The translations under genes were made by a program, and so were the position numbers. Below, piece by piece: positions 1-64,000 of a DNA stretch of 64,000 bases; the first letter of the stretch is position 1, and every line of letters begins with the position of its first letter. Below the pieces are notes generated by a model, which was not told where the DNA came from, did not search any database, and saw nothing but the letters and a program-made list of their open reading frames with translations. The stretch is from Dermacentor variabilis (Eukaryota > Arthropoda > Arachnida > Ixodida > Ixodidae), in NCBI RefSeq assembly GCF_050947875.1, contig NC_134569.1:261031100-261095099 (forward strand), in the 5' to 3' direction.

Positions 1-1209
1 CATCTGATTCTTGCCTATTCCTAGTTTCTTCTTCACTGTTTTTAGGCTTCCTCCGTTCCTGAGAGCCTGTTCAATTCTATCCATATTATAGTTCCTGATG
101 TCCGCTGTCTTACGCTTGTTGATTAACTTAGAAAGTTCTGCCAGTTCTATTCTAGCTGTAGGGTTAGAGGCTTTCATACATTGGCGTTTCTTGATCAGAT
201 CTTTCGTCTCCTGCGATAGCTTACTGGTTTCCTGTCTAACGGAGTTACCACCGACTTCTATTGCGCACTCCTTAATGGTTCCCATGAGATAGTCGTTCAT
301 TGCTTCAACACTAAGGTCCTCTTCCTGAGTTAAAGCCGAATACCTGTTCTGTAGCTTGATCCGGAATTCCTCTAGTTTCCCTCTTACCGCTAATTCATTG
401 ATTGGCTTCTTGTGTACCAGTTTCTTCCGTTCCCTCCTCAAGTCTAGGCTAATTCGAGTTCTTACCATCCTATGGTCACTGCAGCGTACCTTGCCGAGTA
501 CGTCTACATCTTGTATGATGCCAGGGTTCGCGCAGAGTATGAAGTCGATTTCATTTCTAGTCTCACCATTCGGGCTCCTCCACGTCCACTTTCGACTAAC
601 CCGCTTGCGGAAAAAGGTGTTCATTATCCGCATATTATTGTGTTCTGCAAACTCTACTAATAATTCTCCTCTGCTATTCCTAGAGCCTATGCCATATTCC
701 CCCACTGACTTGTCTCCAGCCTGCTTCTTGCCTACCCTGGCATTGAAGTCGCCCATCAGTATAGTGTATTTTGTTTTGACTTTACCCATCGCCGATTCCA
801 CGTCTTCATAAAAGCTTTCGACTTCCTGGTCATCATGACTGCATGTAGGGGCATAGACTTGTACCACCTTCAATTTGTACCTCTTATTAAGTTTCACAAC
901 AAGACCTGCCACCCTCTCGTTAATGCTATAGAATTCCTGTATGTTACCAGCTATTTCCTTATTAATCAGGAATCCGACTCCTAGTTCTCGCCTCTCCGCT
1001 AAGCCCCGGTAACACAGTACATGTCAGCTTTTTAGCACTGTATATGCTTCTTTTGTCCTCCTAACCTCACTGAGCCCTATTATATCCCATTTACTACCCT
1101 CTAATTCCTCCAATAATACTGCTAGACTCGCCTCACTAGATAGCGTTCTAACGTTAAACGTTGCCAGGTTCAGATTCCAATGGCGGCCTGTCCGCATATG
1201 CATATGCAT
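1..1209 (-). mobile_element. Non-LTR retrotransposon (RTE-like) fragment: APE-type endonuclease domain
   Basis: Read on the minus strand, one frame is open from about 1209 to the window edge except for a single TGA at 1024-1026, where the family probably had GGA (Gly). The product starts with the LATFNVRTL motif of apurinic-type LINE endonucleases and contains WDIIGLSEVRR, GDFNARVG and SDHRMV. These are the usual metal-binding and catalytic signatures. The domain would nick target DNA to prime reverse transcription. The reverse transcriptase part would lie beyond base 1. The N-terminal end stops at a nested inverted repeat (1176-1285). The second family fragment at 63172-64000 is in opposite orientation. 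RTE-like assignment is from motif style; the fragment itself is certain, the clade less so. Confidence 0.88.
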
Positions 1210-1285
1210 TAGTCACTATACAGGTGGCACTCCGGACAGGCCGCCATTGGAGTGCCACCTGTATAGTGACAAATGCATATGCATG
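1176..1285. repeat. Nested inverted repeats at the 5' edge of the LINE fragment
   Basis: Three interleaved inverted pairs are visible. 1176-1194 pairs perfectly with 1233-1251 (19 bp). 1212-1233 pairs perfectly with 1249-1270 (22 bp). The CATATGCAT-rich stretch 1195-1210 pairs with 1272-1284 (13 bp). The order is A-B-C-A'-C'-B', so not all pairs can form together. The first arm lies inside or next to the start of the endonuclease reading frame. Confidence 0.85.
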
Positions 1286-2322
1286 TTAGCAACTCAGTAG
1301 TTGCTGATGGTTTCATAAGCTTTACACAACACAATAAAGTAATCTAGACAACTCTGTTGGAACAAATACACATAATTAGGACACCATTTCAACACTAACA
1401 CGATTAATTGCCCCCAATCTCTCACTCACTAAGGGATAATACTACTGAAACATCGGTGGAGAGCTCAGTTTAACACAGCCCATAAAGGACAAGCTTTCTT
1501 TGAGGAAAGCAGCTATAACAGTGGTTAGTTTTCTTCACCATTTTATGTGCTAGCTTTGATTTAAATGTCATGCAGTACTATAAAATATGAAGTGCCGCAT
1601 TTCTAGAAGCAGAAGGCGTCGTCAGCCTCATGGTACAACTGATTTTTGCACTGTTTGTGTCAGTGAGCCGACACATACAAAGAAAACCGAATTCACACTT
1701 ACATATACAGTGCCAAGTGCACTCCTCCTTCTGAAAACGCCGCCACCAGTTCCAATGCAGCTGAAAGGACAGGTTATATAGAGTGGGATACTGTTTGGAA
1801 CTACCACTTATGACTGTAAGTGTATGATCTGCTGATTGGAGAGGTAGTCACACGCTATTTCTAGTCTCTTTTAGAAGCATTACTAAAGGATGAATTAAAA
1901 TCTATTCATAAGCCCCGAATTTCACGCATCCACAGTTTGGTTAAACAACTTGTGAGAAAAAGACATGTTTACCTGGAATAGCAACCTTTTTTCCTGCTGC
2001 AAAACTTTCCTTCGAATTATTGAAATAACTTTACAGCGTCATAATATATTGTGTTTCTCGCAACTACTTGCCAGCAATGGCGAGTTACAGTGTTTATATC
2101 TGACTCATTGGGCGACAATACTGCCAAACACAAATGCTTCACGAACACGAGAACACGTCCCTCGCAGAGAATAGCAACCATATATGCCTCTGTGAGACAT
2201 GATCGCACCTTTGTGGTCAAAATGTACATTAGAACGACACCACCATCTCATTAAAAAAAAAAGCCTCAGCACAAGGCAGCAGCCAACTGCATAACGTGAA
2301 ATTGCAACTGATGTCCACTTAC
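1286..2322. other. No gene recognised (AT-rich, non-coding)
   Basis: Short open frames here show no codon bias or family motif. I see no clear repeat structure. It is plausible intron or intergenic DNA. Confidence 0.5.
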
Positions 2323-2387
2323 TGGTGGCCTGTGTTTGAGTCACTTCTGGCAGTTGACTGGTGAGAAATGCACGTCCTGGGTTGTCC
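2323..2387 (-). CDS. Candidate internal coding exon, unidentified protein
   Basis: On the minus strand a 65-bp open segment is bounded by a T-rich acceptor (TTTTGTAG) and a consensus donor (GTAAGT). It encodes DNPGRAFLTSQLPEVTQTQA plus two residues, beginning and ending in phase 1. The composition suggests a linker region of a nuclear protein. No family was recognised. Neighbouring minus-strand candidates at 3413-3493 and 6837-6977 could belong to the same locus, but the stop at 3413 means they cannot all be in one transcript in simple order. Confidence 0.4.
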
Positions 2388-3412
2388 CTACAAAACATAC
2401 AGGGTTATGTCAAATGTTGAAAATATATATACACTGGCATTTCATAAGTTGCAAAACAAATGAGTAAAATAATAAACAAGTGTAATGTAAACAGAGTACA
2501 CATGATAAGATAGGCTGTCAACTGGTAATGCATTACGCGAAAAACCTGATGCATAGGAAAGACTATACGTATACACACGAAGCTGACACACAATTTAATT
2601 CGCTCTAGGTTTTTTCGTGCGGTATATTCAAATTATTATGTCTCGTGGTTAGAGCAAAATTAGTGTAAATTACGCACTAAATTATGTACCCTGGAAAACT
2701 TTTCTTCAATATGCACCTGTGCGCGCTTCGAATGAGTAGCGTTTTAAAATTTACGTACGTGGCGTTTAACATAGTTGCTGAACACGGATTTCCTTTGCCC
2801 TGTGTCGTGTACAGTGAGCTACATATATCTGCCCCCCTCCTTTTCGTACTAGCCATACTGCGTGCCACTGCACCTGTACGCACGTCAATAAACCTCACGA
2901 CACAGAAATAAAAAAAAGCGCCAATCATCCATGCCTGCATGTTTTAGTGGGCCTAACCTAACCAAGCATGGGCTGTTGGTTTTTATAGTAAACACAAGCA
3001 CCGTGCTCATTGCAAGTATGTATCATGTCACTAAGCAAATATGCAATTTCATTGTACCACTATTTTTTATCGCTTGGATATATCTGTTGAGAGGCAAGAC
3101 AAAAAGCAGTCACTTCTCAGAACTAATCAGCTTTTTTAAAACATATTTCTCACTTTTCAACGACACTTGCTGCTACGTGTTTGTCTCCAGAGAGCATACT
3201 TGATTTGACTTTCCAATCAGAGACATTACATAAATATACCATGTTTAGATGACTGCCTGGAGCTCGTGAGAATTTTCATCTTGGTGTAACGTACTGTATC
3301 TTGATTTTGTTGACATTTGGTCAAATGGTACACCCAATATACCCACATACTAGTTTTCTTGCCCAAATTGCATGCCAATGCATTTTGATTTTTTGGCATC
3401 GGCTCCTCTGCA
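2388..3412. other. No gene recognised
   Basis: AT-rich sequence with short frames on both strands. No domain motif and no convincing pair of splice sites were found. Confidence 0.5.
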
Positions 3413-3493
3413 CTATGTGAAGTCGCGCTGCACTGGCTCTTTCACATCCTCGTGTCCTTGCAGCTGCCTTCTTGCGTTATATAAAGCGGGTGC
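3413..3493 (-). CDS. Candidate terminal coding exon, unidentified
   Basis: On the minus strand, a pyrimidine-rich tract ending ATATTTTTCAG is followed by an open frame encoding PALYNARRQLQGHEDVKEPV and a few more residues. The frame ends in TAG at 3413-3415. The segment is charged and hydrophilic, like a C-terminal tail. No AATAAA was verified downstream, and no homologue is recognised. It may equally be a chance frame. Confidence 0.3.
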   Translation of the reverse strand, partial: APALYNARRQLQGHEDVKEPVQRDFT

Positions 3494-4662
3494 CTGAAAA
3501 ATATCGTATGCAAAAGTCAAAACAAGGGCATTGGGCAAAACAGCATCAAGACAGTCAAGGCCATGGCAATAAAAGAAAGTCTTAGCTCTTAGTCTTCCTA
3601 GTGAAATGCATGCAAAACATCCAAATGACTGCAACAGTCAACTGCTAAACTAACTTCAATTTTTAGATTGAAGCAAAAAAAAACAAATAACCAACAGTTC
3701 ATCCTTGTTTGTCACGAATGTTAGAATACTCCTGCTAATGAATAGAATATTGGTCATTTTCAGACGTCATAGGTCTGTTATGAGTCTGGTGTATCGCAAA
3801 CACCACTTGTGACACATCCTAAGCACGTGCCCAGGGTGCCCCCCCCCCCACCATCCCTGGTTGTGCCACTGCTGAAGCCGTAGTTTGAGGATTACAGCTG
3901 CAAACATGATGCTCAGCAGGGATGGAAATATTGTCCTTCAGTTCAATGGATATATGGATGTGCCTATAAAAAAGGGCAACAAGGCTTGTTATGGCAAGCT
4001 TACCCACATTTCAATACTAACAAGAAAGTTCACTGCGGCCTGCATCTAAGCTTACTAAAAGGCATGAACTTATTTTCATGCATGAGGTGCGCAATGGAGT
4101 TCATTTTTGACAGACCCGACTACTGCTGCAGTTTGAAATCTAGCATTTTAGATTCTTGAAGGCATGTAAAAGTTGCAGTTAAACCGCAGTTATTAGTTCA
4201 TTACACCAACCTATTGTTCTGTGTACAACAGACTGGTAACACGGAATTAAAGCAACATTTTATTTTGATATTTTATTTCTCTACTAAAAATATTCAAGCG
4301 ATAAACACATTTTGATCTGCCATGCAATAGCAAAATGCCCACATTACGCTTGTAACCCCCAGAGGAAGGCTGATTTAGCTGTTCATATGACATAACTCTG
4401 ACACGCCAACTCATATTAGCAAAGCACAGGCATGTACAAAACAATAAGCGTATGCAAAGCGCCCCTGCAATTGTAATTCTACACAGCAGCCGTTATATTC
4501 GATGCCGATGCATAACTAGCTGCTTGACAATTTACCGAGTTCGTAGACATAAGCATCCATCCTTTCAGTTTCGCACCGTGCACGAAAATCGCAACAGGAG
4601 ACAAAACCAGACCTATAATCACACCATTTCAATACATGAGCAAAAACAGTTCAGTCTTAGGG
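3494..4662. other. No gene recognised
   Basis: A short poly-C run occurs near 3841. No coding exon or repeat family was identified. It may be intron of whatever minus-strand locus uses the flanking exon candidates. Confidence 0.5.
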
Positions 4663-5147
4663 ATAAACACTGTGAGAGCGATTTAGTGCGCGACGGCGAC
4701 GAGCAAAGGCTTCGAGCGACAAAACGGGCCGTCGCTTGAACAGATGGCTTGGTTCTGGAAATCTAGAAATCGTCGCTCGTCGCCCGGAAGTGCTATGAGC
4801 GACTAGCCAATAGCGCGAAGCCGGAACTGGATGTGCATCGCTCAAATACTACCGATTGTCGCGCGGAACGAGCAAATGATTCAATTTTTATACGTGCAAG
4901 GATAAGAACCTACTGCAAGACCTCCGGAAATATTTTATGCTACTTTTTATAGTAAAATACATCAACGTAAATTACTAAAGCACGCGTCACGCGTGATTGC
5001 AGCCCTCATGCTGGCAACACCTGGGAGGCGTCGCTCAAAATCGTCGCTCGCACGGAGTACGACTTGTAGGCGACGAGCAAACGCGACAGCCATCTCCATC
5101 GCGTCGCTTGTAGCTGCCGCGCGCAAGATCGCTTATATGGAGTTTAT
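4663..5147. mobile_element. Candidate non-autonomous DNA transposon (imperfect TIRs, CGACGAGC-rich ends)
   Basis: The left end (from ATAAACACTG) and the reverse complement of the right end (ATAAACTCCATATAAGCGAT) align imperfectly. The shared core is AGCGAT followed by a GTGCGCGAC/TGCGCGCGGC block. The GCGACGAGCAAA motif recurs near both ends in inverted orientation, and GTCGCTCG words are dense inside. No transposase is encoded. I could not settle a target-site duplication, so the superfamily is open. Confidence 0.45.
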
Positions 5148-5764
5148 GCTTTTTTCAGCATAAAACATGAATTCCTCATGCCTTTTCAGTAAGTTCAAGA
5201 TAACGCGCCCAACTGACCCCTTGCAGCATGCAGCTGAATGCCTGCGGCAAAGTTTCTAACTAGCACTGGTGCTGCACGTAACTTCACTGGTCGCATATTC
5301 CCCCTGCGCGAGGCACCGTCAAGCACGCGGTTTATTTATAAAGAAAGCATGCTGCCAGCAAAATGACGCCTTGTGTTATGTGATTCCTTAGTTCAACAGC
5401 ATTCCGTACACAGTAGACTGCCGAACTGAATAAATTCAAACACACAAAACACACGCTAATCACGTTCCGCGTAGGCTCGGAATCACGGGCTGGTGAACGG
5501 GCCATTTTAAGCGTCCTCTCGCCGGGCGTCTTATTGAACATATCATACTTCTGGCAGCGTTTGCGATTTTTAAAGCTCTTACGGACAACGGCAAAGTGAT
5601 AAAATCACATGCAGTTATCGCGACGACTGGCTTTTTCGATTGACATCGAGAGACAGCGCGTATGCCTAGTCCTTTGTCAATCGCGTCGGCTAAGCGCAGC
5701 GACGACTTCCTGGCGATAGCATGACATATACGGAGAATGTGCACCAAAGTTAGAATTCACTTAC
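5148..5764. other. No gene recognised
   Basis: Mixed-composition sequence downstream (minus sense) of the donor site at 5765. If the exon candidate there is real, this is intron. The open frame at 5460-5747 on the minus strand has no recognisable motif. Confidence 0.4.
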
Positions 5765-6080
5765 CGTGGAGGATTTGTTGTTATATCCAAGGCATGGCGA
5801 ACGAATGTCGTGTTTTCGTGGCGACGCGAGATGGCTGACACACGATCTCCCTTGGCTGGCCTTTGCAGCTGCTCGCTGGACGGATCACCTTTCTCCGGTG
5901 CTGTGTTGTTCCGCGATCTTGAGCGCGCGCGCGCGCGGTGGAGCAACTCCGAGTGAAAAAGTAGAGCGCTCGCTACGCGTTCCTTTGAACTGCGGCGGCC
6001 TGTTCTCTTAGAAGCAAAACGATGTGTTCTTTGCTCAGCGTGCATGAGTGATACATTGCCATGTTCGAGGCCAGCCACCT
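5765..6080 (-). promoter_or_regulatory. CpG-rich block with strong minus-strand splice donor: candidate promoter/first exon
   Basis: This block is much richer in CG than its surroundings and contains a (GC)n run near 5922-5936. On the minus strand it ends in a strong donor, CCTCCACG|GTAAGTGAATTC. The frame before the donor is open back to an ATG near 6078 and is Arg/Ser-rich, without a recognisable domain. It may be a 5' untranslated first exon of a minus-strand gene. Neither start site nor coding status can be fixed from sequence alone. Confidence 0.3.
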
Positions 6081-6127
6081 ACAGTTGAAGCAGAAGATTA
6101 CGCTACGTTTTGTTCTCTATTGCCGCA

Positions 6128-6316
6128 AGAGTAGAACGGGCATTCTACTCTCTCACTGAAGGGGAGAGTGAAAAGCACATTTCACTCTCTCCTTGGTGAC
6201 AGAGTGAACAATGCATTTCACTCTCCTCGACATTTTGCGAGAGTAAAACGACGCTTTGAAGAGTGAACCGGCCGCTTCACTCCTGCGATACCCTTCCTAG
6301 TTTTTAGAGTGAAGGG
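6128..6316. repeat. Cluster of alternating GAGAGTGAAA and TTTCACTCTC words
   Basis: The words AGAGTGAA and TTCACTCT occur repeatedly in both orientations within about 190 bp. One pair, GAGAGTGAAA and TTTCACTCTC, frames a 6-bp loop as a 10-bp perfect hairpin. The spacing is irregular, so it is not a regular tandem repeat. Confidence 0.6.
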
Positions 6317-6836
6317 CTTTCACCAAAAGCCCTTATTATTGATATTATCTCAAATAACTATATCCGGTTATTTGTTGTGAAAAGTGTGGCACTATAACAT
6401 TGAAAACAATGTATGCTAGATAACATTTATTCAACTAACGCCTTAAAAAATTTTAAAATCAAGTGTGTGACATTCCTGTCTGCTTCTGTGGTTTTGTTCT
6501 ATAAACATCTGACAAAATATTTGAATATTCGGAAAAAAGATACGTTTCCTGATTTTATTGAAACAGCTTCTGAGCATTTGTATGCCGAAACAGGCGCTGG
6601 CTGTTTGATATCTTTTATCATAGGAATAGTGTAAACTGTCCGTAGCACATCACATCAATATCGCGTGCTTAATAAACGCAAACAATGTCAGTGCGCACAC
6701 ATACACCGATATAAAGGCTACAATACAGTTCCACTCGCGATTATACAAGGACAGGAAACTACTAAATGAATACTCGGCCATTTTCTTGATAAACATTTTA
6801 CACGCAGCGTATAAAGTCACAAGCCAGTGTTCTCAC
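6317..6836. other. AT-rich stretch, no gene recognised
   Basis: The 73-residue plus-strand frame at 6413-6634 has no recognised motif and AT-driven composition. I treat the stretch as intron or intergenic DNA. Confidence 0.45.
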
Positions 6837-6977
6837 CGTGGTGGTGCCTATAGGTGGCCAGGTTGTTCTTGTAGTGCTTATAGAGCTCCGAGTAGGCGCG
6901 GTAGTAGGCGGCCAAGAACAGCATCGCCATCGTGCCCACCGCGTACTCCACGTTCCGAATTGCCACGAGGTTATTGC
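6837..6977 (-). CDS. Internal coding exon, unidentified membrane-associated protein
   Basis: This is the most convincing host exon in the first 8 kb. On the minus strand it has a pyrimidine-rich acceptor (CTGCCCTCTACACGCAG) and a donor (CACG|GTGAGA). Its 141 bp are open in one frame with strong G/C preference at third codon positions. The 46 residues begin NNLVAIRNVEY, run into a hydrophobic stretch VGTMAMLFLAAYY and continue with a basic segment YRAYSELYKHYKNNL. This pattern fits a membrane-spanning or membrane-proximal helix followed by a basic cytosolic side. Without splicing the frame stops within a few codons, which supports the donor. No family was recognised and neighbouring exons were not located. 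Confidence 0.6.
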
Positions 6978-7430
6978 CTGCGTGTAGAGGGCAGCTCTGT
7001 TTATTGCCCTAGCAGTTATGTGGACACTCAAGCCGCATTTGTGGCGTCGGCGTCACCGTGAGCTGCCGTATAACGTCCAAGGACAGTAAAAATCCTCGCC
7101 GTATGCTGTATGTGCGAGTAAAAGCGCACGAGGGTGCGCCGCCTATCGCTGCTCCGGCTGGCAATAGAGGGAAGCGTACCGTCTTCCGTCGTGCTCTGGG
7201 GGGAGGGAGGGGGGCGCGTTCTTCTCCGGGTGACCCGTGCCGCCCCGCTTGCGCCGCTCTGTCTCGAAAGCCATCCGGGGACACAGTCCGCTGTGTTTCA
7301 GCGCCTTAGTATGCGTCGATGCGAGACGCAGCACGAAGGTCGCTGCTCTCGCTGTGCTTCGCTCCAGTGTTTTGAGAGCGAGTCCGCGGTCGTCGAGCAA
7401 GGTGTATTCATGTTTATTTGTGCGCATGTG
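6978..7430. other. GC-rich block of unknown role
   Basis: G-rich and CpG-rich, with overlapping open frames on both strands and low-complexity G runs near 7197-7216. It lies upstream (minus sense) of the 6837-6977 exon. It could be promoter or 5' exon sequence, but no splice or start signal decides this. Confidence 0.35.
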
Positions 7431-8922
7431 ACACCATGCATATTAATTTCGTTCGTATGCCATATTTACAAGTTTACACGGCCGATAAGACTACCATCCT
7501 TACTTCGTATACTTAGCAGTCTACTAATCTGCTATCGCAATCGATGCCTTTCGGGCAAAACTGAAACTTTCTATATCGCCATCGCACCGCAGTCCGCGCC
7601 ACATCTGAGCCTAATATACTCTAGTAACCCAAAAAATCATGTCCACGCATGCAGCTCATTCCTGGCTTGCCGTGTCCAAATAAAGGAAGTTTACATAAGT
7701 GACGTATATCATTTGGCAGGTAAAAACAAAAACTGTCAAACGCATCATTATTTACAAGAAGGAACCAAAACGAAATGACAAGCGTTAACTAAAAAGGAAA
7801 TTTTCAATGACTCGTCCGATTTTCATAATATATCTTGGATCATAGAAACGCATTTGTCAAGTAAGCCCGCATAAGAAAGCTTCATTGAGAAACAGTTCCC
7901 GCCACTTGTCTCACGCTGTTCGTCCCTTCTCCTTGTGGGTACGCCGAGAGGCAAGTGTTTCCAAAATGCAGAGGAACTCTAATCACTAAGTTTTAACACA
8001 CAAGCCAATCGGGCAATCGTCGCACCAGCTGCTTTTCAGAGTTATAAACGTCGCCTCTTTTGTAATATAAGCATTCTGAAACAGCAAGCCGCTAGCGCAC
8101 ACGAAATCAGGAAACGAGGTGAGTGCGTTGAGATGTTGTAAAAAAAATTGTTGCGGAAAAACTTCATGATATCTTATTTCTGGGAATAAGGTGAAGGAAG
8201 AATGGGAGAGAACAAATTCTTTAATGAAATCCAGGGAATGCTTCCGGTGTACATGCTACTCTGCGTGGCGAAAGAAAACAGAGACATGAAAGAGGAGGGA
8301 GTGGCAAAAAGGAAGAAAGTGTAAGGCAGGTGAGACAAAGGTGACGATGTAAAAAGGCTGTCCATTAAGCCAATATCTCGGCACGATGGAGAACAAAATT
8401 GAAACTTGAGGTTTCATTGAAGAAGAGTTTAAAAACAGTACGTATTGTAACTCTTGGGAAACACAGTTTCATTCTACTCAACAAATAACAAGTAATGTAG
8501 TCTCAGTTCGACATTGCACGATTTAAAACCTGGCACGGTTATCAAAATAAGGATTCATGGCAAGTCCACGACGGCAGATGTAACAATTAGCGAATGCAGC
8601 ATCCAAGCAAAGCCAGCATTAGCTCGTTTCATGCTGACCAAAAAAACTGGTGAATCCGTGATCTTCCCCGGCGCCGACTGAATGGAGTGATATCGATGAA
8701 GCGGCAGACCCCGCGCGAGATTTCGTCCCGCACGTGCGTTTCTTTACCATTGTTAATACGCCAAATATTGTGACGCATAGACGAGGCAACCTAAAGTTTG
8801 CCCGCGCGGCACCAGCGCCGAATGCTCCCCTAGCGGACCGATGGAAGTTCTGAGGGTCGTCGCTGCGATAGCACGCGCCCGTATTCAGTACGGCGGGAGC
8901 GCTCGTGCGCGTGGTTTTTGCG
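7431..8922. other. No gene recognised
   Basis: Mixed sequence without recognisable domains. The 214-residue plus-strand frame that begins at 7134 and ends at 7778 has neither coding-like composition nor family motif. Confidence 0.45.
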
Positions 8923-9104
8923 ATGCCGAGTGCGACCTCACCAGCCAGGAAAGGTGGCACGCAATACTGATGTGTTGTTGATTGCCACAGCAGCCTCGAA
9001 AACACGAAAGGTCGTACGCCGCCCGTGAAGTTCTACAGATTTCCTGGGAAGTGGTACGAGAAGGACAGACGACAAGCATGGATAACTGCAGTGGGCCGAG
9101 TCAA
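8923..9104 (+). pseudogene. THAP zinc-finger domain, N-terminal exon with an in-frame TGA
   Basis: From the ATG at 8923 one frame runs 60 codons to a perfect donor (GTCAA|GTAAGT). It contains CVVDCHSS, KGRTPPVKFYRFPGKWYEKD and RRQAWITAVGRV, the first half of a C2CH THAP domain: the CxxxC ligand pair, the FYRFP box and the W...AVGR helix. THAP proteins bind DNA and are often P-element-derived. Codon 16 is TGA (8968-8970), immediately before the CVVDC motif. In the C-x4-C spacing common in this family, that position would be the first zinc-ligand cysteine, so a TGC/TGT to TGA change is likely. The exon ends in phase 2. That is compatible with the open exon at 9888, but the exon expected to carry the second ligand pair and the AVPTIF-type box was not found between them. 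Confidence 0.72.
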
Positions 9105-9887
9105 GTAAGTCTCATACTTTCGCATTCGCGTGTAATATCTTGAAAGCGGAATAGTCATATGCCTGTTTTTAGTGCACGGCCGTTTGTTTAGTCGTGACGC
9201 GTTGTTGAATTGTGGTGGCATCCGCCGTTTGTTAGCGGTAAATGCATGCGTGTTGCGCCGCTAAGCTCTACGACGCGTGCTCGATTCCAAGCCACGGCGG
9301 CCGCATCTCGATAGGGGCAAAATGCAAGAACACCCTTGTTACCGTGTGCTTTGATTTTTATGCACGTTAAAGAACCCCCAGAGGTTAAAATTATTCCTGA
9401 GACTCCCCATTACAGCCGGCCTCATAATGATTTCGTGGTTTTGGCATGGTTTTGGCACTTAGAACCCCCGCATTTTATTTGATTGCACTGTGCCTTCCCT
9501 CGCGATCGGCATGGACGAGCTCAAGAGAATTATTTGCCTTTTCCAAACGCTCCAACTTAAATTACTAGTTGTTCAGGTAACGAAAGGGGCCGCGCGCTAC
9601 TTTCGTGTGGTAGCAGACCGTATTTAATGCAAGCCGCGGTCGTCGCGTGCGTCGGAAAGCGACAGATCGAAAAGCAGCCGCTCGAGACGTGCGCGTTATG
9701 TTTGTTGTTTGCCCATGCTTTCTAAGTATCTAAGTGTGTAAGTATCATAACTTGTAGTGGTACCACTCTTGTAGAATAATATATGCACACAATCACAGGA
9801 ACGTTACCTTTGCAAGCATATTAATGGGAGTAATTTAATCCCCACAACAAATAGGCACACATACTGTTTCATTTATATGCGACGCAG
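9105..9887 (+). other. Putative intron of the THAP locus, containing a SINE
   Basis: It runs from GTAAGT at 9105 to ATATGCGACGCAG at 9887. It contains the SINE at 9252-9482. No further coding exon was recognised in it. Confidence 0.45.
9252..9482 (+). mobile_element. tRNA-derived SINE, tick Ruka-like
   Basis: The head, around GCGCCGCTAAGCTC and GCTCGATTCCAAGCC, resembles the tRNA-like part of a SINE, the latter as a polymerase III B box. It is followed by a conserved-looking body with GGCGGCCGCATCTCGATAGG, CACGTTAAAGAACCCC and GGTTTTGGCA blocks. I know this arrangement from abundant tick SINEs such as Ruka. The expected leading A-box part looks shortened. It lies in the sense strand of the putative THAP intron. 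Confidence 0.72.
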
Positions 9888-10163
9888 ATGGAAGCGGCGC
9901 CAAACAAACCAATGGCAATCACAACAGTCTTCGCAGCAGTCAGCACCACCGGGACATGTGCTTTCGTACTGCAGCGACACAGCTCTTGAGCAGCAGCAAG
10001 ACACGTGTGAAACAGACTCCAGAACATGCCTTTGTGGAGTGACGGAACCGTCAAGAAGCAGCCCAATGGATCTGCAGTCATCGAGTAGTATGACAACAGA
10101 AGTTCCTGCTGCCAGTGTGACTTATGTTGTAATTGAAATAAAGGTGGCTAAATTTTTGAACAT
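9888..10163 (+). CDS. Candidate second exon of the THAP-like gene
   Basis: An acceptor (GCGACGCAG, ending 9887) opens a frame whose phase matches the THAP exon, so the splice would read AVGRVK-WKRRQTNQW. The product is rich in Gln and Ser, then has a Cys/Thr-rich stretch (CSDTALEQQQDTCETDSRTC) and an acidic/Ser tail. Tick THAP proteins often carry a low-complexity linker of this kind after the zinc finger (recollection, not checked). The exon probably ends at GTGCGT (10164). The frame stays open to 10419, but that part is antisense to the exon at 10173-10508. With the upstream TGA the locus may be a relic. Confidence 0.4.
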
Positions 10164-10172
10164 GGTGCGTAC

Positions 10173-10508
10173 CTCTAACTCGACGTCGTCTACGATCTTG
10201 TCGGACACCTGTGACACGCACTTGGCTTTCACTCTCACATCACCGTCCACAATTTGTTCAACGCCGTACACGTTCGGAAGCAGACGCTCCCCTATCGTGA
10301 GGTTGCCGCCACGAAAAAGAGCTGTCGGCGTTGGCAACCTTCTTGAAACCATACGGCAATCTTTGCATCGCTGTTGCGCAAGCAGGCGATCTGCCGCCGT
10401 CGAAAACGGAGCGCCGTGAGAACGAGCAGCGAAGAAAAGCGCGGACGGCACAGCGTAAACAAAGCGGAGACTGCGCCACGACGCGACCGCGCTGCTTGGC
10501 GTTTCCAC
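10173..10508 (-). CDS. Candidate first coding exon of an unidentified minus-strand gene
   Basis: From an ATG at 10508 the frame is open for 112 codons and ends exactly at a codon boundary in a donor (GAG|GTACGC). The last third, NLTIGERLLPNVYGVEQIVD and then VRVKAKCVSQVSDKIVDDVE, has clear coding composition. It recalls the segment just before the SWIM zinc finger in tick transposon-associated proteins, but that is memory only. The first 60 residues look less conserved, so the true start may be further in. Upstream sequence (10.51-10.60 kb) is CpG-rich and could be the promoter. The gene overlaps the THAP-like exon tail-to-tail. Confidence 0.42.
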
Positions 10509-11286
10509 ATTGGGGCGCTGTCAGGAGGCGCAGTAGCGCCGCCTGGCCATGGTTTTCTCGTCTATATCCGTCCGCACATTTTTAAGCATAGATCTGCGCG
10601 GAGCGTTATGTCGGTTTGTTTGTTTATTTTATTTTTGTGCAGTGTTAAGAAATGTACTAACATACGAAAGCGTGACCATCAATTGTGGCCATGGTATCAC
10701 GTACACAACGTATGCACGGAAACAATAGACTATACGAAGTAGCACAAAAATATGATGAGCGTTAGTAAAACGAAACGAATGTTCCATAGAAGACGTGACC
10801 TACCCATCAAGATCATCAAACCCTCTTAAAGCGGTCCCATATTTTCCTTAACGTCTGCCGGACTAGACCAAAACAATGAGCAAAACGAGAATAACGTGAA
10901 AGCCCTAGCCGAACGCTTTCACAAGTGGACTTGTCTTATTCAAGACGACATATGCTTTCCTCGGCCCGGTATTTATAGGTACGGTTCTTCTAAAGGGAAG
11001 AGGGGGATGGGGCAACGCCTCCTAAAAATTTAAGGCCTGCGCGCTGCCAGATGTCACGTGAGCAACGTCGCTTCCGTTAGGCGATCGCCTCCGGTAGGCG
11101 CGCGCGAGAGAGCGAACCAAGGAAATCCCGTAGTCGGCACAGCAGTGCCCACGCTGGACTAGCAGCAACCAGTCCGACGCTGCATGTATCGTTCTGACGG
11201 GGTTTTGTGTTTCTGTTCTGGGTGTGCGTTCCTGCACATGATCAACGCGCGTGGTGGTGCTTAAGCCGTGAATTGCGGCTATCAGC
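10509..11286. other. No gene recognised; possible promoter region between divergent exons
   Basis: GC-rich at both edges and AT-rich centrally. It separates the minus-strand exon at 10173-10508 from the plus-strand THAP-like exon at 11287. Divergent promoters could lie here, but no TATA or initiator was convincing. Confidence 0.35.
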
Positions 11287-11439
11287 GTGCCGTACAAGTG
11301 CTGCGTGCCGAAATGCCGGTGAAACTACGACGAAGACTCGAAAATTCGTCTTCTAACTTCCGAAGGACGACGACGGCCAGCGAAACAAGTGACTGAGTGC
11401 CATACCACGCAAGGACTACCAAGTTACAGGTTCTTCAGG
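11287..11439 (+). pseudogene. Second THAP-like N-terminal exon, degraded
   Basis: The frame VPYKCCVPKCR-stop-NYDEDSKIRLL resembles the start of tick P-element/THAP proteins (CCVPxCxGNYD). The initiator ATG appears to be GTG (11287) and the Gly of the GNYD motif is replaced by TGA (11320-11322). After IRLL the similarity to THAP fades. The segment ends at CAGG|GTAAGG (donor at 11440) in phase 0. The best guess is an eroded 5' exon of a P-element-like transposon or THAP gene. The transposase core seen at 34.5 kb is too distant to be the same copy. Confidence 0.45.
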
Positions 11440-13019
11440 GTAAGGAATGCTTTAATTAGCTTGTTGTCTACCTTCATGCATGCTTTCACTGTGCGCAAAG
11501 TTCATTGTCACTGCGAACACATTAAGAGTTAGGCCTCCAATCCGTTGCATCGCTGAGAGGAACGAGGCGTTTGAGGTCCTATTACAATGCTTCCTACGGC
11601 TGACCGACGAAGGTTGTCACATTCATATTTCTCACAGAGGTGACGTAAAGCAGGAAGAGTTGGTTTTTACTAGTTTTATGTCACATCTTTGCCAGATTGT
11701 TTGAGAATATTAATCAAATATGAAGGATTTCTTGCAAAGAAGAGGTCTCTGAATTAGGCCAGCTCTCGCCGTTGAGTGCATTCAAGAGCTCTCGACGTTT
11801 CGTTTTGTCTGCTCTCGTTCTTCTGCAGTTGGGAATAAATAGCACTGCGGCTCGAGCTGTAGGGAAATTATTATTCAGTCGGACATTCGGCCGTAGACGG
11901 TGACTTCTCCGATCTATTCTGCTAAGCAAGTACGCTGTCAATTTGTCGTAATAAAAAGGCTGGGGTGCTATGCAGGATGCGCCGAGTTTGGCGAAACTCG
12001 GGATCTTCACGAGCTCTGGCGACACTCCAAGATGAAAGCACGAATGGTACCGAGACACAGTTTATCTTTCGACAAGCCTTAAGTTTCATTGGTTTATCTA
12101 GATTCACTCTGGCTGGCTATCATTCCTTGGGCGTTGCCTTCTGGGCAGTCGACAAACTGGGGCTCAGGTGATCATACCGTCGGTGCATGGTCATGCCTTC
12201 TTTCACTTGTTTGTCGTTCCACCGAGTGGATTACATGCACCGGCAAGTTATAAAAAAATGCATTCAGTACAATATTATTAGTTACTTTAACGTGCTTTAG
12301 AAGCATTTTAAAGCTTACAAGACGCACTACACCGAATGTTTACTAGAATAATTTGTAATTTTGTACGCTTCGCATTATACCACGAGGGAACGCTGTGGTG
12401 GCGTCATCACATCCATTCACCGGGCGAGCATGGCGGCTAAACATCGAAGAGGCCCAGTGTAAACAAACTCGTACAACGAGCTTGCAGTGCGCGACGTAGT
12501 GATCAGGCTCGACGATGACCACTATTTCTTGGATAGTTCTGTTCCTCCGTGAGCAATCTTTCCGTGCACCCCGAAAGACTGCCAATAGCTTCGGCGATTT
12601 TACAGATCGCAACGCAACGAATACGTGCAGGCAGGCCATGCACGTATTCAATCACTTGTTGCCAATTCATAACAGGTGATTACATAAGCGTGACAGAATG
12701 GATGTCAAGGAGAGAGAACTACAGCCGAGGATGGTAGAAAATTGTGTAATGGGACAAAAATATGATGTTTGTAGGCATCGGATGCAATCAGCTCGTAGAA
12801 AACGGGATTGTAGGGTGATGCATTTGTTTTACAGTGAACAAAAATAGGTTTGTGGTGCTGACAGCAGAGACTCGTGAAGGTGCGGGGACACCTCAGCTGC
12901 TGGCACACTAATAAACATGACAATTGGCTCTGAAAAACAAAACCCCAGTTATGAAAAATAAAGCAACGTTGACCCGAGACATTGTTTTATTATGCATTCT
13001 ACACTAAAGGCTGCCACAG
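11440..13019. other. No gene recognised
   Basis: Short frames on both strands, none with a domain signature. An ATGGCGGC start context near 12430 is followed by a stop after a few codons. Probably intron or intergenic. Confidence 0.45.
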
Positions 13020-14338
13020 TTAAAGGGGTGGAGACATCAAAATTTTCGTTCACGCGTTTGTTGATTCAAACGTTGCGTCATGCTTCAGGGAGCACGATAC
13101 ACACAGCGGGATTCATATATATCCGATAAATAATTTAATAATAGCATTATTATACCGAGCGATTTCGGTTTCGGTTTCTGGGCTCCGGGGGATGTTAGGA
13201 CGTCACAGAGGAGGAAACGCAACATGGCTTGGTCACGTGGCCCACAAAAAATAGTGACGTAAAACTATGCTGCGTCGTCTGCTCGCGCATACGCGTGCTC
13301 TGCCAGCAGAGGTCAACCACTGGCGATTCGAAGTGCATGTCGCGATTATTATAATTATTGCGAAGAGCGACAACAACGGTAAGAAAATATTGCGGCTTGT
13401 GAGAGTCGGTGATTCATTCCGAAGCGCCGTAAGCTTTAGCTTTGAAGTGAACCGGAAAAGGCCTAGCGACGATATCGGCGGCGCCGAACGATCGGAGGCG
13501 GTGAAGCTGCCGTCGATGCCAGAGCGACCACTCCTCGGTCGCTGATTGGCCGCTTCGCCGTACGGCTGCCGCACAAATGGGTCCCGGGCCCGTCCTCTCT
13601 ACGGCAAGGAAATCTCGCCGTTCGCGAGCAAAACCGCCGTCGCACGTGGGCCCGCGAACGGCAAACGGCAAACGGCAAACGGCGTGCGGCGAGTTTCCGT
13701 GCCGGTAACGTGGACGGGCCGGTAACGTGGAAAGGCCAAGCGAAGGAGAGTCCGCTCCGAGCTGCCGAACTACGCGACTATGCGAGGAGAGAAGCAGACA
13801 ACAAGAACGCCGCATATCCTGGTCCCTTTCGGAGTCGGCCGGATAGTGTTACACTCAAACGTGTAAAGGCCCGTCCGCAGGGCAACTCGCCGCACGCAGT
13901 TTGCCGTTCGCGGGCCGGCGTGCGGCGTTCGTGTTGTCCACTTCTCTCCTCTTGTGTCCGTGTCTGCGCGCCTTACCCCTTCTTTGCATTAAGAAAGGAT
14001 TTCTATATGCCTGTAGCTCGGTCGTAGTGGAGGCTATGCTCGGTCGCTCGGCTCAGCAGGCTCCGTAATCGGCATTTCATCGCTACTCATCGTACGTCAC
14101 GTTTTGTGCTGGTGTGCTATGACGTCAATATTTTCGTTCCTCCTCTGTGACGTAGTAACTGCCGCGCTAGCGATGGGTCTCGACTACGAGAAGTTTTTAA
14201 TGACTTTTCGGAGCTAAATTAAAATTATTTTGAAATGTTTGCAGCGTCCAAATACCTCGTTCTGGGTGTCCTTGCATACGGAAGTAGCCTACAACATGCT
14301 TTTTATAGCCTCAAAATTAGGTGTCTCAACCCCTTTAA
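13020..14338. mobile_element. 1.3-kb non-autonomous DNA transposon flanked by TTAA (piggyBac-like target)
   Basis: The left end reads TTAA-AGGGGTGGAGACA (13020) and the right end GTCTCAACCCCT-TTAA (14338), giving about 17 bp of near-perfect terminal inverted repeat inside TTAA. TTAA is the target duplication of piggyBac elements. Two further inverted pairs are nested inside: 13201-13219 with 14135-14152, and a GC-rich pair 13650-13700 with about 13870-13915 carrying GCCCGCGAACGGCAAAC. An (ACGGCAA)n run lies at 13658-13683. The open frames here are GC-driven and have no transposase motif. The element sits just upstream of the acceptor at 14434. Confidence 0.6.
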
Positions 14339-14434
14339 GGGCACTTAGTACTAATAGTGCAACGAGCATTTTTCTTTGTAAATAATGGTTTGTATGCGGT
14401 TGATTCATTCCAATAATCCACTTTTTTTTTGCAG

Positions 14435-14545
14435 CAGAACATTCTGCTGCTGGATGCACTCAACCGCCTGGTGGCAGTAGGCGAGCGCCAGGCACGTGCT
14501 CTTGAGTGTGTGGCAGAGGTCCAGAGGGCTGCTCTGCAACAGTAG
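14435..14545 (+). CDS. Terminal coding exon with coiled-coil-like helix, unidentified nuclear-type protein
   Basis: A strong acceptor (nine or ten T, then GCAG, ending 14434) is followed by a 36-codon frame ending in TAG at 14543-14545. It encodes QNILLLDALNRLVAVGERQA and continues with RALECVAEVQRAALQQ. Leucines and alanines are spaced as in an amphipathic or coiled-coil helix, and codon use is G/C-ending. Such short helical tails are common at the end of tick Myb/SANT- or MADF-type proteins, including those paired with Harbinger transposons, and a HARBI1-like relic lies 3 kb away on the opposite strand. That link is inference. Upstream exons were not identified; the preceding intron would contain the 13.0-14.3 kb transposon. 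Confidence 0.55.
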   Translation, partial: QNILLLDALNRLVAVGERQARALECVAEVQRAALQQ

Positions 14546-14639
14546 TATCGGTGCCCTCACTGCTCTCCAGTCGAGCCCCCAGAAGGCACTTTATAAAGGA
14601 GCTCTCAGTTTAATATTTTGTTTATTACTCAAGAACATG

Positions 14640-14645
14640 AATAAA
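14640..14645 (+). terminator. Polyadenylation signal AATAAA
   Basis: It lies 95 bp after the stop codon of the 14435-14545 exon and is followed by A/T-rich sequence. This is a suitable 3' end for that gene. Confidence 0.45.
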
Positions 14646-15124
14646 ATTATCGCAGTAAACATTGTGCTGTGCATATTAGGACACTTGTAACATGCACTTG
14701 GTGTCTCTTCAAAATGGGCAAAAACGTAAGACAACCTGTGCCACTCTTGGACCATGTAAATAAAAAATACACTAATGCAGCATACACATCATTCTGCTGT
14801 TTGTTCTATGTGCAAGAATACAGTGCGTGTTGATTAGCCACAAGATGAACGGTGTGTGTAATTCACAATGAAGACAGGAAACAGCAAGAGCTTAATAATG
14901 CTATCACCAATAGACTGTGCATATGACTGCAACACTCCCCGATTCAAATGTGCCATTATATGCATGTTCGATACCACATATTCTTTAACACTGCCATATA
15001 ATTGCATGTACTAATTTTCACACATCTTAAGCCCTTGCATAGCACACTTCTGATGTATCCATCTCATAGGCCAAATAATTGTACACTTGTCCTTTTGTGT
15101 TGTATGAAAAGCAGCATCCTTTAC

Positions 15125-15344
15125 AGTCGGATACAACTTCAGAAAACAGGAGAGGCCCCACCCAGATGACCAAAGCGCAGCAGCTGATTGCCTCCACGTC
15201 TAAAGAAATAGTCCCTCTCCAACGAGCAGGTATTAGTCTGTCCGGCGGCACAATGTCAGTCTAGAGTGCGTGCCCATTGGTGCAGGCTTGTGTTCACCTG
15301 CCTTAATGTGCAGATTCCGCAGCCTCCTAAAGTCGTATCCGACT
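15125..15344. mobile_element. 220-bp MITE
   Basis: The ends are 18-bp inverted repeats with two mismatches: AGTCGGATACAACTTCAG at 15125 and AGTCGGATACGACTTTAG as the reverse complement of 15327-15344. No coding capacity. Target duplication is not clear (AC or TTAC/ACAA at the flanks), so the superfamily is unassigned. Confidence 0.65.
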
Positions 15345-17257
15345 ACAAAATCACGTAATGCCTTGCACCAGTTGCATAGACTTCTGCAACTTGATAGCAC
15401 ACAATGATCAGGAGCAGAAGTCTATAAAGGCATCAAAGCAAAGCTGGCTGGCCACACTCCCATTATGAGGGGCTGCAAAAAAGTCTCGCCAAATATTTCC
15501 ATGACGTCCTTGAAAAAGAGGTGGTGTTTGGCACTTTTTTAGAATAAAAAAAAAACAGATTACAGTGAATGTTGTCTACCACGTCGAAACAAACTGAGCT
15601 TAGTTATCTGCACCGCATGTAATGGAAGCTTGTGTTTCACATAGGAAACAAACTGCTCTGTCCAGTACAATTTTGAGGCAGGTATGGCACCTATTATGTC
15701 GACAGTGTCAATATACAAATTACACTTTTCACAGGCCATTGATTTCACCATTATTTTTGTATGACGGTCCTTTCAATCAGTGCTTGTATTACATGAGCAG
15801 GTGGATTTGAAAGCAAAGCTTTGTTTGCAAACCTTCAGACTTCCATAATTGTGTGGCAAGGCACTGGCATGGTGTCGAATAGCTCACACTTCCTCGGTCC
15901 TGCGCCAAAGAAGCCTAATGCTCTATTTTAAGCTGGATCGCACAACGATTCGACGGCACAAAAAGAAGAGTAACACACACAGCAGAGCGTTCTGCTGTGT
16001 GTATTTCTCTTCGTTTTGTCCCGTTGAATTGTTGTGCAATTAAACTTCAAGCTTCTATACCAATACACCCAGTCTTCAACCTCACCAATGCTCTAGTTAT
16101 TAGGCCACAATAGCATGCATTTTTTAAATGTCCCTGCACAAAGTAGCTCTCCAAAAAATCACAAGTGTTAAATTTCGCAGCACAGGTGTATGCACGTGCC
16201 ATATTCTTACCACTAAACTCACAGGAAGCAAAGGGGCAAGCATTAACCAGCCTTACTGCTGCCGTTACCATCATCATCAGGACATCAATGGAAAGACAGT
16301 GCCACGTTTCAGTAAAGGGAGTGCCGGAGGGAAAGGCGTGACAGCGAGGCTTACAATAAAAATAACGGTTACAAGACATGTTGAATGCCAACATATGGTG
16401 CATGTCCCTCATCCTGCTTCGGCATTGCGACAAGCGTTTACTCGTTTGAGCATATCACGTTTTGTGTGATCATTGCTCTGTAGCTGTACAAAAGGTCTAT
16501 TTGCTCTGCAATTTTTAGTTTTATCATGGTGGGTTAAAGACTCACTTTTCATTGGCATCTGCACCACATTTCTCTCGATATGTAATTCTGCCTTGGTGGT
16601 TCATGACATCTTCACGTACACAGAGTTCTGTAGAGCATTGGATCTGCATTGTTCTACTGCTCAATAACTAGAGTCCCATTACGAGACGAAAATATACGAT
16701 TTATCCATCGAGAATAACGCCGCCCCTCCAAAAAAAGAAGATACACTGAACCTCTGGCACATGCATCAACAGTGAACAGAGCAGACCACCTGAAGTATTT
16801 CCTTCATGCAACCCAGCACACTAAGATTCTCAATGCATAGGCACAACCGGCTTGGCGCAACATCCACATCTCGCGCTGCAACAAATTCTGCGATTCCTCG
16901 CTGTTTCATAGTGCGGCCGATAGATGACGCATGACCTAAATTCAGCATTATGCACACTAAGTAACTTCACCAATCAAGAACCCCAAGTTCTTATGAGATT
17001 AGCATTCATAGGTTACTTCACACAATTTGTGATATCCATTTATCTGTTTATACTTAACCTCTTTCCCAAGAAAGTGAGCCATTTGGAAGGCACCCTGACA
17101 GACAAGTAGAACAATCGGCAAGAAGTCATCAACCAGCGAAAAAGTCAGTATCATAAGCAGCGCCATGTGAGATGTCGCTAGCACAAAGTTTAAGACGGCT
17201 ACGCAGAAGTGACAAATTTGGCAATATGGCGTGTCTAAACATTGCTTCAATGTTAAT
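15345..17257. other. No gene recognised
   Basis: Mixed sequence with short open frames lacking known motifs. I looked here on the minus strand for the C-terminal half of the HARBI1-like protein and did not find it. Confidence 0.45.
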
Positions 17258-17795
17258 CACAGTAACGCTGACATTGAGGCGCCTTAATTCCTAAGTACGT
17301 TCCGTCAACACACACCCGACTACGTTCGTAATGTTCCCGCGAAGTAGAAAGCATTCTTTTACATATGCCCGCTCAGCCGCTGTATTCGGGAAAGCTAGCC
17401 ACCGCTTACGCACTGCCGCATCGATAAGCGCGTCATACACATCTCTGACACAGTGGCTAACAGTAGTTTGATGGCGTCCAATGTAACGTTCGGCGCCGAC
17501 GCTTCCCTAAAAGCTCCCAGTCCCGTAGAAACGGAGGGCGCAGAGGACTTGATCTTCGACGGTGGGCGAATGAAGCCCGCCACGCTGTCTCCACAGACGA
17601 GTCTTCGCCTAGCTCGTCACACAGCCAGGGCACTGATGTCTTCGACAGGCGAATATGACGGTGAAACTCCCCGTCGGTCATGTAGGTGAACGGGTCCAGA
17701 CGGTCATACTGACGCTTGCTGCCGCTGGATGCAATGACACAGGCTGCTGAACACAGGTGGCAGCAGCCAATGAACATGGCTGCTGCCACCGCCAT
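17258..17795 (-). pseudogene. HARBI1/PIF-Harbinger-like nuclease, broken N-terminal half
   Basis: On the minus strand the pieces are DPFTYMTDGEFHRHIRLSKT, VPWLCDELGED, VEDQVLCALRFYGTGSF, HQTTVSHCVRDVYDALIDAA, RKRWLAFPNTAAERAYVKEC, NITNVVGCV and DGTYLGIKAPQ. In this order they match the N-terminal region and first catalytic-Asp block (VGCVDGT) of HARBI1-type DDE nucleases. These arise from PIF/Harbinger transposons and cut DNA at transposon ends. The reading frame is lost at least twice (near 17620 and just before DGTY), and there is a stop after TGSF. The rest of the catalytic core is absent. The ATG at 17795 opens an unrelated-looking 35-residue leader. It is a transposon relic or dead host paralogue. 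Confidence 0.8.
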
Positions 17796-19096
17796 GTTCC
17801 CGAGTTGAACTCGGAGGGGGCTCCGCGATGTATGAGTTTAGCACGAGTTCGCCTGTCAATCAAAACTAGAGGTCACGCCCCACGCGAGGCATGTAACTCC
17901 TGTGCGCGCACCCACCACAGTTGGGCCATGCCCAACTTATCTTCAGGCAACAGCGACGCGGTGTCGAGCTGAGAGGCATCAACAATCTTGACCGCCGACA
18001 TAAAACACGCACAACGCACTGTCATCTGTGATGTACTGAGCACCACTATCAAAAACAAAGCGTTGACTGTCGCTGGCTTATGCATACATCTTTCCGGGCT
18101 GAGATGGCCCCACAACACGGTTTCATTGCCTGCATTGTGGCGACGTAGCGCACAGTAAATAATTATCGGCACGTCACTGTAGCTGCTTGAAAGGCGTCGA
18201 TGCGCCGAGGGGTGCGACAATGCTGAGGAGTGCGTATCGCAGCAGTCGTTTGAGATGGCTGCTCTGTCATCGGGGATGAATCGGAGCCACAGCGTCGTAA
18301 ACACTATCAGCGTCCGAGAATCGCTCGCTCTTCTTGACCCAGTGCAATGGCATTTCTTCATCACAAGCACTGCGCACTCAACAGTTCTAACACCTCTCTC
18401 CGTTACGCTTCGTTGGCGATGCTTTCGGCTCTCGTCGTTTGATCAACTCGACGTTAAGTTGACAAGCCGTAACATATAGATTAGCTCTCATAGTTCATTT
18501 GCTTAATCTCTCTCTTGTACGTTCTTCCATGCTCTTCGGCGGCTACGATTTTCGCGGAATGATCTTGCCAAGCTTAACGACAATAATTGTGAAATAGAAG
18601 CATGCCTTTTCGATCTTTTCAGTGCTGTTCAGTTTGTGCTTGCATCTCGAAAGAATCTGATCTGCCAGTATTAGAAAAACTACCTTGAGACACTATGACA
18701 TCGTTTTGTGACACAGCTCCCTGTTTTTGTAGGTCTGTGCGCTGCACTTCTATGAGAGCTTTATTATAAACAAATGTTTCTATCATGACCAAAGGACTGG
18801 AAAAGTTATCGAGACCACTTTGCCGGTACCGCAACTGGACCATAGTGCTTCGCAATAAATATTCAAGAACTGCCCATCATACTTGTCCACACCACAGTGT
18901 TCCAAAACAAGAGAGGAGCCACGAGATCGACTGCTGCGACTGGAGTTTTCCCACCTTGCAAAGACATTGGCGGATTCATTGTCGTCATATAGGACGGAAG
19001 TTGGCAGGTATCCGTTCCAGACATTAACATAGCTGAAGGCATGTCTGCTGGGATACTCGTTGCAAGTGGTCCGTACTGCCTACCTCGTCGAGTATA
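17796..19096. other. No gene firmly recognised
   Basis: The minus-strand frame at 17873-18370 (165 codons) is open but has no recognised motif. A plus-strand stretch around 18900-19020 reads EEPRDRLLRLEFSHLAKTLA in one frame, which looks like decayed coding sequence. It probably belongs with the open frame that follows at 19097. Confidence 0.35.
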
Positions 19097-19428
19097 ATGT
19101 TCCTGTTGCTAACCGGAGGCACCATGCAAAGCATTGGAACTTCTGTTGTGATCAGTGACAGTATGGACATAAGTGTATGCCACCAAAAGGCCAAACTTAC
19201 CAAAGTAAATGGCTATACAGTCCCCAACAAAGTTCAGGATATGAGGTGCATCCTAGACATATTAGAGAACTTGTCTAATTCAGAAACACAATCTATTATT
19301 CCTGAGGATGTGGTAAAAGCTGTCGACACCCTGCTCCAGGTTTTAAAACAACGGCTACCAGCGGAAACTCAAAGTGTCCTTAAAGCACTGAAAGAACAGC
19401 TGGAAATAGTCACAATGAGAATGCCCTA
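19097..19428 (+). pseudogene. Decayed unknown coding segment truncated by Gypsy-1
   Basis: An open frame with coding-like composition contains VNGYTVPNKVQDMRCILDIL and then a helical, Glu/Leu/Lys-rich stretch ending ALKEQLEIVTMRM. It runs directly into the retrotransposon boundary at about 19429, so the insertion cut whatever lay here. It might be the tail of a DNA-transposon or host protein; I do not recognise it. Confidence 0.3.
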
Positions 19429-19568
19429 TAACGGGGGTGTTCGCCTAGTAGCTCTAGTTCTAGGTTTGTAGCGGTAGGCTGAAACAGGTCGGTGCAATAG
19501 CGAAACGGGGAAGCAAGTGCTCCTCGTCGTCTTCTTTCACCAGAACCATGCCCACTGCCCACTACAAT
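19429..19568 (-). repeat. Gypsy-1 3' LTR, probable extent
   Basis: About 80 bp (19429-19510) match 22907-22985, including GGGGGTGTTCG, GGTTTGTAGC and GGCTGAAACAGGTC. The portion to 19568 is inferred from a TGTAGTGGGC start on the minus strand and has no partner at the other end. Confidence 0.55.
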
Positions 19569-19882
19569 CGCTCCACACCAAAAAAGTAGCCATCCTGGCA
19601 ACCTAAGGACAGATGAACACAGGGGGATCACGACGCTGCTTGAGCCGGGAGACGTGGACAATTTCCTGGCTGCGATGACGCTAGTTGGAAGGCGCTTACA
19701 TTGGCTCGATGAGGCAGTTTACCGCGGATGTTTCTTTCAGTACCCAATAAGCACCGTTGTACTTGGAGAGCAGCTTGGAGGAAACGCCTGGAGCAGTAGA
19801 GGGCACCCACAACCAGACCAGCAAGCCAGGAGCAAACCACGTAGCCGTAGTTGATGAATCGTAGCGATGCTCGATCACGATG

Positions 19883-20380
19883 TCAAATGGACGCCCATAC
19901 ACAAAAGGGCGATATTTTCCGATAGCCCAAATGACGGCCAGACATTCCTTCTTCGTAACCGAGTAGTTTGCCTCGGCTTTGGTAAGAGTGCGGCTGGCGT
20001 GCGCGACGACGTACTCTTCGAAGCCATCGTGCGTTGTGTAAGAACAGCACCGAGCCCGACACCACCAGCGTCCGTATGGATTCCACTTGGAGCAGAGGGA
20101 TCGAAGTGCCGCAGTACTGGAGGAGAGCTGAGAACGCGTCGCAGTTCTTGCAATGCGTCGTCGCACGCCGGGGCCAGGCCGATAGGTCAGTACTGACGTT
20201 GAGAAGCTGCGTCAAGGGGGCGATGATAGAGGCAAAGTTACGGACGAAGCGCCGGAAATATGAGCATAGGCCGATGAAGCTTCCAAGCTCTTTCATGCTC
20301 GTTAGCTTGGGGAACTCAGATATGGCGCTAAGTTTCGTGGGGTCCAGGAGGATACCGTCTTTTGAAACTACATGGCGGAG
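19883..20380 (-). pseudogene. Gypsy-1 RT connection and RNase H, frameshifted
   Basis: [20 protein letters not shown] and [20 protein letters not shown] form the RT connection. The RNase H start, [20 protein letters not shown], is in a neighbouring frame, followed by [20 protein letters not shown] and [15 protein letters not shown]. The remainder is deleted. Confidence 0.78.
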
Positions 20381-20392
20381 AATAGTAAGCGT

Positions 20393-20559
20393 TTCCAGAA
20401 GAGAGTTGTAGCGCCGAAAAAGACAACACACAGCAAGGGAGACGGGAGAGGCGCAGGATGCGCCTGTCCCGTCTCGCTTGCTTTGTGTTGTCTTTTTCGC
20501 CGCTACAACCCTCTTCTGGAAACATGCACCAACTAGCCCTCCAACAAGTATTACTCAGT
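20393..20559. mobile_element. 167-bp foldback insertion in Gypsy-1 RT region, with 12-bp target duplication
   Basis: The reverse transcriptase sequence is interrupted between two copies of AATAGTAAGCGT (20381-20392 and 20560-20571). The insert begins as a hairpin: 20393-20453 and 20460-20521 are near-complete reverse complements over about 60 bp, with a loop of under 10 bp. It ends with a 38-bp unpaired tail. Long staggered duplications suggest retroposition or DNA repair rather than a TA/TTAA cut-and-paste element. Confidence 0.7.
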
Positions 20560-20574
20560 AATAGTAAGCGTGCG

Positions 20575-21140
20575 GGCGCCGAAGTGGCATTTCTTCAAAT
20601 TTAGTTGCAGTCCTGCATTGGAGAGGCACGCAAGGACTTGCTCGAGGCGGTTGAGATACGACGCAAAGTCTGAAAAGAAGCATGTCACCTAAATAACAGA
20701 GGCACGTTTTCCACTTCAGCCCTCGAAGAATGGCTTACATCATTCACTTGAAAGTGGCAGGTGCACTGCAGAGGCCTAACAGCATTACAGTAAATACATA
20801 CAGCTCATCAGGTGTAACAAAGGTTGTCTTTTGGCGATCGGCCTCTGCCATTGGCAGTTGCCAGTACCCGGAGCGCCGATCCAGCGACGAAAATATTTCC
20901 GCTCCCCGCAGACTGTCCCAGGCATCGCCGATGCGCGACAGAGGATAGACATCTTTGCGCGTAATTCGGTTGAGGCGGGGATAGTCGACGCCAAGCAGAA
21001 TGGAGCCATCGTTCTTTTTATTTTTTTGCGAGGACAACCGGAGATGCCCAGGGACTGTTAGAGGGCTGGATGATTCCACGCTTCAGCATGTCGTCAACGT
21101 GCTGTTCAATGATCCGGCGTTCAGCGGCCGACGCTGGCAC
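20575..21140 (-). pseudogene. Gypsy-1 reverse transcriptase, catalytic motif altered
   Basis: It shows LGVDYPRLNRITRKDVYPLS, FSSLDRRSGYWQLPMAEADR and the SAPATF block, all in Ty3/gypsy order. In the next frame CYLGDMLLF stands where the catalytic YLDD should be, so one of the two metal-binding aspartates is Gly. Several frameshifts separate the parts. Confidence 0.82.
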
Positions 21141-22269
21141 AATGGTGTTTGTTGACCGGTATCGGTACGCTGAACGACTGCAGATGCTTGGCCCAAGGAT
21201 GGCTGTTCAATGTCAAATGAGGCACAAAAACGCTGGTGGAGCTTGATGATCCCTATGTGCTGCGCAGGTGTGAGTTCTGTGTCGACGGCACGAGCGTAGA
21301 CGTCTACAGCGGCATCTCGCGGCGGGAGGCGTGACGGCACAAATGATAAGTGATGCCGTATCACCAAACATGGTGGCCGGGAGAACGCAATAGAAAGCTT
21401 CAGGGTTACCCAGGCCCTCGCCACGTAATAGGGATAATGGGCAGGCGGACGGATTGCAAACGTAAAGGGCAGGAGAACCGTTGAAAAAAGTGACGGCAGC
21501 AAACGGAAGCATAATGTTCCGGCGGCACACACAAGTGGCCGACGGCGTAAACAAAACAGATGCGTTCGCGGCAGAGTTACATGACACAGAGACCACAGCG
21601 GCGGAGAAAGGTGCGATATCGATGCCAGAGGCGCAACAGCTTTAGGAGAATAATGGTCGTCAGGGCCAAAGCACGGCACTGACACCGTAAGTTCGGCATA
21701 GTTGACTGGTAGGAAATTCCATCCAAGAATAACGTCCTGCGAGGAATGAGATAGGACGACAAATTCGAGAACATACATAACGCCTTGAATGACGACCCGT
21801 GCTGTGCACGACGCTGAAGGCTGAATGCGATGCGAGTTTGCCGTACGGAATAGCATATTGGCCGGTAATCAGGTGTTCGCCACGGCTTAACGGCCGGGGC
21901 TCCAGCGGCCGAGTAAGGGACGAGAATCGGACGTGAAGGTGGCGGCGGCACATGAAAGGTGCCGGTGGCCCGGTAGGCATCAGGACCCAGAGGAGCGTAA
22001 GGCCCGGCGACAACGTCAGCGTATGATAGCGGTCCAGCAGCAGGCTGCGGAGGAGGTGCAGATGGCAGCACCACAGCAACTTGCGTCTGAATTATGTGAC
22101 TAAGCGAAGGAGCCAATGTTGTCGACGAGACGACTCAGGTGTGTTATTCGCCAGAGAGTTGGCGTGCGACTTCCTGGAGGATCTCCGGCGTTACAGCAGA
22201 GATGTCGGCAGCGTCGTGGCCGAAATCCAACGGAGATAGAACCGCGGTGTCCTGCTGAGCAGCGCGTGT

Positions 22270-22833
22270 TTATACACGCTGCTTGCGCAGCTCGTCGTGC
22301 TGCTGACAAAGCTGTATGGCCTCGGCAATGATCCGGGGACGCTTCGCGACGAGCATCTGGATGGCATGGTCATCGATACCTTTCATGACGTGTTTGATCT
22401 TGTCAGCTTCGTCCATAGATGAGTTGACGCGCTTGAAGAGCGAGAGCACGTTTTCAATATAACTGGTGAAGGTCTCGTCATGGCGTTGGGCTCGATGACG
22501 CAAGCGCTGCTCAGCGCGAAGCCGGTGAACGGCGGGACGGTCGAAGACCTCTGCCAAAGTTGTCGTCAAAGCCGACGAGGTGGTAAAATCGGAGTCATGA
22601 TTGCTGAACCATAGGTTTGCCACGTCAGCCAAGTAACTGATCACGTTTGTGAGCTTGGCGCGGTCGTCCCACTTATTACATGCGCTTACACAGTCATATT
22701 CGGCGAGCCAGACTTCCACGTCGTGGTCGTCTATGCCGCTAAATATAGCCAGATCGCGCTGCCCGATGACGCCAGAGCATACGATGGCCTGCGGCACGGG
22801 AGGAGCAGCCTGGGACGGTCCCGGATCATCCAT
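22270..22833 (-). pseudogene. Gypsy-1 gag-like capsid protein
   Basis: An intact 187-codon frame. It contains FSGIDDHDVEVWLAEYDCVS, a central retrotransposon-gag fold region (LWFSNHDSDF, FTSYIENVLSLFKRVN) and MDEADKIKHVMKGIDDHAIQ near the end. The same landmarks occur in gag of Gypsy-2 and Gypsy-3, so the three copies are related families. The nucleic-acid-binding tail with zinc knuckle is not in this frame. The protein would form the particle shell. The frame is open but the rest of the element is dead. Confidence 0.85.
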
Positions 22834-22906
22834 TGCAATAGGTGGTGGTAGGGTCCGACTACGGACCAGGATGTCGAAGAGAAACCCCGCAGCTGCACCA
22901 GATACA

Positions 22907-22985
22907 ACGGGGGTGTTCGGCTATCAGCACTACTTCGAGGTTTGTAGCTGTAGGCTGAAACAGGTCAGTGCAACAGCGAAACGGG
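22907..22985 (-). repeat. Gypsy-1 5' LTR remnant
   Basis: It matches the 3' LTR for about 80 bp ending at GAAACGGG and then diverges into sequence that belongs to the I-clade LINE tail or unknown flank. The outer half of the LTR is therefore missing. Confidence 0.6.
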
Positions 22986-23218
22986 TTTCGTTTGCTTTGC
23001 TTTGGCGCCTGTAGTCACAGCACAACCCACTACGGGGGATTGGCCATGAATCGGGCGGCAGTGGGTCGAAAAAGAATAAATACCTAAATAGGATACTTTT
23101 AACTGAAGATGAGATATTAAATGAATTCTAATCGTAAATAACAATTTTCATGCTATAGTTTCTTAAAATTAGAAGTTCATATTTTTGGTTTCTTGTTGTG
23201 GAAAATAAAACAGTAAAA

Positions 23219-24401
23219 TTAGCATGCCAGTCTCCTTGTTTCCATTACAAAATTATATATGGCACCACATACCTTCCTATTACAGTGTCCTAGTGCCGAC
23301 GCCCCCAGAGACAGAATGATAGGTAGCGTAATGGCTAATCCAAGTTGGCGGAAGGGACCTTCTAGAAGTCGTTTTCTATGCACGTTGAACCTACGACACT
23401 CTATAAAGAAATGATCCATAGTTTCGGGTTCATTGCAGTAAAAACATTTAGGAGAAGGTGCCAAACCAGACCTATGGGAATAGAGATTAGGCCGTGGCAT
23501 TCGGCAACGCATACGCGTAAATGAAATTTCAAATTTTCTTGTTGCACACCATCCGCTGTGCCAAGGAAATCTAAGGTGCTGAAAATCGGCGTTATCTAAT
23601 ACACATGATTTGGCATGTTCTTCTTGAATGGAAAATTTTTTCAATCTTGCAGAAATGACGTATGCCGAAGGTTTTAGGATCCTCAGCATTTAAGAGATGC
23701 CGCTGCTACTGCGTCTGATGACTCGTTTAAAATGAGCCCCACGTGCCCTGGCACCCATACCAGCTGGATGAGGCGTAAATGTTGGGGAATGAATGAATGA
23801 AATTCTCGGGGAATGATACTTGAATTTGGCACAGATAAAGCGGAGCACACAGACAAGGAGTCGGTTAAAATTACGGCTGAAGAAATAGATGTGGGAAGTT
23901 TCCGTAGGGCTAGGATGATCGCCAATAACTCTGCTTGAAATATTGGCGTAAAGTCGGGTAGCCGAAGAAAGACCAATTTAATGATGTCCAAAAAATGCCC
24001 ACTCCAGCCTTCTCTTCACTGACAGAAGCATCTGTGGCTGTTACTGCATTTATTTGGAGGTTTTCGAGGTGGTCATCTAGTAAACCTTTTAGGTATCGAA
24101 TAGGTAGGAGCTTAGCGTTATTGGGAAATATATCGCCAAATTCAACACTTACTGTCGAAGTAGGTAAATTTTGAAAAGCCACATCACGGATTGATATTTG
24201 TAAGGGCTCCAATAGCTTCTGCACAAAAACAACCTTGGGACAGTGCAGTCTGGACCATTGATTCTCAAAGAAGGCAGTTGGTTCTCGAATAAAAATATAG
24301 TCGGAGTGTCTCTGGGGTGAAGCATGGATGTTTAGAAATGTTTGGACTGTCAGTATACGAAATCTAGTTTGAAGAGAAGGCAGGTGAGTTTCATGATACA
24401 A
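23219..24401 (-). pseudogene. I-clade LINE RNase H and C-terminal zinc-knuckle region
   Basis: TATDASVSEEKAGVGIFW opens the RNase H fold. FQAELLAIILALRKLPTSIS, VILTDSLSVCSAL and WVPGHVGLILNESSDAVAAA carry the E, D and D metal-ligand blocks. The last 156-codon frame contains CFYCNEPETMDHFFIECRRF, the CCHC-like motif typical of the I/R1 group tail. Two frameshifts (near 23910 and 23689) separate the parts. Confidence 0.82.
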
Positions 24402-24835
24402 AATATTATTGGCTACAAATTTTGGAAGGCCGACACACAGACGTTGTGATTCGCGTTATAGAAGAACCAGAGTTCGTAACTTATACGTAGGACCTGCTGA
24501 AAATAATACGCATCCAAACTTTAGAATGGGGTGGACATACATACAATAAATCATCAGCAAGGTCTCCCTGCGCATTCCAAAACGACTGCTGCAGACTCTT
24601 CGTAATAAAGCAACAGCGCGTGCTCCTTTAGATGCGATGTATTCTATGTGTGTCTGTCACTTAATCTTTTTGGTGCAAATCATTCCCAGATATTTTAAAG
24701 AATGCACCTGCGGAATAATCTCCTGGCCATACGACAGTGTTATTCGGATAGGAAAAGTAAAGGGAAAGACAAAGATCGCACTTTTGTTGACATTTAGCGA
24801 CAAATGTGTTCCTTTAACTCAAATTTCAATCTTAT

Positions 24836-26020
24836 TCAATTACGACTGCAAAGTTTTATATAAGCTATGTATATCATTCGATACCGTGAAAATGCGATAT
24901 CATCAGCGTATACGTAAACCTGTACGTCATGATATGTCGCGATGTGATTTAGTAAAATATTGAATACTGGGGAAAGTACTGCACCTTGAGGAACGCCCTT
25001 TGTCTGTTTGTAACTTTTAGAAGAAACACCATTTTGATAGCAATAAAATGTTCGTCCGGTTAGAAAATTTTGAATCCACGCAATTATATGCTGTGGAAGA
25101 TTCACAAAATTGAGTCTGTTGATTAAAGTACTGTGGTCGACACTGTCATACGCCTTCGCAATGTCTAATATCACTAAGGCCGCGTACTGGTTGTTGCGGC
25201 GAGCGAGTTGAATTCTACTCTCCAAGTCAACATGAGCACACCAAATTGAGCAGCCGGGCCTGAATCCTAGTTGAGAATCACTTAATATTAGGCTCTCGCC
25301 TATCCACCTATCGATGTGACTATACAGAACTCTCTCGATTAACTGTACAAGATTTGAGGTCAGAGAAATAGGTTTAATTTTGTCTATTGTATATCAATTG
25401 CCTGGCTTTTTGAGTAGTGGAATTATTTTGGCAACCTTCCAATCTTGATGAATCTATGCATTTTAATCGGCTAATTTATATAATTACGCAAATCCTGGGG
25501 AGACAATTGGAATAATAATTTTATCATTGCTGTAGTCATGCCATCGCGACCTGGGGCTGAAGCTGGCAGCATGTTTACTTCTCTCATTAATTCTTGTAAC
25601 GTGACTGTTATGTAATCATTAGCTGGTTCAGGTGCCGGTATATGATAGGGGCGAACTGATGTGAATCGGCGTTCTAAGCCTTTTGCAATATCCTCCAGTG
25701 ACTGCACTAATTCAGTGGAGGTTAAGCTAACAGACTCTACATTTATTGGGGCTGAAACAATCTTTTTAGACCGAAGAAACCAAAATAGGGTTTTTTTTAT
25801 TACTAGACTGCGATAGGTAACTGTAATGTCTGGTGTCAAAATTTTCATTCGCTTTGTCAACTGTTTGCCTGAATGTAGCTGCAACAAACATATAGTCATT
25901 CCATTTACGTGGACATTGATTATACAGTAACTTTCTCCAGGCTGCCTTTCTTCTTCTATATGCGCGTGCACAGTCCGGATTCCACCATGGCGAATAAGTA
26001 CCACCTTTAGTTGACTGCAT
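24836..26020 (-). pseudogene. I-clade LINE reverse transcriptase
   Basis: LPASAPGRDGMTTAMIKLLF (fingers), NNQYAALVILDIAKAYDSVD (motif A with catalytic Asp), GVPQGAVLSPVFNILLNHI (motif B) and VYVYADDIAF (motif C, YADD intact) are visible. The frame breaks between 25471 and 25225 and again after YADDIAF. The enzyme would synthesise cDNA at a nicked target. Confidence 0.85.
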
Positions 26021-26141
26021 ACTGAACTTTCATTTTTTATAACAGTTACTTAGCACTTGACACAAATTTACTGCCTTAACTTCATCATTTAGGCCAACCT
26101 GTTTCTCTAAAGCTGATCGCAGTGAAACGTGAAATTTACTA

Positions 26142-26155
26142 TAGTTTTATTTATT
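26142..26155 (-). repeat. CR1 3'-terminal tetranucleotide repeat
   Basis: TTTATTTATTTA on the plus strand, i.e. (TAAA)n in element orientation. It marks the 3' end of the CR1 insertion, followed immediately by I-clade LINE coding sequence. Confidence 0.75.
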
Positions 26156-26545
26156 TATTTACAGAGTACCTACATCGCCATAAAGGCATTACGTAGGGGG
26201 AACAAAATATAAAAAGTAATACAGAGAAGCTTTCGGACAGATATACTGACAAACAGAATCACTACAGCAGCTGTAAGAGAAAGGCATGCAAGTAACGTGA
26301 AACAAGCAGGTTCCAAGATACATAACACATACATTTGTTTTACAAGAGCGCCGCCACAGCGTTGAATAGAATAGTTCGTTATTTGACACATTTACTCTAT
26401 CATTTCATAAACTGTTCCATTGTCTAATTGTTTTGAGGAAAAAGAGTAGTAGAAAGTGTTTGTTCTGCAGTTATAGGCTGAGATCTTTTTGTTGTTATCA
26501 CAGCGAGTCGATATCTAATCTGTTTCCAGGAGATAGTTATAGCGA

Positions 26546-28357
26546 TTAATACCTGTGATTATTATATATTCGATGCAATACTTTAAGCCTTAACTTCTGC
26601 CTACGCATATGTAGTAGATCCCATCCTAAAGTGGCCTTCATTTCGGAAACGCTAGAGTACGGGCTGTAATTATTGCAAACAAACCTTGCTGCTTGGTTCT
26701 GTAATTTTTCCAGTCTATTAATGAGGTAATCTTGATAGGGATCCCATATTACACAAGCATAATCAAGTATGGTTCTAAGATGTAAGAAGTATAAAGTTTC
26801 TTTAACTTCGCGTGTTGCCTGTTTAAAATTTCTGCGAATAAAATGTAACATCCTGCTAGCTTTTGCTATGACAGTGTCAATGTGTTTATGTCAAGTGAGT
26901 GATTCGGTAAAATAGACTCCTGAATACTTATATTCCGACTGTATGTCGATAAGCGTGCCATTGATGTTATATCGGTGCTGAAATTTGGATAATTTTTTGG
27001 AAAAACTTACGCTACTGCACTTTCTTATATTTAAATTTTTCATGTTCTATTTTTTACACCAGATCGCTACCTTATCTAAATCTGTTTGCAATGTATCTAT
27101 GCCATCCTCAGTGGTAATTTCTCTGTAAATCACACAGTCATCAGCAAATAGTTTTATGAGTGATGTAATTAGTTCGACAATGTCATTTATGTAGATTAAA
27201 AACAGCAAGGGCCCCAGTACGCTTCCCTGAGGAACGCCCGAAGAAACAGTTATTGGTGAAGATGCAGCGTTGTTTAGGACAACAGACTGGGTTCTTCCGT
27301 TTAGGTAGTTTCGTATTTAATTTTGAACGTTTTCGTTTATATTTAATGCAGCGAGCTTTACATCTAGGAGCTTATGGGACACAATATCGAAAGCTTTTTC
27401 AAAATCAATAAAAACCGCGTCTACCTGACTATTGTTATCAATGGTTTTAGATAAGAAGTGCTGGAATTCTATTAGTTGTGTGTTGTAGGAATAACCTTTT
27501 CGGAATCCGTGCTGGGAAGGTGTAAAAAAAGCATTTGAGTCAAGGAATGCAGATATGTTACTATATAAAATGTGTTCGAATATTTTGCAACATATTGACG
27601 TTAGTGAAATCGGCCTGTAGTTTTCTCTGAGTTTTCTATCGCCTGATTTAAAAACGGGTGTCACGCTAGCCGTTTTCCAATCTTAGGGAATGAGGCCTGT
27701 TTCAAGGGAAAGCTTATAAATGATCGTTAAATACAGAGAAATGATGCCATGACACTCTTTAAGGACTATTGGGGATATTCCATCAGGTCCAATTGCTTTT
27801 GTGTCATCTAAATGCCGTAATAAAGAGTCGACGCCACTAACATCAAATTCAATGTCTGGCATCATATCGCCTTGATTGGCGTTGTTCAAAAGCAAAGTCT
27901 CCCCAGCAGGTAATAGCGAAAACACAGACTGGAAGTACTTGTTGAAGCATTCCGCCCTCTGATAGACCGACGTCACGGTTTTGCCGTCAACAGTTAAAGA
28001 TGGTATCGATATGTCTTCTTTTCGATTTTGTTTTACATATTTCCAAAAAGATTTCGGGTTTTCTCTCAAGTCTTTGTTTAATTTAACAAAGAAGGTATCT
28101 TTGGCAGCTTTAATCGTTGCTTTCAATAGCTTATTTATCTCTTGCAAGCGTTCCTGATTTGCCAGACTGGTGTCGGCAGAAAATGCTTTATACGTTTGTC
28201 TTGCTTTCCTTATAAGTTTACGTATGTCTACGTTAAACCAAGGTTTCTGTTTTTTTCGTTGCCGCAGGTACCTGCATGGAACATGACTTTCGACTAGTTC
28301 AAGTATTTTGTCCCGAAATGCTGACCACAAAGTTAACGGACAGCGTGCGTTTGACAT
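26546..28357 (-). pseudogene. CR1 ORF2 reverse transcriptase
   Basis: The linker and fingers (KPWFNVDIRKLIRKARQTYK, DTKAIGPDGISPIVLKEC) are in the 28357-27683 frame. RT continues with PVFKSGDRKLRENYRPISLT, VDAVFIDFEKAFDIVSHKLL (motif A), GVPQGSVLGPLLFLIYINDI and FADDCVIYREI (motif C intact, near 27150). A C-terminal region, LRTILDYACVIWDPYQDYLI, ends at 26546. Stops or shifts occur near 27670, 27315, 27050 and 26890. Confidence 0.85.
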
Positions 28358-28449
28358 ATATTGGAAAGTAGGAAAGAAATTCTCAAGTTCGGTCCTGATA
28401 GCAGCATAGTCTCCTCTGTCGTATAGCTGTACACTTTTCTTTGCGGAAT

Positions 28450-29095
28450 TTGCGCCATCCGTGCTCGCTGTATGTTAAGTTCTATGACAACTGCCCTGTG
28501 GTCACTAATACCTGGGCAAACAGTAACTTTTGATATTATGTCCGGCTCATTGCAAAGTACTAAGTCTAGAATTTCATTTTCTCGCGTAGATTCCAGTACG
28601 TACAGCTGCAATCCATTTATTCCGAGCAGTTCTTCGAACTCTGTAAATACGGGACCTATTGCCAGCCACACATCCGGAATTCCAGTTGAAGTCTGGCAAA
28701 TTGAAATCCCCCCCTAGAAATACGCTATTAGGCAGGAGAGATAGCATCTCAGACAACAATCCGAATGAGTCGCTGCTGCCGGGTGGGCGGTAGAATGTCC
28801 CGTAGACTACATTGTTTCCGTTAGGCAATTTCACAAGGTACCAGACAGACTCAGAATCGTTTTCAAATAAAATTTGTGTACTTGACAATGCATTTTATAT
28901 CAAAAGGAATACTCCCCCGCCATGTCCATGCCTATCTTTCCGATAGACAGTAAAACCAGGCGGAAAGATTTCTACATCAGGTATATCCTTGTCTAACCAT
29001 GATTCGGTGCCCATCACAATCTGAGGTTTAACAGTGGCTACTAAAGACATGAAGTTATCAACTTTGTTCTTTATGCTGCGACAATTTACAAGCAC
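28450..29095 (-). pseudogene. CR1 ORF2 endonuclease domain
   Basis: The domain begins LVNCRSIKNKVDNFMSLVAT and contains IVMGTESWLD, VYGTFYRPPGSSD, FLGGDFNLPDFNW and, after frame breaks at about 28910 and 28650, EILDLVLCNEPDII and GISDHRAVVIELN. These are the E, Y, GDFN and SDH active-site blocks of APE-type nucleases; all are still readable. Confidence 0.83.
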
Positions 29096-29389
29096 GACAG
29101 AGAGCCGTTCAGGCTGCGAGCAACGTGCTCAGTTATCTTTCGGAGGAACGGAATTCGGAATGCGTCATTTCCCTCTGTCCAGTCGCGCATGCGCCTGAAG
29201 TGGAACTGGCATCCGCATATCGCTATCCCAGACAAACGTTTGCCCATTGATGATCAATTTATCATAATTCAAGCGAACACGATTTTCTTTGTTCTCTCTT
29301 TTTTCTTTCGCATAATTCCAAAGCTGACGTCTTTTTTTTTGTACGGCTCGGCTGAAATCTTCAGAGATGCTGTACTAAGTGCCTTTTAG

Positions 29390-30081
29390 TCTGTAAGCGT
29401 TTTTAAAGACATTTTCTCTAGCCTTCCACCTTGAAAAGCATGCTACCATGGGCCGGTTTTTGCCTTTTCTGAAAACGCCTACGCGATGAGCCCGTTCAAC
29501 CGAAATGTCATCAAGTTTCATCACATCTTTGCATATTCCACTTATTAGTTTTTCAGACGCCTCCCACGTCTCGTTATGCTCCCTGTCAGGCAACCCGAAA
29601 AAGACCACATTCCGTCTACGGCTTCTATTTTCCAAGTCGTCTAGTTTAGCCATAAATTTATCTTCCATTTTTCCACCCGAGCAATACGACTTTCTACATT
29701 GTTTGTCTTCTCTATTAAGCCCGTAATTTTGGATTCTAATTCACATTGTCTTGTTGTAATTTCCGTTAACTTCGCAAGCACAGTTTCCTGGCCTGTTTTC
29801 ATTTCTAAGAGAATCCTTTCAATGTTTCTCATTTGGTCACGTTCAACTGCATTCATGGGCCCTGGATTTAGTTCTACATCCCCCGATAGGAGCAGTAAGA
29901 TTTGGGAAAGCGTCAGGCAGCCGTCGTAGAGAGAGAATCGTAGAGCATCAACGAAGCGCAGGCTGGCTTGTTCAAGACACTCAATCATTTGTCGCTTGCT
30001 AATGGGGCACGACACTCTTAAAAGCATAACGTTGCTAGAGCGATAACACTTAGTTCCATTTAGGTAACTGACCTGGTACAT
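29390..30081 (-). pseudogene. CR1 ORF1: leader-2A peptide, coiled coil, RRM-like domain
   Basis: The likely start is the ATG at 30081, 70 bp downstream of the innermost TATA box. Residues 1-75 form a leader ending LLLLSGDVELNPGP; the skip would fall between Gly74 and Pro75. Next comes a heptad-like helix rich in Glu, Lys and Ile (MRNIERILLEMKTGQETVLA onward). After one frameshift near 29660 follows ENRSRRRNVVFFGLPDREHN and ISVERAHRVGVFRKG, the RRM-like RNA-binding fold of L1-type ORF1 proteins. A third frame around 29360-29190 continues with WNYAKEKREN and VWDSDMRMPVPLQ, the C-terminal domain. The protein would coat LINE RNA. Confidence 0.8.
29857..29886 (-). other. 2A ribosome-skipping motif in CR1 ORF1 leader
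   Basis: SGDVELNPGP is encoded here, preceded by a Leu-rich ILLLL. It matches the D(V/I)ExNPG|P consensus, at which the ribosome fails to form the Gly-Pro bond and releases the upstream peptide. 2A sequences at the N-terminus of LINE proteins are known from trypanosomes and several animals. Activity here is inferred from the motif. Confidence 0.85.
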
Positions 30082-30120
30082 GAAGAAGCGTGAGTTTGTG
30101 CCGAAAAGAGCGTCGTGCCC

Positions 30121-32220
30121 CAGTCGCTCTAGGCTTGGCTGGTCCTTTATATGGCCAGCGCGCAGCGGAACCGGAAAGGTTCCCTGATGCGCAGATTCCA
30201 CTTCGGTGCGTCGGAGATCGTACACGATTTCCAGCAAATAATCTTGCGGACCGTGTAAGGCATGAGCAGGTGATTGCAGATCCGTTGTAGCAGCATCTGG
30301 CCAAGGTTTGGTGAAGCCATGTTCCACCGCGAAGTCGGCGTTCGCCACAACAGCGAAGAATGCGAGCAGCACCTGGCACATGAAGAAGCGTGAGTTTGTG
30401 CCGAAAAGAGCGTCGTGCCCCAGTCGCTCTAGGCTTGGCTGGTCCTTTATATGGCCAGCGCGCAGCGGAACCGGAAAGGTTCCCCGATGCGCAGATTCCA
30501 CTTCGGTGCTTCGGAGATCGTACACGATTTCCAGCAAATAATCTTGCGGACCGTGTAAGTCATGAGCAGATGATTGCAGATCCGTTGTAGCAGCATCTGG
30601 CAAAGGTTTGGTGAAGCCATGTTCCACCGCGAAGTCGGCGTTCGCCACAACAGCGAAGAATGCGAGCAGCACCTGGCACATGAAGAAGCGTGAGTTTGTG
30701 CCGAAAAGAGCGTCGTGCCCCAGTCGCTCTAGGCTTGGCTGGTCCTTTATATGGCCAGCGCGCAGCGGAACCGGAAAGGTTCCCCGATGCGCAGATTCCA
30801 CTTCGGTGCGTCGGAGATCGTACACTATTTCCAGCAAATAATCTTGCGGACCGTGTAAAGCATGAGCAGATGATTGCAGATCCGTTGTAGCAGCATCTGG
30901 CAAAGGTTTGGTGAAGCCATGTTCCACCGCGAAGTCGGCGTTCGCCACAACAGCGAAGAATGCGAGCAGCACCTGGCACATGAAGAAGCGTGAGTTTGTG
31001 CCGAAAAGAGCGTCGTGCCCCAGTCGCTCTAGGCTTGGCTGGTCCTTTATATGGCCAGCGCGCAGCGGAACCGGAAAGGTTCCCCGATGCGCAGATTCCA
31101 CTTCGGTGCTTCGGAGATCGTACACGATTTCCAGCAAATAATCTTGCGGACCGTGTAAGTCATGAGCAGATGATTGCAGATCCGTTGTAGCAGCATCTGG
31201 CAAAGGTTTGGTGAAGCCATGTTCCACCGCGAAGTCGGCGTTCGCCACAACAGCGAAGAATGCGAGCAGCACCTGGCACATGAAGAAGCGTGAGTTTGTG
31301 CCGAAAAGAGCGTCGTGCCCCAGTCGCTCTAGGCTTGGCTGGTCCTTTATATGGCCAGCGCGCAGCGGAACCGGAAAGGTTCCCCGATGCGCAGATTCCA
31401 CTTCGGTGCGTCGGAGATCGTACACTATTTCCAGCAAATAATCTTGCGGACCGTGTAAAGCATGAGCAGATGATTGCAGATCCGTTGTAGCAGCATCTGG
31501 CAAAGGTTTGGTGAAGCCATGTTCCACCGCGAAGTCGGCGTTCGCCACAACAGCGAAGAATGCGAGCAGCACCTGGCACATGAAGAAGCGTGAGTTTGTG
31601 CCGAAAAGAGCGTCGTGCCCCAGTCGCTCTAGGCTTGGCTGGTCCTTTATATGGCCAGCGCGCAGCGGAACCGGAAAGGTTCCCCGATGCGCAGATTCCA
31701 CTTCGGTGCTTCGGAGATCGTACACGATTTCCAGCAAATAATCTTGCGGACCGTGTAAGTCATGAGCAGATGATTGCAGATCCGTTGTAGCAGCATCTGG
31801 CAAAGGTTTGGTGAAGCCATGTTCCACCGCGAAGTCGGCGTTCGCCACAACAGCGAAGAATGCGAGCAGCACCTGGCACATGAAGAAGCGTGAGTTTGTG
31901 CCGAAAAGAGCGTCGTGCCCCAGTCGCTCTAGGCTTGGCTGGTCCTTTATATGGCCAGCGCGCAGCGGAACCGGAAAGGTTCCCCGATGCGCAGATTCCA
32001 CTTCGGTGCGTCGGAGATCGTACACTATTTCCAGCAAATAATCTTGCGGACCGTGTAAAGCATGAGCAGATGATTGCAGATCCGTTGTAGCAGCATCTGG
32101 CAAAGGTTTGGTGAAGCCATGTTCCACCGCGAAGTCGGCGTTCGCCACGACAGCGAAGAATCCGAGCAGCACCTGGCACATGAAGAAGCGTGAGTTTGTG
32201 CCGAAAAGAGCGTCGTGCCC
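30121..32220 (-). promoter_or_regulatory. Array of seven 300-bp monomers, CR1 5' UTR/promoter candidate
   Basis: The period is exactly 300 bp over 2100 bp. Each monomer has CATATAAAGG on the minus strand (TATAAAG at 30151-30145 and every 300 bp up to 31951-31945), directed towards ORF1. About 30 bp downstream of each is GGGGCACGACGC. The element's own outer end lies in that same GGGGCACGACGC, consistent with transcription from an upstream monomer of the parent copy. Three diagnostic sites alternate between successive monomers, giving 600-bp dimers repeated three times. The monomer nearest ORF1 is the most diverged. Because 300 is divisible by 3 the array is also open as a protein frame, which I consider incidental. 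Confidence 0.75.
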
Positions 32221-32269
32221 CCCCCCCCCCATAGGTGCGGACATAACATAGGTGCGGACATGCTTTTCA

Positions 32270-32925
32270 ACCAAATTAATTGGGCGCGTTATTTCGAAAG
32301 TTGTTGGAAGATGGTCGCTGTTTGTGGCCGAGGTAATAGCAGACCATGAGGAAATTACACAGCCCGAACTGGAAAAAGTTAGGTCTAACACCGAACGCGA
32401 TTTGCCTGATACATAAGTTGGGGTTGTCGAATTTACACAATTAAGGTTATTTGACGAAACCCAATCTAACAATCGTTTACCACAAGAGTCGGACCGATAA
32501 CAGCATGATACATGGTGAGAATTAAAATCACCAGCTATGATTATATCCTTTCTGCATGCTGCAACCGCGGCATCAAGAGAGCCTGTATTTCGGACTCCTG
32601 TAGGGAAATAAACATTTATTATCGAAAATGGGGCGCATCCAGGAAGCGTTACATCCAATGCTAGAATCTCACTTTTAGTGGAGAATGACTGGTGACTAAT
32701 TTTAGCTCTATGACAATTTTTTGTGGAGATGAAAAATGTTAATCCCCCTCTACGAGAAGGACGATCTAGACGAAAACTGCGATAATTCGTCAAATGATAA
32801 CTCTTTTCCGTGGATAACCAAGTTTCTTGCAGAATAATCAAATCAGGAGAAAGATCTTCACAGAGATATAAGAGATCAGCGGCTACAACAAAAATGGAAG
32901 GACAGTTCCACTGCAGCACTTTCAA
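32270..32925 (-). pseudogene. I-clade LINE endonuclease domain
   Basis: It starts MKVLQWNCPSI and contains LIILQETWLSTEKSYHL, RLDRPSRRGGLTFFI, IINVYFPTGVRN, IIIAGDFNSHHVSC, SRSVLDLTFSS and NSDHLPTTFEI. All APE active-site blocks are intact in one frame of about 220 codons. The frame fuses accidentally with the translated CR1 monomer array to give a 1094-codon open frame (32925-29641), which is not one protein. Confidence 0.88.
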
Positions 32926-33234
32926 GCTTCCTATGTTGACGATATTCCGGCAGCATTAACTGCCGTCTACAGACTATTACCCTTTAGGAAATCATCCTTT
33001 GATAAGCTCTTATTTTCCCTCTTTTTTAGCTTTTAGTTTGTGGAGGGTAGTAGCTCTTTGAGAGTATGGAGAAGCACGACGTTTACAAATTCTACCATCC
33101 AATTCCATGTTCTCCATGGTATCTGAACCGGATTCGTGACTGTGAAAGCCCTCACGTTCTACATGAGTTGCGGGAGCTTCGGAGGCGTCAGTAGTGCGAG
33201 GCGAGGCCTCTGCCGATACGTGTTTCTCTGTGTT

Positions 33235-34310
33235 CTAATCAGAGACTGTGATTTCAGAAGCAACACCTGGACGCGCAGCAACATGCAAAAGTAGCGACAA
33301 CTGAGAGGCCAGAACTTGTCCAACAGTCTCTGAAAGGTTCGTAAATAAACTGTCAAGGGCTTTTGCCATAGCTTTCTCTACGGCATCACCAAGAGATGCA
33401 TCCATTGCTTTGGAGTGACGAGCAGCAGCTTCATCATAGCCACATGATTTCTCTGATGAGAGTGCGCGAGCCTCACGACGCGAACACCGCTTCCGTTCTA
33501 TAATTTGTGGAATTTCGAGCTCTTGGTCTCTCGCAGGGCATTGCGCACAGTCCGCTGGGTGAGAACCTTCACACAAACAGCATCGTTCGCTCTGAGAGGA
33601 ACACGTTTTTCTATCGTGGCGTTCTCAGCAAATGTGGCACCGAAGCTCTGATCGACATCCCTTAATACTGTGGCCATATCGCCAATACTGAACGCATTGC
33701 ACTGGGCGTGGAGAAATTGCTTCCACCCTCTATATTAATTGCCACGCCTTGATCTCTGACGGCCTATTTGTGCCTGCAAAGGTGACATTAACTGACTCTG
33801 TGGGGGCTCTTTGATTCTCACAAACGCGTGAACATCGATAGACGGAGACGGCACCTGCCGGGTAGAACATCTGCAGGACCTCAGAAGCACACAGACTCGC
33901 GTCGACTCCACGAACTAGCCCCTTAACGCAAGCTAGATGAGCAGGAATGAAAGGTCTCACCGGGTGATTCGCGAACATCAGAAAGTCGGAGACACACGTA
34001 TGTTCTGACGAACAGCATAGAATGCCCCCTCTGCCAAATTGTCGAACATCGGTTATGTTTTGGAAATACGGGGTTGCTTTCCGCAGCTCTTCTTGAATCA
34101 CCTTGGGATTCTTCACGCGGATGAAAACACATTGGTCGGCACTAGGGCCACTGAAACGCTGTGAATGCCACTGCGCAAGAAAGCCTCTATAGGCATGTCA
34201 TTAGTGGGTAGCGAAGCCGTCCAGAGGAAAGATCTCTGGCCGGGAGAAGAAAGAGACATTAGGAACTCACAATCAGATTTACGACACAATAAGAGGAAAG
34301 TACAAAACAA
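33235..34310 (-). pseudogene. I-clade LINE ORF1 (gag-like, zinc knuckles), frameshifted
   Basis: In pieces: FLMSLSSPGQRSFLWTASLP; VIQEELRKATPYFQNITDVR; FMFANHPVRPFIPAHLACVK-like text; then CVQYWRYGHSIKGC, CHIC-stop-ERHDRKTC and CCLCEGSHPADCAQCP. The last three are the zinc-knuckle series of I/R1 ORF1 proteins. The first knuckle has Tyr in place of its second Cys and the second contains a stop. A Ser/Arg/Ala-rich tail follows at 33576-33235. Confidence 0.72.
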
Positions 34311-34397
34311 AACTAAAGAAAATAAACCGCCCGATACTCGACCTATTCCCCGCAGAGAACAGGAAGGACCGCGTTCAGCAGGAAGGGGAGCGCCACC

Positions 34398-34498
34398 TTG
34401 ATGCTTTACGCTTGATGAAAGTGAATTGAAACCATTCTTCGATCACATTGATGCTTTACGCTTGATGAACGTGAATTGAAACCATTCTTCGATTACAA
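34398..34498. repeat. Direct repeat, two 50-bp units
   Basis: The sequence starting TTGATGCTTTACGCTTGATG occurs at 34398 and again at 34448, with only two or three differences over 50 bp. It lies between the 5' end of the I-clade LINE and the P-type transposase; the second unit runs into the transposase frame. Confidence 0.8.
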
Positions 34499-36120
34499 TG
34501 GTGGGAATGTTTGTGGAGCTGCCTTTAAATCGTCTGACGCTGCCTCGACAGCACTTGTTTTTATGCTGCAAAGTTTGGCTTCATCTTTTAAAGAGGTCGC
34601 TGGCATCTTTCCTGTTAAAACCATTTACACTGCTATGTTGCATAACGTCACGCTAAAAGTTCTGACTGGTCAAGAGTCTCACGGGTGCAATGTAGTATGT
34701 ATTGTTACTGACAACAATGCTATCAATAGAAAGGCAATATCAAGCTTTTGCAGTCCTCCAAAGCAGCAGTTTGTGTATCCACATCTCGGCGACCCGGCGA
34801 GACCACTGTTCTATGTTATTGACACAGTCCACTTCTTAAAATGTGTGCGGAATAATTGAATAAACACGAAAAAATCATGGCATCAATTTCTATTACCCAT
34901 AGTTTGAGATCGCTAGTTATACAACTGACAATGGTCATATCATGTGGGCTTCATTTGAAGCACTGCGCAGAATACACAAAGTGCAAGAAGGGTGTTTGCT
35001 AAAGTATGGCAACCAGTTAACCTCAAAAGCTTTGAATCTGTCAAAGATAGAGTGGCAAAATGTGAAGATTGCACAACAAGTATTCAATCAATTTACTGCA
35101 GAAGGGCTTCTGGCGCATGCCAATGACATTGACAGAGCAGCAGGAAGTGCGAACTCTATCAATATTATCGTTCGCTGGTGGGGAGTGGTAAATGTCAAAA
35201 CACCTTCGAAGGGCTTCCAAAAACGTAACCTTTTTCAAGAGCCAGTGAAAGCAATGAAATATGAAGAAATAATCTAATTTCTTGAGAAGTTTGCGGACTT
35301 GCTAGACATACGGTATGCACTGCATTTCGACAATAGCGTTTTCACTCGTTAAACGGTTAGTGCCTTGCGTCGTACGTCCTGTGGGCTTATAGAATTCTCT
35401 TGAGGAACTTAAGATTCGCTACGTGCTTCTGAGAAAAGTTCAGACCAATCCACTCTAGGCGAAGTTCGGTCCATACAGACAACTCGCGGGCGGCCGGTAC
35501 CATGTTTCTATTCGACAAGTGTACGAGTGTGAGGCAAAACTTCGTTTGCAAAATTGGCTGCCTGTTCTACCAACTGAAGAACTCAGGCTTCCACAACCAA
35601 GCACACGACAAGAGCAAAACTTTGACAAAACATTCAGCATTGAAGTCACAGATTCTGACCTAGATGCTTTGTCTTAGAAAATCCAAGTGATCATATATGT
35701 AGCTTGGTATTGTGCTCATGTTGTTTGTAAGGCACTGAAATGTGAAGAATGTAAAAGAAACCTCGTATTGGCTAGGAAAGTGGAGGAATCTCATGAATAA
35801 AATAGCCTCATCGATGCCCTTAATAGGGTTGGTCTTTGTTTTCCAGCGCCATCTGTAAATGCTGTGATGTATGCGCATGCAGTAATAGAACAACTTCTAT
35901 CTAAGGAACACTGCCTTAGGTTCTTGAAGTTAGAAGACCAACGAACTGCTCTATACTTAGCAACAGAAGTTTACCAGAGTTTGAAGACTTTGACACATGC
36001 CTGAGTAGCCATAGACCTCAACAAGTCATGGTCCTATTGCTGCATTCAGCAGGAAACATCCTTACGAATAACATGTGCAAAAGCAAAAACGACCTTCTTT
36101 CAGCGTGATTTCATAATGCG
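34476..36120 (+). pseudogene. P-element/THAP9-type transposase, decayed
   Basis: FDYNGGNVCGAAFKSSDAAS, VFMLQSLASSFKEVAGIFPV, VVCIVTDNNAINRKAISSFC and PLFYVIDTVHFLKCVRNN form the RNase H-like region of P-element transposases. After a short gap come MWASFEALRRIHKVQEGCLL and NIIVRWWGVVNVKTPSKGFQ. Beyond 35277 only scattered fragments in several frames remain (LPEFEDFDTCLSSHRPQQVM, about 35975). The N-terminal THAP domain is absent, so the copy is 5' truncated, perhaps by the I-clade LINE. In active elements this enzyme cuts and pastes P-type DNA transposons using GTP. Confidence 0.82.
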
Positions 36121-36354
36121 GAATTTAAAAAAGGAAGCTAAATGTCCTTTCCAAAAGTTAGGTTATTTTCATGGCTTTCTGCTTGTTTCCGCACTTTTGC
36201 CTGGGTAATTTGCTGTGGTTCTTGTGCCTTCTGGATAATTTTATATTTGCAGTTTAATACATCGCCAGTCAGTGCATTGTTTGTATTTCACTCTGCATGT
36301 AGTTGTTTGTTTGTGAAGTGTTTAGTGCTATGATTTGCTTTCACACTGCCATAC

Positions 36355-36532
36355 TGTTACAGAAGGATGAAAGAAGAGAAAGGAAGAAGAAGATCGCGAG
36401 ATGCTGGCTGCTGCGTGTAGTTTGTGGTCAGCCATGTTAAGTACTATAATCCATCTTGTATATATATATATATATATATATATATTGTAAATACAGTCTT
36501 TCCCAACTTCCAACTCCCAACTTCCCGTATCA
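36355..36532 (+). repeat. Gypsy-2 5' LTR
   Basis: It starts TGTTACAGAAGGATGAAAGA, contains a TA run at about 36461-36485 and ends CCGTATCA. It matches 41284-41383 and 46870-46918. Confidence 0.8.
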
Positions 36533-36595
36533 TATTGCTGGGTACCATAGCTGGAAACGGAGCTCCGCAGTGGACGTCGCATCACCGTCCGCACC

Positions 36596-37144
36596 ATGAA
36601 TGACGGTGAGCACGCGGGATCAACGTCATTGCCGCTTCCAAGGTCACCTTCGCCAGCTGCGTCGCTCTCGCCTTTGGTTGTTGTTGTGCAATCCAAGGAT
36701 CCTGGAACTTTGTACGGGACCGATGGCGCCGACGTTGAACAGTGGGTAGAGATGTACAAACGCGTGAGTGGAATCAACAGATGGGACCCTACGCTTATGC
36801 TAGCTAACCTTTTATTCTTCCCTATAGGTACGACAAAGGTGTGGTACGAAAATCACGAAGAGGAGCTAACCAGCAGGGACCAATGCAACAAAACGTTGAC
36901 AGACTTATTTGGCAAACCAGCCGGCCGTAATATTGTAGCAAAACTGGAAATGGCCTGCCGTGCCCAATTCCACACAGAGTCCTGTGTCTCGTACATCGAG
37001 GACGCGCTGGCGCTTTGTCGTAAATTCGATCACGACATGACAGAAGCTGAGAAGGTCGGGCACGTGCTGAAGAACATAGCTGAAGACGCCTTTATTCTGC
37101 TCATGTGCAAAAGCTACTCGACAGCTGATTCTATCATCAAATAG
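36596..37144 (+). pseudogene. Gypsy-2 gag
   Basis: 182 codons ending in TAG. GTDGADVEQWVEMYKRVSGI, KVWYENHEEELTSRDQ, ESCVSYIEDALALCRKFDHD and MTEAEKVGHVLKNIAEDAFI line up with gag of Gypsy-1 and Gypsy-3. A degraded tail and zinc-knuckle region follow out of frame. Confidence 0.83.
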
Positions 37145-37640
37145 TGCCGACATTGGGAGCAGGACAAAAGCCGACGCGTCTTGCAACCATTCGCCAGACT
37201 TCCCAATACTGCCGCATCGTCGACGTGTGAAGAACAACCCGCACAGCAGCATGCGTCGCCGTCAGAGGACGTGGTGCGCATTGTTCGACGTGAAGTGGGT
37301 GTGATGGCGCCCGCGTAGCCCTGACGCTACCCCTTTTTCAGTTCCCCTCGTACGAGCAATCGTTCGCCAGGAACTTGAAAACATTCGTTTACATTCGAAC
37401 GCCCCCCTACTATTTTCACTCCACCTCGACGTTGCTCTCCACGTTATGGCAACTCCACTGAGTAGAGAACTGCGGACGACCAGCCGATATGTTTCACCTA
37501 TCGCCACATTGGTCACGTCGGCCGGTACTGTCGCAAATCGTGGCCCTCAACAGCTTACACGCCGACCAACCTGGGGAATTTAATGGAAATGGCCGCAATG
37601 TTTCGCCCACCGCCGAGTCTAAAAGTGCCGACAACTCTGC

Positions 37641-38273
37641 TTGGAATACGTGATACAGTCGCTTACCATCGCCGCGCAGACACCACTCTCGTTCACCGCA
37701 AACACGTCGCCTATCTTTCCGTTCACCGCAGCCACGTCGCCTTTCGTCCTCTGTGGCTTTCAGCCACAGCCTTTAGGAAAACTAAGAAATGCAGTCTTCG
37801 GAGGTGGTGTTGCATTGCCTACTACAGCAGCATATCCTATGTCTGTGCTCACAAGGAGAAGTGTAATTGACGTTAAAATAGACGGCGCATATGTCCAAGC
37901 AATCGTCGACACTGGAGCCCACATATCTGTGATGAGTGCTTGCTTACGTGGACGTTTAAAGAAGGTCCTCACACCAGCAGCTGCCCGAGTGCTTCGGGTG
38001 ACCGACGGCGGCGTGCTGCTTGTACTTGGAATGCGTACTGCATGTTTAAGCATAGCCGGCCGCCCTGCTTCTCTTCTCTTTGCTATGATCAATAACTGCT
38101 CTCACGACCTTACCCTTGGATTGGACTTTTTATCCACTCATTCTGCTCTCCTCGAATGCGTGACCGGCATTCCTCAGTTACAACTACCTGAACTCGCCGA
38201 TGCTCCGAGCACTGCCCCACCGCGCTCGTGCTCGCTTCAAGATGTGCGTCTGTCACCTGGCATAGGTTCCTGA
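37641..38273 (+). pseudogene. Gypsy-2 protease region
   Basis: The 210-codon frame contains VDTGAHISVMS (aspartic protease active site DTG) and the second protease landmark LTLGLDFLSTHSALL. It ends at TGA shortly before the RT frame. Confidence 0.82.
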
Positions 38274-38406
38274 TAGTGAATATGTGCTTCGACCCACCAT
38301 CGACGTGCTTTCGAACCGGAACGTTGCTGTTCCGTATACCTGGTCACGGTTACTAACAACGACGTCGTTCTACCACTTCTGAATCCCAGAAAACCTGTGC
38401 CCTCAA

Positions 38407-39240
38407 GTGATTCCGGCCGGCATGTTTTTGTTCAGTGTTTCTAGTGGTTCGGAATTTGACATTGAGAGTCTGAATGCCGAGAGTGGCTTACTAGCGCCAA
38501 TTACAGCTCACAGCTTCGATTCCTTAACGGATGACTTCGCGAAAATGATTGCACCTGACCTCCCCTCTGAACAGGCCACGAACTTGCGTCTCCCGCTTGA
38601 ATCGTACAATGACATCTTTGACTTCGGCGACAGGCCTTTAGACAAAACATCTATTATTCACCACCGTATAAACACTGGAGACACGAATCCTATTCGTCGA
38701 CGTCCGTATCGTGTTTCGCATCCTCAACGTCGAGTCATCCAATCAGAAGTGGACAAAATGCTCCGCAAGGGGGTCGACGAGCCATCAGCCAGTCCTTGGG
38801 CTTTGCCTGTCGCCCTTGTGAAAAAGAAAGATGGTGCGTAGCATTTTTGTGTCGATTATCGGCACCTAAGTAAGATCACGTGAAAAGACGTCTACCCACT
38901 ACCACGCATCGATGATGCCTTCGACTGCTTACACAGAGCTAAATACTTCTCGTCCATCGATCTTCGATCCGGCTACTGGCTGATTTCAGTTGATGAAATG
39001 GAACATGAGAAGATGGCCTTCATCACGCCGGTTGGCTTATATTAGTTCAAAGTCATGTCCTTTGGCCTATGCAATGACCCTGCGATATTTGAACGAACGA
39101 TAGACTCTCTTCTGCGAGGCTACAAATGGACCACTTGTCTTTTTGTTACCTTGACGACGTTATTGCTTTTTCTCCCACGTTCGGCAGGCACCTGACTCGA
39201 CTCGCTGCCATTGTTGCCGTCTTCCGAAAACCGGCCTCTA
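38407..39240 (+). pseudogene. Gypsy-2 reverse transcriptase
   Basis: PIRRRPYRVSHPQRRVIQSE and SPWALPVALVKKKDGA form the N-terminal part. After a stop at 38839 come FSSIDLRSGYWLISVDEMEH and MSFGLCNDPAIFERTIDSLL. The catalytic YLDD codons are intact at 39147-39158 but out of frame with the preceding block. At least four stops or shifts. Confidence 0.82.
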
Positions 39241-39378
39241 AATGAACTCCACGACGTGTCAGTTCGGGCACTGTCAGATTACCGTGTTTGGACACATCGT
39301 TGACGCATCCGGTGTCCAACCAGATACGGAAAAAGTTCGCAGCGTACGCCATTTCCCGGCTCGACATTCTGCTCTGAC

Positions 39379-40000
39379 GTGCGCTGCTTCGTCGGCTTGT
39401 GTTCTCATTTCTGCCGCTTCGTCAAAAACTTCGCCGACGTTGCTCGGCCTTTGAGAGATTTTCTGAAGAATAACACGCCATTCTCATCGGGCCTGAAGCA
39501 GGCTCACGCGTTCGCCGCTATCATCGGGTTTTTGACCACCACTTCCATACTTGCCCACTTTGATTCATCTGCACCGGCCGAAGTCAACACTGACGCAAGC
39601 GCCCATGGAATCGGTGCTGTTCTCGCCAAACATCAGAATGGTACCGAGTGTGTGATGGCTTACGCCAGCAGCCTGCTGTCACCTGCCGATAGAAATTACT
39701 CCATCACCGAGCGGGAGTGCTCGACTCTAGTTTGGGCTGTCGCCAAGTTCCGGCCATATTTGTAGGGCCCCACATTTTCGGTCGTTACAGACGATCGCGC
39801 ATTCTGCTGGCTTTCTTCCCTCCGGCACCCGACAGGACGGCATGGTCACTGGGCTTTGCGGCTCCAGGAATTTTCGTTTAGTGCCCATTACAACTCTGGA
39901 CATCTGCGCAAGGACGCTGACTGCATCTCTCGTCACTCAGTCGATGCCCCTGATCCTGCTGCGCATGATCCGGTGACCTACGTGATGGCTTTTACAGACA
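39379..40000 (+). pseudogene. Gypsy-2 RNase H
   Basis: CFVGLCSHFCRFVKNFADVA, AEVNTDASAHGIGAVLAKHQ, MAYASSLLSPADRNYSITER and FSVVTDDRAFCWLSS give the RNase H series with the first Asp (NTDAS) kept. A TAG stands at 39763 within the FRPYLYG-type block. Confidence 0.8.
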
Positions 40001-41139
40001 TGACCGACATGCGCGCTGAACAACAACTCCACGAATTTTTACGGTCCATCATCGCCGGAGTGCAATCTGGCAGCACTGACGCCACGTGCCGCATGTTCGT
40101 TCTTCACGACGGCATTCTCTACCGCCGCAATATCAAACCTGACGGCTCTGAGTTCCTCCTTGTCCTTCCTCGTCATGTGCGATGCGTCGCTCTCGAACAA
40201 CTTCGCGATGCACCGACGGCGGGACGCCATGGCGTTTTGAGTACATACGAGCGCGTACGACGCCGGTTGTTCTCACCGGGTCTCTACCGCTGTGTGCGTC
40301 GTTATGTCGCAACTTGCGAATTGTGTCAGCACCGGAATAAACCTCCCTTGCCACCGGTCAGAGGACACCATCCAATTGAAGTTCGCTATAAATCGTTCTT
40401 TCGCGGAGGCCCTGACGTGCTTGGCCCTTTTCGGACGACGACTAGAGGGAATAAGTGGATCGCCGTCGCTACTGATTACGCGACACGCTAAGCGACAACA
40501 AAGACGTTGCCGACTAGTTGCGTAATAGACGTCACCAATTTTCTTCTCCACGACGCCATTCTCCACCACGGTGCACCTCTGCAGTGACTTAAAGACCGTG
40601 GCCGCTCGTTCTTGTCTCGAGTTGTCGACAACCTCCTCCACTCTTGTGCCACTGAGCACATGCTGTCCACCGCCTACCACCCACAAACGAACGGTCTTAC
40701 AGAACGTCTCAGCCGAAGAATCACAGAGATGCTGTCGATATATGTCTCCAACGATCACCGCGACTGGGACGCCACGCTGGCCTACGTGACGTACGCGTAT
40801 AACTCGTCCCGACATGGCAAGACAGGATATTCACCCTTTTATCTTTTGTATGGTCGCAACCCCACGTTGCCGTTTGACACCATTTTCCGTTCTTTGCCAC
40901 GTATTGCAACTGAGTACGCTCGTGAAGTCTTCGATCGGGCACGTCAAGTCGCCCGATCTCGTTTATTAGCCTCGCAGCATATACAAAAAGAGCTTGATGA
41001 CCAGTGCCACCGTGATGTTAAGTTCGCGCCAGGTGCTCGGGTGCTTCTTTGGTCACCATGTCGTGGAGTTGGCCTCTCCCACAAGCTTCTTTCTGGCTAC
41101 AGAGGGCCTTATGAAGTGTACGTCAAGTTAACGACGTAA
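40001..41139 (+). pseudogene. Gypsy-2 integrase
   Basis: A zinc-binding region (HGVLSTYERVRRRLF, CELCQHRN) precedes the catalytic core: GGPDVLGPFRTTTRGNKWIA, LKDRGRSFLSRVV and STAYHPQTNGLTERLSRRIT keep D, D and E. The C-terminal part ends LLSGYRGPYEVYVKLTT. Stops at 40489 and 40585 break the frame. The enzyme would insert cDNA into the genome. Confidence 0.82.
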
Positions 41140-41283
41140 AAAACGAGATTCCGCCGCTACACTTTCATGCATCCTCAAGTGCGACGCCTGTAGACGTCGT
41201 GCACGTTTCGCGGCCGAAGCCACACTGCACTCGCTATTCGCTTACCATGCCCCGAGACTGCGCTTCACTGCCCGGGGGTCCTG

Positions 41284-41381
41284 TTACGAAAGGATGAAAG
41301 AAGAGAGGAAGATGAAGATCGCGGGAAGCTGGCTGCTGCGTGTTGTTGGTGGTCAGCCATCTTAACTACTCACACTCACCT

Positions 41382-41456
<75 letters not shown>
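41284..41456 (+). repeat. Gypsy-2 3' LTR, first part, with expanded TA repeat
   Basis: It starts TGTTACGAAAGGATGAAAGA after a purine-rich CCCGGGGGTCC tract. It ends inside a 73-bp (TA)n run (41384-41456), where Gypsy-3 is inserted. Confidence 0.82.
41384..41456. repeat. (TA)n microsatellite
   Basis: About 36 uninterrupted TA units in the Gypsy-2 3' LTR. The matching run in the 5' LTR is only about 13 units, so it expanded after insertion. Confidence 0.95.
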
Positions 41457-41458
<2 letters not shown>

Positions 41459-41613
41459 TAAGAACTATTATTGTACTTCGTCGTTTTCATTTCTACAAAG
41501 CCATCATCATCTTCCCTGTTCTTCGACTTCTCGCGCATGAGCTGGGGCGTTGCCTTTTTTTTGGGGGGGGGGGGGGGGTACAGCGCAGGACAACTTGGTT
41601 GGTCTTGATATTA
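41457..41613 (+). repeat. Gypsy-3 5' LTR (before the MITE)
   Basis: It begins TCTAAGAACTATT, against TGTAAGCACTATT in the 3' LTR (first bases changed), and matches the 3' LTR to GGTCTTGATATTA. A poly-G run at 41562-41579 replaces GGGGAAAAAA. Confidence 0.75.
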
Positions 41614-41777
41614 GAGAGTTTTAGTTTAGGAGACGCAAGCGGCTTGCGTACGCAAGAACTAGGGGCGACGGTACTGCGCATGCGCAGACGCTGAGGTAGG
41701 GGTCTGCGCATGCGCAGTACCGTCGCCCCTAGTTCTTGCGTACGCAAGCCGCTTGCGTCCCCTAAACTAAAACTCTC
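41614..41777. mobile_element. 164-bp hairpin MITE with TA target duplication
   Basis: The two 75-bp arms (41614-41688 and 41703-41777) are reverse complements with a single mismatch, around a 14-bp loop. The ends are GAGAGTTTTAGTTTAGG. TA flanks both sides (41612-41613 and 41778-41779), the target choice of Tc1/mariner-type elements. Removing it restores Gypsy-3 LTR sequence. The near-perfect arms imply recent insertion. Confidence 0.85.
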
Positions 41778-41884
41778 TATTGTGTAGTGGTGGAGGTACG
41801 TCAAGACCTCGACGTCCTCTCGCGTTCCCGTCCTTGCTGGAGCTACGTTCCGGTCGCCACCTGCGCCCGGCTGCCCTTACAACG

Positions 41885-42544
41885 ATGGACACTTCCAACC
41901 CCCGCTCTTCCGGCGCCTCTAACCCTACCACACAGCCGACACCGCCTGCGGCACCCTCTTGGACTGTGACGAGCCCTCAGCGCGATCCCCTTGTTGTTGC
42001 GGGACTCCACAGGGATGACGTCGACGATTGGGTCGACCACTACGATCCCGTGAGTTCTTGCAACAAGTGGAACGACACCCAGAAATTGAGGCACGTCGCA
42101 TTCTGCTTGACCGGTGTCCCAAAGACGTGGTATTTCAACCACGAATCCGACATCGCGGATTGGTCCACGTTTACCTCCAAGCTTCGACAAATCTTCGCTT
42201 CCTCGTCTGGCCGTCCAGAAGTCGCCAAACAGAAGCTGGGCACGCGCCTCCAATTTCCACAGGAGTCTTACGCCTCATACATAGAGGATGCCTTCGCTCT
42301 GTGCCGCCGTGCGAACCCTAGCATGACGGAAGCCGAACGCGTTCGCCACATATTAAAAGGCATTGGGTCTGTCGCATTCAACGCCTTAATCGTGCAAAAT
42401 CCGGCTTCTGTTCAAGACATCACTGCCACGTGTCAACACCTAGGCGAGCTGCAGTCTATTCGTCTTCAACATGACAGCAGCGATCATCAGGTTCACCATT
42501 CTCCAGATCTGCGTGCTCTTATTCGCACCATCATCCGCAAATAG
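41885..42544 (+). pseudogene. Gypsy-3 gag
   Basis: 220 codons from the ATG at 41885 to TAG at 42542. VAGLHRDDVDDWVDHYDPVS, KTWYFNHESDIADWSTF, ESYASYIEDAFALCRRANPS and MTEAERVRHILKGIGSVAFN are the capsid landmarks. The frame is intact; the knuckle-bearing tail follows in the next frame (42606-43022). Confidence 0.85.
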
Positions 42545-42605
42545 CTTCGACTACAAGACCTAAGGCGTCCACCTGCTGCCTGCGCCCCAACCCCCCCCCT
42601 TCAGC

Positions 42606-43022
42606 TTGCGCGAGGTCGTCAAGCAAGAGTTGACAGCGATGACTACGCCCAGGACGCCTCTTGCTCCAGTAGCACGCCCCACACCTACCTACGCGGATGT
42701 TGCTTCGCTACCCACGCCTACCGTGACCTCCGTGCCTATTGACGCTTCCTATGACTATTTGGCTTCCATGGGAACCAGAGCACTTGCTGCGCCATCCTAC
42801 CCTCAGTGGCGTCCACCTCGTCCGGTTTGTTTTTACTGTTGTATACGCAGCCGTATATCTCGCTTCTGCCGCCGTCGCCAGCAGGATGAAAGACGAGGCT
42901 ATGCTGAGCACGAAAGAGACCGCACTCGCCATGCAGACGCCTACTATCCCAGATCGTTCCCGCAACTCGTTCCCGCAACAGCGTTCTCCGTCTCCTCCAG
43001 CTGCTCCCAATCTGCCTCATAG
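42606..43022 (+). pseudogene. Gypsy-3 gag tail with degenerate zinc knuckle
   Basis: A Pro/Thr-rich stretch is followed by CFYCCIRSRISRFCRRR. In a working CCHC knuckle the position after CxxC-x4 is His; here it is Ser, and a Gly is replaced by Cys. RNA binding by this knuckle is probably lost. Confidence 0.75.
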
Positions 43023-43088
43023 TTCCCGTTCGGCCAGACGTCGTTCTCCTTCGCCTTACCGGCGCTTTACATCACCGCTTCGCCCCAC

Positions 43089-43480
43089 TTGCCATCTTGT
43101 CAACCAGCACTCGGAAAACTAACTGTTGCAGTTTTTGGAGGGGAAACTGCTTCTTATCGGTCTTCAAAAATTCCTCCTGTTCGCCCGGCCAATATGCTTT
43201 CTGTGACTGTCGAAGGTGTTCCCGCGTCAGCGCTCATCGATACCGGTGCCGCCGTTTCTGTTCCTCGTAGTGATCTGTGTTGCCGGCTCCGCAAAGTCAA
43301 AACGCCTTATGTTGGAGCCATCTTGCGTGGGGCTAATAATGCATTCATTCACCCCGACGGAGTGTACTTCTCGTGTTCTCATCGACGGCATACGCCATCA
43401 TATTGAGTTTATCATCCTTCCAACATGTACCCATGAACTTATACTGGGTTGGGACTTCCTACATTCTGCTTCAGCCGTCA
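43089..43480 (+). pseudogene. Gypsy-3 protease, frameshifted
   Basis: SALIDTGAAVSVPRSDLCCR carries the DTG active site in one frame. The second half, IEFIILPTCTHELILGWDFL, is in the frame that continues into RT. The shift lies near 43370. Confidence 0.82.
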
Positions 43481-44625
43481 GTTCATGTAGAGGGGAAGTT
43501 GTCCATTTCACGGATACAGCGCTTGCAGCTGTTACGGCCTCTTCACTTTTATGCGTGAACTTGGCCATCGCTGCAGGCTACGTCCTGCGTCCTGGTCACG
43601 AAGACGTTGTAGCCGTAACATCCAGTCAGATCGCCGACGTAGACGCGCTAGTAGCCCCTTCTTCTCGCTGTACTTCTCGCGGAATTCTCATTGCCACCTG
43701 TCTCGTTCGGTTTTCACGTGGCCGCGCCCTGCTGTCTGCTTGCAACACGACCCCAGATCCAGTGATGCTGCCCAAAGGGATGACTGTGGCAACCCTCACT
43801 GACACTCAACCTATCTCTATAGTTACGCTTTGCCCTTCCTCATCACCAGCACTAACCTTAGGTTTGGATTCTTCTTTCCCTCCTTCAGCCGTTCTTGGTT
43901 CTGACCTAACAGCCGCGCAGACCGAAGCCTTACTGGTGGTCTTGGCAAAGCACAAAGCCTGTTTTGATATCTGTTCCCCTGTGTTGAGCCAAACTTCTGG
44001 GGCTACACACCGCATCGAAACAGATGGTTCCGCTATAATACGACGACACCCCTATCGTGTATCGCCGTCCGAACGCAAGATCATTGAACAACAGGGTGCT
44101 GACATGCTTGCGCGGAAGATAATACGACCTTCATCTAGCCCATGGGCTCCTCCCGTGGTTCTGGTAAAGAAAAAAGATGGCTCCATTGGCTTTTGCGTCG
44201 ATTATCGAGCGCGCAATAAGATCACACGCAAGGACGTATATCTAATACCTCGAATTGACGACGCTTTGGATGCACTACAAGGGGCGGAGTATTTCTCCAG
44301 CATTGGTCTTCCATCAGGATATTGGCAAATTCCGATGAACGAGACTCACAAAGAAAAGACCGCGTTCGCTACACCAGACGGACTTTATGAATTTAACGTG
44401 ATGCCTTTTGGCCTTTTTAACGCTCCTGCCACATTTGAGCGCATGATAGACAACGTACTTCGTGGTCTAAAATGGAGGACCTGCCTCTGTTATCTGGAAG
44501 ATATTGTCATCTTTTCGTCTGACTTCAGCCAACATCTTCATCGATTAGACGAAGTTCTCAAATGCCTTGCAAATGCTGGTCTCCAGATCAATAAAAAAAA
44601 TGCAAATTTGCAAGCAAGAGCCTAA
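43481..44625 (+). pseudogene. Gypsy-3 reverse transcriptase with two active-site changes
   Basis: It is part of a 469-codon open frame (43216-44625). SPWAPPVVLVKKKDGSIGFC, ITRKDVYLIPRIDDALDALQ, MPFGLFNAPATFERMIDNVL and HLHRLDEVLKCLANAGLQIN are well preserved. Motif A reads FSSIGLPSGYW where the family has SSIDLRSGYW, so the catalytic Asp is Gly. Motif C reads CYLEDIVIFS, with Glu for the first Asp of YLDD. Either change should abolish activity. Confidence 0.87.
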
Positions 44626-44741
44626 AAGTATTGGGCCACGTCGTCTGAAAAGATGGCATCCAGCCAGACCCCGAAAAGATTCGTGCTGTTCTTCAGTTTG
44701 CTCGCCCCCAGCAACCGAAAGATCGACGCAGTTTCCTCGGC

Positions 44742-45575
44742 TTGGCGTCATATTTTCGTCGATTTATACGCAACTTCGCTGCAATAGCAGCTCCTCTACA
44801 CAAGCTACTGGTTACGGGTGCCTCTTTCACATGGACTAGCCACTGCGAGTCGGGTTTTCAAGCTCTTAAGCGACGTCTTCCTTCCGGACCAGTGCTTCGC
44901 CACTTCGATAATCGACCCCCCACCATACTCCATACTGAGGCAAGCGCACAAGTTATTGGCGCAGTACTTCTGCAACGTAATGCTGCCTCTAAAGAGCAAG
45001 TCGTACCATATGCCAGCCGAACAGTTTCTTCAGCTGAGCGAAACTACACCATTACAGAGCAAGAGTGCCTTGCTATCGTTTGGTCAATTCAGAAATTTCG
45101 CCCATACCTTTACGGCCGCCACTTCACCATCGTCACCGACCATCATGCTCTGTGTTGGCTGCCATCAATGAAAAACATGTCAGGACGCTTAGGACTAAGG
45201 ATACTCCGCTTGCAGGTATATGACTTTACCATAACGTACAAGTCTGGAAGAAGTCATCATGATGCAGACGCATTGTATCGCTGCCCACTCTCGTTCTCTC
45301 CCGGTAACGCGCCGTCGTCTTCCGCACCACGTCGTTCCCATGCTACGCCTACCTCACACCAGCTCTCGATAACGCCCCTGGACCAAGTTAATCTTTCATC
45401 ACGGTCTGATTTTGTGTCGCTTCAGCGGGCTGACTACTACTGTCGAGCTCTCATGGATCGCCTTAGTGGGTTCGCCGAACCACACAGCAGCCGCTTGGGA
45501 CGCCAACTTCGACAATTATGCCTTCAAGATGGCGTGCTACATCGCTACGTTTACCACCCAACAGGTCACCGGTGA
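44742..45575 (+). pseudogene. Gypsy-3 RNase H and connector
   Basis: YFRRFIRNFAAIAAPLHKLL, ILHTEASAQVIGAVLLQRNA, YTITEQECLAIVWSIQKFRP and FTIVTDHHALCWLPSMKNMS follow in order. The first RNase H Asp (HTDAS) is Glu. A 277-codon frame continues to the start of the integrase zinc-binding region and stops at 45573. Confidence 0.85.
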
Positions 45576-45599
45576 ATCCCAGTTCTGCCTCGCTGCCTT

Positions 45600-46664
45600 C
45601 GCCTGCCAGTATTAGAGGCACTTCACGACGACGTATCGGCTGGCCACTTAAGCTTCCACAAGACTTACGACCGCATGAAGACCCGCTGCTTCAGGCCTGG
45701 CCTGTCCACAACGGTGGCCAAATATATTGCCTCTTGTGCGTCATGTCAGCTCCGCAAACGCTCGACATCCCCTCCTGCCGGTTTATTACAACCTCTCCCT
45801 TGCCCGGAGGCACCTTTTGAATTTGTTGGTATTGATTTGTATGGTCCCTTGCCGTTGACACCCTCCGGTCACGGTTGGATTGTGACCTCGGTTGACCATT
45901 TAAAAAGATATGCCGAGACTGCCCCTCGGCGATCCGGTACCGCTTCTGAGGTCGCCGACTTTTTCTTGCGCTCCATCGTCTTGCGCCACGGGGCTCCTCG
46001 CGTTCTTCTCAGTGACCGTGGCAAGGCGTTCATTTCACAAGTTCTCGAGGAAGTTCTTCGGGCCGCTAATACCGTCCACAAATCTACCTCTACCCATCAT
46101 CCGCAAACCAATGGCCTTACTGAGCGCTTCCACCGTACGCTGTCTGGCATGATTTCGATGTACATCCTTCCTGACCACACTGACTAGGATGAAATTCTTC
46201 CTTTTGTGACATTCGCATATAATACTGCTATTCAACGGACTACCAGCTACAGCCCTCTCTTTCTTGTATATGGACGATATCCTTCCACCATATTCGACAG
46301 AGAATTCTTTTTAGCACCTTCTTCGCCTAACGCGTCGCTTCCAGAAGATTTTGCTGCCCGAGTTGCACACTGCCGTCAAATCGCCCGGGAAAGCACAGAA
46401 CCTACCCAAGCTGAGCGCAACCGTCACTGCGGCAACAAACGCCGTGACGTACGTTTTCACCCTGGAGACCAAGTCCTGCTTTGGACTTCACTCCGCACTC
46501 CAGGCCTCTGTGAGAAGTTCCTTCAACGCTACATTGGCCCGTACACCGTTGTGCAGCAAACATCTGCAGTGAACTATCTCGTCCGCCCAGTACATTCCGT
46601 CACTGACCGGGGCCACCGGAATGCCGAAATTGTTCATGTCTCGCGGATGAAGCCCCCCGTTTAG
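45600..46664 (+). pseudogene. Gypsy-3 integrase
   Basis: HHCC region: HLSFHKTYDRM and CASCQLRK. Catalytic core: FEFVGIDLYGPLPLTPSGHG, RVLLSDRGKAFISQVLEEVL, THHPQTNGLTERFHRTLSGM, with all three acidic residues kept. The frame is broken by TAG at 46186 and resumes as FVTFAYNTAIQRTTSYSPLF to a C-terminal FLQRYIGPYTVVQQTSAVNY and stop at 46662. Confidence 0.85.
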
Positions 46665-46718
46665 ATAACCTCTAACCTGCGGCCAGGCTGGCCGCTTCCA
46701 TGACGGAGGGAAGTTAGT

Positions 46719-46865
46719 GTAAGCACTATTAACGTACTTCGTCGTTTTCATTTGTACATAGCCATCATCATCTTCCCTGTTCTTGGACTCCTTCGCGCAT
46801 GAGCAGGGGCGTTGCCTTTTTTGGGGAAAAAACAGCGCTGGACAACTTGGTCGGTCTCGGTATAA
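46719..46865 (+). repeat. Gypsy-3 3' LTR
   Basis: It starts TGTAAGCACTATTAACGTAC after a GGAGGGAAGTTAG purine tract and ends near GGTCTCGGTATAATA. Confidence 0.75.
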
Positions 46866-46918
46866 TAATATATATACTGTAAATACAGTCCTTCTGTACT
46901 CCCAACATCTCCGTAACA
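46866..46918 (+). repeat. Gypsy-2 3' LTR, second part
   Basis: TATATATACTGTAAATACAG followed by TCCTTCTG...CTCCGTAACA corresponds to the last 55 bp of the 5' LTR. It lies directly after the Gypsy-3 3' LTR. Confidence 0.72.
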
Positions 46919-47460
46919 ATATTTTCGAAAGGAAACAAGTTCCGAATTCTAGGGCCGTATAACGTAAAACTATTCCAATATGTTTTTTATTCCAATCTCC
47001 TGACGTCAAATTTGTGTAAGCGCCGACGCAAGCACCGGCCGGTTACCCGCAGGGTTGTCTGAAAAGGCCAATCAAATGCTCTTCTCGTTTATAGGCGGTC
47101 ACTTTTGTTTGCTTTAAGAATGAATAACATTGCCTACACTGAGCGGCTTGTCTTATCTAATTGGCTGACAAGAGGCGAGGAGCACGCTCAAGTGGAGAGG
47201 GATTCGATGGGGCCGAGCCAGTGCACTGAAAATCGATAACTCGGTGAAGAGGGTTGTACCGGCGTCTGCGATTGGTCCACTTTCCCTTACTAGCTTGCGG
47301 TGGCTCGTCGAAAATAGCGGTGGCATGCAACGGAAGGTTAAGATTGCAGCTAATACGGATCCTCGTCAAAAGGAAGCCATGAACAGAAATAGTTAGGTAA
47401 ACTGTAGACAAATTGAGAAACACAAAATAGAACGACCCAAAATTACGTCACTAAAGTTAT
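46919..47460. other. Probable old interspersed repeat, unclassified
   Basis: This GC-balanced block with ATTGGCTGACAAGAGGCGAG and CGATTGGTCCACTTTCCC motifs resembles dispersed tick repeats from memory only. No coding motif or terminal repeat was found. Confidence 0.25.
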
Positions 47461-50038
47461 GATACTGTGTTCAAGAGATATTTTTACAATGATTTCTGCA
47501 TATTTTTTGTGCTTTCTTTCAAATCAGTGGGTTCGAAAAATTAACATGAACCTATTAGCTCCATTATGGCAATTCTGGCGCTTGATAATTTGCCCACGTA
47601 GCCCAGACTCTGAGAGTCCGTACATGTATTATCAGAGGCCATAACAGGCTTTACTCTAGCAGAATAGCCTAATAATGTGTGCATCACAAATAAGCATCTT
47701 TGAAGAGGAGATGGTGCTGTCTGCTGTAGATTAGTACCCAGCCGTAGGAATTCCTGCAAACAACTGCTGTTGCTGGTTCCCCGTCCTCATGTAGCACCCC
47801 GCCAGCCAGATCAATGATTATCGCTATATGACTAAAATATGTCAGGTTAATACGGCTGCTGCTTCTTCACTCGACGGCCAGTCACACGTGTTCCGCAGGT
47901 GCCTTGAAGGCACGATCGCTTTCAACAATGAAGGGGAGAAGATTATACTTAAAACAATTTGTTTTAATAGTGCAGAGCAACTGGCTTAAATGTGACCATT
48001 TGAGGTAACTCTTTTGTGAAGAATAATGGCGCGGTAAACAAGAAACGAGAAAGAAACACAACAAAATTCAATTATTTTGTTTGCTTGACGTGCCTATTCT
48101 AAGATTAATTCCAATGCTGGAAGTCAGTTCTGAAGCTGCAATTTAGAAATTTGCTGTAGCAGTATAACGCACGTATAACCTTCAAATCTGTATCGAAATT
48201 TTCGGTCAGGGCACTTTTCTCCTAACTTTGATCGCGATGAAGTTTGACGTCGTTGGCAAACTACAAACATTATATTGCTCTGGCAAGCTTCTCAAAACAC
48301 ACCAGTTAACACTAAATCGACACTTGACTACGCCGCCGTTGCCCAGAACAGCTGAAGCATTGAATTCTTTTAAAACTCGCTTTATTTTTGCGAGTTTTCT
48401 TTCAACACACTGGAATGTTCTATATGTCGCAATAATTGTAGCCTCATGCAGCTGCAAGGTAAGAATAACAGAAAAATTAAATTTATCAGAGCGGCACTAA
48501 TGATGCCACTGTTCTGACTTTGCCAAAATATATCCTTCGCAAGACCAGCATAACTACTAACTTTCAATGAGCTCGCTCTTTTAGTTCTCTTCATGACGGT
48601 TCACCGCCATGAAGGACAGACGTATTCGACTGTCTTTTTTGTGGCCGCTGCAACTACCCACAACGACATAAAAATGGAACGCACTCCAAGACTCACCAGA
48701 CTGGGCGAGAACATCGGCAGTGAGGCTGGCCGCCAGCTCTGCAGCAGCGGTAGCCATGGACCCGCCGTGAAGCTCAGCACCTGGCACGGCTGTTTCCTGC
48801 CGCCGCGCTAGTCCGCCACAAGAGCCGCCGTCTCGCGCGAGAGCGCTCACCGCAGCCCCTCCCATCCAGGGCGGCAAGATCTGCGGTGGCCGTAAGTGGC
48901 GCGACACTTCGGGGTCAGCCGCCTTCCTCCTCCAGTTTCAGGTGCTACAAATGTGCGCACACTCAGCGTTTCATTCCAGCCCGCGACGATGGAGCCCAAA
49001 AGGCCGCGAGTATACACAAGGCCCTTGTGTATACTTGGATTGCTTGCATGTATAAGGATTGCTTGCACATTGAAGCTTATATGCTTACCCTACTGCATTA
49101 AAATTGATTAAGGCTTGCGTTGGCGCTCGTAGGCATACCATGGTTAGAATACAGCGCTACGGAGTCTTTACGCACAAACAAGAGAGACACGATCACAAAC
49201 ACTCACCGGCCAGAAAAAAATCATGAGCACACGCACAGGAGGCGTTATTAATATAGCCCACACAGTGCGCTAGTTGATAAAGTCGCACGTGTCGCTCATA
49301 CTTCTCCCTACGAGCTTTAATTTTTTTTATTTGCCTCTCTTTTATGCACTGCGGGCAGTTTTTTGCACATGCACGTTCCTGGTCACAATTTACCTCTCGC
49401 CGTGTTTGCTAATAAATCAGCTGATAGGAGCTTTTCATCACCTGTGCTCGTGTTTATGTTGCGTGTCAGTCTTAACTTACCAGTGCCGTATTCTAATTAC
49501 CCATTAAAATACCCCATACAGCCTATCTCCAGAAAGCTATGAAACATACATTGAGAACGCATTATGAGAAAATATTTTGATTCATTGATTTACTGATTGA
49601 TTTTATATTTTGATTGAATGATTGTTTGACTGGTTGATGGATTTTTCTATTACTTCAAGTCACTATATATGGTGTTGCAGAGGGAGCAATAGGAGACCTA
49701 ACGTTACCTTCATAAATGACATATACAATGGCAACTGTTTAGAACGAAAGGAGCTTTACGATTTTGAACTAACTCTAACTTTTTGGGGTAGTCACGGCTC
49801 CGAGATTATACACTCGGCGAATATACAACTTTAGACCGGATAAGCGCTTTATATTGTATATATTAGGGACAACGAAGCCCTAGAAATGTGCCATTCGATG
49901 TAACCTAAAGTTCTATTAGTATTGTTTACAACAAAATTAGCAAGGATTTTTCAAGGCAAGTCAGAAAACATGTGGATGCCTAAATACTTATATCATGTAG
50001 CCTGCTTTGATGTTTGTCTATCGATATTATCATACCAA
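47461..50038. other. No gene recognised
   Basis: AT-rich overall with a GC-rich block at 48640-48960. Short frames lack domain motifs and no convincing exon was found. A tandem ATTGATTGATT-type A/T simple stretch occurs near 49578-49635. Confidence 0.4.
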
Positions 50039-50320
50039 CAATTCATGATCGACCGGCAGCCTCTAGAATCTGCTCAGGAGTATCTTTATCTCGGGCAACT
50101 ACTCAAAAGCTACCCAGTTCATGAGGAGGAATTGGACAGAAAAATAAATGTGGGTTGCACCGCATACGGAAGGCGTTACCAGATCATGACACGCCGCTCA
50201 CTGTTGTTGAAAAAAAAAGTGTGCAATCATTAAATTCTACTGGTACTAACATGCTATGCCGGAATCTGAAGGCCAACAAAGAAGCTTAGAACGACAGAAA
50301 GCTGAGCTAGTTTGTAAGGA
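50039..50320 (+). mobile_element. LINE fragment: C-terminal RT region (RTE-like family)
   Basis: QEYLYLGQLLKSYPVHEEEL and DRKINVGCTAYGRRYQIMTR, then LLLKKKVCNH-stop-ILLVLTCYAGI-stop-RPTKKLR, match the EYVYLGQ...RKVYNHCILPVLTYG region after the RT palm of RTE-like LINEs. It may derive from the same family as the endonuclease fragments at both ends of the window. It is truncated on the right by the Penelope-like element. Confidence 0.7.
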
Positions 50321-50329
50321 TTCATTATG

Positions 50330-52100
50330 CAAAACAGAGGTGAGGCGTGAAGACAGGTGCACAACACGAACGCCGACTATCAACTGAAGGGAGCACTGCG
50401 GCGAAAAAAAGAAATAAGACACAAAACCCATCTGCGCAAGCTCAGGAATGGCATCACCACGTGGCAGTCGGGTACATGCGCCGGTCTACGTGAGACATAA
50501 CTGTTAAGGCACTTAATCTGCTCCTTATGTAAAGCAATCGAAGGCTGACACACGCACGCACTTCCACCATTATAGATATGTAATGCCTCTACCATAAGAC
50601 GCGTACCTTGATTCTTATGCCTGTACAATATCGCGCATTCATCTAACTCTGGCGTGCAGTTACAATCTTGGCAATGTAGGGAAAGGTTAGAAGGCGATAT
50701 ACCGGTTAACGACCTTTTATCTTCCATTAGCCTCTGATTAATACACCGTCCTGTTTGCCCTACGTAGAACTGGCCCCAGCTAAGGGGAATTTTATAACCC
50801 ACACCCATACGACAGTCAGTAAAAACTGTTCTTCTTATTGTGCTTTACTGGACAAATATCTGTTTGTTTTTTTTTTTTGCCTTTTACGTGCACCTTCTTC
50901 CTCTGTACGGCAGCGCATATCGTACCTAGCTTATTGGGAGCAGTGAAGCAATATTAACATCATATCTACTTGCAACTTTTTTGAGCCTATGCGACACTGA
51001 ATTAATGTACGGAATAGCCACTACTCTCTTTTTGCTATTACTACTTTCTGTAATAACGTCCGTCTCCCTTGAAATCGTCTTCTTTAGGTGCTCAGCCACA
51101 GTGGTCACCGCTAAACAAGGTTAACCTGCTTCTATTAGGCGCCGGACCTGCGCATTAAAACTGGGGCTCATTTTGTGCATGCAGTATCTGGTGAGGGAAG
51201 ACTTAAGGCACGACATGGCAATTCCGTTTTTTACTAGTTTAGAATGCTTGGATTGAAAGTTTAGCAGCGGCTTCGAAGGTCTTGGGGAGTACTGCCAACA
51301 AGCGTGATTTTGTTCGAAGATCAAGGAAATGTCAAGAAACTGAATTACGTGTCGCTGAGGAAATTCCATGGGAAACCTTAGTCCTCCGTAAAGTTTAAAT
51401 TACTCACTTACTGAGGTAGCAGCGCATTCGAATTCTTCCCTATTGCAGAAAATCAGGTAATCATCAACGTAACGAAATATCTTGATAACGCTATCACCTA
51501 AGGCTTTCTCTAAGCAGCTGTCAACCTTATTCAGGTAAATATTGCTAAGAATAGGGACAACCGTTGAGCCAATTTGAGCCTGATTTTTGCAGAAAAACGC
51601 TATCTCTCCACCCAATTAGCGTCGACTTCAAGTACATTGAAAGAATTTCTACAAAAGCTCCCGTGGAAACACCGCATCTGTCATTAAAAGCCGACTCTTA
51701 CACTTGTTCTTTAATGCACTCATTTACGGAATTTAGCAACCCGTCATGCGGCATGGAATAATACAGGTCTTCGATATCCATACTAAAAGCTGTACAATCA
51801 CCAGGATTTCCCTCTCTCAAATACTGAACTAGTGCCTGAGAATAGCGCAAGCAAAAGGGGTCTGAAAAAACTAGTGAAGCTAAGCAGTTCTGTAGGTAAC
51901 TAGCGACACAGACCTGCCACGTCCCTTTCTCTGACACTATAGCACGAAAAGGAATTTCTCGCTTATGGGTCTTCGCCGCGAAAAACAGTTCTAAGGTAAG
52001 GGATTTTGCTTTCTTTGCACTAGAGACAACCTTATCAAGATTATGTCTTGACAGGATAGGGTTGTCTACGTAGAACTGGCCAGTTTTACGTAGGGCGAAC
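50330..52100 (-). mobile_element. Penelope-like retroelement (RT plus GIY-YIG endonuclease)
   Basis: Minus-strand order: RT (52102-51400), connector (51369-50830) and GIY-YIG endonuclease (50808-50430). The 3' region continues to about 50330. Penelope-like elements couple a telomerase-related RT to a GIY-YIG nuclease, unlike LINEs or LTR elements. A second copy of the 3' end lies inverted at 52083-52535. Several frameshifts are present. Confidence 0.88.
50430..50808 (-). pseudogene. Penelope-like GIY-YIG endonuclease domain
   Basis: VGYKIPLSWGQFYVGQTGRC supplies the Y...YVG core and the conserved Arg follows. LSLHCQDCNCTPELDECAIL is the cysteine/histidine stretch usual for EN-positive Penelope elements. 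TRLMVEALHIYNGGSACVCQ holds the catalytic Glu region. It would nick DNA to prime insertion. Confidence 0.85.
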
Positions 52101-52102
52101 AA
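51400..52102 (-). pseudogene. Penelope-like reverse transcriptase
   Basis: FFAAKTHKREIPFRAIVSEK, TAFSMDIEDLYYSMPHDGLL and, in a second frame, SNIYLNKVDSCLEKAL and IFRYVDDYLIFCNREEF are characteristic of Penelope RT. The YVDD catalytic motif is intact. The frame is broken between 51698 and 51615. Confidence 0.87.
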
Positions 52103-52535
52103 GACGGTGTATCAATCAGAGGCTAATGGAACATGAAAGGTCGTTAACCGGTGGATCGCGTTCTAATCTTTCCCTACATTGACAAGATTGTAACTGCACG
52201 CCAGAGTTATATGAATGCGCGATATTGTACAGGGATAAGAATGAAGATACGCGTCTTATGGTAAAAGCATGGCATATCTATAATGGTGGAAGTGCGTGCC
52301 TGAGTCAGCCTTCGATTACTTTATATAAGGAAGAGATTAAGTGCCTTAACAGTTATCTCTCACGTAGACCGGCACTTGTACTCGACTGACACGTGGTGTT
52401 ACCATTCCTGAGCTTGCGCAGGTGAGTTTTGTGTCTTCTTTCTTTTTTTCGCCTCAGTGCTCCATTCAGTTGATTGTCAGCGTTCGTGTTGTCCTCTTCT
52501 CTACTCTTGTGTCCTGTCTGCACGCCTCACTTCTT
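52083..52535 (+). mobile_element. Inverted second copy of the Penelope 3' end
   Basis: On the plus strand this reads VGQTGRCINQ-type sequence, TPELYECAILYRDKNEDTRL, HIYNGGSACLSQPSIT and CLNSYLSRRPA, the same GIY-YIG C-terminal segment as 50330-50770 but in opposite orientation and with independent mutations. The two copies flank the RT region as long inverted repeats. The copy ends with CGTTCGTGTTGTCC...CACGCCTCACTTC and an ATCT repeat. Confidence 0.85.
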
Positions 52536-52536
52536 T

Positions 52537-52693
<157 letters not shown>

Positions 52694-52699
52694 ATATCC

Positions 52700-53480
52700 C
52701 TTTAAACAGACCGGGTGGTGCAAGCTGCCTGTGAGCTTGGCCCAAACAAGGTACATGCTCGTCGTCGTGATGGCGTGGTTGTTCCATCATCCGTCTCATG
52801 CCGTCGCTGTCATGCAGTCGTCATGCCGTCGCTGTCACGCAGTCACCGCGAGGGCATCGTGGTCATTCCAAATGACATGACTTCAGCATTCCACTCTGGT
52901 CATGCCGTAACCATCACGCCATCATGGTCCCAGTATCCGTGATACGAAGTCGCCATCCCATTGCCAAACTGTCATCTTCATCGCCTCGCCATTTCATAGT
53001 CGTCATGCATTGGTTGTCATACCGTTGTCTCTTGGGCGTCGTCATTTTAATTTCGTCATCCGACTCTCGTCAGGTCAGGTCATCGTCAGGTCATTGTTGT
53101 CACACAGTCCTATCAGTGTCGTCAGGGTGTTCTTTTACCATCATCGACACTTCATAAACGCAATCACGTTGTCATGTCGTTGTCATCACACTACCTTCAT
53201 CGTTCTACCGACGTCGTTCCTTCATCGTTTTGTCCTAATCATGCTGCAGCCATTCAGTTGTGCTTATGCCACTGTTGTCATGACATCGTTGTCATTGCGT
53301 TATCGTCCGATAGTCGCTGCCATGCATCTATTGTGCGTCGTCGCCGTGTCATCGCGGTCTCCCCATTTTCTTCATTGTAGCTTTGTCATCCGGCTGTCGT
53401 CATACTGTAGACGTCACCCCATTGTCGTCATCCGATTTCCCTCATGTCATCGTTGTTATACTATCATCATCATTTGAAAA
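52700..53480. repeat. Degenerate CGTCAT/TGTCAT-rich low-complexity region
   Basis: Words such as GTCGTCAT, TCATGCCGTC and ATCGTTGTCAT recur at irregular spacing for nearly 800 bp. It looks like an old minisatellite or trinucleotide-derived expansion. Confidence 0.7.
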
Positions 53481-53608
53481 AAATTACCGACGATTACGTT
53501 ACTTCCTAATGCGAAATTTGAGCGCAGCAAATAAGCTGTTTCACCTTTTCGATAGATTGAGGCAAAGAAATCGAGCAACACATGTATGCGCTATCACAGA
53601 ATTTTTTT

Positions 53609-53785
53609 TTATATTTCCCCTACTCCTGGATCATCTCGACGGCGGCGACGGTAAGCTTCTGCTTCGGCGGCACGCACCTCTGGATTCTGACGGCGACGGC
53701 GCTGGGCCTCTGCTCTGGCAGCTCGTTTAGCAGCAGCAGCAGCAGCAGCAGCAGACGGAGGACTTCCATCGGTCGTCTCGCTCAT
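53609..53785 (-). CDS. Small Arg-rich ORF with Ala8 tract, unidentified
   Basis: The 58-codon frame starts MSETTDGSPPS, then eight Ala (a (CTG/CAG)n run), KRAARAEAQRRRRQNPEVRA and AEAEAYRRRRRDDPG. The RRRR...NPEVRA...RRRR spacing suggests two units of a roughly 20-residue basic repeat, as in DNA-binding arginine-rich repeat proteins of ticks; I cannot name the family. TAA ends it in an A-rich tract. It could be a real short exon or part of a repeat element. Confidence 0.35.
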   Translation of the reverse strand: MSETTDGSPPSAAAAAAAAKRAARAEAQRRRRQNPEVRAAEAEAYRRRRRDDPGVGEI

Positions 53786-53820
53786 GGCTCAGAAAGAACT
53801 GGCAGATAATTTCGCAGTGG

Positions 53821-53996
53821 CGAACGGCAGCGGCAATTTCGGCTCGGGCGGTGCACATATACAGATCCGCCGCCACCGATCTGGCTCTCTGATTGCCACC
53901 GCACAGGGCGAACGGCAGCGGCAATTTCGGCTCGGGCGGTGCACATATACAGATCCGCCGCCACCGATCTGGCTCTCTGATTGCCACCGCACAGGG
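53821..53996. repeat. Tandem duplication, 2 x 88 bp
   Basis: The 88-bp unit beginning CGAACGGCAGCGGCAATTTC occurs at 53821 and 53909, apparently without differences. The GC-rich unit lies directly upstream (minus sense) of the Arg-rich ORF. Confidence 0.88.
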
Positions 53997-54168
53997 GTTG
54001 CATTGGAGGAGGAGCGAAGAAAGGAATTAAGTTCGAGCCGGCGCTTTGACAACCGGAGACTCGCAGGAAGAGGGGGGAGGGGGGCGGCGTGTACACCCAG
54101 CGGCAAACGATGGGGGCAGAAGCGCGCGCAGCAAGCGGACAACACGATAAAGGGAGGAGGGAAGAGAT

Positions 54169-54321
54169 AGCAGCGACTGACTGATGCCGCTGACGCCGAT
54201 ACAGGGGGGGGGGGACCCTTTCCTCCTCTCTCTGCATGGCGGCGACGGTGTTCTATGCAGTCACGTTATCTTGACTCTCTAGCGGCGTCAGCGGCATCCA
54301 GCGGTATCAGTCGGTCGCTGC
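54169..54321. repeat. Inverted repeat, about 30-40 bp arms
   Basis: AGCAGCGACTGACTGA...GCTGACGCC (54169-54198) pairs with the reverse complement of 54282-54321, apart from a 10-base gap and a few mismatches. A G12 run lies between the arms. It may be the terminus of an unclassified DNA element covering the GC-rich block from 53.6 kb. Confidence 0.6.
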
Positions 54322-55756
54322 TAGCGCTGGGGGGATGAAAGGGGGGCGGAGCTGGTTACGAGGCCGACGACGACGCGAAACCCAGGAACGGACGCCAAAG
54401 AGCTGCGCTCTAAAACAGAATCGTCAGCTAATCGTGCCATCACCGTACTCCCACCTGAGTAATTCGATCGACGTCTTTCTTTTTCCGGCATTCAATCATC
54501 ATCCTACAGTCGTCGTCATGGCGTCATGTTCGTGGGCTAGCGTGGTATACGAGTGCCGCAGCAAAGTGGGCCGATACCAGAGACAGTGTAGGCCGAACGT
54601 AGCCGAACCAACAAAAATTTCAGACTGACCACTACAGATTTTAGCAAAATATAAGTTCGGCAGTAAAGTGTGTAGCTACATTGCTTGAATCCTAACCGCA
54701 TTTCCGTCGACAGGCGCCCCAAGATGGGTTCTGCCGTAACTAAAGCTATGCCGGCGTGTGCGTAGAGCGGACAGGTCTTCCCAACGTATTTATTTACCTT
54801 TTTGCCTCACCTCCGGCAACATTGTTGCAAATAAAAGTCAATTCAGTTCATTATGCAATCAGATTTTTTGGTAATTGCTATCCCAGAGCTCAGCACAGCT
54901 GATAATAGTCAGCGCGCTTAGATGGAGCATCACCTGTTGTTACATCGCCTGCCGTTTCTTTGTTTGATAGGTAAGAAGATAGAACAACATTCGCATTTTG
55001 CACAATCATCAGCAGCAGCGTCCACAGTTCTACTTCGTGCTTTAACGTTTACCTAAAGTTACGCGCACTTTAACCATTCATGTAAACATTCTTTGCGGTT
55101 CCCATGCAGGCCAGTTTACTGCCGCCTAGAAATGAAAGGTCCATAGGTCGAGGCGCTGAATATAACCGTGTGTATGTCCGTAGAACAACCCCAACCTAAT
55201 TAGTGCATGACCTGAAACTTGATATAGAGCGATCATGGAACAATATAGACAAAGACGTAGCAGAATAAGCCACTCAACCGTTAGATTGGTGCCTTGTTCG
55301 TGCCAATTATAAAGGCGGCCCAAAAAAATAACCGATAGCGCAACATAGTTACGTTGACCTGCCGTACTATTGAAGAATGGCAATATAGTGCTAGAACTGC
55401 AATGTATATTCATGCGTTATAACAAGAAAAGGAGGAATAGGAACGAGATCTTTAGGCAGAAGTTGAAAATATTTCTTTCTGGGTATTGTAAATTTGCGGC
55501 GACCCCGGCATAGACGCTAACCGAGAACTTAAGTACTCTTCCGAAAAATTTTATTAAGCACAAATGGAAGACATCGTATTGGGTATGATTAGCTAGTACC
55601 TCGCATCTGTATCAAGATCCAATTTTATAGCATTTTTGCCACCCTAGCCGCATTCAGATTCAACGCATTCCTTTGTCTTTATTAGCAACCATGGATCTAT
55701 CAAAATTTCTCAAGTGTAGGGGTTTGTTCATTCCACAATTGCTGGCCCAAGTAGGC
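54322..55756. other. No gene recognised
   Basis: AATAAA at 54829 follows T-rich sequence, but no coding exon ends near it. The remainder shows only short frames. Confidence 0.4.
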
Positions 55757-57075
55757 TAAGATTTATTTATTTATTTACAGTACCCTCAGGGCCCAGAAGG
55801 GCGTTACAGAGGGGGTGGGTACAAAAATAATAAAATATACGTGTTCAAACAATTATTAGTATTAAGGTGATGAAGTCAAAACATAATCAGTTATTGCAGT
55901 CTTGAAAGACGATGCCCCCTCGATGCAGGCGATAGAGGGGGGAAGGCACTCGGCACTGGTTTTCGGAGAAAACATTTTTGCGACCGAAAGGAATGAACAC
56001 CGATGATCAAGACGCGACGACGTGAACGAAGGCTCTGAAAGTAAGTCTTGTTTAAGCGAGCTGTTTTCGTAAAAGATTTTTTGAAAAAGGCAGAGACGGG
56101 AAATGTTTCTTCGAATGTGCAAGTTAATAAGGCCAAGGTTTGACTTCATTAAAGAAACGCTAGATGTGCGGGAATAATTAGAAAGGATGAAACGTGCTGA
56201 CCTGTTCTGAACTGAGTCAATGGTATCTGCTAGTGTTTTTTTGACCAGGGTCCCAGACAGATGACGCGTACTCTAGCTTCGGTCTAATTAGTGTTTTGTA
56301 GAGCAGTAACTTCAAATGGGGTGGGGCTTGTGAGAAATTCCTGCGAATGTAGCCAAAAGATCTGTTTGCATTGTTCGTGATATGTTCGATGTGCGCATGC
56401 CACGAAAGATTACTCCTTAGCTGGATTCCAAGATATCTATACGAAGTCACATGCTCAAGGTTGGTTTCATTGATAATATAGGAGTTTGTGAGTTCGAGCG
56501 ACATAATTTTGCATTTAGTCGGATTTAAGAACATTAGCCACCTTGAAATGTTATCTATATCTTTCTGAAGCATAAAGTTATCATGCTGATTAGTTATTTC
56601 ACGGTATAGAACGCAATCGTCGGCTAAAAGTTTAATAGAACTATTAACTACGGCAGGTAAGTCGTTTATATAAATTAGGAATAATAACGGTCCCAAGACG
56701 GAGCCTTGAGGAACTCCTGACTTCAAGGCGCAGTGCGGGGATGCGGAACCGTTAGCTGTTACAAACTGGGTACGGTTGTTGAGAAAACATTCTATCCATT
56801 TCAGAATATTAGGGTCAATATTAAGAGTACTAAGTTTAAGAAGCAGTAAGTGATGAGACACCTTGTCAAACGCTTTCGCATAATCTAGAAAGATACAGTC
56901 AATGACTTGGCCTTTGTCTAAAGAGCAAGAAATGTTATGTATGAACGATATTAGTTGCGTTTCGCAGTAGTAGTCTTTGCGAAACTCATGCTGAGATGAA
57001 GTGATTGTTAAAGCCACGAACAAATGATAGACAATAGAAGAAAATGTTGGTGAAATTTGAAGATGCAATGAACTA
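55757..57075 (-). mobile_element. CR1-type LINE, 5'-truncated (RT and 3' end)
   Basis: RT blocks DCIFLDYAKAFDKVSHHLLL, LKSGVPQGSVLGPLLFLIYI, IKLLADDCVLYREITN, YRYLGIQLRSNLSWHAHIEH and KTLIRPKLEYASSVWDP are in one open frame from about 57000 to 56217. Motif C is LADD. Downstream the frame is lost, but RSDHRCSF/FRSQKCF-type text continues to the 3' end, which is TTTATTTATTTACAG on the plus strand, like the CR1 at 26142. The endonuclease and ORF1 are missing. Confidence 0.87.
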
Positions 57076-57195
57076 TCATGGGCATTTGAAATACCAAAAA
57101 CGGATTGCGTCCCAGGCGGTACAATGGGCATGGTGTAATGGGTGCTTCAGGCAGAATATACAGCTCCCACGTTGATATGACGGGCCACCACTTTG

Positions 57196-57198
57196 CAC

Positions 57199-57243
<45 letters not shown>
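57196..57243. repeat. (CA)n microsatellite
   Basis: About 23 CA units, one interruption (CG) near the left end. It produces spurious Cys-Val and Thr-His frames. Confidence 0.95.
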
Positions 57244-57244
<1 letters not shown>

Positions 57245-57524
57245 TTCATTACGCAAGATGCCCACAATTTCTATGGTCCCATAGCCAATGGCGAGTACGA
57301 GGCCCATTTAGAAATATACATAAGCGAAACTGGTGTAAAGTAATGCTAGTAATGAGTCCAGTAATAAGTATATTCGTACTGAGTAATAATGAATACAGGA
57401 AAATACAACATTTCGCAATAACCACAAAAATAACTGTAATAGCAGTAGGTAAATTTGCAAATGAAAACTTATTTTATGATTACTAATATTAGTCTTTTCG
57501 GTAAGTTAACAATAAGAACAGGAA

Positions 57525-57768
57525 AATTACAGTTCACAATAAACACAAGAGAAACCTAATGAAACAATTGTTGTACATGGTTTAACAAAACAAGAACGCA
57601 AATATCTATCCGTCCATGAAGGAGAAATAATTACTTCGAAATAAGAAATTACAGTTCACAATAAACACAAGAGAAACCTAATGAAACAATTGTTGTACAT
57701 GGTTTAACAAAACAAGAACGCAAATATCTATCCGTCCATGAAGGAGAAATAATTACTTCGAAATAATA
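57525..57768. repeat. Tandem duplication, 2 x 122 bp
   Basis: The AT-rich unit starting AATTACAGTTCACAATAAAC occurs at 57525 and 57647, essentially identical. No coding content. Confidence 0.9.
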
Positions 57769-57829
57769 ATTTTTTCATTGCACTCAGCAATTTCTCCAAG
57801 TTTTCTTGCATAAAACGGAATACCATTCC

Positions 57830-60800
57830 AGTCTTTCGCTAAAGCATAGTGTACCAATTGCTTGCCATAGGTGTTTTATTGGAGGCATATTTAGTTTAAC
57901 AAAAGTTTGGTTCTTAGGCGTTGTGGTGTGCAGAGTACCGAAATAGGGAATGGCTCGTTGGGCATCTTATAACATTGTTAATACGTGTGGTTAATCTTAT
58001 TTCTCGTACGAAATCAAAAGAGAAGATTTCAAGCATAGAAAACAGGGGTTTGCTTGGTTCATAGTATCGCGAGAAAGTTAACTTACGTACAGCTCGTTTT
58101 TGCAACCATCGCACTGGTTCAAGCTAGGAGTTGTATGTGAAACCGGACGACTCTACACAGTACAAAAGATGGCACTTCACTAGAGTCAAGTACCAAAAGC
58201 AAAGTATTGAAACGTCAAAATATTCACACGAGCTTGTAGAGAACAACTTGAAGCTAATTTAAAGCAGGCAGCGTCCAGCTGAAACTGCCACTTTTAAGCC
58301 GCTGCCTTGAAGGACGCCAAGAGAAAAAGTACGCTCGAGGGGGAAATTATTGATACGTGGTAGTATGTCCTTTCGTGGAGTATTATTCGTTCGGGAGTGG
58401 AATATCATAAATTTACTTTTATTAGGATTGATGCCAATCTTGTTAGCAGCAGACAAAACAGCAAGTTTGGCTAGACAAGTATTCTTTTCTATTATATGTG
58501 AAATGTTTTCGCCGGTGATATTCAGAGCGGTGTCCTCATACATGAACGTTTCGGCAGTGGTTAGTAGTTGTGGTCATTTATGTGTAGCAGGTAGAGCAAA
58601 GGACATAATACGGAACCTTGTAGCATACCTGTTTGAATGCACTGAAGGCATGAAGTGATGTTGTTAATAATTGCCTTTTTTTACAACCTTTCGGGTAACT
58701 CTGAAAGAAATCCCATGTAGTATTGCGGAAGCCATATTTACGTAATTTGAAAAGTAATATTTCACGGTGTACACTATAAATGCTTTCTGAGGCCAAGAAA
58801 ACCGCTACAACAAATTTATTTTGAAGGGCGGTATATGAAGACGGACTCAGTGTGAGCAATTGGGTGTTCTTATTTAGAATTCATTGGTCAGAATCATTAT
58901 CGATTAGGACCTGATACGTGATATTTGTGCAAAAATAAATGGACGCGTTTTGCGACTATTAAAAAAAATATTATTAAGAATACTCAGCAGAGGTATCGCG
59001 CGGTAGCAAGAAGGGTCAGGCCTGTCCCCCTCTTTATAGACAGTGGTAAATTTGGCTATTTTAAATGGCGATGGATATTTTCTAGTACGTAATGAGTAGT
59101 TCAATAGATCGGTCAACTTGTCTCCTTTTGTATCAGTATTCTCTGTTACAACCCGCGCTAAAATCTTGTTCCGAGCCGGCGCTTTAGTCATTACTAGCTT
59201 GTTCGCAATTTCATGCACCTACGCATAACGAAACTATTCGTCTTGGAAATAGGTGTACACGATGCTTTGCTAAGACGAAGCAGCGCTTTAGCCAGAGAGT
59301 GACCAACATTTGACAGTATTCTCAGTAACAATATCAGGCACAATTTTTTCGCGAGTATGTCCAGTTGCTCCATTGATTATTTCCCGAGTTTTTCATGACT
59401 TACCAGCAGCTTGTTCAATAAGGTTGTAGTAAGAGAGAGAGAGAGAGAGAAATGCAAATGAGAGGAAGGCAGGGAGGTTAACCAGACTTAAAACGTCCGG
59501 TTTGCTACCCTGCACTAGGGGAAGAAAAAGGGGAAGTAAAGACGGAAAGAAGAGCGTGACAAAAATAAAAGCGAAAAAATATGAAAAGGGACGAAATGGG
59601 GTCATTACAGTCTTTCTAATAGGCCACTGTCACGTAGAAAAGTCAACAGAGCCTTGACCGACTTTTGCTGCGACGACAGTTCACGTCGGCATTCCAAAAC
59701 TGACTGTTCTGAAAGTGGCCTGTCGTCAAGGCGTGCCAACGCGGTCGCTAGTGACAGCCGGTGCGCGCTGTAGCGAGGACAGTGGCAAAGCACGTGTTCG
59801 ATAGTCTCTTCGCCACCGCAGTGTCTGCAAGCCGCGCTGTCGTCCATACCGACTCGGAAGGCGAAGGATCTTGTGTAGGCGACACCAAGCCACAGTCGGC
59901 AAAGTACTGCTGTTTCGAGTCAAGAGAGTCCAGGTGGGGGTCGAAGTCGAAGGGATGGGTCCAGTCGGTGTAGACGTGTATGTTTTAAGCTGGGTGTGTT
60001 CCATAAAGTTTTGATGGCTTCATTTGCAAGCACGCGAATTTTCGTTGCAGCGTCTGTTCTTGAGAATGGAATGGAGTCTTGCAAGCCATCCTCGTGTGCA
60101 GATCGTGCTGCTGCGTCGGCACGTTCATTGCCCATTATGCCACAGTGGCTTCGAATCCACTGCGACGTGATGTCGTGTCCTTGCTCGACGAGGTGGTGAA
60201 GCAGCAGTCTGATTTCTATAACTAGTTGTTCGTGGGGTCCTCGGCGAAGGTTGCAGTAATATTCTCGTCTACATTTACGTGACAAAACTACACGTATATG
60301 AAAGGCCGTTTTGCACTCACTTAGATGGCCGTTATGCTTATTGCGTTTCCGTTTATAACACGAATAGTGCAGTGCCTTAAGTGCGTCTGAAAAATTGTTG
60401 GTATTTCATATGTGGTTATAATGATGATAGTTTTGGAGTTGTAACAGAGTCTGTAATAACCTTATTACATTAGCAAGTTCTTGGTCTACGTCGCCGAGAT
60501 AAATCTCGTGCCAAATGATTGAAAGTAAAAAAAATTACGATCCTTTGAATAAACAATTCTGTAAGATGTTCTGTGGCCAGCATAGTTTCCCATAGGCGCT
60601 CGTTCTATCGTGAGAAAGGCTGATGTGTGATCGGTGACAGGCTCGTTAAAAACGTCTGCTGTTATGTCTGTACGAATATTAGCGAGCAGATCTTCTAAAA
60701 TAGTCTCTGATGTGCTGGTCACCCAGGTAGATACAGTGATTAGATTGCGAAAATTATATGAGCTTATCAGGTAAATATATTATTTGTGGCTAGCGCTGCA

Positions 60801-61230
60801 GGCAGGAATTTTTATACCATCAATAATTATAACCTGGTTACGGCCAGTCCTTGACAGGGATAAATTAACTTCCTGAAGCTTGTCATGAAAACAGCTTGTG
60901 GCTGTGTTTGGTGGCCAATAAATCACATCGACAATAAGCGAGAATTCCACCTGCAGAAGTGCTTCAACATACGCTACGCTGCATGTGAACTCACATAGTG
61001 TAGACAAGGGGAGCCATTTCTTGACAAAATGGGCAGCGCCTCTACCATGAGAATAAGATGCACGTGGCCGGGATGTAATGTGGTATACAGATATGATAAC
61101 TGCCTCTTCTCAGCCATGCATCAGTGGCTGCAATAACGACCTAATGTTTATCATGCTGCGAAATAAACTGTGCAACAAGGTTGAGATTTTTTCCTATACG
61201 GCGGGCGTTGCAGTGATAAAGTGTTGAATT
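57830..61230 (-). mobile_element. CR1/L2-group LINE (endonuclease to RT end), interrupted by another LINE
   Basis: Minus-strand order: endonuclease start CNARRIGKNLNLVAQFISQH (61215), VDVIYWPPNTATSCFHDKLQ and a mutated GDFN block (IIIDGIKI, near 60800), VTDHTSAFLTIE (60640); insertion 60285-59425; then ARNKILARVVTENTDTKGDK, FKIAKFTTVYKEGDRPDPSC, the RT core (58859-58580), LSAANKIGINPNKSKFMIFH (58440), and the tail MRWLQKRAVRKLTFSRYYEP (58114). Every domain is frameshifted, so this is an old copy. Confidence 0.8.
59425..60285 (-). mobile_element. I/R1-group LINE 3' fragment (RNase H, zinc finger, 3' UTR) nested in the previous LINE
   Basis: LVIEIRLLLHHLVEQGHDIT, SQWIRSHCGIMGNERADAAA (RNase H last block) and, after frame breaks, CRHCGGEETIEHVLCHCPRY (C-terminal cysteine motif) and LLTFLRDSGLLERL with a stop at 59605. 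The 3' UTR ends in a (GA)n run at 59430-59450. It is 5'-truncated within RNase H. Confidence 0.83.
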
Positions 61231-63171
61231 TCTTTTCGGGTTAGACTTGCGCCTTGAGCCATTGCAATCTTAGTTTGTTAAGAGCATCCATATGTGGCAC
61301 GTGCTGTCCGCACCGCTGCACCCAGCCATACAGGCAAGCGTACAGCTGGCTTTTGTGTGGCATTGCATGGAAAACACGTATTCTCCGCAGCCTACTTCCA
61401 ATCACGCCACATTTGTAAAGGCCTCTGCAGAAACTATTCGGCTTGCTAGTGTAGTCTCTTTCTGCAATGTTGTGCGAAATCATTTAAACAGTCTACATTA
61501 GGTTAGTCTTCCGTTGGTCCCCTGTTTATGCGCCGAAACCAAGTGAGATGAACACGTGAATCAGTTCGGTTTTTTAAGTGATCCTTGTTGGCAATTGGAC
61601 TTCAAAGCGATGCATGTCTGACAAATCGCTTCTCCTGCTTTCTGCACACGCCTCTATATGCATCACAGATAAACATTGTTCGATGTAAGTGCCATGGCGC
61701 TGTGCTCTTTCTGCCATACATTATCGCAGCTTAAATTTGCCTCTGGTTGCGGTGAGTGCAACACTTTATATGCGCTTGTGGTTATGCTGTGGAGAGGTGA
61801 TGCATGAAATATCTATGTTCAAATATGTTGTGTTCCCTGTGACCTGCCCCACCACACTGGTGACGATTATGTTTCTGAATACCAATAGGGAAAAAAAGGC
61901 TCGCAAAGCCAATGCATGCACATTTGCTGTATCAACCGCGCGTCCGGCGAACACTCGTTTTCGTTACTGACAAGCGCATCACTGCACTTTCGGAAGGCTA
62001 TTCCCCCGTTAAAAACAACTACATGTTCTACTGAGTCGATGCATGATCTCACAGCACTATTTCTTTTTCCGTTCACGGAAAGGGCTTCTCTCATAAATGT
62101 CTCGGGAGCTAACCACCATGTTCCCAAGTTACTTTACTTGCCAATGGCACCCATACATTTAAACGTGGCATCTGACAAACTTCTAAAGACGGTTGGTACA
62201 ACTCCGCCGGTTAGACAATTCCGCAGTTGCGATACCTTGAAGTAGTCAGCGTCACACGTTCCCGTTCTTCCATGCGCTCCTGAGCAAGCGACGGCAGCAC
62301 CACGTAGAACTGGAGCATTCATTTAAATATATTAATCTCGCTCTTCCTAATCGCAAATGCTCAGCGAAGCGGCTGCGAGGGTGATGGCTTTTCACGCGGA
62401 TGCACCATTTGCGATAACACTGCGTAGAATGCGCTGCAGCTTGTTTTTAAAATCATTAGCATATTCAGGGCAGCGACGCCTTTCGAGCAACCTTGTTTGG
62501 CGCCCCTTCTCGCTCGCTCATATTTGTCGCGCTATGCTTCGTTGAGTGGCAGCCTTCACCGGAAATGGCATAAAAACCTTCCACGCCAGAAACTCCCCCG
62601 AGATAAGGTTCATCGTTTCTGGTAGATTGTCTTCTTTATCTCTCCGCTATCACATTGCGAGAAGGAAAGCACTCGTGCAGTGAAGAAAAATGGTGCTACA
62701 AGGGAACTTAGGTATCGAACCTGGAATAAAGTGATGCATTTGTGCGGGTTTCACTAACGCAGTGTTTTCGAAGCCAGCGTAAGCACAAATGTACATGATA
62801 TAAATTTGAATCTTTTTTTTTAAATTTTGCCACGATGGTGCAAATCACGTTGCGGCAGCCGCCACAACGCCCTGCCTTGACGTGACGACGTAATATGCAA
62901 TGACGTCTCAACACGGTAGAAACCAAACCGAGACTGCCAGTAATAGGCTAAATTAAATAATCCAGGGTGCCCTGAGGCTTGGCATTATTTTTTCTAGGGT
63001 TTAGAGGTACCGCGTCTTCATTTAAAGAAAGCAAAAAAGGCTTGAAAATGTTGGGTCATTACCTTTTAAATGGTTCGAATACATGGATACTACGCTGCTT
63101 GGTATTTTGTATGTCCTATTTTAGTTCTAGTTTAGTTTAGTTTTAGTTCTAGTTTAGCTTTAGCGGAGAGA
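61231..63171. other. No gene firmly recognised
   Basis: Several minus-strand frames (61241-61483, 61867-62127, 62134-62322) look moderately coding-like: VSQLRNCLTGGVVPTVFRSL and RSCIDSVEHVVVFNGGIAFR occur in adjacent frames, as in a decayed gene. None matches a family I know. A TAGTTCTAGTTTAG simple stretch lies at 63120-63165. Confidence 0.35.
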
Positions 63172-64000
63172 CGAGAACTAGGAGTCGGATTTCTGATTAA
63201 TAAGAATTAGCTGGTAACATACAGGAATTCTATAGCATTAACGAGAGGGTGGCAGGTCTTGTGAAACTTCATAAGAGGTACAAAATGAAGGTCTTACAGG
63301 TCTACGCCCCTACAACCAGCCATGATGACCAGGAATTCGAAAGCTTCTATGAAGACGTGGTATCGTCGATGGGTAAAGTGAAAACAAAATACAGGCAAGA
63401 AGCAGGCTGGAGACAAGTCAGTGGGGGAATATGGCATAGGCACTAGGAATAGCAGCGGATAGCTATTAGTAGACTTTGCGGAACAGAATAATATGCGGAT
63501 AACGAATACCTCCTTCCACAAGCGGGATAGCCGAAAGTGGACGTGGAGGATCCCGAACGGCAAGACTAGAAATGAAAAAGACTTCATACCCTGCGCTAAC
63601 CTTGGCATCATACAAGATGTGGACGTGCTCGACAAGGTGCGCTGATGCGACCATAAGATGGTAAGAACTCGAATTAGCCTAAACATGAGGAGGGAACGGA
63701 AGAAACTGGTACATAAGAAGCCGAACAATGAGTTAGGGGTAGGAGGGAAAATAGAGCAATTCCAGATCAAGCTACAGCACAGGTTTTCGGCTTTAACTCA
63801 GGAAGAGGACCTTAGTGTTGAAGCAATGAACGACAATCTTGTGGGCATCATTAAGGAGTGTGCAACAGAAGTCGGTGGTAACTCCGTTAGACAGGATACC
63901 AGTAAGCTATCGCAGGAGACGAAAGATCTGATCAAAAAACGCCAATGTATGAAAGGCTCTAACCCTACAGCTAGAATAGGACTGGCAGAACTTTCGAAGT
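63172..64000 (+). mobile_element. RTE-like LINE endonuclease fragment, second copy, with active-site deletion
   Basis: It matches the fragment at 1-1020 on the opposite strand: ELGVGFLINK, QVYAPTTSHDDQEFESFYED, GEYGIGTRNS, RKWTWRIPNGKTRN and ALTQEEDLSVEAMND. About 34 bp are missing at 63394, exactly where the other copy encodes the ILMGDFNARV catalytic block, and numerous stops are present. It continues past the window edge. Confidence 0.86.

Follow-up and report, generated by a model that had tools for sequence, protein, structure and literature searches.

The LINEs examined here, from the tick Dermacentor variabilis, carry one or more copies of a short TATA-bearing unit at their 5' end, and in 33 of the 44 outermost units read in three families the unit starts within a few bases of the site that the TATA box predicts. 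A putative transcription start 30 bp downstream of the TATA box, deduced from the insertion ends, is well supported by position as the origin of these 5' ends. The unit is also open in frame with ORF1, so that two roles are predicted for it, as a promoter and as an in-frame extension joined to ORF1 through a 2A motif.

Tandem units and insertion ends in the window family

The element was read in a window of 64,000 nucleotides, the whole stretch of DNA that was analysed (Table 1). Frameshifts and stops in ORF1 and ORF2 make it a dead copy; its 3' end is a (TAAA)n tail, the same as at most of the other loci where the 3' end could be read, and Pfam finds only RVT_1 in its reverse transcriptase. 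No clear target-site duplication was seen when one was sought at this copy, nor across 10 loci compared, at which old flanks and target deletions blur the signal. Absence of target-site duplication is a trait of the CR1 clade. The LINE disrupted by the insertion (24836-26130 and 32232-33700) has RVT_1 and endonuclease domains, and long ORFs at 36551-46664 look by eye, from the ORF list, like gag/pol of an LTR retrotransposon.

Table 1. Positions in the window of the LINE and of its parts
Feature	Position	Strand	Remark
LINE copy	26144..32230	-	dead, nested in another LINE
Array of seven 300-bp units (R + X)	30122..32221	-	Tandem Repeats Finder and unit comparison
13-G run at the copy's 5' end	32218..32230	-	other units have 4 G
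TATAAAG, unit 1	31945..31951	-	30 bp before GGGG at 31921
TATAAAG, unit 2	31645..31651	-	
TATAAAG, unit 3	31345..31351	-	
TATAAAG, unit 4	31045..31051	-	
TATAAAG, unit 5	30745..30751	-	
TATAAAG, unit 6	30445..30451	-	
TATAAAG, unit 7	30145..30151	-	30 bp before last R (30121)
Last R copy	30071..30121	-	51 bp common to all units; predicted start GGGG 30121; ATG 30081
Splice-donor-like CAG|GTCAGT, end of last R	30067..30075	-	R|X junction of units is CAG|GTGCTG
Predicted leader stem, 5' arm (leader nt 1-16, 16 bp)	30106..30121	-	folding
Predicted leader stem, 3' arm (leader nt 103-118)	30004..30019	-	truncation points of five copies at other loci: nt 114-125
Stop-to-stop open frame, 1104 aa	29641..32955	-	seven units, leader, 2A and ORF1 start; first unit ATG 32181
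2A-like motif DVELNPGP	29857..29880	-	immediately 5' of ORF1 ATG
ORF1 start (MNAVERDQ..)	29641..29856	-	frame breaks near 29650; similarity in other frame to ~29170
ORF2 endonuclease and reverse transcriptase, in pieces	26560..29122	-	RVT_1 2e-12 at 27320-27682

Tandem Repeats Finder delimits the repeat at 30071-32221, with a period of 300, 7.2 copies and a 98% match. The seven 300-bp units with one TATAAAG each that the original prediction had described are borne out, at a position one base away from the one it gave (30122-32221 rather than 30121-32220). A unit is made up of R, 51 bp that include the predicted start site and an ATG, and, downstream of it, X, whose 249 bp end in the TATA box region. 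The sequence GGGGCACGACGC opens all seven units (32221, 31921 and so on to 30421, minus strand), and an eighth, partial unit at 30121, alike over 51 bp, opens the element's own leader. TATAAAG stands 30 bp ahead of each internal GGGG, with seven occurrences from 31951 to 30151; in the window as a whole CTTTATA is found 22 times, seven of them inside the array, against a mean of 8.3 and a maximum of 16 in 100 shuffles. The outermost GGGG has no upstream TATA box and forms part of a 13-G run (sense) that joins the flanking LINE. The nine extra G at this end (32218-32230) could be cap-related or stem from slippage or from the flank; five G occupy the unit's four-G position in L031 and L038. Units 2-6 alternate between two types, A and B, giving a 600-bp dimer period.

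The D. variabilis genome (2.48 Gb, 605 contigs) was searched with one unit as query and all 17 candidates were scored, the copy number being a lower bound. Taking L042 and L044, which have a common flank, as one, the 17 loci give 16 insertions, and in each the 5' end was set at the base where the alignment of the outermost unit begins. It lies at nt 1-3 in 10/16 insertions (P ~8e-17 under a uniform expectation) and at nt 6-17 in four more, so that 14/16 outermost units start at nt 1-17; the remaining two start within the unit, at nt 57 and 115. Most 5' ends thus coincide, as predicted, with the position 30 bp after the TATA box in this family and in two further ones described below; a scatter of 5' ends around the TATA box, named beforehand as the refuting outcome, is not the pattern of these three families.

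One unit is the commonest state, with 11 copies among the 14 leader-bearing loci (11/14); one of the eleven, L046, at roughly 80% identity, has its unit interrupted by an insertion. Long arrays are those of the window (seven units), L032 (nine, the last cut by an internal deletion that joins the array to leader nt 245) and L036 (five, the outermost cut), and intact copies with two to four units were absent among the loci found. It had been proposed that array length changes as copies start from different monomers, and the units of the three long arrays speak against this: G at unit position 45 is common to the seven window units and absent from the element's own leader and from every other locus, 58 A is private to units 2-9 of L032, and 64 G is private to L036, in all its units. 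Because of these locus-private variants, growth at the present locus, or in a private parent copy, is the probable origin of the three arrays. L042 and L044, with two and three units, are a deletion derivative. They lie ~400 kb apart with a common 5' flank, their unit array running directly into the LINE 3' end, and apparently represent a short non-autonomous copy duplicated together with its flank. No variant is private to all units of the L042/L044 array, which may already have had two or more units at insertion.

If every TATA made a template, copies beginning at the start site served by the last TATA, the leader's own GGGG, would be expected to be common. A leader query (24/24 candidates scored) detected no zero-unit copy among the 14 window-family loci with a leader start, all of which have unit sequence upstream, and in the three families together 0/48 loci holding the last R, among the best candidates scored, begin there; the idea that every TATA yields a template is accordingly not upheld. 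Five further window-family loci are truncated at leader nt 114, 117, 118, 122 and 125, and a longer leader query (21/21 candidates scored) added two truncations, at nt 230 and 256, read from match ends alone; L032 was excluded from this count. Of these seven truncations in the leader or ORF1, five fall at the base of a predicted stem (nt 1-16 with 103-118), the chance of 5/7 within any 12-nt window being ~3e-5. The cluster was seen only in the window family, the second and third families being truncated elsewhere, and its simplest reading would be a stall of the reverse transcriptase or a cDNA hairpin.

Other families, the coding frame and the leader

A second family was found in L045 (L045n), another 2A LINE. 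Its R repeat is 69 bp long with a spacing of 267, TTTAAAAG lies ~30 bp before an initiator-like TCAGT, the 5' end is at this TCAGT site, and the predicted stem has 19 bp. Scoring the best 40 of 140 candidates, with counts that are lower bounds, gave at least 13 loci: five with one unit, one with two, one with four, at least one with ten (outermost R cut), at least three cut in X and at least two cut in the leader or beyond. Within the same 40, 5/8 outermost units start within 2 nt of the predicted site, and 0/11 loci holding the last R are zero-unit copies. The third family (L057-L059) has an R spacing of 318, and the best 40 of its 123 candidates, again a lower bound, gave at least 24 loci: 15 with one unit, three with two, one with three, one with seven, and four that are cut or whose outermost R is missing among the matches listed. 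Among these best 40, one-unit copies make up 15/20, 18/20 outermost R copies start within a 5-nt window at the predicted site, and zero-unit copies number 0/23 of the loci holding the last R. In both families copies without an outermost R among the matches listed were taken as cut inside X, and matches of 65-75% identity, which belong to other families, were left unclassed except for ten at the start site. These ten, 73% identical and starting exactly at the start site, were considered as zero-unit copies and rejected, since they belong to another family with its own X: three that were fetched are third-family copies with their own X and R1, and seven show X before the last R.

Five loci of other families (L052-L056, with a similar R in L053 and L055) have R1-X-R2 too, so that the arrangement is present in 8/8 families read as DNA. 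Five of the eight, L052-L056, were picked from the best 103 of 14524 ORF1 candidates partly for their open frames; the window family, L045n and L057-L059 were not selected for frame. With a hand-made matrix the best TATA-like word in 150 bp falls at -27 to -31 in 7/8 families, the word of L052 being weak. The view of the monomer as a TATA promoter therefore stands as far as the position of the TATA word goes; as a promoter only it does not, because of the open frame into ORF1.

In the window one open frame spans all units, the leader, the 2A motif and the start of ORF1, with D(V/I)ExNPGP in frame before ORF1, as in 2A-bearing LINEs. Elements of this type with N-terminal 2A-like signal sequences were reportedly described by Odon in 2013. 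By eye, MCQVLL.. in the units reads as a signal-peptide-like stretch. A protein search returned 61 relatives, the named organisms being all ticks save that of P0048 (snail), and a looser 2A pattern is present in 56/61; 13 of the 61 were aligned together with L045. The R peptide is duplicated in several predictions, from Rhipicephalus sanguineus, D. silvarum, R. microplus, D. albipictus, Haemaphysalis longicornis and Ixodes scapularis. These open at the R1 ATG or ahead of it, go on into a hydrophobic stretch resembling a signal peptide and have the R peptide a second time after ~86-113 aa, followed by 2A-ORF1. The architecture R1-X(TATA)-R2-leader-2A-ORF1 is thereby found in predicted proteins of four tick genera, and in the window units among the matches listed X matches the R. 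sanguineus protein at 63-65% over 104 aa. The monomer protein in its right frame had no relative in the protein database search, and scans of viral and genome contig collections gave none.

R1-R2 spacings range from 267 to 330 and are multiples of 3 in 8/8 families, of which three had not been selected for frame. Taken alone, one unit keeps its given frame open in 6% of shuffles, and another of its sense frames is open as well; L057 and L059 have a stop in X. Variants shared in X, counted without L044 and L046, distribute over codon positions as 7:9:11, with no sign of coding constraint; since the ORF2 pieces show little of it too, this is a weak test. ORF1 relatives at C9:64167574, C1:85726838, C3:239531391 and C4:166687594, from the best 103 of 14524, have open frames of ~1300-2000 aa that may be long in-frame unit arrays, with stops inside the match in 3/4.

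Two further features are set at the last R. Nucleotides 1-2 of the last R are predicted to pair with bases near nt 117-127 in 7/7 families folded (L053 and L055 having a similar R), forming a stem of 16-19 bp that closes at the last start site. In each of five families 0/300 shuffles reach the score of the ungapped stem; the stems of L053 and L055 have an internal bulge, and 193 and 285 of 300 shuffles reach their ungapped score, which is nonsignificant. Across the five ungapped-stem families none of the 16 positions has fewer than two of the standard pair types, and two cells are mismatched. Complementarity at the codon level between the R start and the later motif was scored in 15 sequences (the window and 14 of the 61 relatives, residues aligned by eye, with no correction for kinship; P0019 and P0053, whose leaders are without the motif, and relatives without a readable R2 start were left out), and 0/20000 shuffles reach the score. 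The second feature is a splice-donor consensus at the end of the last R, which reads CAG|GTTAGT, GTCAGT or GTCTGT in 8/8 families (window 30067-30075, L045, L052-L056 and L058) and is found at the R|X junction in 0/8. In the proteins the residue after QV is encoded by a codon with G in the middle in 21/23 relatives with QV in range, the exceptions being P0007 and P0039; 33 other relatives are without QV in range. R ends are acceptor-like as well.

How the upstream unit may be kept

Our best model, which we put forward as plausible though something less than probable, is that of a tandem unit both promoting and coding, in which transcription driven by each TATA begins at the following unit and the stem masks RNAs that have no complete unit. 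Pol II would start 30 bp downstream of each TATA, so that a copy with two or more units would give RNA from an internal R, carrying at least one X, and in this RNA translation would begin at the R1 ATG and continue in frame across X and 2A into ORF1. RNA from the last R would have its cap buried in the 16-19-bp stem and would be poorly translated. LINE proteins act with cis preference, and given this preference a poorly translated last-R RNA would not transpose. The stem would then be a check by which only RNAs carrying the promoter unit are propagated, and unequal exchange between R copies would restore arrays of two or more units and keep R1 and R2 alike. Masking by the terminal stem would account both for the missing zero-unit copies and for the in-frame X. 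The weak point of the model is that one-unit copies would be dead ends until a unit is added, and yet they are the commonest form.

That one-unit form, the commonest in three families and seen also in the ~80%-identical L046, is what the main rival handles well, and we regard this rival as a serious, if minority, possibility. According to it a one-unit element propagates itself from a TATA-less internal promoter at R1 (an initiator in R with downstream elements in X), the TATA of X drives a separate short R2 mRNA that is translated and never retrotransposed, and arrays are by-products of unequal exchange. The absence of zero-unit copies among the candidates scored in three families fits it too, and so does the start TCA+1GT of L045n, L058 and L059, which we take to be initiator-like. 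A promoter element at R1 was not found, however, and self-propagation alone leaves the likeness of R1 and R2 in every family read unexplained.

That likeness, together with the one-unit rest state, would be explained if splicing rebuilt R1-X in each cycle: the donor of a TATA-driven R2 RNA would be spliced onto the acceptor-like R1 end that precedes X, either in trans or as a back-splice. The template would thereby regain R and the exact start, and a back-spliced X-R circle would also yield in-register arrays. The donor consensus (8/8 at the last R against 0/8 at R|X) and the middle-G codon (21/23) favour this reading, which we nevertheless consider improbable: the stretch right after the donor is present in 14/14 leader-bearing loci, and the acceptor RNA would still need a promoter of its own. 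We know of no case of trans-splicing in ticks.

It is likewise unlikely that RNA processing, or a stop of reverse transcription at R, rather than a transcription start, is behind the common 5' end. Some LINEs have HDV-like ribozymes at their 5' end, and the RNA at the start of the last R is predicted to be structured. For the element's strand, however, Rfam gave no hit, an HDV-like ribozyme included, with E values of up to 10 allowed, the first 100 nt of the unit fold no better than shuffles, and the TATA at -30 would become a coincidence. The dimer pattern and private variants of the long arrays are typical of local duplication, but a functionless satellite-like array or an assembly artefact is very improbable, contradicted by the one-unit form in the same phase at many loci and by the same layout in other tick genera. 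A captured host-gene promoter was considered as well and may be involved, although no host gene was found.

Known systems and promoter retention

As a rule LINE promoters are internal, and their replacement is frequent (PMC2881922, as far as its available text goes). Mouse L1 is described as having tandem monomers of ~200 bp with promoter activity and variable copy number (PMC2894050, PMC11602158), the monomers being TATA-less in the text available for PMC2894050. In the tick LINE, as in mouse L1 so described, tandem units lie directly 5' of a unique, non-repeated region; unlike there, each tick unit contains a TATA box with which the 5' ends are in register, it is in frame with ORF1 through 2A, and one unit is the commonest state. 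The Drosophila elements HeT-A and TART are described with tandem promotion and perfect non-terminal repeats, with a repeated segment in TART (PMC5537684, in the part available). The tick arrangement resembles what is reported there in that the predicted promoter lies upstream of the element's own start, in a tandem neighbour, and in that the promoter-to-promoter unit is LTR-like. By position, this placement of the putative promoter in the upstream neighbour holds between the units of a tick array. The HeT-A/TART promoter, in the same account, lies in the 3' UTR of the upstream telomeric element, whereas the tick promoter would be contained in a short 5'-terminal unit of a LINE that is dispersed.

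The A-module of TRE5-A varies in copy number. In the accessible parts of two accounts of this Dictyostelium element (PMC5391098, PMC4559204) the A-module is the plus-strand promoter module of the LINE, and with a heterologous promoter the promoter was left behind and the new copy began at the transcript start. As described there, TRE5-A differs from the tick LINE in having no TATA unit read in frame. Non-LTR elements with 2A are known, with D(V/I)ExNPGP and a hydrophobic N-terminal stretch (PMC4981915, cited by PMC12846837), both of which the tick LINE shares; the available text of PMC4981915 does not mention a duplicated R, a TATA unit or a terminal stem. Among the titles and abstract openings covered by our literature search, most subscription literature lying outside its scope, the architecture is undescribed in ticks.

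The RNA of a LINE should lack any promoter upstream of its start, and by what means LINEs nonetheless retain such a promoter is a long-standing question. We consider it possible, though doubtful, that tick LINEs have a built-in check for promoter retention, in which the TATA unit doubles as an N-terminal coding domain and the stem masks RNAs without an upstream unit. In a bolder form, the donor-like end of R may regenerate R1-X by trans- or back-splicing, as a substitute, in a non-LTR element, for LTR-like strand transfer. The start sites predicted here stand beside a stem whose pairing is kept despite sequence change, a conserved donor-like junction and an in-frame unit, and these LINEs would make promoter retention testable with ordinary tick RNA-seq, as a counterpart to the monomers of rodent L1 and to HeT-A.
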